48,733 nt of DNA, taken from positions 1-48,733 of the forward strand of contig JAGHQL010000190.1 of the NCBI GenBank assembly GCA_020080175.1. The letters run 5' to 3'. The notes beneath the pieces are model-generated. The model was not told the DNA's origin, searched no databases, and saw nothing but the letters and a program-made list of their open reading frames with translations. Position numbers and translations under genes: made by a program. Shown here one piece after another: positions 1-48,733 of the stretch (position 1 is its first letter; every line of letters begins with the position of its first letter). The stretch comes from Glutinoglossum americanum (Eukaryota > Ascomycota > Geoglossomycetes > Geoglossales > Geoglossaceae).

Positions 1-239
1 CCTTTTTTTTTTTTTTTTTTTTTTCTTCTCCCTTTTTTTTCTCCGCTCCTCTTTGCGTTTTATCCTTTCCCCCCCGCCCCCCCCCCCCCCCACCACTGCC
101 CCACCACAGGCGACCGAGCACCCATAAACATCTTTTGGTTTCCCAACGTTTAATAAAAACCGCGTTTGCTTGCTTTCGTATTGCGCCTCCGAACAAAAAA
201 AAAAACTCTCCACGCCGTCAACCCAGATTCGCCGTCAAC
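1..239 (+). promoter_or_regulatory. Pyrimidine-tract promoter of the TPI gene
   Basis: The window opens with a long poly-T run followed by CT-rich and poly-C runs up to about position 91, then about 150 bases of ordinary 5' leader before the TPI start codon at 240. CT-rich tracts immediately upstream of the start are a known feature of highly expressed fungal housekeeping genes, glycolytic ones included. The tract itself is seen; the promoter role is inferred. The promoter may extend left of the window. Confidence 0.55.
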
Positions 240-1401
<1,162 letters not shown>

Positions 1402-1707
1402 CTAGATGGAGATTAGCCGCCACCCATGTGGTTGGTTAGGAATATTTGAAATGAACTGTTGTCTTGTCTGGGAAGAGGTTCTTTAATAGACCGAAAGGTT
1501 ATGATGCCATTGGCCGAGGCTGCCACAGAAACTGTTCGCAATATCAAACTCTGTAGTCATGATTTTAGACATCCTGTGACGCAATAACATGAAGAAAAAG
1601 TACCAAATTGGTTTTTGATATTGTACAATGGAGAGTAGTAGTTCTCGGGGAGCCGTGTTCAGTTCGAACGTGGTAGCTTATCGAGCAATTTTATCACACT
1701 CTCGGGT
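1402..1707. other. Convergent 3' spacer between TPI and mL43
   Basis: About 300 bases holding the 3' untranslated regions of two convergent genes. I see no coding frame, RNA gene or repeat. The long frame that enters it from 1628 on the plus strand is antisense to the last mL43 exon. Confidence 0.6.
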
Positions 1708-2232
1708 CTATATTGTGTGTACAGCTCCGTGGTATGGGCTCCAGATCCCCCTGACACTCTCATTGATACTCTGTACGGGTTTCGTAACTCTCCTCAGCTT
1801 TTCTCCACTTGCGTCCCGCAGTAAATGTGCCTTCTCCAGGATTTGTTCTTTCTGCAAGTTCTTCACACATATCACTTTCTCCCGGCCGTTGATGTAAGTA
1901 CCCCGGATGATGGGATGTTTTCGAGGGCGCGGCGAGACAGTAATCTCTACAGAGGGATTTAAACGGGCAAATCGTGGGAGCGCATGCTTGAGGAACGAAC
2001 TGTAGGATTCATAATTAGCTGGAGGATCACAAGGCTTTCGAATGCCAAGGGACTTACTTCATGCCTCTGGAGCTTCCAGCCCAGTCGCAGTAGTGGAAAT
2101 CAAGCCGCTTGCATTGCAGGATGAAAGCTGCCACGCCGTTCTGAGAGAATGTGAGCACGTCAATTCCAACCGGGAAACATATATAGAACTCACTCGACTC
2201 GCCGCCACCTTCCGAATGCCTGATATCGGCAT
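1708..2232 (-). CDS. MRPL51: Mitochondrial large-subunit ribosomal protein mL43 (MRPL51 family)
   Basis: Structural protein of the mitochondrial 54S large ribosomal subunit. Exons on the minus strand: 2232-2194, 2140-2058, 1999-1708, giving 137 residues. The protein begins MPISGIRKVAASRNGVAAF and continues with the family hallmarks FILQCKRLDFHYCDWAGSSR, RPRKHPIIRGTYINGREK, VKNLQKEQI and SINESVRGIWSPYH. This is the complete L51/S25/CI-B8 thioredoxin-like domain of the family at the normal fungal length. Introns of 53 and 58 bases have GTGAG/CAG and GTAAGT/CAG ends. The start at 2232 is chosen because the first exon ends in frame with NGVAAF; a longer frame starting at 2332 lacks the intron and is not used. 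An N-terminal targeting peptide is not obvious. Confidence 0.92.
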
Positions 2233-2491
2233 TTTCTCCTTGGTGAACACTCAATGACCGGCTTGCTTGGGGGTTGAACCAAGAGCTCGGATGCCTTGCC
2301 AGGCGATTTTTTCGGGTTTGAAGTTCAGTCACGTGGATCGTCCATCAGCGCGTTGAAATTCATTCAGGAGCTCTCTGAACAGGACAGCACCAACACCATC
2401 GTTTCAACAAGCTTGACACCGACTTTCCTTCACTTTCACCTTCGCCCTTCACCCCCCGTCCTTCTTGTCTACTGATCTTGTGGATGCGAAA

Positions 2492-4112
2492 ATGACGGAC
2501 AAGCTTCCTCCTAACCTCCTGGCGCTCTTTGCTCCTCGTCCTCCGCTACGTTACCTTCCACCGAGCGATCATGCACCTGAGGAGAGGCGCACCGCGAATA
2601 TTACAGGCATCGCGCAGTACTTGAGCAAGCTACATGAACCATATGAACCGGATGGCTACATGCCAACCGAGAGCTGGCTGCAGCGACGCGATCGTCTGAA
2701 GATAGAGAAGAAAGAGAGACAACAGAAATTGCTTACTGACGGGTTTGCAGACTGTGAGGAGGACCCTATTAGTTCATAAACCATTTCCTTCTGTTTTCCC
2801 AACAGGGTGGCGTGTCGCTAACATATATCCTCTTCGGGGTTGCTAGATTCTCCCGCAAAAGATCCACAGATCCGTGGCGATGCCTTCAAGACCCTCTTCG
2901 TAGCCCGGTTGAGTTATGAGGTCAAGGAGTCTGATCTGGAACGCGAGTTTGGTCGCTTTGGACCTATTGAACGGGCAAGCCCTAACCGTGATGCATCAGG
3001 AAAACGCATTGGCTGACCTTCTAGGATTCTAGATTCGAATCGTCACAGATTCTCATGCTGATAACCCTGCTAACTCCAAGAAGAAGAAGAAGGCCCACCG
3101 CGGCTATGCGTTCATTGTCTATGAAAGGGAGAAGGATATGAAAGGTACTGATTCTCTATCTTTTCCTTTTGCGACAAAGACTTTTTTTATTGAAGCTGCT
3201 TGCTTGTACTGGTCGCCCCAACCTACTTCCCACTCCAACCCGACTCAGGAGTTAACATTCTAACTAACTTACTTTCTCAATCTAGCTGCTTATAAGGAAA
3301 CCGACGGGATTCGCATCAAGGATAGACGCGTACTTGTGGATGTTGAGCGAGGACGAACTGTCAAAGGCTGGAGGCCGCGCCGCTTTGGAGGTGGGCTAGG
3401 CGGACGTGGGTACACAAAGACAGCTCCCCCAAGACCTGCTGGACCAGGTGGCTTTAGTGCCCCAGCCGGACCTGGGGGCTTCCGCGGTGGGTTTCGCGGC
3501 GGATTTGGTGGGCGAGGTGGTTTCAGAGGTGGTGGGTTCGGCCAATCTGGCTTTGGGTCACAAGGTAGAGGAGGGATCGGGTATCAAGGAGGTGGTGGCG
3601 GATTTGGGCGTGGTGGCTACGGTAATCAGCCTAATGGGCTAGGTGGTGGTCAGCCTCCTCCTAACGCTCCGTCTGGCCCGGGAGGTGGCAGGTTTGGCGG
3701 AGACCGTGGAGGATTCGGATCTGGTGGGTATGGCGGCTCTGGCTCTTATGGTGGAGATCGTGGTGGGCATTCATCTTTGAACGACTCACATGCTCCCAGT
3801 GGCCCCGGAGCTGGCACAAATGGCAATGGATATGGTGATCCCAGAGGTGGACGCTCATATGATGACAGCAGATCTTCTCAGCGTGGTAGTGGCCGTTATG
3901 GCGATAGCCGCGGACCTGGGGGAGGGAGTGGCAGCAATCGCGAGCCGGTAAGGCCAAGAGAAGGTGGAAACTATCGAGACCGAGATCGGGATGGGGTTGA
4001 CGATAGGGGGTATGGCAGCCGTCACCGGGATAGGGATGATGACTACTCAGGCAGAAAGAGAAACTTTGATGGTGATGCTTACGATGATCATCGGAGCAAG
4101 AGGAGATACTGA
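2492..4112 (+). CDS. SNP1: U1 snRNP 70 kDa protein (U1-70K)
   Basis: Nuclear spliceosomal protein that binds stem-loop I of U1 snRNA and helps define 5' splice sites. Exons: 2492-2753, 2847-2974, 3033-3144, 3286-4112; 442 residues. Residues 1-95 are the U1-70K N-terminal region ([21 protein letters not shown], later [20 protein letters not shown]). An RRM follows at roughly 105-190, with RNP2-like TLFVARL and RNP1-like RGYAFIVYE. From about residue 200 the protein is a long glycine-rich tail with RGG/GGF repeats, ending in RD/RDRD and RSKRRY, rather than the long RS domain of animal U1-70K. The second intron (2975-3032) starts with GC (CGG|GCAAGC) and ends TCTAG; the frame and the conserved segment ERIRIVTDS demand it. 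The ATG at 2492 is preferred over an in-frame ATG at 2465 because MTDKLPP matches the family start. Confidence 0.94.
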
Positions 4113-4850
4113 GCAACATCTAAGCTCTAACGGTTTGTGGGTGGGTTCCTCCGATTACCCGGTCGTTTCTCCCTCCGTCATCAGGGGTAAGCAAGGGCGC
4201 GCGTTAAAATAACCTTTGCAATTGGCCATAATCTTTTTCCCGGGCCAGATTTTCGAAAACCCATTGTGCCGCAATGGCTGCATAATCATTCAAGCGTCAC
4301 ACTCACATTGAAGCCTTCCATGGGACTGTGATATCTCACCATTCACTTCAGCAGATTCCTCCGGCGGCCGGCTCTCTCAGGGTATAACTGTGGTAATGTG
4401 GGTTTGTATTCCTTAACATCTTGCGCGCGATTTCCTTGGTAAGTATGTATCTAGTGGACTCTGGTAAGAACAGAGGTAAGACGTGGTCTGCTTTGTGGAG
4501 ACATGACTCGTGGCGGGCTACACTCATCACACTCGATCCTTCATTTCTGTATTACTGTGCCTCATTTTTTTTATTTTTTTTTTACCATCTTTCTGGGCTC
4601 AAATGGGATATCCACCCCGACAAAAGTAGTCTGGAAGTTTTTGCCTCGTTTCGTTCGTATCGTCGACACCAGTTGTATGTATACTACAGGAAAAGGGTGG
4701 AAATGGGAGAAGCGGGAATCTTGAAAGGGATTTTTTATTCGTCCATGGCATTCACATCTTTCACCTCGTGTGTCGCCGCGCTCCAGTATCTGCCGTGTCT
4801 GTCAGCAAGAAGTTACTACCCACGAGCTTCGCTCTTCGAATGAGGGCATC
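4113..4850. other. Convergent spacer, no gene recognised
   Basis: About 740 bases between the 3' ends of SNP1 and MRT4. A 140-codon frame at 4421-4843 has low-complexity, aromatic-rich composition and no recognisable family, so I treat it as chance. No tRNA-like fold or repeat was noticed. The length leaves room for long 3' UTRs or an unrecognised non-coding RNA. Confidence 0.5.
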
Positions 4851-5681
4851 TCACGCCATCAAGTAGACTCTAAACTCTGCCGTCGCTACCCCAAACAGCT
4901 TCAGCAACCTCGTTTGGTGGCTGTTCAACGCATCGCCGCGCTTGCAAACCACATACGGCTGATCAAGCACCACCCTTCCTTTGACCAAGCTTGTGGGCAT
5001 GCCCAGTGACCTTACCTCCTGCTCCAGCGAGTGCGCGAGCGGCACATCCTGATCCTCCGGAATCTCCCCACCGCGCGAATACACCGTACCCGCTGGCGCA
5101 CAAAAGTCCCGAGTGGCGGCGGTGCCGGCGCGGGCGTAGTCGGTCTTGCTGTAAGTGGAGAAGTATTCTATCGCCGCCTGAGCAGGCTGGTTGGTGAAGA
5201 AGAGCCCAACGTCGCCCTCTAGCCTCTGGTTTGAGAAGGGATCGTCAGCGCACCGCTGTGAGTAGATGGCCGTAGCGATCGCGGAGACATGCATTGCGGA
5301 TTAAGGCACCTTTGAGAGTTGAGCGAGGTTCTGTTGGTACTCGTCGTCTGGGGTAGTGCCCAGCGCCTTTGCCATGACCTTTGTCTTTCCGAAGATGAAC
5401 CTGATCGAGCATAAACAGGGTCAGTTTTTTTTTTGGCCGCGCTCTTGGGGTATTATTATGCTGGTGCGCCGCGTCCCGGGAACGAACCTGCTGTCCGAGG
5501 AAAATTCGCTGCGCAGCTCCTTGAGATATGTGTTGCGCATGTTCTCTACGCCGAACACAAAGCAATACTGATACTTGTCGATCGATTCGCGGACGTTGGC
5601 GAAGAGCTTGATACTCTTCTCCTTGCCCTTCTTATCTACCTTTGAGAGGGTGACCACCTTCGCGCGCTTTGACTTAGGCAT
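4851..5681 (-). CDS. MRT4: Ribosome assembly factor MRT4
   Basis: Nucleolar paralogue of ribosomal stalk protein P0 (uL10) that holds the stalk site on pre-60S particles until P0 replaces it. Exons on the minus strand: 5681-5488, 5400-5310, 5225-4851; 219 residues, normal for the family. N-terminus MPKSKRAKVVTLSKVDKKGK is typical; then NVRESIDKYQYCFVFGVENM, FIFGKTKVMAKALG, LEGDVGLFFTN, and the Mrt4-specific C-terminal part with AGTVYSRGGEIPEDQDVPLA and QPYVVCKRGDALN. It lacks the acidic C-terminal peptide of P0, as expected for Mrt4. Introns are 87 and 84 bases. It is divergent from MDM10, with about 290 bases between the two start codons. Confidence 0.94.
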
Positions 5682-5975
5682 CTCGGCCGCGACTGTGTTG
5701 TTGGTGCCGGGGGGGAGAGATTTACATGAGAAATATTTTGGATGTTTTGTGGGGAGCGGGTGAAATTTATATATCGGTGCGCTAGCCCCGAAGTGGAAAT
5801 TCTAAGTGCGACCAACCGCGAAGTCCTTCTCCCACCCCCATAACAGTCCAAGCTATATAATACTTCCTACGATCACCGACGGGAATCGCTGGTAAACCAA
5901 TGTGTGACGCCATCGCTCACCACATAATACGCTACGGCTGAACATGCGTGGTGGTTGGCAGTGACTTGGATTGCG

Positions 5976-7396
5976 ATGCTGGGGTTCATGGAATATGTGC
6001 AGAGTGCCTTCCTCGAAGCATCCCACTGGAACCAGGACAATTCCTATTCTTCCTTGACGGCTACTGCGAGAAGTGCACTTAACCCTTTCCTCCCCTCCTT
6101 CTCCCCGTGGCACATGCTGAACTCTTTCCTTTTCCTTGCATAGACTTATTAGACTTCCCCACCCCTCGGGGCCTTAGACTCAACGTCTCATCCCTCTCAA
6201 CGCTCAATCTCGCAACCTCTTACAACCTCGGTAGCATCGGCCCTGTCGACGGCTCTCTGTCGTACCTGTACTCGTCGCTTCCACTGAAAACTACATCGAA
6301 GAGTTCAAAGATCGATTTGTGCGATGTCGTTCGGGGCTATCGGCATCTGCAAGAGCTCAGACGGCCAGATGAGCAGTGGCGGTGGGAGGTGTGGCGAGGG
6401 GGCCGAAGGATTGACCAGAGAGGTGATTGCTGGTAAAACTACGGGACCTGCAAATATGAGCTAAGGCGGAGATGGCCCTTAGATGTGTTGCTCTACGGCC
6501 GCATGTTCCTCCCCCGCTCGGCTATCGAAGGGCTGTACGTCCGGCGGCTGAGTCCAACTCAACAGATCAGGGTGTCTTGCGTTAGCGATGCAAGATTGAA
6601 AAATGGCGGAACCGTATGTCTATCGTCTTCTAAACTATGTACGGCGCGAGCTTAACAACTTGACGCCATATGTAGGTCCTAGCGCTATATCAGCGCGATG
6701 TCGGAAAATACAGCACGGAGCTACTCTACAGCACAGATGAAGCCCTGGCTGGAGTCAGGGGCTTGTATAACTTCGGCCCTGACCCACGGAAGGATAATCC
6801 ACCCCCAAATCCTTCAGCAGAGCGCTTTTACGGCCGCTTTAGTGCTGGCGCGGAGCTCTATTACGGTGCTATGAATAAAAGTGGCGGAGTCTCGACCGGC
6901 GTTCGCTTCACGACGCTCCCCGCTCACAGTGGCATCCCGCTCACAATGACCCTTACCATCAATCCGTTAATGGGCAATCTGTCCACCACTTACGCCGTCA
7001 AGGCCGGAGACTCGCTGGCGTTATGTAGCCGTTTCGATTTCAATGTGTACTCTTATGAAAGCGATCTGGTTATTGGTTGCGAACTGTGGCGGCGCAGGCG
7101 AAGGATGGCGCGAATGGCTACTGAACTAGACCGTGTAGGGGACACTGAAGCCGCACAGGGTCGCGTTGGCGGGGAGGAAGCGGCGGGTGTACTGAAGGCG
7201 AGACTGGGTCAAAATGGTAGCATCGGGCTCCTGTGGGAGGGACGGATCAAGGAATTGTTATTTTGCCTAGGTCCGAGTGCAATGCCCGTGACTTTAGAGG
7301 AGCGAAGCTAATGTGAAGACAGGAGCTTCCTTCGATCTTAGACGGCGGGACCAACCTTTTAGAGCGATTGGTGTTGAACTTCAGTATTCTTCGTGA
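5976..7396 (+). CDS. MDM10: Mitochondrial outer-membrane beta-barrel protein MDM10
   Basis: Beta-barrel subunit of the ER-mitochondria tether (ERMES) and of the SAM assembly machinery, acting in mitochondrial shape, lipid exchange and Tom40 assembly. Exons: 5976-6072, 6144-6422, 6483-6613, 6676-7270, 7323-7396; 391 residues. Conserved stretches include [41 protein letters not shown], the central [63 protein letters not shown] and the C-terminal [11 protein letters not shown], which resembles a beta-signal. The start at 5976 follows the usual MLxFMxYVQ N-terminus. Three further in-frame ATGs lie nearby (5955, 5988 and one downstream). The last intron (7271-7322) restores the conserved C-terminus; without it the frame ends early in an unrelated tail. 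Confidence 0.94.
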
Positions 7397-7826
7397 CAGC
7401 GCGGAAGCCCTTATACTGGCGGAAATGGCTACCCTACTTGGGTTGCGGCGTTACTTAGTTTTCGAATCCGGAGATTTCGGCCCTACTAAATGGAATAGAG
7501 GAGCAGCTTTCGGCCTGTCAAGATCTTGCATTTCGTAAGGTACAATTTCATAAAGTCAATAGATGGAGAATGAAGTATTAAATTAGGGATAAACAATGTA
7601 CGTAAAAAAGACAATTCAAAGAACCCCGCCTCGAGATTGCTGCAAAAGATTCGCCCGACTACTGCCTCTCTAGCCAGATTCCTTTTAAGAAAGGAAACTC
7701 TCCCTTTCAACCAAGACAAATTAGCGGTCATTGGCTGTACTGGCTTGTGTTGTGGTATCATTGGTGTAGATTTTTTTAAAGCACACTAAGCAGTTTGTGA
7801 ATGGAAGAAAGGTTGCGCGAAGCCGT
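7397..7826. other. Convergent spacer, no gene recognised
   Basis: About 430 bases between the 3' ends of MDM10 and the HAM1-like gene. It is AT-rich toward the middle. A 91-codon minus-strand frame at 7486-7761 has no recognisable domain and is probably 3' UTR. Confidence 0.5.
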
Positions 7827-10800
7827 TTAGCCAGTGATACCGCTGGGGGCATTGTGGTACTCTTGACCACGCTTTTCTCCACTAGCATATGCGCCACCAT
7901 TGAGAGCGGAGCTACTGGCCCCTGGTTCCTTGGATGTGCTGTCGAAGGCTTGATCAACTTGGTTGCCGAAATCACCTGTGTTAGCAGACGCATTATAGTT
8001 GGCGTCTCTCGAGTCCCCTCGCCGGGCATCATGATGCTTGCGGGTGACCGGGGAAACCCTCGGAATATCCGGGGACTCCTGAGCAGAGCCGATGCTGAAG
8101 ACAGGCGATTCCCACTTATCTCCCTTCGCTGCGAGCTCTTTGTATTCCGTGGCTTTCGAAGAAATACCGCCGGGGAGGCTGATACTCTTAAACACAGAAT
8201 CTTGTTGCGTGACAGCTACGTTCACCTTCTTGTCTGTGGAGACTCTGTCGGTCTTCTCCTTTCCGCGAAGAAGCTGCTTCTGCGCAGCGTTATAGTATCG
8301 AGAGTAGATGTTGGGAGCGTTCTTGGGACCGTCGCTAACTGTTTCGCTCGCCTTCCCGGCTTCTTGGTGAATCCGGTATACAACGCTATCGAGCTGGTGC
8401 ACAGCATCTTTGATTTGCTTTTCCAAAGCCTTTTGAATTGCTGGGCGCACAGCCCTGAATAAGAGGGGCTTGAACAGGCTAAAAAGCATCTTGTGATTCG
8501 ATTGCTTTAACTTGATGTTGAGGTGTTTGACGTCTACGTCGACTTTGTCGACCTTGAAGAAGCATTGCCTGCCCTTCTCAACTGTTGATAGCTTCATCTT
8601 GAAGCTAAAGCCCTGGCCTCCAAGTAGAATATCGGCGACACCTTGGTCGGTAATAGGGGGGAAATTTCCCTTCTTAACGTAGTAACTAACATCTGTGACC
8701 AACTTAGACTATGTAATTATCTGTGGAGGATAAGGGACTTGCCTCTGAGGTCGCACTGAATGCCAGATGCAGATACCATGATCGAATGGGTATGCTTGCT
8801 GCTGATTTGCTTTCGGCCCCATTTAAAATAGTTGTCATTTCTAATCTCAAGGACGTTCGGCATTAGGTTGTCGCTTTCAATGACCAAGTTTTCCACGATG
8901 GCATCCATTGTGTGGTCACTGAATTCTATCCTGGGGACAGGCACGTAGCGAACATTCTCGAAAATTGCGGGAATGATGACGCTTGTGAGATCCTTCACAA
9001 GGTGCTTTTTGAAGACAGGCTTGCCATTCTCATCGTTCCCTAAATCGCTAAATAGCTTCTGCAAAGCTTCGCCAAACTTCTTACTCTGTGGATCTTCAGC
9101 GAATTGGTTAATGAGATATCTCGACTCGTCGATGATACGATTGGTATGATCACGGTAACGGTCTCGGAGGAGAAATTGACCGCGGTCGTATATATCGTTC
9201 CATTGGTTGTTGGCAGAATCCTGCATAATGAAGCCTTGCTCTTGCAAGCAACGACGAATATGCGTGTCTAATTTCTTGAACCAATTTTTGAGCTCTGGAT
9301 CTCTATCAGCATCACGGTAGATATTATTGATTGCATCGAAAAGATCGCCGACGGATGTGCTATTCGCAAAGCGCTCAATCAAAACCTGCCCAATAGTTAG
9401 TAAAGCTCAATGTGAAGCGTACGGTTTAAAACACCTTTAGGTCAGCTTCAGCCGCGGTCAGATGGTCGTCCTCGTGAGCACCTTTAAGGCTACTCTGACC
9501 CTGCTGGCGAAGGTTCCTTCCATGGCCTGCGTAAATCTCAGCTAAACTGAGAAGAGTCTCAATGGCTCGTTGGTAATCCCTATATCTTATTAGTGACAAT
9601 GAGCGAATCTATCGCATGGATACCGCGCACCCGTGTCCCTGCACTTCAATGACCATCTTCTTCAGTCTCCAGATCACTCGGTCACGACGCTCTTGGGGCA
9701 TTTTGCTACTGAGGTAATCCTTGGTCCTACGATGGTAATCCTTTGCCCGTTCTTTTCTATCATCCGGTATATTCTCGTTGGCGCGTTGCTGGAGGCTCTG
9801 GATCCCTGTTTGAATCCCGGATTGGGCATCAACGCCAGAGGCAGTGCCTTCCTGTCGGTCACGTATCGCGAACCTCGCAGTATCCCCTGGTTCAGAGGAA
9901 CCCGTTGGGTGTGCAGTTCGCTCAACTTCGCCATTAGCTTTGCCATTAGCTTCACCAGTGGCTTCACCAGTGGCTTCACTAGCAGCTTCACGAACATCTT
10001 GCTTAGAAAGAGGTTTTTGCGTGCTGAACTGATTCATCAATTGTTTCTTGACGCTATCCTTGGAGAAGGTAGGAACATCATGCCAAGTATTATCGTCGGC
10101 CGGGCGGTCAATTTGGCCGAGCTGTTCTTCCGAGGGCTTTACGCGTGTAGCAGCGCTGGTAGCGGCATCTCCAGCAATATCCCGGAGAAGAACAGTGGCA
10201 TCGCTCACTCAAAATTCGTTAGCCTCCGAACTTCAAGTTCTGCCAGAACGGTTGACTCACGAAGTTTCCTGAATTGCCCATTAGAAATCAAAAGGGTCCC
10301 GAGAGTTCTTAGTCCGCCTAAAGCTTCTGTTGCATGCTGTTGAGCTGTTTGCTTATCTACCGGAGCACCTGGTGCTGCGGCACCACCACCGCTAAGCTGC
10401 TCCGTGTGCCAGATAAAGTCCTGCAAGACATTGCCCTCGTTCTTGACAAGGAGAAGGATTTTAGCCTGCTCAATAACGTTGCGCAGATCCCCGATGAGGT
10501 GTTGGCCTTCGGAGGAAATATCGCTAGAGGGATTTTGCAACGCCCCCGATTCAAGCGCACTATTGAGGGCGATATCAATTTGCTTGTTCTAGGATTTCAC
10601 TATTAGCAAGGCTAACCACCTCGCAGGCGGAACGCCAACTTACTGAAGGTACTTTTCCGTTGGCAAAAGCTGTAGGTAACCTTTGTGAGCATGTTGTGCA
10701 TCTTGTAACAATACATAGATCGATAGGAAACACAGAATAGGCAGGTTGTATCAATACCTTGATAGATACCGTAAAGCTGCAGCTTCGTATTGACGTCTTT

Positions 10801-10848
10801 CTCCTTTTGCTTGACGTCGGTCGGCCTATTGACTGCGTTCGAGGTCAT
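7827..10848 (-). CDS. Large HAM1-like / BPI-fold lipid-binding protein
   Basis: Fungal family formerly split into DUF5923 (N-terminal) and DUF4449 (C-terminal), now described as HAM1-like; the C-terminal part is distantly related to BPI/LBP lipid-binding folds. The biochemical role is not established. Minus-strand exons: 10848-10758, 10669-10644, 10588-10261, 10207-9631, 9579-9435, 9385-8743, 8692-7827; total 891 residues in one frame. Visible: N-terminal KLQLYGIYQ then FANGKVPS and NKQIDIALNSALES; a middle region with a short internal repeat (GEATGEATGEANGKANGE); a helical section with DRVIWRLKKMVIEVQGHG and FEALQKLFSDLG-like repeats; and a C-terminal section DILLGGQGFSFKMKLST, LKQSNHKMLFSLFKPLL. 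No signal peptide or transmembrane segment is obvious. The second exon is only 26 bases and the last intron (8742-8693) has a GC donor. The domain assignment is from remembered family sequences. Confidence 0.85.
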
Positions 10849-11640
10849 ATTGAATCAAAGTTTTTTGATCAGCTGTGGGTAATGGGTAGGTATTAGACGA
10901 CAGTTTTACTCTGCGAGGGCAGGCGGAGATATAATATGAGATGGGGCAAGAGGAATGTTGACGTCAGGCTTCTGTATAGGAAGGAAGGGATGAGGGCAGA
11001 GTTGGAGGGATGAGGGGAGAGCGAGTTTGTTTTATCAAGGGAGTGCCCACGTTCGATGATCCAAGAAGGGGGGGGGGCTAGGGAAACAAGGTTTTGCATG
11101 TTGCTTTTCGGACTGAATGAATTGGGGCGGGAGAACAAGCCAAGGTGTTCGTCTGCATTAGAGTCGTCAGTCTGATGAAATTGAGAAGTTGATGGAGCAC
11201 GAATCACTGTGACATCATAGGGCCGGAAAGAGAAATATATGCACAGAGTATACATGCGGATAAAAAAAAATAATATATTATATATATACTTAAAGAGGTA
11301 AAGCGAAGAGATTAACGAGATGATCAAAGCTAAATTCCTCAGTATTCCACCGTGGGTTGGTCGTTGGTGGTTGACTGTGGTTGACTTGCGGTTGACTGTC
11401 GTTATGATGTAGTGGCGTTCAAACGAATGTGCCAAGCAACGGACGTTCCAAGTTTCCTTCCCCTCTGTAACGTTGGCGACACTGACCATTCAGCGTTCAG
11501 GCAGGTACATGGTACAAGTACAACATACATGCGACTTATCGCGGCGGCTCTGGCTTGGCTTTCGCTTATCCGTGATCACGAGTTTACGTTCTTCGTGCTT
11601 TCTTCATTCGCGTCGCCAACTTTTGACTTTCGACTCACTG
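10849..11640. other. Divergent intergenic region, no gene recognised
   Basis: About 790 bases between the HAM1-like gene (-) and the DUF4211 gene (+). It contains a G-run near 11070, an AT-rich stretch near 11265-11290, and three spaced copies of GGTTGACT at about 11365-11400. A 198-codon minus-strand frame (10893-11489) is low-complexity and not credible. The region probably holds both promoters. Confidence 0.5.
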
Positions 11641-11740
11641 TAGCGATAATGCAACGATCACAACGATTGCAGCGATAATACGACGATCACAACGACTACA
11701 ACGATTGTAACGATTGTAACGATTGCAACGACTACAACGA
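11641..11740 (+). repeat. Degenerate 9-base tandem repeat abutting a start codon
   Basis: About ten imperfect units close to ACAACGATT / GTAACGATT / GCAACGACT run in phase with a period of 9 (two units are a base or two longer). The last unit merges with the ATG of the downstream DUF4211 gene at 11740. It lies in the presumed 5' UTR or core promoter. In-frame TAA codons in some units argue against it being coding. Confidence 0.8.
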
Positions 11741-14204
11741 TGCCACGGCTCAAGCAGACTCTGCTGTCGTTTCCGACTTCAACGAGCGGAGACTCAGCCG
11801 ACGACATGGAACGCGCAGCTGGCGATGAATTCAGTGATGGCTTTGTGACTCCCGCCGAGGGATCTCAGGTTGCGGTCGTGATTTATACCCCGAACAAAAC
11901 TCACCTCCTACAAGACGTCGCTCCAAGTCATCTCCCAACTCCCAAGCAATCGCGCCAGGGAGCCGCTCGTGCTCGCAAAGGTAGATGAATAATCCGTATG
12001 TTTTACTTATCAATGAGTAGCTATTCATGTTCTTTTCACCTAGATCGCACGATGGTGGCCCAAAATGCTTCTATCCCGAGCGAAAGGGACCACGCTCAAG
12101 ACCCTCGCCTGCAATCACCTACTTCGGGTCCTCAACTACGGCGCACAAGGGCTCGGAAGAATCTAACACCACTTCAGGAGCCAAGGCCAAAGAGAGGAGG
12201 AACGAGACGAGGGCAACCCCAGAATCGCACCCAACCCAAAGATTCTAGCCTAGATAACGCTATCGATGGGTCCGACCCTATGGATACGTCTCCTCATGCT
12301 TTTGTTTCCCCCGATATTGACCCCACCGGAGATAGCGAAGGGGAATCCGAGGAACCTGAAACCCCAAGTCGGAATCGACGCTCTATCAATACGAGGTCTT
12401 TCATCTCCGGCGGCGCTAGTGGAAAGGCTCTCGTGCCTCCCTCGCAGCTATCAAAGGAGAGAGCCATTCAGACTCGCTCGAAGAAACCTATGAGCAAGAG
12501 CCCAGTGAACGCTATCGTGGCGCCATCTAGCCTCCGCTCTACAAGATCGAGAGCAAAGGCAGAGAAGCTGGCGGCGACACAAGGCAAACATGGGTTAGAG
12601 GAAAGGGATATTCCCGCCACGCGTGAAGGCTCAAAACGATCGGGAAATTTTCCAGCCTCAGGGGAACGAACTGGCCACGCAGGGGAAACATCTACGGGGA
12701 AACCGGAGAAACGACTAGGGGGACAAGATGAAGCTGATGAGGATGAAGATGTAGTTTCCCGGAGCAAAAGAAGACGGATGCGGTTTACTAACAGCTCGGC
12801 CGGCTCTGATAGGGGGGAGAATAGTCAAAAGAAAGGGGAGGTAGAAGATGAGGGCCAGGATGGTGGGGAAAATTCTGAGGTGCTAAGAGCAAACCGTTAG
12901 TAGCCGTGTTCTGGGGTCCGGAGGTTTCGTGTACTGACGCTGGAAATAGCATCGACTGGGCCAAGAACTCGGAATCGCGGTGGAACGGTCAAGCCAAGAG
13001 TGACTCGCACGCAAAAGCTACTCGAAGAGCTTAAAAACCGCCGGGCTGGGCTTTCGTCGGCCAAGGACGCTGTTTTGTCCTCGTCGCCTGAAACCCCTGA
13101 CACTCCAAAACGGGGAATATATGACACCGAAACCGAAGATGAGTCAAAATTTCTAGATGATGAACTGGACGAGGAATCTGGAACCGAAGCCATTCGGAAA
13201 TCTTTGCGGAGTGGTCGGCGCGATGAATACGATACCGACTTCGTTGTATCCGACGACGAGGGTGACATTGGGGCGCCTTCATCCGGTCCAGGTCGTCTCG
13301 ATATTCCTATTGAATTTACCCACCGCGCTCATAAAAAATTGAAGGAACATTTCTCGGACGCCATAGAGTGGATGGTACACAACAAATTAAACCCAGCTTT
13401 CGATAGGAAAGACCCGGTCTATCGTATAGCATTTCAAAGGCTAGATTCAGAGGCTGCAACTTATAGTAGCTCCAAGTTTGAATCCTCTATATGGACCCAA
13501 GACTTCACGCGAGCACTTAAGGCTAGACCTGAATTTTATAAGACGGCTATCACTTCATATGACCAGGACTGTGAGGCCTGTAACCGGAAGAAGCATACAG
13601 CTACCTATAAGGTCCAATTCAGTGGGAAGCCTTACCACCACGACTCACTGGAGGAAATCTCCTCTTTCTCTGAGAACGACGACGACGATGATGACGATGG
13701 CGACGATGATTTAGAAAATGATTATGATAGTCGAGGAAATGCTTTGCCTGATCCAGAGGCGGTCTACTATGTCGGAAGGTATGCCTGGTAGGGTGATTGA
13801 ATGACGCGTGTTTTAGCTAACCTTACAGTAGGGTCTGTTATCTGAATGCTGAAGCTGCCCATGCACTAACTCACTGGCGCTATCATCTGAACGAATGGGT
13901 GATCGACGAACTTCACAGACGGGGGTTATTTGACCCGACCGCGATATTGGCAAGAGAGTCTTGGAATACAAAGAGGAGGGGTGCCTATGCCAATGGCATT
14001 ATGAAACAGCTCCAGGAATCTGGCGAGATTGCACGCCTGTACCAGGACTTCAAGAACAACTTGAATGAGGCCTGCAATGCCAAGGTACTTAAAACCCGCG
14101 TTTGGAGCGAGTTTGATGCGCACATTGCTAAATATGTTGTCTCTAGCCTAACCGATGGGGGACAAAGTGAAAGGAGGATGATTAGACAGCCGGAATGGAC
14201 TTGA
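11740..14204 (+). CDS. DUF4211-domain nuclear protein
   Basis: Probable nuclear protein of unknown function. Exons: 11740-11980, 12044-12862, 12950-13778, 13832-14204; 753 residues in one frame. The first half is disordered and highly charged with basic patches (KKPMSKSP, SKRRRMRF). The C-terminal half from IPIEFTHRAHKKLKEHFSDA onward matches DUF4211: FKxAIEWMVHNKLNPAF-like start, YDQDCEACNRKKHTATYKV with the conserved cysteine pair, then VCYLNAEAAHALTHWRYHL and an alpha-helical end. A run of about 13 acidic residues is coded at about 13676-13720. Related DUF4211 proteins in animals (PRR12, QSER1) are chromatin-associated; a similar role here is inference. The exon 2/3 junction is the least certain: the donor at 12863 was picked because it alone keeps the frame with the clear acceptor before 12950. 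Confidence 0.85.
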
Positions 14205-14761
14205 ATTCTGCAGAACTAGTAATTAGGAGCTAATATGCTGAGCGAGGTTGCGGGTTGACTGACTTTCGTTTGCTCTTGTCGACTATCGGAGTGAAGGAGA
14301 TGTTCTCTAATTACCCCCGGTAATCATGACATGAAGCTTGCTTAGTCCTGGCAGAATCGTGGTATGGCTGTGGTTTTGTCGCCTTCTCCGGGGGTTTCAT
14401 AGCGAAAGAGCCCAAGTAGCACAATCGTATCGCTCAAGGCTGGCTGTGTATACCGCGCAGAGCTAATGCATGCACTGACGTTCGATTCAGAATAACTTCG
14501 CAGAACGGAAGCTTTCACACAAGAAGATATCTCCCCTAGCTTACCGATCCTTTAAATTATTCTATTAATATCATGATGTGAATAGACTGAGAAGAGCAGT
14601 GTAAAATACAAGTTCCAGGGAAGAAAAACTTCCAGATTGGAATCAAAACCTCTGGCGCCTGTAGCCTTGGTATTCGTGAATACTATACTGCCACATCGGA
14701 AGCTCTGGTCATGCAAAGCCACATGGCCACAAGCATGGAGAGTTGCTTACATCCATTCCCT
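14205..14761. other. Convergent spacer, no gene recognised
   Basis: About 560 bases between the 3' ends of the DUF4211 gene and TOM22. No open frame with family resemblance, no repeat and no tRNA-like structure was recognised. Confidence 0.5.
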
Positions 14762-15347
14762 TCACAAAGCCGGTCGCGTCCCTTGTTGTTGGCCACCGAG
14801 CTGCTGTGAGATAGCCGAAGTTGCACCAGAAGATAGCAGCTGTAGGCGGGCACACGTTAGTACAAGCCCCATCTGGCAGGATAATTGCTACATACATCAT
14901 TCGCGGATTGCTGCATCTTCATCTCCTTCTCCATTTCGATCATCTGCTGCTCCTCTGCAAACGCCAGTGCCCACGGCACCCCGAGCAGTAATGCGCTCGT
15001 GCTGATCACCCACAGCGACTTGCCCCCGAAGAGTAGCCCGCCTCGCAGCCAGGAGTATGTGGTATGGAAAGTATTCGAGAGGATAGCGCGCTGTTTCGGG
15101 GGGATGACATCGCGAAGGGCGGCAATTCGGTCGACTAAAGTTTCTTCGAGGTCGCCATCATCCTCTTCGTCCGTAATCTCAGAGTCTAAGATACAGTGAG
15201 CATGATTGATAGTTGGTATGGAGGATGCAGGATCCCCAGCTACTTACCTGTGTCGGTGTAGTAGTCATCATCATTCTCTTCAGCTTGAGGAGGTCCAGGC
15301 TGATCCTGAGCAAAATGTTCGTCCTCAACTTCCTGTAGTTTGACCAT
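14762..15347 (-). CDS. TOM22: Mitochondrial import receptor subunit TOM22
   Basis: Central receptor and organiser of the TOM translocase in the mitochondrial outer membrane. Minus-strand exons: 15347-15248, 15185-14896, 14839-14762; 155 residues, normal for fungal Tom22. The cytosolic N-terminus is strongly acidic (MVKLQEVEDEHFAQD, EENDDDYYTD, ITDEEDDGDLEET) as needed for presequence binding. Then come VDRIAALRDVIPPKQRAI and SWLRGGLLFGGKSLWV leading into one transmembrane helix (VISTSALLLGVPWALAFA), and a short intermembrane-space tail ending QQQGTRPAL. The start at 15347 gives the canonical MVKLxEVEDE; the upstream in-frame ATG at 15455 would add an unrelated extension. It shares a divergent promoter with the PDI gene. 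Confidence 0.95.
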
Positions 15348-15687
15348 CTTGTTGTGAGTAGTGAGGTGTGGTAAGCAAGTAAATAGGATGTAACGGCAGT
15401 GGTGAGGGTTCGCCAACTGTTTTTTTTTTACCCTTTGCCAAGCAAAATTAGCCATCGCCCAATTTATGCATAAAAGCAGCGTCCCAAGCGCTGAGCAGAC
15501 GTCGCCTCTTTTGTGTCCAACGTTTCTGGCATATATAAGTCCAGGCCGCCGTCGGACAGGACAATATTTTCTCCACTAACATTACCTGTTTCTATACCCT
15601 CCCCTCACCGCCAACTTGTTATCTTTTCTATTCTGTATTATCTCCCTTGCTCTACCCACCTGACGCAGTAAAGAGCAACAGATAGGC
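15348..15687. other. Divergent TOM22/PDI intergenic region
   Basis: About 340 bases holding both promoters. A poly-A/T run lies close to the TOM22 start and a good TATA element faces the PDI gene. No coding frame was seen. Confidence 0.55.
15530..15539 (+). promoter_or_regulatory. TATA element upstream of the PDI gene
   Basis: CATATATAAG lies about 150 bases upstream of the PDI start codon, followed by a CT-rich leader, which is compatible with a long 5' UTR. The motif is seen; its function is inferred. An ACGT core (AGACGTCG) at about 15498-15505 could be a bZIP site but is too short to call. Confidence 0.45.
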
Positions 15688-16849
15688 ATGGCTCGCCTTG
15701 GCTGTTATCTCCTCCTCACCTTACTTGCTGTGCTGGGCGCCAATGCTCTCGCTGCCGTACTGGATCTCATACCTGAGAATTTCGATAAAGTCGTCTTGAA
15801 ATCCGGTAAACCAGCGCTGGTTGAATTTTACGCCCCATGGTGCGGCCACTGCAAAAACCTCGCTCCCGTCTATGAAGAACTGGCCCAAAAATTCCTCTTC
15901 GCCGAAGACAGATTGGTGATTGGGAAAGTTGATGCGGATGACCACAAAAGCCTGGGGAAACGCTTTGGGGTCCAGGGCTTTCCAACGTTAAAATGGTTTG
16001 ACGGCAAGAGCGATAAGCCGATAGATTATAGCGGTGGGCGGGACTTGGAAAGTCTTGTTAAGTTCATTACGGACAATACGGGTATCAAACTAAAGTCGAA
16101 GAAGGCAATGCCAAGTCTAGTCGAGATGTTGACGGATAGTACATTCAAGGAGCAAATTGGAGGGGACAAGGATGTGTTGGTTGCTTTCACTGCGCCCTGG
16201 TGTGGTCGTACGTTTCCAACCCGGGTTTTGCAGAGGTGAGAGGCCTTGCGCTAACATTCGAATGCCAGATTGCAAATCTTTGGCTCCGGTCTGGGAGAGG
16301 GTCGCCAATAACTTCGCCGGAGAACCCGGCGTCTTGATTGCTAAGGTTGACGCTGAAGCGCCTAACGCGATGGCTACAGCAGAGGAGCAAGGAGTTAGCT
16401 CCTATCCTACCATCAAGTTCTTTCCGAAAGGCTCCACAAAACCTCAAGAATATGAAGGGGGTCGCAGCGAAGCAGACTTTGTCGAATTCCTCAACGCGCA
16501 GGCGGGCACACACCGGGTTGTTGGCGGCGGCTTAAACGCCAAGGCAGGGACCATTGAGGCGCTGGACGCGATTGCTGCGAAAATTCACGCCGGCGAGACA
16601 CTCAGCACAGTCGCCCAGAAGGTACAGAAAGCTGCCAAGGACATTACTGACAAGTACGCTCAATACTACGTCAAGGTCATTGAGAAGTTCGCCAAGGGCG
16701 ATGGTTATGTTCAGAAGGAGCTTGCCAGATTGGAAGGTATTCTGAAGAGGGGGGGTCTTGCGCCAGAAAAAGTCGACGACCTGACAATTCGGACAAATAT
16801 ACTCCGGAAGTTTGTTGGCGAAAAAAAGGACACCAAGGATGAATTGTAA
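15688..16849 (+). CDS. erp38: ER protein disulfide isomerase, TigA/ERp38 type
   Basis: ER-lumenal oxidoreductase that forms and reshuffles disulfides in secretory proteins. Exons 15688-16207 and 16269-16849; 366 residues. A signal peptide covers about residues 1-22 (MARLGCYLLLTLLAVLGANA). The first thioredoxin domain has the active site APWCGHCKN. The second has APWCGHCKS, with the intron splitting the histidine codon of its CGHC. An all-helical ERp29-type D domain follows at about residues 270-360. The C-terminus is KDEL, a bona fide ER retrieval signal; many fungal homologues use HDEL instead. The a-a'-D layout and length match TigA/Erp38/human P5-like PDIs rather than the longer Pdi1. Confidence in the family is very high; the gene symbol follows the Neurospora name. 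Confidence 0.95.
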
Positions 16850-17039
16850 ATGGGTCTTAACAGCATACACTATTGTTTCAAGCGAAGTCATGTTCTATAA
16901 AAGCTTATTGTTCGGGACACAAAAACATCATGGGTTATTCTACCCGTTGCCTGCGGCTTCAGGCCGGTAAACTAAATACCTCCTGAACTGTGGGCCCAAC
17001 ATGGCGACGCCAGAACTCCGAGCATGTGAAAAGAATCGA

Positions 17040-17411
17040 TCATTTCCCTTGACTGGTGGTGTTGGCTTGAAGATCTGCTTCCAGACTGTCCAAGCGACGA
17101 CCCATCTCGTCCACTGAAAACACCATGAGATTAGCAGAATTCCAACTAGATCCGGTAATAGGCGGCCCTACTCTTCGAAAATATCTCCGACGACACAGAA
17201 GAGAACCTGGCAGAGAGGGAGTTCAGAAGCTCATCAACCACAGCTGTGAGTTCTGCTGGCGCATCCTCGGAGACTTGCTACGCCCCAGATCAGTCACGCT
17301 ACAACCAACAATGCATCTGCTCCTCCTTCCGGCGCTGTTTCTCACCATCTCTGACTCTCGTAAATGACCGCGTGTAGTCACACCACTGCGATCTCTTTCG
17401 TTGGTAGACAT
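17040..17411 (-). CDS. Heat shock factor-binding protein 1 homologue (small, three exons)
   Basis: HSBP1 proteins form trimeric coiled coils that bind heat shock factor; in other organisms they also contribute to the WASH complex. Minus-strand exons: 17411-17346, 17277-17172, 17113-17040; 81 residues. No single frame shows it, since the largest exon is 106 bases. After splicing the core reads DAPAELTAVVDELLNSLSAR, FSSVSSEIFSKMDEMGRRLD, SLEADLQ, a continuous amphipathic heptad pattern matching HSBP1 closely. The disordered polar N-terminus MSTNERDRSG and the length are normal for the family. Introns are 68 and 58 bases with GTGAG/TAG and GTAGG/CAG ends. An in-frame ATG at 17441 could add ten residues. 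Regulation is not visible. Confidence 0.88.
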
Positions 17412-17753
17412 GCTGCGAATTTCAAAGATAGGGATTCCCATGTGGACTTGTAGAGACGCCGAAGCTACAGATTTGCCGAGCCCTGAACTATTGCGAGGGT
17501 TCCTAGCGACAAGGGTAAGGCATCAGGATATAGAGGGAAACAGCCTGGGAAGGAGATGAAGAGATGTGTAATGAGATTTTGAGCCGCAAAAGACAAAAAT
17601 AAACATTGCATTCTTTTTATCTATTTCGGCACAAAAAATAAATGCTCCCCAGAGCTGCATGCACGCCAAGAACTTATGCTGTGCTCGCTAGAAAAAGTTC
17701 CCACCCTAATATTCTAGTCGCACATTAATAACTTTAGATCATACGGAACAGGC
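17412..17753. other. Divergent HSBP1/EBP2 intergenic region
   Basis: About 340 bases containing both promoters. It is AT-rich around 17590-17650. No heat-shock-element array was evident by eye and no coding frame was recognised. Confidence 0.5.
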
Positions 17754-19030
17754 ATGGCAAAGAAGAGTAGGCTGTTGGCTGCGCTCGATGCGCACCAAGG
17801 TAGAGATTATAACCTCGAGCGTCAGAAGAAACTCGCAAAGAAAGCGTCCAAGACGAAGAAACGAAGAAAATCGTCTTCAGAGGAGTCGGATGAAAGCGAG
17901 GACGATGCTACACGGCTCAATGGCACTCAAAAGGTGGACTCCGAGGAAATTGTCGATATACCTGCTATCGTACGTCCAACCCTCCACCCGCTCCTCGACA
18001 ACGCTAACCTATGGGTGTCAGGTGGATATTTCACGAATCGACGATAGCGATAGCGATAGCGATAGCGAGGGTGAGAGTGATGCAGATATGGAAAGCGGCG
18101 GTGCTTTGCTAAGGACCGGCGAAGAGGATATATGGGTAGAGGACGAGGATATCCCGCTCTCAGACATCGAATCCCTCAATGAAGAAGAAAGGGATGGTGT
18201 TGTGCCCCACCAACGACTCACTATCAACAATACCTCAGCACTCCTCCAATCGCTCAAATCCATTGCACTCCCTACATCAAAGTGGCCCTTTTCTGAACAT
18301 CACGTAGTCACTTCCTCCACTCCAAGTAGTATCCCTGATGTCGATGATGACCTCAACCGCGAATTGGCATTCTACAAACAATCCCTCGGCGCTGCTAAGG
18401 TGGCTCGAGCCTTACTGAAGAGAGAAGGGGTGCCGTTTACAAGGCCGACGGACTATTTCGCTGAAATGGTGAAGAGCGACGAGCATATGGGCATAATCAA
18501 GAAGAAGATGATGGACGAGGCGGCAAGCAAAAGGGCTGCCATAGAAGCTCGGAAACAGCGAGATTTGAGAAAATTCGGAAAACAGGTTCAGGTCGCCAAG
18601 TTGCAGGAGAGAGACAAGGCAAAGAGAGAGACGTTAGAGAAGATCCAGATTTTGAAGCGAAGTATGAAGACACCACCCCGAAATAATCTCCACCAATACC
18701 GGTGAATCTAATCTGACAGCCACTTCTATAGAGCGACGAGGCACAGACGTTAACGAGGCAAACGAAGAGGATCTCTTTGATATAGCCCTGGAGGACGCGA
18801 GCAAGGAGGATAAACAGCGCCGGACTTCTAAAAGCGATGTCGCGGGAAAATCAACCTTCAAAAGACAGAAACGTGATCAAAAGTTTGGCTTTGGAGGTAA
18901 AAAGAGATTTTCAAAAAGCGGTGACGCGGCGTCAAGCGGAGATATCAAGGGATTCTCTGTGAAGAAGATGAAAGGACAGAAGAAGGCCCCCAAACGATTA
19001 GGAAAGAATAGGAGAGCCAAGCAGGGTTAA
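17754..19030 (+). CDS. EBP2: rRNA-processing protein EBP2
   Basis: Nucleolar factor needed for 27S pre-rRNA processing and 60S subunit assembly. Exons: 17754-17969, 18022-18661, 18732-19030; 384 residues. The basic N-terminus MAKKSRLLAALDAHQGRDYN is followed by an acidic, serine-rich segment including a run of DS repeats at about 18040-18070. The conserved EBP2 domain has ELAFYKQSLGAAKVARALL, GVPFTRPTDYFAEMVKSDEH, MGIIKKKMMDEAASKRA and LRKFGKQVQVAKLQER. The C-terminus carries the hallmark QKFGFGGKKRFSK and a highly basic tail. All of this is family-typical. The last intron is required: without it the frame stops soon after the conserved KRETLEKIQILKR. Confidence 0.94.
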
Positions 19031-19439
19031 CTCGACTAGCCAATACCGATGGGTCGGTTTTATTTTCAAAACTTCACCACGATTACCAGAGTCGCTTTGG
19101 GATCGGGGCACCCGCTTCCTTATGAAGGTTACGAGTGGGGCCTTTTTTTGCTCCTCTTACAGTTTCCATGCGGGCACCCACACAAAGCTTGTTGCCAATC
19201 ACACAATGAATTCCATAATAAAAAAAAACACCATAGCCTGTATTACAGTATTGAATAGAGGATTGGTCCGCAAAACACCAAGGTTCGGAGGCTCCCACCA
19301 TTAGCATCTTGTAAACTGGAAAGTCAGCGTAAAATTCTACAATCTCACTCCCTTCTCTTTTTATAAAGGATTCAAACCCAGCCCCCGCAAAGAAAAAAAT
19401 CATTTAAGAAGGCTTAGATCTCTGCTGTTACTAAGGTTA
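19031..19439. other. Convergent spacer, no gene recognised
   Basis: About 410 bases between the 3' ends of EBP2 and the RFTS-domain gene. No coding frame with family resemblance was seen; the short frames on both strands look random. Confidence 0.5.
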
Positions 19440-21827
19440 TCAGTAGCGGCCGCGAGGCGGCTTGAAAGAGTATAGAGAGGTTGTGAAATCTTCAATATCC
19501 CTACTATGCACCCCCATATCATTTAGCTCTTTGTCCACGGGTCCAACCACAGCAGACTCAAAGCCGTGGCGTTCAGTCAATTGGGATTCGCCATTGCTGA
19601 CCACAGGAGAATCGCCTTCCCGAGCTGCCACCCTTCGAATCTTTCCCCTCAGTTCACTATTTAAAATTAGCCACATTAGCGACTCCGGTCTGGAACGGTA
19701 GACGGAATAAACAAAGAGCTAAGCATTTTGATGTGGTAGTCAAAATGACATAAAACCCATAGAAGTTAGTGGGTTGTGAGACGGGGAAAAAGTTGATAGG
19801 TGGGGAATAAAATAAAAGCAGTGATGCTTGAGACGCTACACTTGCTCACCCGAAAGGATGAAGGTAAGGCGATATGAAACAAATATACTCTTCACACGTA
19901 GTGGAAATCGATATGACAAGGAAAACTACGGTAGGGGGAGGGGTTGCCCGATATGCTCACCTCAAAGGCTGATCGATTTTTGATTCGCTATCTAGGATGT
20001 CCAAAATTCTAGCAAATTTCTCGTGTTGGGTGCGAAGATGTTGGTTAATGACTGCATCAAACCCAGTTCTGTCCGTACAATACACCTTATAATTGCAACC
20101 GTCTACACTACAGTGTAGGTAGCCCCCCCGATGATTTTGTGCGGAAGGCTGCTGCTTTGTAACCTTTAGTTGAAGTTGCGGGGGCTCGGTCTTGATGGAG
20201 CTCATATTACTGTTTGCCCCAATAACCTGGCTACCGGGTCGCGAGGACTCAGCTGAAACGCATTTGCGAGTATTTCGAAATGCCGGGTCATCCAATGCTT
20301 TTCTCTTGCCTTCCCTGACTGTGGTGGTGACATCCCCAATATCGTTAGTATCATCATCATCGATATCACCACCACCCAGTTCATCCCCTCCATTAGTTGA
20401 AGTGGTGGTCAGTGTAGCCCCTATGGCAGATGGCCGGAGGGCTGACCTGCCCTTCCCGGATTTCTGCCCAGTACCACAACTTCTTGAAGTTCCCTCGGTG
20501 TCAGAGGCCAGCTCTTCCCCAGTAGCATCACCGCTCTCAGGCGAAGCCAAGTCGGACCTCTTCCGCAGCGGCAAAGCAAGCACACGTTTGCAGTCTTCCT
20601 CTAAGACTACAGCCTTTTTCAGCTCTTTATAGACTTTTCTTTTCGTCCAGTTGAATGAGTCCTCGCCCGTCTCAGACATTAGTTCAATCAGCTCTTTAGC
20701 GCAGGCTTCGATCAATAGTGTAGCCGTAGCGGTATCGTTAATATCGAAGCACCCGAAAAGAAATTGGGCAAAACCATCAGTGGTCATCGTGCCAATGGAT
20801 AGGCGGTGCTCCCTTTGGACCGTAGTCATTAAATCCCAAATTACAAGATGCTTATTTTTCTGGTTGGACGGAAATTCTTGTAGAGAATCCAGTCTAAATG
20901 GGTCACATTTAGGTGGTGCTGGAGCTCCAACGTTAGGATCTTCATTATTAGGTTCATCAAGCTTATCTACAAGCTTTTCTATGCGAGAATAGTCTGCCTA
21001 GAAAAAAAAAAGTAAGTGTATCGAATAAGAGGGAAGATAGAGGGAATAAATGTATGAGTCATCCGCCTACCGGGTGTTCATTCCTCAGATATCTGGAAAT
21101 ACCCATTCTCCCCCACCCACCCATTTTAATCATCTGAGATATCAGGAAGTCGCGATGTTCACTAAATAGAGCTTTGACCCCATCCCCGCTTAGACGAGGA
21201 GTCTTGGAGCCCGCGATCTTTGCGTCTGCGTACTGTTTGGGGTTAGCACTGATATTCTTTGCGATACCTCCAAAGGGAACCCACCATAGCGAACAAGTCC
21301 TTCACAGTTCCTTTGAACCTCCTCTTGCCCTTTCCGTACGGATGGTATTGGTCCTCCAAGAAGTGGAAGGTTTTAACAGCCACAACCATGTGCTGGTAGA
21401 CCTGGGCATACACTGCGCTAGGGTCAACCATGAACCAACCGCTTTTTCCAGCAGCCCATATCCCAATATCTTCTATTCCACCAACTGTGCCATATGCGAA
21501 CCGAGACACGTCACGCAACTCGATCGGCCCAGTGTACGCACGCCCACTTTTGACTATACGAGAGCAGGAGATAATCAGTCAGACAAGCATTAGATACGGC
21601 AACGACAGACACCGCATACAGTTGGCATACTGCTCTGGGCGAAGCGGCTCAAGGACGCCGCGAACCGTCACCGCACCTTGCGTACCCACCAGCAAGAGAT
21701 TTGCCAAGTTGGACTCATCGCCTCGGAAAATGAGAACATCAGAGAGCTTAAACTCCGGCAAGTCGTTATCAGGAACCTGACCGCCGACACACTTAAAAAC
21801 CTGTAGCTCGTCCGGTACCCTCTTCAT
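19440..21827 (-). CDS. RFTS (DNMT1-RFD) domain protein with a C2H2-like finger
   Basis: Likely chromatin protein of unknown function. Minus-strand exons: 21827-21620, 21553-21285, 21232-21071, 20997-19961, 19656-19440; 630 residues in one frame. The first 200 residues resemble the replication-foci-targeting domain known from DNMT1 and from stand-alone fungal proteins: FKLSDVLIFRGDESNLANL, VTVRGVLEPL, then SGRAYTGPIELRDVSRFAYG, GIEDIGIWAAGKSGWFMVDP and a YAQVYQHMVVAVKTFHFLED helix. The middle is charged and disordered. Near residues 520-560 HCSVDGCNYKVYC and INQHLRTQHEKF form a CX4C...HX4H zinc-finger-like unit. No methyltransferase motifs are present. In-frame codons upstream of 21827 would read DFYVCQCGKI but contain no ATG, so the true start may involve an unrecognised upstream exon. 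The last intron (about 300 bases) is long for this window. The RFTS call comes from pattern memory. Confidence 0.75.
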
Positions 21828-22262
21828 GATCTTGCCGCATTGGCAGACGTAGAAATCAAGTCGGCGTCATCAGGCGGAGAACAATTGAAAGAGAATTTGG
21901 CCGGAAGATCAGCAATGAAAATGGCTGGCTGATCTACGTACTAAATATGAAAGACGAGGCTTTGGCGATCAGTTGGTCTCCACTTGGTAAATCGAAAAAC
22001 TATTAGAGGGAGTGATGGCGATAATAGCTGAAATGTAGACGTCGTTGACGATGAAACGAACGGGAATAAGATAGATGGGTATCTTGTACAGCAGGTATTA
22101 TACAATGATATGCAATAATATGCAATGGATAATAGTTGCAAGTGCAAGGCGGCTCTGCTTACTCGTGGCTTACTCGCCAAGCGGGGAAGAAGCTTGGGCT
22201 TTAACCTCACTAATTCTAATTTGAATAACTTTCGAAGGAGTATTCGCACCCAGCAACTCATT
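21828..22262. other. Divergent RFTS-gene/PUS4 intergenic region
   Basis: About 435 bases with both promoters. Near 22085-22135 there is an ATGCAATA-like motif repeated three times. In-frame cysteine codons just upstream of 21827 hint that coding sequence of the RFTS gene may extend here. Confidence 0.5.
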
Positions 22263-23488
22263 ATGAACACAGGCAAGATCATCCAGGGTGTCTTTGGTCA
22301 GCTGTCATTCAGAACGTTCAAACATTTGATCGATTCCGCTGACTAGTTCAATCGTTTCCCTTAGCAATTAACAAACCTCCGGCGAAATCCTCTGCTCAAA
22401 TTGTCCGTGATCTGCAAAAGCACTTCAACCCTTCAAATCTCTTCGCCCCTTGGTTAGCGGCCGAGAAGAAAAAGCGTGATCGTGAGAGCAACAACCAACG
22501 CCAACGACGCCGCAACAAGCACTTACAAGTCAAAATCGGGCATGGCGGCACTCTTGATCCTATAGCTACTGGCGTGCTGATTATCGGCGTCGGAGCAGGT
22601 ACGAAGGCATTGAACGGCTTCCTAGAATGCACGAAGTCCTACGAGGCTGTTGTCCTGTTTGGGGCTGCAACCGATTCCTATGATTGCGTGGGGAAGATTC
22701 TTGGTCGAGCACCGTACTCCCATATAACCAAAGAGAATGTGGAGGAAGCCCTTCAGCAGTTTAGAGGAGAGTTTCTCCAGAGACCACCGATATTCTCAGC
22801 ATTGAGAATACAGGGTAAACGACTCTACGAGTATGCTAGGGAAGGTAAGGAGGCACCTGTAGAAATTCAGAAAAGACGCGTCGTGGTTTCGGAGTTGGAA
22901 TTGGTTGAATGGATGGAGGGTGGGGCGCATCCCTTTTCCTGGCCAGAGGAGGAAGCTGAGCAGGGCGAGCAGGCGGTGGCTAAGCAGATATTGCATGCAG
23001 AAAAACTGGATGCTGAATTGGGTGTGAAAAGCCATGGTGTGGGTGACCTGGCGGCTGGCGTTGGCACGAAGAGAAAATGGGAGTGTGTAGCAGAAGCAGA
23101 TCAAGCAGGCGATGAGCCGGAAGCTTGGGATCCCAGGGGGCGAGGCATTTCGACTAAGTCTGCCGTGTCCGGTGTCCCCCAACCCTCAGAAGTACTTCAA
23201 CATATAAACGAAATAGAGCCAGTGAGCACGACGGAACACGCAACGTCCCTCAATGGAAAACCTGGACCGCCTGCGGCCAAAATACGCATGACAGTCACAT
23301 CCGGCTTTTACGTGCGGTCATTGTGCCACGACCTTGGGCAGGCAGTAGGCTCGATGGGCATCATGAGTCAACTAATACGAACACGGCAAGGACAGTTCTC
23401 ACTCGGGGAGAACATTTTAGAGTATGATGATCTAGCTAAAGGCGAAGGAGAATGGGGCCCAAAAGTCAGCGAGATGCTCAGCAACTAG
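22263..23488 (+). CDS. PUS4: tRNA pseudouridine-55 synthase PUS4
   Basis: TruB-family enzyme making pseudouridine 55 in the T-loop of cytosolic and mitochondrial tRNAs. Exons 22263-22296 and 22365-23488; 385 residues. After splicing the N-terminus reads MNTGKIIQGVFAINKPPAKS, the normal TruB start. The catalytic loop is GHGGTLDPIATGVLIIGVG with the nucleophilic aspartate; then KSYEAVVLFGAATDSYDCVG, RPPIFSALRIQGKRLYEYAR and the C-terminal SGFYVRSLCHDLGQAVGSMG. An insertion of about 80 polar residues (roughly 225-310, e.g. EEEAEQGEQAV, KRKWECVAEADQAGDE) separates the two conserved halves of the catalytic domain. Fungal Pus4 proteins vary here. The 34-base first exon explains why the uninterrupted frame appears to start late. 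Confidence 0.94.
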
Positions 23489-23900
23489 ACTACTATTGAA
23501 CGTAGAGTAGAAATGAATTGATTGGCTAGCTATTGTACTCCGTGGAGTGTGCGTATGTCCCCTCTATATAACATTGAGGTCGCGGAACCCCTTTATGTAT
23601 GGAGTGTTAAGCTTCCCCGCCGGCGACCCCGTGTTAGTGAATAGGAGCCACACGTTTTAGGCCACTCCTATTTGTTAACACAGGGAGGCTTTCTGCATTC
23701 CACCCACAACACATGGCCTTCGTTCCCACAAATACAAAATGGTCAACATGAAATGGCGGCATGGGTTGCTGTAGTCTCCATATACCAACTACCGCTCCTA
23801 TGGTTATATACACCTCAGGAACACGAGTTTAAGGAGAGATCAGGAAATAAGCCATCTACCACTGTCAACTTGATTGCTGTGACGCAACAGTGAACCGACG
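23489..23900. other. Spacer at the left edge of the repeat island
   Basis: About 400 bases downstream of PUS4 with normal base composition and no recognisable gene. AT content rises sharply after about 23.9 kb, marking the edge of the repeat island. Confidence 0.5.
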
Positions 23901-24729
23901 ATCTCTGACCACCCTGGCGATAGGCCTGCATTATATGATTGCATTATTAGTGATTGAAAATTAGTTAGGGATAAGTGCATTCATAACACTCATTGGATCC
24001 GATTGAGATACGCCAATCCCTAACCGATTAGACAGTTAACCATGAAGCTCCCACCGTACAAATCAATAAAGCTTCTAGAAGCCAGCACCATCAGGCTGCT
24101 ACAGACGGCTCTTCGAGCGCTAGATTGATCGCTAGAATACGGGTTTACTTTATCTGACTTGTCCATGTAGGGTAACCAAGAGCAACATTTGACTGATTCC
24201 TCTATCCAATCGGCCTATTAAAGGTAAGCAAGATACTTTAGAGATGATGTGATTCTATCCAATCTCGACTGTTTTCTCAAGCTGTTCTCAAACCGTTCGC
24301 AGTAGAACCTCTAGCAAACAGTTACTATTATTGTTCAATATAGAGAACCAAGCGGTAGTACTCAGTTCTATAAAGTTTATTATCAGACCAAGACCCAGAA
24401 CCAAAATATCAAGATTACAACTGTACTGTATGAATATTCAGGTATTGATATAATATACTACATACCTTCTTGTTCAATATTCCTATTCAGTATGATATCT
24501 AAGATCAAGGTATAATTATTCAGTATTTATAAAATCATTAGAATGATCGCCAGAATAATTTCTAAGTTAATGTCTATAGCATGATTTATATTAGTACATT
24601 ACAAGGTAGGTGAACAAATATATGAGTCAGTAAACAATTTTTTGATCATCGCTATACTGAATTGAGATTTGTTCATACTGTTAGTAACTCAGTCAGTTTC
24701 TCACATTTCTATATCTAAGCAAATACTCA
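23900..24729. other. AT-rich decayed sequence, origin not recognised
   Basis: Strongly AT-rich, without credible open frames. It probably consists of old repeat sequence continuous with the decayed minus-strand material to its right. No LTR, inverted repeat or protein fragment could be recognised in it. Confidence 0.45.
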
Positions 24730-25085
24730 TATATTGTCCTGACTAACTATATATCTTTAGCCTGAATAGTCATACGTTTAGTATGGATTACTATAAGATT
24801 TGTCACTAATTATATAACTGAGTTAGTATTTTCAATAGTATAGAAAAGAAGTTCACAATATACTTAATTTTAAATTCTGTAGCAAGAACTGTCTCAGCCG
24901 CTTCTTAAAGAGCCTTTAGAGCTCCAGGCTAGATTTGGTAGTATAGCTAGCTAGGATTACTAGCATCCATACCTTCAATATTAATAAGAATTTTTTAGAC
25001 AATATATATAAATGGTACTTTCTAGATTAACAGTTCGGTAGATCACTAATAATGATAAATTTCATGAAATACAATAGCTAATATA
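24730..25085 (-). pseudogene. Decayed histone H3-fold sequence
   Basis: Minus-strand translation shows pieces of a histone H3 core in the right order. First comes a segment with EI..Y followed by STELLI and K-PF (alpha-N to alpha-1 of H3, at about 25010-25065). Then EAAETVLATEF (alpha-2, at about 24868-24905). Then NL-VIHTKRMTIQAKDI followed by LVRTIYE (loop 2 and alpha-3, at about 24735-24800). Between the last two lies a stretch with a plausible fungal intron (donor GTATAT, branch ACTAAC, acceptor CAG, about 24817-24862). The spacing between alpha-1 and alpha-2 is several residues longer than in canonical H3. The sequence cannot encode a functional protein. It may be a decayed host-type H3 or CenH3-like copy, or a domain carried by the surrounding element. 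Identity rests on my reading of several short motifs together. Confidence 0.65.
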
Positions 25086-25875
25086 TTAATATAGTTATTA
25101 TTCTATAAGAGGTTGAGAACTTACTTTCTGACTTATGTTTTCAAGGCTGATGAATAAGGCTAGTAGTTGAAAGTACAAACTAAGTTGCCCTAGCTCAAGC
25201 TACAGAAGGTCCTACTGGTACCTTTCAGGCTATAACGTGTCTGGTTTTAGCTATGTTTACTTAGATTCTAAGTTAGCTAGTAGTTATAGCTCAAATAATT
25301 CTTATTATCATTTTAGTGATTTATATATGTAAGAAAGCTAAGAAATACTTACAATTAAATAAATATAGGAAAGTTAAAACTAGAAGTTCATGTTAGTTTT
25401 AATCTAATGGATTTCAAATATAATATTTAATTAAGAAGTTGTTTCTGATGGTATTGATAAAATGTTGAAGATTTATATTAATAAAACTGACTTTTTTTTG
25501 AAGATGGGGTCTGTGCAGAAATTGAAGTTAGCTTGACATATGCAAAATAACTTAACATATATAAGATACTGTAGTAATCATTCTAGTAGTTTAACTTTTA
25601 GCTCTTATTAAACAACTTACTTTGGAAAGCTTTAAAGATCTTAATATAATTTTATGAAGTTGGTTGTATATCATAGCACATAGAACTATAAGAGATAGGA
25701 CTTGTAAGTTTAGATTAATATAGGGTTTAAAGTTAGCTTTAAAGAAAACTAGTAAGGTATAAAGGAAGCCACTCCTACTGTTATAAGTTTACTTCATAAC
25801 ACTAATTGTTATTTTGTATTGATATTATTTACGTGTTTATTTAGTAAACCTACTAACTTACTTTTTAATACCTGG
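25086..25875. other. AT-rich decayed sequence between the H3-like relic and LTR copy A
   Basis: About 790 bases of heavily AT-shifted sequence with no intact frame. Its position, on the minus strand downstream of a fossil reverse transcriptase, would suit the 3' half of that fossil element, but I could not recognise integrase motifs. Confidence 0.4.
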
Positions 25876-26305
25876 TATCATGACTTATAGTCAGTTACCC
25901 AGTGAGACCCCTGAGCCTCTGCGGCCGGGTAATCAACCCATATGATATTGACGACATCTCATCTATATGTAATGCAATCTCCTAGCCATTATGCGTTCAC
26001 TGTTGTATATATATGATCCACTGGCCTTCTGCTTGGAGGTCAGCGATCAGTCTTTTATATTTCCTACCTGCTAGAATCAAGTCTATCCCGCCTGCTATAC
26101 ATTCTAAGTCAGACTGATGTGTAGTTATCCTTAAACTATTGAGTCAACCTATTAGCTCTTATATACCTAAGTCTTATCTACATGTAGGTCAAGCGGCTAG
26201 TCATCATTGTCACTGCGAGGTGCGATGTCACACTATTACCGAACCTCCCTAAAATTTTTAAAGTTAGAGTACCTTTGTGTCGCCTTGACATCAAGGGTTC
26301 TTACA
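25876..26305 (+). repeat. Solo LTR-like copy A (second LTR family), old
   Basis: It aligns with copies B and C along its length (shared cores GCCTCTGCGGC, GGAGGTCAGCGATCAGT, AATCAAGTCTAT, GTGTCGCCTTG and the end GTTCTTACA) but is shorter and strongly AT-shifted. Flanking pentamers CCTGG (25871-25875) and CCTAG (26306-26310) look like a target duplication with one transition. It is the oldest of the plus-oriented copies. Confidence 0.75.
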
Positions 26306-28531
26306 CCTAGTATATATAAAATCTTTTCCCATTTTACTTCACTCTTTATGCAACCTCTTGTCCTTATACTTTTAATAAACTTCTTTTTATAAGAAATTCA
26401 ACTCTATTTACCTAGATTCATCTGGCCAAATAAGTTTACTTAATATACTTATTCTTCTGACAGCTTAATACCTTCTCTTCATATCTTATCTATGATACAA
26501 AGTATCTAAGTATAGGTACTATGATAAATCTTCGCTTGAGTAGTTAGAAAGCTTCTTTATATTCTTTGAACTAATGAAACTTGATATCTTTTCTAGAAAG
26601 TACTATAAGAGGTTTGCAAACATCTGAAAATCCCATGATAAATCATTAATAGTAGTTTGTGAATCCGATAAAAGCTTAAATATCTTTCAAGTAAAAAGGT
26701 TCTTTTCATTGAATAATTATATCTACCTTAATAGAGTCCATTCATATTTCATCAGTAAAAATTATCAGCCTTAGGAACTTAGTCTTTGTAACATGAAATT
26801 TAGATTTATATATATCAAGATAGAGACTAGCCTCTCTTAAAGTTAATAAAACTACTTGAATATATTCTTAGTATTCCTTTAGGGTATTGTTGTAAATAAT
26901 TATATTATCAAGATATACTAAATAGATGTCATGACCCACAGTTGGTTATCCGGCCAGGCCATTTAGGCCTCTGCGGCTGGGTAACTAGCTCGAGTTATGC
27001 AAATGGCAACTCGCCTATATAGCTATATGGATTCTGCAAGCATACATCCTTATTGCTTTATGACGTCTGTTCCATTGTTGAATACCCGTCGTATATATAA
27101 GCGGCTTGCTAGCCTCCCGCTGGAGGTCAGCGATCAGTTCTTCTACATCTCCTACTCATTAGAATCAAGTCTATTCCGTCTACTCTACATTCTAAATCGG
27201 GCTGACATCAAGTCGCCCTAAACCATCGACCATCAAGTCCATCCATTAGTTTTCATACATCTAGGCTTTACCTAGACGCAGACCAGTCGGCCAACTATCG
27301 TCATCGCTGCGGGGTGTGATGTCACACTGTTATCGAACACCCTAGATCCCTCAACGTCGGAGTGCCTTCGTGTCGCCTTGGCATCGAGAGTTCTTACAAT
27401 AGAAGATATTCAAGAAAGGTTGTAGAATATTAATAATAAAGTTTTGAAATAAGCTTAAAGTATTAACTAAGTTAAAGAGTATAATTAGGTATTTAAATAA
27501 TCTGTATCGAGTTCGGAAAGCAGCTAACTACTTATTACCTTCAACAATATGAAGTTTGTTAAAAGCAGTAATAATATTGAACCTAGAGTAATAGTAAGTT
27601 TTATTTAACTGTATAAGTATTTTATTAATAAGTGGAATTGAATAATGATTTTTAATAGAAATAGCATTTAGCACTTGATAATCTACATAGAATTAAAGTC
27701 CTACTTCTGATTTCTTGACAAAGAGGACTAGCGAAGCTACTAATAATAATAATGTATGGATAAACCCTTTACTAAGGTTTTCTTCCAAGTATTTTTGAAG
27801 AACTTTTAGTTCATCCTGAGACATGCCATATAATGGGCCATAGCTTAGTTATTTTTTTTAACTTTCAAGGTAATTTTGTAATTGTACTATTGATAAGGGG
27901 GGAGTTTGTCAGACTCTTTAATACTGAAGATATCTAGAAGATCATGATACTTCACAGAAACAATAGTACTTGCATTGATAATATTTTTGGAGGCCAGTAC
28001 TTTCTCAATATCTCAGATTGAAACAGTAAAAAGTTGAACATCTTTCTTATATACTAGATAAATAAAAAGAGCAGCACTTATCATATAAACCTTAAAGAGT
28101 TTAGTACTAGGAGAAATAGGTAATCGAGTTGAAAAAGGGTAGAATTTCAGGTCTTGAAAGTTACTCTTAATTACAGAAATGGTAGTTAGTGAATTCGAAG
28201 GTAAGCAGTATTGGAAGTAGTAAGAATCATCAAATATGATAGTATTTTGACATATATTCAACTTAATACTATAAAGTTGAGCCCACTGTATTCCAAGAAT
28301 AATTGAATAATAGCTAAGGCTAGTTAAAAAGAATGGTAATATCTCAATATGCTTACTAATCTGTACTGTAACCAGAGTGTAATATGTAACAGATCTAGCT
28401 AAGATTAGTCATCTATATACTACTTCAAGAAGATGTGAAGAGGCGAGTTAATAAATAAGAAGGAAGCATTATTGCATAAAAGATTTGTTCATAAAAGTAA
28501 TATCAGTAATATTAGTATTAATAAGAGAAAA
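26306..28531 (-). mobile_element. Fossil Ty3/gypsy pol region (minus strand), very old
   Basis: Minus-strand translation shows a decayed aspartic-protease region (about 28.5-27.95 kb, ending near a QNTI-F motif). It is followed by reverse transcriptase (about 27.85-26.4 kb) with recognisable LFVKKSE, FYVDY.VLNAISIKN and a YLDN box. The reverse transcriptase is split by the 472-bp solo LTR copy B. No gag region is recognisable: an LTR-like sequence lies directly beside the protease end. The element is thoroughly broken (dozens of breaks) by transition-dominated decay, indicating great age relative to the plus-strand chromovirus. Confidence 0.8.
26927..27398 (+). repeat. Solo LTR copy B with perfect 5-bp target duplication
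   Basis: 472 bases beginning TGTCATGAC and ending GTTCTTACA, flanked on both sides by ATAGA (26922-26926 and 27399-27403). It is about 93 percent identical to copy C by manual alignment (34 differences in 472 positions). It contains a TATA-like ATATATAAG. It is inserted in the reverse-transcriptase region of the minus-strand fossil, so it is younger than that element. Confidence 0.9.
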
Positions 28532-29001
28532 AGTATAAAAACTTTCAATATTAAGATGATACAAAGGTACTCTGATACTAAGAGTTCTTGAGAGGTTCAA
28601 TAACAGTATGATGTCATACCTCGCAGCAACAATAATGGCTAGTCTCTTGACTTACATATAGATAAGATTTAGGTATATAAGGACTAATGAGTTGACTCAA
28701 TAGTTTGAGAATGACTATATATTAGTCCAACTTAGAATGTATGGCAGGTAGGATAGACTTAATTCTAGCAGGCAGAAAATATAAAAAACTAATCGCTAAC
28801 CTCCAAGCAGGAGGCTAGCAGGTCATATATATATACGATAGTAAATGCATAATGGTTGGGATATTGTATTATTATTAGAATGCAAGCCTTCAGCATTGAC
28901 TTCAAAATATATACTTCCAGAGTCTATATATTACTATATGAATAAGATGTTTTTAACATCACATAAGCTAATTACCTAGCTGTAGAAACTCAGTAGCCTC
29001 A
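28532..29001 (-). repeat. LTR-like copy D (minus orientation), old and truncated
   Basis: Reverse-complement relative of copy A: it matches CAAAGGTACTCT, the region around CCTCGCAG, AGACTTAATTCTAGCAGG and CTAACCTCCAAGCAGGAGG. It is AT-shifted and incomplete at its upstream end, where the inverted partial copy of LTR X begins. It adjoins the protease end of the minus-strand fossil in the same orientation, so it could be that element's 5' LTR with gag lost. Confidence 0.65.
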
Positions 29002-29329
29002 TGTTATGATAGCCACCAGGTAAGAGCCCGGTGAGCTACCAAACAAGCTGAGAAGGAGGGCTAGCCCTGAGGAAGGTTGGCGTAATATAGGGGGGTCTAC
29101 CTTATACGTAATATACTAAGCCAGTGACATACAAGGGGGGGCCCACAAGGCTCTACTAATGACATCATCATAGGAACTCCACATAGGAGTACGGCCGGTG
29201 GCGAAGGAACCACACAGCATCATAGGAACTCTACATAGAAGTATGGCCGGTGGCGAAGGAATCGTACGGGCATCATAGAAACTCCATATAGGAGCACGGG
29301 CAGCGGCAGAAGGCATGGCCAGTGGTGAG
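29002..29329 (-). repeat. Partial inverted copy of LTR X
   Basis: Reverse complement of the right half of the 716-bp LTR X at 31420-32135. It shares TGTTAY..AGCCACC, AACAAGCTGAGAAGGAGGGC, TAGCCCTGAGGAAGG and about three copies of the roughly 53-base internal repeat (GGCCGGTGGCGAAGGAA...CATAGGAACTC). It stops exactly where the chromovirus 5' LTR begins. The missing half is not found beyond the 3' LTR, so the junction is not a simple intact insertion. Confidence 0.8.
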
Positions 29330-29597
29330 TGTTACGACTATAGTGGCCTACGTATGGCTCATGTGTGGCCTGCTGTAGGCTATGGTACTAAAGTTAACCC
29401 TTGGTATTCGGTATGAGGCTTGCGGAGCCTCAGTGTTAAGACTATGGCTCGCCGGCACTGTGCAGCCATGCAGTGTTATGCCTATATATATATAACTTTC
29501 ACACATCCCACATCCTCTTTCTTCCTCTAATTTAATATTGTCTTAATAGAATCTACCCAATATACCTTCCAGGCACCAGAACTGGCAATTTGTGATA
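29330..29597 (+). repeat. 5' LTR of the plus-strand chromovirus
   Basis: 268 bases from TGTTACGACTATAG to AATTTGTGATA, collinear with the 3' LTR at 33980-34247. It contains a TATATATATAAC element. The flanking pentamer (GTGAG) does not match that beyond the 3' LTR (AGCTA), so no target duplication remains. Confidence 0.9.
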
Positions 29598-29774
29598 TAA
29601 TACTAAACTCACCCTTACTTCACGATCTAGCGGCGGATCAAAAATATATCGAACACAGCCATGAAGGAAGCAGTCATATCATCGACGTGGCCACCCTTGT
29701 GACCACCTAACAATACGACAACGATACAAAAGAAGACTTACGCAAGACTCAAAGTATGGCCAAAGAGGCTATCG

Positions 29775-30246
29775 TGTCATGACCCGCAGTCGGTTATCCG
29801 GCGAGGCCATTTAGGCCTCCGTGGCCGGGTAACTAGCTCGGGTTACGCAAACGGCGACTCGCCTATATGGCTATATGGATTCTGCAAGCGTACATCCTTA
29901 TTGCTTTATGACGTCTGGTCCATTGTTGAATGCCCGTCGTGTATATAAGTAGCTCGCTGGCCTCCCGCTGGAGGTCAGCGATCAGTTCTTCTACATCTCC
30001 TGCTCATTAGAATCAAGTCTATTCCGTCTACTCTACATTCTAAACCGGGCCGACGTCAAGTCGCCCTAAACCATCGACCATCAAGCCCATCCATTAGTCC
30101 TCGTACATCTAGGCTTTACCTAGATGCAGACCAGTCGGCCAACCATCGTCATCGCTGCGGGGTACGACGTCACACTGTTATCGAACCCCCTAGATCCCTC
30201 AACGTCGGAGTGCCTTCGTGTCGCCTTGGCATTGAGAGTTCTTACA
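29775..30246 (+). repeat. LTR copy C inside the chromovirus, no target duplication
   Basis: 472 bases, TGTCATGACC to GTTCTTACA, the same length as copy B and about 93 percent identical to it. It sits between the first about 180 internal bases of the chromovirus and its reverse transcriptase, where gag and protease should be. The flanking pentamers TATCG and GATAC do not match. A deletion or recombination accompanying this copy, rather than a clean insertion, is the simplest reading. Confidence 0.85.
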
Positions 30247-31419
30247 GATACTCATCATTGTGCCAGCATTCAACCTACGAGCTACAGGAGATGAAGCGGT
30301 TCCTGGAAGAGAATCTCCAGCGGAGCTTCATTGAGCCAAGCCAGGCCCCATTCGCCTCCCCAGTCCTTTTTGTGAAGAAACCGAATGGCACCTTGTATTT
30401 TTGTATAGATTATCGCAAACTTAACAGCCTAACCCGCAAGGACTAGTACCCATTACCTTTAATCGATGAGACACTTGTGCGGCTTACTAAGGCCAAAGTT
30501 TATACGAAGCTAAATATCCGACAAGCATTTCATAGAATCTGCATAGACTCAAGCTCAGAAGAATTGACGATGTTCCACATATGATATGGCGCCTACAAGT
30601 GTAAGGTCCTATGGAAAGGTATGACAAACGGCTCTGTCACATACCAGAGGTATATGAACGACATCCTGTTTGACTACCTGGACGATTTCTGTACAGTATA
30701 TTTCAATAATATCCTAATCTATTCAAAAGACTCTCTGGAGTATACAGAGTACATATGTAAGATACTAGACCGACTGCAGGCCGCAGGCCTGTAGGTGGAT
30801 ATTAAGAAGTCTGAGTTCCGCACCACCCGTACGAAGTATCTAGGCTTTATTATATCTATGAATAGTATCGAAGTCGACCCAGATAAGATAGCTGCAGTGC
30901 GCAATTGGAAGGTACCCTCTATGGTTAAGGGAGTGCAAGGCTTTCTAGGATTCTGCAACTTCTATCAGTGCTTTATCAAGGAATATGAATGTATTGCACA
31001 GCCTCTCAATGCACTTACTCGTAAAGGAATAACTTTTAAGTAGACAGACTAGTGTCAGGAGACATTTGACCAACTGAAGTGAGCTATACTTAAGGCGCCG
31101 ATACTATACTACTTTGACTATGAACTTCCAACTATGGTAGAAACTGACGCCTCGAACGGAGTAGTGGCCGGCATCCTATCATAGCAACACCCGCAATTGA
31201 GCCACTGGTACCCTGTGGCCTTTTTCTCAAAGACAATGCAGCCGGCCGAGCTGAATTATGATATCCATGATAAGAAAATACTTGCTGTCATCCTCGCACT
31301 GGGAGCATGGCATGCCGAGCTCGAAGGAGCACAAGTAGCCCCCTTTTTAGTCTATTCGGACCATAGAGCATTGGAATACTTTATGACTACGAAGAAGCTA
31401 TCCGTAAGGCAAGCTTGCT

Positions 31420-32135
31420 TGTGACAGCCGCTTATATAAGCTGGGCCATGAAGGTTGGGTGCCGCGGGCGTCGAGGCCGAGCTAGCCCTAGAGGGCTGGT
31501 CATGACGGAGCAAGGGAGGCCGGCCGTGTGGCATGACAGGAGGGTAGGCCTAATGGTCCTTAATAGTCTATCTAATGTGATTATGGTATTGACCGATGAG
31601 GTTCCCTTCCGGACCCTCCTCGGCCTTCTATATATACTAATGGCCCTGAGGGGCCCACGGGTAGGGACCTGCCCGGTTCCCTCTATAGACGCGTATGGAC
31701 CCCTTGCCTTCAGCCGTGCTTCTATTGGGAAGTCCTTATGATGCCCATGTGGTTCCCTCACCATCGGCCATGCCTTCCACCACTGGCCATGCTCCTATGT
31801 AGAATTCCTATGATGCCTGTGCGGTTCCTTCGCCACTGGCCGTACTTCTATATGGAGTTCCTATGATGCTGTGCGGTTCCTTCGCCGCCGGCCGTGCTCC
31901 CATATGGAGTTCCTACAATGCCGTGCGGTTCCTTCACCGCCGGCCGTGCTCCCATGTGAAGTTCCTATGATGACGTCATTGGTGGGGCCTTGCGAGCCCC
32001 CCTCGTATGTCATCGGCTTAGTGTATTACGTATAGGGTGGACCCCCCTATGCTCCGCCAGCCTTCCTCAGGGCTAGCCCTCCTTCTCAGCTTGTTTGGTG
32101 GCTCACCAGGCCCTTACCCAGTGGCCACCGTAACA
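31420..32135 (+). repeat. Solo LTR X (716 bp) inserted in RNase H of the chromovirus
   Basis: Begins TGTGACAGCC and ends CACCGTAACA. The flanks TTGCT (31415-31419) and TTACT (32136-32140) form a 5-bp target duplication with one transition. The chromovirus protein similarity resumes directly after it (WAEYLSRYYFKL). GC content is higher than in the surroundings, so it is younger than its host. It contains a tandem sub-repeat at 31741-31972. Confidence 0.85.
31741..31972 (+). repeat. Tandem sub-repeat of about 53 bases within LTR X
   Basis: Units start at about 31811, 31865, 31918 and 31969 (spacings 54, 53, 51), with a longer degenerate unit before them. Each unit contains TGCGGTTCCTTC, a GCCGGCCGTGCT-like core and GGAGTTCCTA. 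The same unit, inverted, occurs about three times at 29160-29329. Confidence 0.85.
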
Positions 32136-33979
32136 TTACTGGGCTGAATATCTATCGCGATACTACTTTAAGCTCATATATCGAGCAGGCAAGTCAAATG
32201 AATGAGCTGATGTATTAAGTAGGAGAACCGAAGATATAACGATACAGAACCAAACGATAGCTGTATATAGGATGCAGGTCCTTCTACTACGAGACAAGAT
32301 ATCTGACGAAGTAGTCCAGGACCTACAGCTTGCCCTTATCGAGTCTGACAAGTGGCACAATAGTATGGAACTAGTGGATCGCCTGTTAGCTGTCAACCGT
32401 ACATCTCCTAAGTTAGAAAAGTTCTGAATACAGGCATGCAATGAAAAGAAAAGTATATGGTAACTCTGGAATGGCCTTCTCTTATGAGATGGTAAGCTAT
32501 ATGTACCCAATAATCAGTTAATGCCTGAGATGCCCCTGCGGACTGCTCTAATTACAAAAGCCCACAAGCAGCTACTATCAAGCCACCCAGGCCATGCTAA
32601 GCTATGGCAGCTAGTTCAGAGCCACTACTACTGGCCAAACCAAGGAAAGGATATTGACCGCTATCGGAATAACTGCTATGCTTGCAGGCACTCGCATGTA
32701 CCCCGTGACAAGAAACTAGGCCTCCTACACCCCTTGCCAGTACTGGACCGCCCATAGCAGCATGTATCTATTAACTTTAAGAAGTATCCTGAAAGTAAGA
32801 ATAGACATAATATAGTAGTAATCTTCATGGACCGTCTGGGTAAACGCCCCATCAGCATCTCAGTACGAGATACTATTACTGCAAAGGAGCTCACACCTCT
32901 CTTCCTTATGTATGTAATGCAGCATGTCAGTATATCAGAAACAATTGTATCAGACAGAGGTCCACAGTTTGTGTCAGACTTCTGAGATGAATTCTGCAAG
33001 CGTATAGGCACAAAGCTGAAGCTCTCGACAGTGAACTATCTACAGACTGACGGACAGACAGAAATAGTCAACCAGTACTTTGACTAGCGCCTTCGGCCTT
33101 ATGTGAACTACTACCAGGATGATTGGAATGAGTGGGTTGCCATAATAGACTACCAGCAGGCCGCATTATGGTATAAGACTACGGGACAATTACCATTCCT
33201 TACAAAGAAGGGATACAAACTGCGTACCTCATTCGATTGGGAGGCACAGGTGGATCTGCAGGCCGCAAGCACCCCAAAGGAAAAACCGAATCGTAATGAG
33301 GCAAAGGCTCTAGTGAACCGGCTCCACGAGTCCTGGCAGTGTGCAAAGGCAAGTATGATTCAAGCTTAGAACAGACATACTGCACAGGCGAATAAGCACT
33401 GACGGGAACCCGACTTTAGGGTAGAAGACAAGGTATGGATCACTACAAAGCATTAGAAGACCGATCGGCCAAGCCGAAAACCCGCAAACTAGATGGAAGG
33501 CCCGTACAAAATTCTGAAGTAAGTTGGATACTCATATAAGCTAAGGCTGCCTGAGTTGATGAAGGTACACCCAGTGTTTCATGCAGAAAAGCTACGGTGG
33601 GACCCCGGTGACCTACTGCCTGGCCAGACCAACCCCGAACCCTCTCCGCTAGAGCTCGAGGATGGCAAAACAGAGTACGAAGTCCAAGAAGTGCTAGCAG
33701 TTAAGTTAGTATGGAACAGACTAAAGTATAAGATACAATGAAAAGGATGGGACCCAGATCCAGAGTGGTACCCAGCTTCAGGCTTAAGTAATAGCCTGCT
33801 TGCTTTGCGAGACTTTCACGAAGTACACCTAACCTACCCCGGCCCCCTAGCAAACCTCCAGTACTGGCTAGACTATGCAGCAAAGGACGAGTACCCAGAG
33901 CCCCATCAGGATGATGACAAGCAAGGTAAAAGCATGAAGCTAAGCTCGAAGGCGAGTTTACTTCAAGGGGAGAAAGTAA

Positions 33980-34247
33980 TGTTACGACTATAGCAGCCTA
34001 TATATGGCTCACGTATGGCCTACTATAGGCTATGGTATTAGAGCTAACCCTTGATGTTCAGTGCGAGGCTTGTGGAGCCTCAGTATTAAGACTAGGGCTT
34101 ACTAGCACTGTGCGGCCATACAGTGTTATGCCTATGTATATATAACTTTTGCATATCCCACACCCTCCTTCTTCCTCTAGTTTAGTATCGTCTTAATAGA
34201 ATCCACCCAATATGTCTTCCAGGTACCGGAACTGGCAATTTGTGACA
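33980..34247 (+). repeat. 3' LTR of the plus-strand chromovirus
   Basis: 268 bases, TGTTACGACTATAG to AATTTGTGACA, the partner of 29330-29597. It follows the chromodomain-like end of the polyprotein region by about 150 bases. Confidence 0.9.
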
Positions 34248-34763
34248 AGCTATGACACTTATTCGAGCTTGAGAACTCATTCATGAGCTCATGAATAACC
34301 TCCCGAATGACCTTCTTGAGCCTCGAGTACCTACGGCACCCCTCTAGGATCTGACACAATAGCTCTTTTAAGTTTAGAAAATTGAATAAATACTACTTTA
34401 TTAAGTTGAAAATAATAAACTCTGTTTGTTGCTTATCTTTTACTATCTTTGAGACATGTAGGATCAACTTTGCCTTACTGAGACTCTTCTAGCTACTAAT
34501 TAATTTTAATAAACTTAGAGAACTGTCAAGTTCTATTACAGAAATGATATTTGGCGAGTCTATAGTTGAAACAGTCAATATGATTGTATCTATTTTTTTT
34601 GAAGAATATTATTAGTGAGAATAAAGTAAATATGAAAAGTAGCAGCTCACTTTACTTATATAAGTATAGAGCAGTACTGTTTACCAGAATATGTTAAAGA
34701 ACTAGTGACTAATTTGGTAACTGGTCATGACTCTCACTGGATGCGTACTAGTATATACTATTA
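34248..34763. other. AT-rich decayed sequence
   Basis: About 500 bases between the chromovirus and the TA-flanked elements. No gene was recognised; it resembles the older AT-shifted background of the island. Confidence 0.45.
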
Positions 34764-35661
34764 GTCAGCCCAAATTAATTAGTTAATCTAAAATTATAAG
34801 TAGCTCTTAATCAGTATATATACTACCAAAAAATATACTACACCTGTTAGGTTCACTCTTTAGGCTTTTCTCCACTAAACTTTAGTTAAAACCTCCTCCT
34901 GCTTTAGTTAAGTCTTCTTCTAACTTTAGTTATGACTTCATCCTGGCTCTTGTAAAAGTAATTTTTACTCTCTTAAAAGTAATTTATTTATGCGATAAAT
35001 TATAAATATGTTTAATTCAGTAACTTCTCTAATCCTAGTAACAGGAATTCTTTCTTCTTGAAGAATGAAGACCTGAATATGAAGAGAAATTGGGTTGAGT
35101 AACCGGTGCGACTGCAAGGCATTTTAGTAGAGTAGGTAAGTTGTCACTCAACTAAAGTCTAGGCGGTGGCTTCAAATTCTTTTGCAGTGAGCCCCACAAT
35201 TTTAGGTTGACTAACGTATTTTACCACCCTACACCCAGTATCACCCTACGCCCACCCTCAAAAAAGTATGTAATATCGACATTTTTCAACTCTCAATAAC
35301 TCAACAACCACCTAATAAAAATGTGCGCAATTTAAGATTTCAAGAGTCTATACCCATGCGATACCGCCATGTAGTTTACATGCTGTACAGGTTTATTGTT
35401 ATGTCTGAATAGGCATCCAGTGCTGTGTCGCACGCCAGGATCGCTACTTAAAGACTCTCCCTTTAAGCTAAGAGCCTATAATTAAGAAAAAAATATTAAA
35501 ATGCTATAAACACTTCTTATTATTGATTACAAGCGAAAATAGCAAGTGGTTGTTGAGTTATTGAGAGTTGAAAAATGTCGATATTACATACTTTTTTGAG
35601 GGTGGGCGTAGGGTGATACTGGGCGTAGGGTGGTAAAATACGTTAATCAAATTGGGCTGAC
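34764..35661. mobile_element. TA-flanked inverted-repeat element (outer), host to a MITE
   Basis: Ends GTCAGCCCAAATTAATTAG and, inverted at the right, GTCAGCCCAATTTGATTAA, each flanked by TA (34762-34763 and 35662-35663). This suggests a Tc1/mariner-superfamily non-autonomous element of about 470 bases before the inner element was added. A partial third copy of the end motif (GGTTGAC) lies just left of the inner element at 35205-35211, so an alternative is an outer element ending there. No transposase is visible. Confidence 0.6.
35214..35643. mobile_element. MITE of 430 bp with about 105-bp inverted repeats
   Basis: The left arm (from ACGTATTTTACCACCCTACA, 35214 to about 35318) is the near-perfect reverse complement of the right arm (about 35537-35643, ending GTGGTAAAATACGT). 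The element is flanked by TA on both sides (35212-35213 and 35644-35645). The TA target and the TIRs fit a Tc1/mariner-pogo-type MITE. The arms are almost identical to each other, so it is relatively young or recently homogenised. The central about 215 bases have no coding potential. Confidence 0.85.
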
Positions 35662-35665
35662 TAAC

Positions 35666-35685
35666 GGCGCACACCGGTGTGCGCC
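35666..35685. repeat. Perfect 20-base palindrome
   Basis: GGCGCACACCGGTGTGCGCC is its own reverse complement. It lies three bases beyond the TA flank of the outer inverted-repeat element. It is GC-rich at the boundary between AT-rich island and gene-bearing DNA. Confidence 0.9.
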
Positions 35686-36245
35686 TAGTGGGAGCCACCG
35701 GTCACCAGGTCTTGCCAATTAAAATAAGGTCTAACAATCTCCGTATTACCCGGTCTCAGCCAGGTTTCCGAATCACATCGGCAGCATATGCAGAAACTCA
35801 ATTTAATCGTAATTCTCCATGAACACTAACTGAAAGCAACTGTATTAATTTGACACCAGTTCTGGAGAAGTTGTCAGTGTAAGGTTCTTGAGCCCCTAGG
35901 ATTTCGGGAATAGCACGCTGATGGGTTTAACAAATCTCTAAATTCTCGGGCTAGGGTATATACAAAAGGCGATTGAAATTCAAGGGGAATGAAATGTAGT
36001 AGCTCGCAATCGACGCTTTGCAAGTTCTAGCAATCTACTCGAAATAAATCGCTCTTGAGGGCTAGATTAGTACATGTAACTTAACTCATAGCCAATGTTC
36101 ACCGTGTACATTATGTGGTTAAGTCACACCAAGAGCATTGACCAGCCTGAATTTTCACATTCAAACCCCAGGCTGTTGAAGAGTCGTAGAAACACAGCAA
36201 CTAATAGCTAATACAGGTATTCCGATCACCCTCATTGCGTCGTGC
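35686..36245. other. Right-edge spacer, no gene recognised
   Basis: About 560 bases leading from the repeat island to the 3' end of the YML020W-like gene. Composition returns to normal. No repeat or gene was recognised. Confidence 0.5.
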
Positions 36246-39045
36246 TCAAAGTTTCGACTTGACTGCCTCGAGTCTGAACTTCACATCCTTCAAAACTTTG
36301 CTGGTAGGCTTCCAGTTGTCGAATTGCTCCAGTAGCTGCGCTGTTTCGTTATCAAGCTCGGTCTTCACATATTCCTCCTCTAGTAAACCTCGCATTGACC
36401 AAGGCAAGATGAAAGGGTTGCTGTTTGTGGGGGCCTCGTATTTGCTGACCTGAAGGGGCACGTCGCCGACTGAGGAGGTTTCCAGAGCATGCTCCACAGC
36501 AAGACTATAAGTAGTCAGCATACGTCGGCCATGCAGTAAGACCTAATTGTGGTCTAATTGTGGTACATACTCATAAACAAGCTCGTCATCGTATATCCTA
36601 GAGTGTCCTTCCCCAGTGTACAAACTGCCAGCAAGAGGGGCGCTGAGCTCCCTGATGAGTCCGTGGTCTGAAATCCCAAGGTTACGAAGTTTCAACGCAA
36701 AGCCTACCAGGTGGGTAATGCTGCACAAAAGTAAGTGGGCGCAAATCAAGACACTCCAAGAAGAATTCAACATACAAATCAGGGGCATGGACCCTTCCAT
36801 CAACAAAAACAGCGCGGTATATGTAAGGGTGGCTTATGGTCGAGAAAGTAGAAGACTTGAATGGTGAGCATTTAAATAGGATTACAGCGGACTAAGGGTA
36901 CAAGAGTGTTGGCATACCTCAAGAGATACCAGTTGATCGTCAATACTTCCAACAAGCAGCAATCTTACTCCATGTTTAACCACAACTCTCATTGCGTCTC
37001 CATATTTCTTTGAAACAAGGCTGTCGGGATTAGAAAACTCGAAAAGTTCTCCTGCGGATCCGTTAAATAGTCGGGACTTGTAATCTGGAAACGGTCCTAG
37101 ATTCACACCAGCCATAGCGCACACACCAATTCTTGCCGCGCTGAGACATCCGAAATCAATCAACTTTGCGACTAGCATGATTGCAACAGGGACGCCCTGC
37201 GAGTGGCATGCGATGAGGATAATATCAGCCTTTTGGATCTGGTCTATCCAATTCAACATCAATTTCCACAACGTGTCCACCCGTTCCCCAATTTTGCCTT
37301 CTCCTTCCAGAGCAACCTTCTCGATCTCGCACTCATAGCCTCGACTCTCCGTCCATTTCTTAATGGCCGCGGCAGCTGAATTCGCAAATCGAGTGGAAGT
37401 TCCAGTGGGTTGCCCAAGGACAGAACGGATGAGAGGAGCTGGAAAATATCCATGAATTCCAATGGCAATTGCCCTTCTCACAAGCGGGGGGTCGCGGACA
37501 ATGTGAACGTGTTTCGCTTGCTCCTGCTTCCCCTGCAATAGTAGCCGCGCTAGTTGCTGTAAGATTGACGAGTTTTCCTCTTGGTGGTAAGTATTTCTGA
37601 AGGATGGGAGGAGTAAATTTGGCGACATGGCCTTTTGCTGCTTTGCGGTTTGTTCAACTGGCCTTTGATTTGATACCATAGGGCCCGGTGGCAACTTATT
37701 GGACGCCGAATCATCCGATATGTCTAGTGATTTTGGCCTACCTCTTTTTCCCAACTTGGTAGTTTCAAAGCTTGCTGATGCATTGCTCTCCGCACACTTT
37801 GCCCCTTGTGAGTGCGACTGCAATTGCGATGGCGTGTCGGCAACGGATAATTCGCCAACAATGTCTACAGCCGCGGGATCATCAGCTGTAGATTTTCCTC
37901 TCTCCCTCGACCAAAAACCCCACCCTGATGACCGGTCTGGCATAGGCTTCGATTTCGCTAGAGAGAACTCTGGGGGTGCTTCAGCCATCGAGGTATCCAC
38001 CAGACCCCGAGCTGTATTCTCCCAAGCGATGTTATGGCCAGCAGATGGTAGAGGCCTCGATTTGCTCAAGGTTTGGTCGGGCATATTGCTAGATGCAGAG
38101 TGCTCGCTCTGGCCCTGTGCCGGAGTGCTGCCACTCCAGAATCCAAACCAAGGCCTACTATTCTGTGTGATAGAGGCGATGTCTGGGTCGTTGTTAGGGT
38201 CTTTGAGCTGATCTGGAGACTGTGTCGGTATCGAGGATAGGCCGCCTGCTTGCCCTGACTGCGGAACCTCTATCTGCGCTCCTTCGGTGAAAGGGGTCCC
38301 ATGACTAGGCTGCTGGCTTTCAACCCCATGTTCAGCCGTCGTGGCCCTGGAAAACCAACCAAACCAGCCATATTGAGAAATCATTGCACTGTCTAACACG
38401 GGAACAGGGGGCGCTTTCTCCTGGCCTTCCAAATTCTCTGGTATTTTTGAATCACTCACGGATTCTTCCTCATCTAGTTTCGTGGGGTGCTCTTCAGTAA
38501 CACATTCTCTAACCTCGGAGATATGATCATCAACCAAACCGTTCGACGTTATGTTTAGCTTCGTTGTAGCAGCCGCCGCTGGGAGAGACCTTGATGAGGT
38601 CTGGATGCTGTGCCGAAGATAAAGGGAGGGTGGTCTTTGAAGGCCTTGCTTGGCTTCGGGAGTTGCTGGGTGCTCAGGCCTTGAAGTTGGACGGGGCCCC
38701 GCCGTCTCATTCACCAAACTGGCTGTCGAAATAGTCTCACGTGCAACTTGCGTGATAGGGGTGGATTTTGATATTCTGGGCCATGTTCCGCCGTACCAGC
38801 TCCGTGTAGACTGTGACTAGTTAAACCAGTACTCCGGTGCAGACTAATCGCGGACCTACCACTGGTGTACCAACACTGCTTCCAGTATCCACTTGTCTCG
38901 ATGGAGACCCTCCTCCATCGGCCGCAGTGAGGGAGCCTCCGAGGGTGTCAGGATTACTTGAGGGAGAGAATGTAGGGTCGACTGTACTATTATCGACAGG
39001 TGGCTGTGACGGAGGATTTGGTTTGGCGCGCTTTCGAGATCCCAT
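36246..39045 (-). CDS. YML020W-like alpha/beta-hydrolase-fold protein
   Basis: Conserved fungal family typified by yeast YML020W; function unknown. Minus-strand exons: 39045-38860, 38810-36918, 36855-36776, 36720-36571, 36504-36246; 855 residues. The N-terminal half is disordered and proline/serine-rich, with the family signatures SWYGGTWPR, QYGWFGWFSRA and PWFGFWSGS (repeated W-G-F-W motifs). From about residue 450 a hydrolase-like domain begins: RRAIAIGIHGYFPAPLIRSVL, then ILIACHSQGVPVAIMLVAKL, where CHSQG stands where a lipase GxSxG nucleophile elbow would be. Later come LLLVGSIDDQLVSLE, ISHPYIYRAVFVDG and a C-terminal NPFILPWSMRGLLEEEY. The first exon/intron junction is slightly ambiguous (acceptor before 38810 or 38816, both in frame). 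Enzyme activity is unproven, because the first glycine of GxSxG is replaced. Confidence 0.85.
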
Positions 39046-39378
39046 AGATCTCGCCAGACAGAAAGGTGAGATAGAAGTAAGGTGGTGGAAAACAGACGAG
39101 GCCGACGCGCAGTTGTGAGGAGAGGAGGTAGAACGGCAGGATTACTTGGTGTTTACTTAGGTTTCTTCGCCTTGATCATGTCAACGCCACACGTCAATGA
39201 AGCTATGCACTACGTATATTATCACGTGGTCGCGTATTTTCGATAATCCCAACGACTTAAGATATTATTTTCACATTTCTACTTCTTCTAATCTACGTAT
39301 CTAAATCAATCCAAAAACGAACCCCCCAGGCCTGGTAAATTCTACTCAGCATAAAGTAGGTGCTGAGGTCGGTTTGAA
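39046..39378. other. Divergent YML020W-like/SPB1 intergenic region
   Basis: About 330 bases with both promoters. No gene was recognised. A CACGTG-type core (TATCACGTGGTC) occurs near 39220-39231 and could be a bHLH site. Confidence 0.5.
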
Positions 39379-42119
39379 ATGGGTCTTCAGAAAAAGGTCA
39401 GTCTCTCTCTTATGGCGGCAGAACCCTGATGTTGATTCTTAACTGGTGGGGCTAGCATGGCAAAGGCCGTCTGGACAAATGGTACAAACTCGCGAAGGAG
39501 AAGGGATACAGGGCCAGAGCTGCCTTTAAGCTGATTCAGCTGAACAAAAAGTATAATTTCTTGGGAAAGAGCAAGGTGCTGATAGATCTATGCGCCGCCC
39601 CGGGGGTGAGTGCGGTTCTCTATGCCTTCTCCATATGCAATGTGATATAGACTAAAACGCTGCTACTAGTCATGGTGTCAGGTCGCTGCCGAGACTATGC
39701 CGATCAATAGTCTGATTATTGGGGTTGACCTAACACCAATCAGGCCAATTCCTAGAACAATCACATTTCAGAGCGATATCACGACTGACAAGTGCCGGGC
39801 TACCATCCGCCAACACCTCAAGACATGGAAGGCCGATACTGTGCTTCATGATGGCGCACCCAATGTTGGCACTGCTTGGGTCCAGGACGCTTTTACGCAA
39901 GCCGAGCTGGCCCTGCAAGCTATGAAACTAGCCACTGAATTCCTTGCTGAGGGAGGGACATTCGTGACGAAGGTTTTCAGATCGAAAGACTACAACAGCT
40001 TGATGTGGGTCTTCAGTCAGCTATTTACAAAGGTCGAGGCAACGAAACCACCAGCCTCGAGGAACGTCTCTGCAGAGATCTTTGTTGTTTGCTGCGGTTT
40101 TAAGGCCCCAAAGCGAATCGATCCGAAGTTCTTGGATCCTCGTTCGGTCTTTGCCGAGCTCGCAGACCCCACGCCTAACAATGAAGCCAAAGTTTTTAAC
40201 CCAGAGAAGAAGAAGCGAAAGCGAGACGGATACGAGGAAGGGGACCACACCCAGTTCAAAGAGGCACCAGTTACTGATTTCATTCAAACCACGGATCCCA
40301 TTGCAATGCTAGGTGGTTTTAATAAGTTAAGCTTTGAGCACAAACAAAACAGGGACATTGCTCTGGCTGCTCTAGAGAAGTTACCAGAGACTACGCGTGA
40401 AATCCAGGACTGCTGTGCCGACCTCAAGGTTCTTGGCAGGAAGGAATTTCGAAGCCTCTTGAAATGGCGGCTAAAGGTGCGCGAAATATTTGGGCTGGCT
40501 TTGAAGAAAACGTCCGCAGGAGAGAAGAGAGAGGAAGAGGAAGTCGCTAATGTGTCGCCAATGGACGAAGAACTCCGGATTCAGGAGGAATTACAACGGT
40601 TGAATGAGCAAGAGAGCGGCCGCAGGAAGAGGGAACGGAGGAAAGAGAATGAGAGGAAACAAAAAGAAATTGTGCGAATGCAGTTACACATGACCGCACC
40701 AACGGAGATTGGACTGGAACAATCCGGTCCGAACGGTGAGGATGCCATGTTTGCGCTTAAGATGGTGGATAAGGCTGGTGCAGTAGACAAATTAGCGAAA
40801 GGAAAAATGAATGTGGTTATCTCACAGGAAAACCCAAAGATCCGGAATGGCGCAACGGAAAGACCAACAAACTCTAGTTCCAAGAGCAAAGATAAAGAAG
40901 GAGACGCTGATGAAGATGTTCTTGAGCGGGAGTTGGACTCGATGTATGAGCAGTATCAAGCGCGCAGATCAGATACTGATACCAAGTACCGTGCAAAGAA
41001 AGCGAGGAAGGAGCATGACGATGGCGAATGGGAGGGATTTTCCGAGAAAGACGATAGCAGCGATGACGATGCTATGCTAAATCAGAGTAGTGATGACTCA
41101 TCAGACACTGAGGAGCGCGGTAATTTGAACAAACCCCTCATCACAGCTCTAGCTATCAACGGAATCGGGGAGGGTGGGCTAACCAGGCAAGCCACCATAT
41201 TCTTTGACCAAGAAATCTTCAAAGGTATCAATGGTCTCAGTGACAGTGCCCAAGACAGTGAGCACGAGTTTGCGTTGACAGAGAGGGTGGGGTCTCTCAA
41301 TGCCAGATTAGGTGGACCTCCCGATAGCATCAAGGATGAGCAGCCACTGAACGGAAAGCCTACCAAGCCGAAAACCAATACGTTCAACAAACCAGCGGAA
41401 ATAGGGGCTGCGGGGCCCATTGCCTGCGATAGTGCTAACTTTGAACTGGTAGAGCGTACCGAGGAGGTAGAGGGATGGCAGGAGCACCACAAACCTCAGA
41501 GAGACTCTCAATCAGGTTAGTTGATAAACTATGGAGAACTACGGTATAGCTAACGAAACAAGTAGATATTGACATTATCACTGCTGAGGCAATGACTTTG
41601 GCACAAGGAATCGCTTCCGGCAAAAAGACGAAGCAAGATCTCATGGATGAAGGATATAACAAATATGCTTTCCGAGACAAAGATGGGTTGCCGGAATGGT
41701 TCCTCGACGATGAAAACAAACACAGCAAACCCCACCGACCAATCACAGCAGCAGGTGCAGCTGCGGTCAAAGAAAAGCTCAGAGCACTCAACGCACGTCC
41801 GATCAAAAAGGTACGGGAAGCGAAGGACAGGAAAAAATTCAAGGCTGCTCAGAGACTAGAAAGGCTGCGGAAGAAGTCAGCACTTCTAGTTGATGATGAA
41901 GGCATGACAGAGAAAGAAAAGGCTTCAAATATCACTAAATTAATGAGCAAGGCCGCGAAGAAGAAACCTAAGCAAAAAGTGAAGGTTGTCGTTGCGAGAG
42001 GGGGTAATAAAGGCATCTCTGGCAGACCGAGGGGGGTCAAGGGCAAATACAAGATTGTAGACGCTCGACTTAGAAAAGATGTACGCGCAGAGAAACGGCT
42101 TGCAAAAAAAAGAAAGTAA
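39379..42119 (+). CDS. SPB1: 27S pre-rRNA 2'-O-ribose methyltransferase SPB1
   Basis: Nucleolar FtsJ/RrmJ-type methyltransferase acting on 25S rRNA within pre-60S particles. Exons: 39379-39396, 39456-39605, 39670-41515, 41566-42119; 855 residues. The first exon is only 18 bases (MGLQKK); splicing gives the canonical [20 protein letters not shown]. The catalytic domain shows [15 protein letters not shown] (SAM loop, spanning an intron) and the K-D-K-E tetrad contexts [33 protein letters not shown] and [18 protein letters not shown]3381-type middle region and a long acidic/basic central part follow. The C-terminal Spb1 domain has [55 protein letters not shown] and the basic tail [20 protein letters not shown]. 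The last exon ends in KKRK. Confidence 0.95.
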
Positions 42120-42332
42120 AGGGGTTATTAGATTAGTTTTTTTTTTTATTCAAGTTATTAAATCATATTTCCAACAGGGAGTAGCAAGTTCCATATGGTA
42201 CTTGCACAGTTACTTAGGCTTGCATACGCACGCCGCTTTTACAGGGTAACCCCCGACGTTTTTCTTTTTCTAACATCCGACAACCCATCGCTTACTTCCA
42301 CTTCACCAATTCATGACATGCGTTTGAAAGCG

Positions 42333-43875
42333 ATGGGTTTCTTTGATCATTTCCACAAGGACGGCACCACAGCCCTCAAGGCCCAGACTCCAAAGACAAG
42401 AAAAGAAGTGGTGAAGTCGGCGGTGGCGCCCAGTTCATCGGGCAAATCACCAGTTGTTAAACACTATCGCAGCCAGGCTCTAGTCAACACAAAGTCGTCC
42501 GATCGGGATATTCCAGATCCCCGAAAGTCTCTTGCTAGTGGGAAACGGGACAGAGCTCGGCGTGTACGAAAGCGGGCCTCGCCATTGCAAAGTCGCCTTG
42601 TATCTAGCTCTGACGACAGCGACTATGGGGAGTTTGAGATACAGCCGCACAAACGGATCAAATCGGACAGCAGAGAGAAATGCCCTAGAAGTCTGCGCTA
42701 CGAGGCTGCTCCCACGAAAGATAATGACAGCAAGTTCACCTTTTTGCATGCAACCGACATTACAGCCTTGGGACCAACGAACAACTACAAGGCCGCGTTT
42801 GGAGATCAAACCGAAGTAGAGATTTCTCTTCAATATCCAGGTGGCTCTCAGCAAGAACGGTACACTTTCAACCCTTAGCTCTAACATCCCTATGACTTAC
42901 ATCTCAATTAGGTATCAACTCCTTCATCCTCGGGATAATGAAGACTTTAATCCGGTGGACGATATGATTAGGGTCATAGAGTTGATTTCAACATTCTATC
43001 TCTTGTCAGAGCAGGCGGAACCTCTACTCGATGAAAATTCCGGCATAATACGGAAGCTAAGGCGAGCGTTAGCACGAAAGTCGGGACAGGAGTTTAGAGA
43101 AGGTGTTTTAAGGTACAACCAGATTATTAAAACTTTCCGGGACAATGGGATGGTCTCGAAGAATCTGGATAAAGTACATTGTCTACCCCTTCCGCTCGTC
43201 GAGCGGATACTGACGCAAACTTATGCACGGACGGTGTCATTACAAGTCAGTGCCCTGAAAAAGTACGAAAACGGGTCAGACAATGTATATGGCGAACTTC
43301 TACCCAGGTTTATCTCTAAAATCTTCCATGACACCGGACTGAAGTCAGACCAGGTTTTCGTAGATCTTGGATCCGGTGTGGGAAATGTGGTCCTGCAAGC
43401 TGCTCTTGAAGTCGGGTGCGAGAGCTGGGGCTGCGAAATGATGGAGAACGCTTGTGAACTAGCCAAACGTCAGGAGAAGGAATTCACCGCTAGATGCCGT
43501 CTTTGGGGGCTCGCGATCGGGGACTTAAATCTGGAAAGGGGTGATTTTTTGAAGAACCCCAACATCGCCAAAACACTCAAGAGGGCCGACGTCGTCTTGG
43601 TGAATAATCAAGCCTTCACACCAGAGCTCAACAACGGACTCATGAATCTCTTTCTCGATCTTCGAGAGGGATGCCAGATCGTATCTCTTAAATCTTTTGT
43701 GCCTCATGACCACAAAATCACGTCCCGGAATTTCAATTCGCCTATGCATCTACTCAATGTCGAGAGGAAGGAATACTTCTCAGATAGTGTTAGTTGGACT
43801 AATGCCCCAGGAACATACTTTGTTGCCAGAAAAGATAGCACAAAGTTGAAGGAGTTTCTTGATAGAATGGGCTAG
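42333..43875 (+). CDS. DOT1: Histone H3 lysine-79 methyltransferase DOT1
   Basis: Nuclear enzyme methylating H3K79 in nucleosomes; roles in silencing boundaries and the DNA-damage checkpoint. Exons 42333-42859 and 42912-43875; 496 residues. The start [10 protein letters not shown] matches the usual fungal N-terminus; in-frame ATGs also occur at 42318 and 42195. The N-terminal about 170 residues are basic and disordered (nucleosome/DNA binding). The catalytic fold has [33 protein letters not shown] (SAM motif I), [30 protein letters not shown] (substrate-channel loop) and [19 protein letters not shown] motif I is intact, so the enzyme should be active. It lies tail-to-tail with ATG16, about 290 bases apart. 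Confidence 0.95.
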
Positions 43876-44166
43876 GGTTGCGAAGTTCTAGAGGCCGGGA
43901 AAGGCAAGGTTTGAGAAGATGGCTGGTTGGGTGATTCATCTCATAGAATTGGCTGTCCGGCTACAGAGAGCGTCTCTTGAGTACCAAATAGGTCTCGCGC
44001 TGCGGCGAGTTGGAAACTGCGACTTGTCCCTAGCAAGTCAGTTCTATGTATATTAATCGAATGACCCTGAATGGAGGTACAATACCTGTACCCCATAGAA
44101 TGTACAAACCACAAACACGCTTGCGGAATATAACCTCATATATCACTACACCCCATATTCGGGGAC

Positions 44167-44900
44167 CTAAGAAAACTTGGAAGCATTATTCATAGCATCT
44201 GCTTCCCTGCTCATGCGAGCCATCCATCTATCAATCAGGTCTTTATTCTCCTTCTCAAGTTTTCGGCACCGCTCATCTGCCATGTTCAGCTGAATGTTGA
44301 GCGCCAGCATCTCATCCTGGACACCCTACTCATAACCCGAGCAAATTAGAGAGTTGAGTCCACGTCAAGGGAGTCGGGACAAAAGTAACAAACCTCAAGA
44401 AGCTTGCTCTTTCCTTTGAGTTCCTCATCCCTATCCCTGATCCTCGTTGCAAAAGTAGCTCTTTCCGCGGAGAGTTGAGCCAAGGTTCTCCCCTCCCGGT
44501 TAGATTTATCTTTTAGCACCCCCAATTCTTCGTTGGTTGCTTTTAACTGTATTTGTAGTTGACCTTTAGAACTCTGAGCTTCAGCCAGGTCAAGCCTTAG
44601 TGTGGCTATAGTCTGTACTAATGATTCGGTCGGCACACCCTCATGCGTAGTAAGGATAGGACGTCTTCTCCCAGTGCTAGTAGAGTCTGAGCATTCCAAA
44701 CCTAAAGGAATAGGCCATTCCCGCCGAAGATTCAACAGGACAGAAGTTCTATTTGCTAATCTTGTGTCTTGGCCCAGTTAGCAGGACTGTCCAGAGCGCT
44801 GTTGTACCAACTCACAGGAGTTAAAAATCTCGAGATTTGCCTTCTCTCGTGTATCTCGATCCTCGAGGCCCTGGAGATACTCATTCCCCCATGCAGACAT
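44167..44900 (-). CDS. ATG16: Autophagy protein ATG16
   Basis: Coiled-coil subunit of the Atg12-Atg5-Atg16 complex that directs Atg8 lipidation at the phagophore. Minus-strand exons: 44900-44816, 44755-44394, 44325-44167; 201 residues. The N-terminal [20 protein letters not shown] is the Atg5-binding helix. From about residue 75 a continuous coiled coil ([59 protein letters not shown]) gives dimerisation, and the C-terminus [15 protein letters not shown] is fungal-typical. No WD40 repeats are present, as expected for fungi. The start at 44900 was preferred to an upstream ATG at 44996 because only MSAWxNEYL fits the family. The exon 1/2 acceptor is ambiguous among nearby AGs; ATTAG at 44756-44760 keeps the frame. 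Confidence 0.9.
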
Positions 44901-45405
44901 TGCAGAACTAATTACAAGGCAAGAGGGTGGCGGGTGTAGGTATATCGTAGAAGATAAAGACCACTCATCAAGCCTTGCAAAAATAATGTGATTCACATTT
45001 CCTGAAAATGGCCTGTCGAGTATAGGATAGTTAACTAGTTCCTTTGCGCATTAGGGATATCTGTGTCTGGTTAATACGGCCTAACTAGGTTTAGGCACCG
45101 ATGCGGCTGATGCGGCATTACTCCCGCCTCAATGTATTGCAGGCACAACATTTGCCGGAGGCCGAACCAACTACTTTCACGTCCGTTCCCTCAAACCTCA
45201 GTATATACCTTCACAAAGCATAACGACACCGCAGCCCTTACTATTAAAGATCGTTTCTGCAGCAAAGAGGCCCTCTCTCAGCATTCACTCACCTACAAAG
45301 GTACGGCGTTTCGACCATAATCTCTCACTACATCCCGCCAGCGCACACGCTCCCTCTTAACGTTGGATCTTGTCTTACTTGGAAATCTGGCATCGAGTGT
45401 TTATT
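44901..45405. other. Divergent ATG16/YPT7 intergenic region
   Basis: About 500 bases holding the promoters of two genes of the autophagy/vacuole pathway. A frame at 45132-45320 has no recognisable family. No TATA box was certain. Confidence 0.5.
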
Positions 45406-46436
45406 ATGGCTTCTCGTAAGAAGGTCTTACTGAAGGTAGTCTTGTCCCAACGATCAACACCCCTTGCCCTCACCGACTAATAGAAGCCTCAATACAAGGT
45501 TATCATTCTAGGCGATAGTGGTGTGGGAAAGACGAGCTTGATGAATCAATATGTACAAACTTCTATTCCCTAGAAACCCTCACCCAGCCATATCGAGCGA
45601 TGGCCAAATGGGCCTCTGCGGTAAAATGCGCAACAGTTAATTAACCAATCGTTTCTATGCAGGTCAACAAAAAATTCAGTGCGAGCTACAAGGCAACAAT
45701 TGGCGCAGATTTTCTTACCAAGGAAGTTTCCGTAGACGACCGTCTAGTGACAATGCAGGTTAGTTAGCCCCCTCAAGTGTCATTCTCAACTATCACTTGA
45801 AAGCTGACTTCCCTCTAGCTCTGGGACACTGCCGGCCAAGAGCGTTTCCAGTCACTTGGTGTCGCGTTTTATAGAGGAGCCGACTGCTGTGTCTTAGTCT
45901 ACGATGTCAACAACTCGAAGAGTTTCGATACACTAGACAGTTGGCGTGACGAATTCCTGATTCAAGCGAGCCCAAGAGACCCTGAGAGTTTTCCATTCGT
46001 AAGATCCCAAACCGGCCTCAAAGGGATGACACTTGCTGAACACATATCAGGTGGTCTTAGGAAATAAAATCGATGTAGAGGAAAACAAACGAATGGTAAA
46101 AACTCTCACCTTTGCGGTGAATCCGTCTTACTCACTAGTGAAACGCAGATCTCCTCAAAGCGGGCGATGACCTTTTGCCAGTCCAAAGGTGGCATCCCAT
46201 ACTTTGAGACTAGTGCTAAGGAGGCAATCAACGTAGACCAGGCTTTTGAAGGTCAGTAGTCCTTGGTCAGACACCTGTGCCATACCCCAGCTACCTAACC
46301 CTGTATAATTCTAAGTTCGTGTATAGTGATCGCTCGGAATGCATTAGCTCAGGAGCAATCCGAGGAATTCAGTGGGGATTTCTCGGACCCCATAAACATC
46401 CATTTAGACAATGAACGTGACGGCTGCGCTTGCTAG
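45406..46436 (+). CDS. YPT7: Vacuolar Rab GTPase YPT7 (Rab7)
   Basis: Small GTPase that recruits HOPS to late endosomes and vacuoles for homotypic fusion and autophagosome-vacuole fusion. Seven exons: 45406-45435, 45499-45552, 45663-45758, 45819-45998, 46051-46095, 46149-46251, 46327-46436; 205 residues, the exact Rab7 size. Motifs: P-loop [10 protein letters not shown], switch [26 protein letters not shown], the Rab7-type [20 protein letters not shown], guanine-binding [21 protein letters not shown] and the C-terminal GCAC double-geranylgeranylation signal. The first exon (10 codons) and the 45-base fifth exon hide the gene from simple frame searches. All residues needed for GTP binding and hydrolysis are present. 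Confidence 0.96.
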
Positions 46437-46954
46437 GTTTGACCAGTATCTATAAATTAGGCAGATGATCGACTAAATCGCTGGAATTAAGGAAAACTGG
46501 CAGTTGGATTCGGTCTGGAGCCTATTGCAGAATTGGTCGTACCTCCCCTTTTGCCGAGGGGAGAGTGCCTTTGTATCAGTGCAATTCTCTCTTCCCTCGT
46601 TGTGTTTATCTTTCGGCGTGATGGCATAGCTTTTTTCTACCGGCTCTCTGGTCAGCCCTCTGCAACTACGGACAAACTAAATAATATGCCAGCATTGGCG
46701 GAGTGTAAATCATAATCCAATGGTATGTAAGTACATACATACAAGTCTCATACAAGGATAGGGGCATCAACTAGCGACAAATATATTCGGGGGCCAATAG
46801 CTGAGGCCTCACCGAGTTCTGTCTCCGCCGAAGATGTGACCCTAAGCGAAGCTTCTCTAACTTGCCGGCATCTAACCGCACCCATGAGACCATTTTTTCA
46901 TGCCAATCTCTTCCTTGAGCTCCTGGAGACCCGAGTTAAGATAATCTATACAAT
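46437..46954. other. Intergenic region between YPT7 and the transporter gene
   Basis: About 520 bases carrying the YPT7 3' UTR and the transporter promoter. A 60-codon frame at 46533-46715 shows no family resemblance. Nothing else was recognised. Confidence 0.5.
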
Positions 46955-48568
46955 ATGATCAGCTGTGAGCTCGGGGGCCCTACGATCCCAGGTGAGGAAG
47001 ACTCGAGAACCCCCGAGGCAAGTCCCAACGGGTCTCCGCGAAACTGTCATCCCCCGAATATGAAGCTAGGGTACGCTGGTTTAGCCCGACGGACTCTCGG
47101 AATATTCCTACTGCTCGTCACAGTCTTTCTCTGGACTGCATCTAATTTCCTCGCCAGTGTAAGTTCCCACGACCGGGTTTCGCAGATGATACACTGTTGA
47201 CTTGGAGTAGTTCATCTTCGCCAACAACACTTACTCTAAGCCCTATTTTGTTACATATGTAAACACGGCATTCTTCGCTGTAGCTTTGATACCGATTGCT
47301 ATTAAGCGGGTGTACAAAAGCGGCTTCAGTGTACCGGTCTGGGCTGCAGCATTCTGGTGGAAGTCAGCATCAGAGTATTCGCAGGTCCCTGCAGAGGAGA
47401 ATTGTCAGTACCCAAAACCAGACGCCGAAGAAGACACACCTGAGACAGGCGGCTCCCCTGCAAATCATTTGCCATGTGAAGACGAAATAAGCAGATCGAA
47501 GAACTACTCCCGGCACTCGGAAATGCCGAATGAGGATGCCCTGACCACTCGGGAAATAGTCAAGCTGAGCTTGGAGTTCTGCATTCTCTGGGTTGGTGAT
47601 GATGTTGATTTGCATTGGCTCTAAGCTAACACGCGTTACAGTTTGTGGTACGTGTGAACCACTTCCGAAAGTCAGATATCTAGTCTATCGGAAACTAATG
47701 CATCTAAGGCGAACTACTTCACCGCAGCCTGTCTCAAATATACCACCGTCGCCAGTGCGACTGTCTTGAGCTCGACGAGCAGTAAGTGAGATCACAACCA
47801 ATAGCTTGTTTGTCGACTTAATTTAGCTAGGTATGTGGACTCTTCTGCTTGGAGCGCTGGTAAAGGTCGAAAGGTTCAGCGTGAAGAAACTACTAGGTGT
47901 TTTGGCATCCCTTGTCGGCATTGTCCTTATCTCGACTTTTGACATCAATGGTAACAATGATGATAATAGGGGGTCATTTCCGCATAAATCGCACAGGCAA
48001 CTTGCGATAGGCGACGCAATGGCTTTTTTCAGCGCTATCATGTATGGCATTTATACTCTATTGATGAAGAAGAGGATTGAAAACGAAGCTAGAGTTAACA
48101 TGCCCTTTTTTTTCGGCCTCGTCGGCCTCTTTAATGTTCTTTTTCTATGGCCCGGATTTTTCATATTACATTACACGGGGGAGGAAACATTCCAACTACC
48201 ACCAACTAGTCAGGTTTGGATAATTGTTCTCGTAAGTCTTCCAGCCCGCTAGCAGATGCATTTCCCGGTAACTGATTTCCCCAAAGCTCAATTCCACAAC
48301 ATCCCTCGTCTCAGATTTTTGCTGGGCTTATGCAATGCTCCTCACATCGCCTTTGGTCGTCACCGTCGGCATTAGTCTCACGATCCCACTTTCTTTGATT
48401 GGTCAGATGGTCCTGAACAGGCAGTTCTCAGGTGGCGCTTACTGGGTTGGTGCGGGCATTGTATTTCTTTCCTTCATTTTCATCAATCACGAGAGCAAAG
48501 ATGATAATGCAACTACGCGCAAATCCGATATCAATGCATTTGAAAATGCAGAGGGAATGGCAGAATGA
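46955..48568 (+). CDS. SLC35F5/YML018C-like membrane transporter of the DMT superfamily
   Basis: Predicted vacuolar or endomembrane transporter; the substrate is unknown (yeast relatives YML018C and Thi74). Exons: 46955-47158, 47211-47591, 47642-47647, 47709-47781, 47831-48231, 48287-48568; 448 residues, about ten transmembrane helices. TM1 is ARRTLGIFLLLVTVFLWTAS; IFANNTYSKPYFVTYVNTAF leads into TM2. A polar loop of about 100 residues follows, then FVANYFTAACLKYTTVASAT, SSTSSMWTLLLGALVKVERF, FSVKKLLGVLASLVGIVLIS, LAIGDAMAFFSAIMYGIYTL and the last pair LVVTVGISLTIPLSLIGQMV and YWVGAGIVFLSFIFINHES. The third exon is only TTTGTG (6 bases). It supplies the FV of the conserved W-F-x-A-N-Y-F-T motif and both flanking introns (50 and 61 bases) have proper ends. 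The start at 46955 is the first ATG of the frame. Confidence 0.9.
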
Positions 48569-48733
48569 TTGGGGGTTACCGCCACACTAACAGTTATGGG
48601 GTGGTGTCTGGCGTTCACAAGAGGAATGATGTCACAGAGTAACACAAGAATCACGTTTTCTCACAAGTTCAGTTAAAACATGTTAGACCTTAGCGTAGGT
48701 CTGATGGGTTGCAGTGGCAGTGTGCCAGCGTCT

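What the first reader, a model, noticed from the sequence alone, without database searches (positions are those of the whole stretch)
24730..25085. A decayed histone H3-like fold buried in the repeat island
On the minus strand, short segments in the correct order match the H3 core: STELLI...K-PF (alpha-1), EAAETVLATEF (alpha-2), then NL-VIHTKRMTIQAKDI and LVRTIYE (loop 2/alpha-3), with a plausible intron between the last two. The alpha-1 to alpha-2 spacing is longer than in canonical H3, which is more like divergent or centromeric variants. It lies downstream of, and on the same strand as, a fossil gypsy reverse transcriptase, and the surrounding DNA has the same AT-shifted decay. Either a host-type H3/CenH3 copy was captured and decayed, or a repeat family of this genome carries an H3-like cargo domain. 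I know of chromodomains in such elements but not of a well-described histone-fold cargo.
Basis: partly seen in the sequence, partly recalled or inferred. Interest (0 to 1): 0.78.

Follow-up and report, generated by a model that had tools for sequence, protein, structure and literature searches.

The report
RIP-decayed histone H3 relic in repeats
A repeat island, most likely fungal, holds the mutated remains of a histone H3-type gene, probably wrecked by the fungus's own defence against duplicated DNA; this is a real find, but of a kind already described in other fungi.

Summary
On the minus strand, 25075-24732 encodes a broken, collinear histone H3 core from alpha-N to the end of alpha-3. tblastn of H3 over the window gives E=3.3e-6 with stops penalised; 0 of 500 shuffles reach its best piece. 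phmmer against PDB gives E=3.9e-12 for the two joined pieces. The decay looks like repeat-induced point mutation (RIP): 22 of 45 mismatches to H3 need only C>T/G>A, 3 only the reverse, and the island has RIP-type dinucleotides, though also CpG depletion. Best reading: a copy of an H3-type gene became repetitive and was destroyed by RIP. That kind is published: H3-like genes in hAT transposons of Pyrenophora tritici-repentis, RIP-killed H3 copies in six Mycosphaerellaceae, RIP-degraded repeat R25 of Stagonospora nodorum. I found no hAT domain or terminal repeats here, so I do not file it as hAT cargo. Nothing shows that it belongs to the neighbouring gypsy relic; CenH3 is not supported over plain H3. 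The host genome is not held, so copy number and host are untested. New member of a known kind.

The parts
24869..25075 (-). H3-like piece A: alpha-N, alpha-1, long loop 1 and alpha-2, one frame, seven in-frame stop codons (six in columns aligned to H3)
   Evidence: tblastn; phmmer against PDB; stops in aligned columns listed
24804..24868 (-). 65-nt gap between the two pieces with a frame change; possible short intron (GTATAT...TACTAAC...TTAG) or insertion with an indel; unresolved
   Evidence: the nearest GT..AG reading leaves the frame off by one base (read by eye)
24732..24803 (-). H3-like piece B: loop 2 and alpha-3 (TNLIVIHTKRMTIQAKDI*LVRTI)
   Evidence: tblastn (E=3.3e-6 jointly with piece A)
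24200..29000 (.). AT-rich island with RIP-type dinucleotide composition
25876..26305 (.). solo LTR (AT-shifted) between the H3 relic and the gypsy relic, flanked by CCTGG / CCTAG (one mismatch)
26499..27842 (-). decayed gypsy reverse transcriptase / RNase H relic, interrupted by a second solo LTR
26927..27398 (.). solo LTR inserted in the reverse transcriptase relic, 5-bp target duplication ATAGA

Best explanation
[quoted passage not shown] Shown here: H3 homology from alpha-N to alpha-3, loss of the reading frame by stops and one frame change, a C>T/G>A-biased substitution pattern, and RIP-type composition of the island. Inferred: the host is a fungus; the gene copy was duplicated; its carrier was a mobile element, as in the published hAT transduplications of H3 in Dothideomycetes (this one step I put at about 0.5); RIP recognised the copies in the sexual cycle and converted C to T on both strands, giving stops mainly at Gln and Arg codons. 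As it stands it can hardly encode an H3. The ancestor may already have differed from canonical H3 (9 more residues in loop 1, and 23 of 45 mismatches not explained by C>T/G>A alone), or the copy has decayed further since.
For: Homology. Decay pattern: 22 of 45 mismatched residues (84 aligned columns, 39 identical) are reachable from an H3 codon by C>T/G>A only, against 3 by the reverse changes only; 0 of 20000 permutations reach 22 (mean 9.4, maximum 20); 5 of 7 stops in aligned columns lie on Gln or Arg with such a route, P=0.002, the other two on Lys and Asp. In the five 1-kb bins 24001-29000 TA/AT is 1.11-1.32 and the composite index +0.09 to +0.49; in the twenty-four bins to the left the index is -0.15 to -0.81. 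Published precedents.
Against: No transposon could be shown to carry it: no hAT Pfam match in 23950-37000 (E<=5 for 23950-29100, E<=0.1 for 29000-37000), no convincing terminal inverted repeats with target duplication, no second H3 relic in the window by tblastn. The host genome is not held, so that the copy was repeated, and that the host is a fungus, are inferred. The island is also depleted in CpG (observed/expected 0.27-0.80, against 0.73-1.22 in the bins to the left), so deamination of methylated CpG could account for part of the pattern, the Arg changes in particular. 23 of 45 mismatches and 2 of 7 stops are not explained by C>T/G>A.
Confidence: 0.7

Rival explanations
1. A plain segmental or retro-copied duplicate of the host H3 gene, never carried by a transposon, that landed in or near repeats and was RIP-mutated.
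For: No transposon boundaries or transposase were found around it. For the similar repeat R25 of Stagonospora nodorum the authors concluded that it came from a presumably endogenous gene region (PMC3017866, passage).
Against: No histone H4 remnant was found in 23800-29300 at E<=5, although H3 and H4 genes are typically linked in fungi (PMC3538342), so a duplication of the whole H3-H4 locus is not supported. No significant match to the N-terminal tail either (best E 1.3, elsewhere). The long loop 1 is not that of an ordinary H3.
Confidence: 0.35
2. An H3-like domain encoded by the neighbouring gypsy element family, comparable to a chromodomain.
For: Same strand and downstream of the RT/RNase H relic.
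Against: Only about 990 bp lie between the RNase H remnant (26499) and alpha-N (25075) once the solo LTR is set aside, too little for the rest of RNase H plus an integrase of usual size (recalled). Queries made from the H2C2, rve and SH3 pieces of the neighbouring gypsy gave nothing significant in the island (E<=1 listed: 0.045, 0.27, 0.62). The better preserved gypsy at 29-34 kb shows RT, RNase H, H2C2, rve and an SH3-like domain and no H3 match.
Confidence: 0.05
3. A decayed duplicate of the centromeric H3 variant (CenH3).
For: Longer loop 1, and EAAE as in human CENP-A (that these are CenH3 traits is recalled). H3 and yeast Cse4 score nearly alike.
Against: E-values are 2.5e-5 for H3, 7.2e-5 for Cse4, 0.015 for human CENP-A; the CENP-A score on the island (51) is equalled by the best of 500 shuffles. 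Transposon-borne H3-like proteins in Pyrenophora match neither class fully.
Confidence: 0.15
4. Chance resemblance in AT-rich DNA.
For: Pfam scores stay below the gathering threshold, and raw-frame Pfam scores are weak.
Confidence: 0.01

Closest known systems
RIP-inactivated H3-like copies in hAT transposons of Pseudocercospora fijiensis and five other Mycosphaerellaceae (PMC6710886)
   Same: H3-like sequence in AT-rich blocks, RIP pattern, premature stops, shortened H3 (90% of the P. fijiensis copies are 71-100 residues; 84 columns aligned here), 16 extra residues in one of two copies per element (9 in loop 1 here; their place in that paper was not seen).
   Different: There 784 copies in 471 elements, hAT domain in 277 of them, 20-bp TIR and 8-bp TSD in 99 complete ones, no introns (in the other five species the hAT domain was found in three); here one copy seen, no hAT or TIR found, and a possible intron.
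H3L transduplication in a hAT element of Pyrenophora tritici-repentis (PMC3538342)
   Same: H3-like protein that fits neither H3 nor CenH3 fully, in a repeat.
   Different: There 26 nearly identical copies, two with frameshifts, with transcripts and, according to PMC6710886, little RIP; here one dead copy.
RIP-degraded repeat R25 of Stagonospora nodorum (PMC3017866)
   Same: Degraded repeat in which histone H3 homology becomes clearer once RIP is allowed for, with only weak transposon homology.
   Different: There a repeat family, which its authors reclassified as coming from a presumably endogenous gene region; here copy number unknown.

Membership tests
Histone H3-type gene (as a pseudogene) | Sequence homology to the H3 core | tested here: met
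Histone H3-type gene (as a pseudogene) | Pfam Histone gathering score | tested here: not met
   25.5 bits against 26.4, on pieces joined by eye with X at stops; this is a threshold for intact proteins, so it lowers certainty rather than homology
RIP-mutated duplicate | C>T/G>A-biased decay with TpA excess | tested here: met
   CpG depletion in the same bins leaves room for a second cause
RIP-mutated duplicate | More than one copy in the genome | not testable with these tools
   host genome not held; one copy in the window
hAT-borne H3 transduplication | hAT transposase domain in the element | tested here: not met
   decay may hide it
hAT-borne H3 transduplication | Terminal inverted repeats with 8-bp target duplication | tested here: not met
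   22000-33500, exact 8-bp duplications; 23850-24720 against 25090-26060
CenH3 | Longer loop 1 than H3 | tested here: met
   9 extra residues
CenH3 | Closer to CenH3 than to H3 | tested here: not met
   with human CENP-A and yeast Cse4 only; no filamentous fungal CenH3 was at hand, and Cse4 is close behind H3
CenH3 | Location at centromeres | not testable with these tools
   needs ChIP
Gypsy-encoded cargo domain | Located after integrase in pol | tested here: not met
   no significant integrase remnant in the island

The most novel reading that the evidence does not exclude
An independent capture of an H3-type gene, with its own intron and a long loop 1, by a repeat family other than hAT in this lineage; undecayed copies elsewhere in the genome could still make an unusual H3-like protein.
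Probability: 0.12. Interest if true: 0.55.

Novelty: new member of a known kind. Interest (0 to 1): 0.3.

Why it matters
It is probably another case of a nearly invariant housekeeping gene drawn into repeated DNA and then destroyed by the fungus's own repeat defence. The cases I found in print are all in Dothideomycetes; if the host here lies outside that class, the range would widen. It also shows that an H3 relic can be recognised without computing an ancestral sequence.

Tried and rejected
Gypsy cargo domain: rejected for lack of integrase and of space. CenH3 duplicate: not supported over H3. hAT element: looked for by Pfam with lax thresholds, by a recalled generic hAT C-terminal consensus (best match in the island E=0.95, inside the solo LTR) and by TIR/TSD scans; not found. 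Duplicated H3-H4 locus: no H4 match and no significant tail match. Relatives in viral contigs: 86 pattern matches, none confirmed. Relatives in prokaryotic genome contigs: 46 pattern matches, 10 confirmed, 79-99% identical to H3 and two of them over residues 48-85 or 49-85 only, all in metagenome bins; I take them for eukaryotic contamination and did not read them. tRNA (bacterial settings) and Rfam scans: nothing. The frame-aware alignment takes an implausible path through the middle, so I rely on tblastn.

Papers: PMC6710886: abstract and outline, Background (part 1 of 7 of the whole text), Results in both parts, Discussion part 1 of 2. PMC3538342: passages, and part 1 of 2 of the transduplication section. 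PMC3017866, PMC4112212, PMC4210507, PMC9676040: passages only. Other papers: search listings with the start of abstracts only.

Full report
Observation. The minus strand at 25075-24732 carries two in-frame pieces of a histone H3 core. Piece A (25075-24869) reads IVFHEIYHY**STELLI*KVPFIYIV*KILINIEGMDASNPS*LYYQI*PGALKAL*EAAETVLATEFK; piece B (24803-24732) reads TNLIVIHTKRMTIQAKDI*LVRTI. tblastn of an H3 core against the whole window, with stops penalised, gives a joint E of 3.3e-6; the next place has E=1.2. In 500 dinucleotide shuffles of the island the best piece scores at most 55, against 68 in the real sequence; reversed H3 scores 40 in the real sequence. The joining was done by eye, so tblastn is the cleaner number. 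Pfam is weaker: 25.5 bits on the joined core, just below its gathering score of 26.4, and on raw frames only piece B at E=0.0082 and 0.038, with no histone match at E<=0.01 in the scan of the whole island.

KDI and LVRTI are separated by one TAG codon, not by an intron. The change of frame is between alpha-2 and loop 2, over 65 nt. These contain GTATAT, TACTAAC and TTAG in intron-like order, but the implied splice leaves the frame off by one base (by eye), and TACTAAC occurs 9 times in the window against 4.8 expected, so an intron is only possible. Loop 1 has 9 extra residues.

Kind of decay. Of 84 aligned columns 39 are identical to H3 and 45 differ. 22 of these 45 can be reached from an H3 codon by C>T or G>A only, 3 by the reverse only, 20 by neither; 20000 permutations average 9.4 and reach 20 at most. 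Of 7 stops in aligned columns, 5 lie on Gln or Arg with a C>T/G>A route (P=0.002), one on Lys and one on Asp without. The island 24-29 kb has GC 0.29-0.35, TA/AT 1.11-1.32 and a positive composite RIP index in all five 1-kb bins; the twenty-four bins to its left are all negative; bins to its right are mixed, with further repeats at 29-36 kb. This is the pattern of RIP as I recall it. The same bins are depleted in CpG (0.27-0.80 against 0.73-1.22 to the left), so loss of methylated CpG may have contributed. RIP implies that the sequence was once repeated, which I could not test because the host genome is not held. That the host is a fungus is inferred from the RIP pattern and the genes; no taxonomic test was possible.

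Surroundings. The island lies in a stretch of ordinary eukaryotic genes (Pfam TruB, Ebp2, Spb1, DOT1, HAM1; 6 of 8 ORFs given to one search had a match). A gypsy RT/RNase H relic lies at 27842-26499 on the same strand. It is interrupted by a solo LTR at 26927-27398 with target duplication ATAGA, and separated from the H3 relic by a second solo LTR at 25876-26305 flanked by CCTGG/CCTAG. No significant integrase remnant was found in the island. The gypsy relic and the H3 relic are therefore neighbours; nothing shows one element. No hAT domain was found in 23950-37000 and no terminal repeats with target duplication around the H3 relic: the 4 candidates all lie to its right, and the best of 7 candidate inverted pairs matched 3 of 8 flanking bases, while 20 shuffles gave 2 to 5.

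H3 or CenH3. With cores of equal extent, metazoan H3 gives E=2.5e-5, another H3 from PDB (7wlr) 2.6e-5 for piece B and 0.18 for piece A, yeast Cse4 7.2e-5 and human CENP-A 0.015. The long loop 1 and the EAAE motif point towards CenH3, the overall score does not. I leave the subclass open; no filamentous fungal CenH3 was available.

What is known. H3-like genes carried by hAT transposons were described in Pyrenophora tritici-repentis, where they fit neither H3 nor CenH3 fully (PMC3538342). In Pseudocercospora fijiensis and five related species 135 to 784 such copies sit in repeats, all inactivated by RIP except the original gene (PMC6710886). In Stagonospora nodorum the RIP-degraded repeat R25 proved to contain H3 homology and was reclassified as coming from a presumably endogenous gene region (PMC3017866; passages). 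The present relic fits this kind. I do not file it as hAT cargo, because the two defining features that I could test were not met.

Verdict. A real relic of an H3-type gene copy in a repeat island, most likely killed by RIP; new member of a known kind. The carrier, the copy number, the host and the H3/CenH3 subclass remain open.

Noticed in passing
29330-34245: A better preserved gypsy element on the plus strand with RVT_1, RNase H, H2C2, rve and SH3_Tf2-1 matches, the rve match below its curated cut-off, bounded by an 85% direct repeat 29330-29595 / 33980-34245 that may be its LTRs.
   Followed up: partly
25876-26305, 26927-27398, 28533-28871 (inverted), 29775-30246: Four copies of one LTR-like sequence with different degrees of AT shift; the first two are solo LTRs with target duplications, the last has none.
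   Followed up: partly
29162-29299 and 31785-31972: 52-bp minisatellite arrays in opposite orientation inside or beside the repeats.
   Followed up: no
35207-35311 and 35546-35650: A 105-bp inverted repeat, 98% identical.
   Followed up: no
42841-43872: DOT1-type histone methyltransferase gene about 18 kb from the H3 relic; probably coincidence.
   Followed up: no
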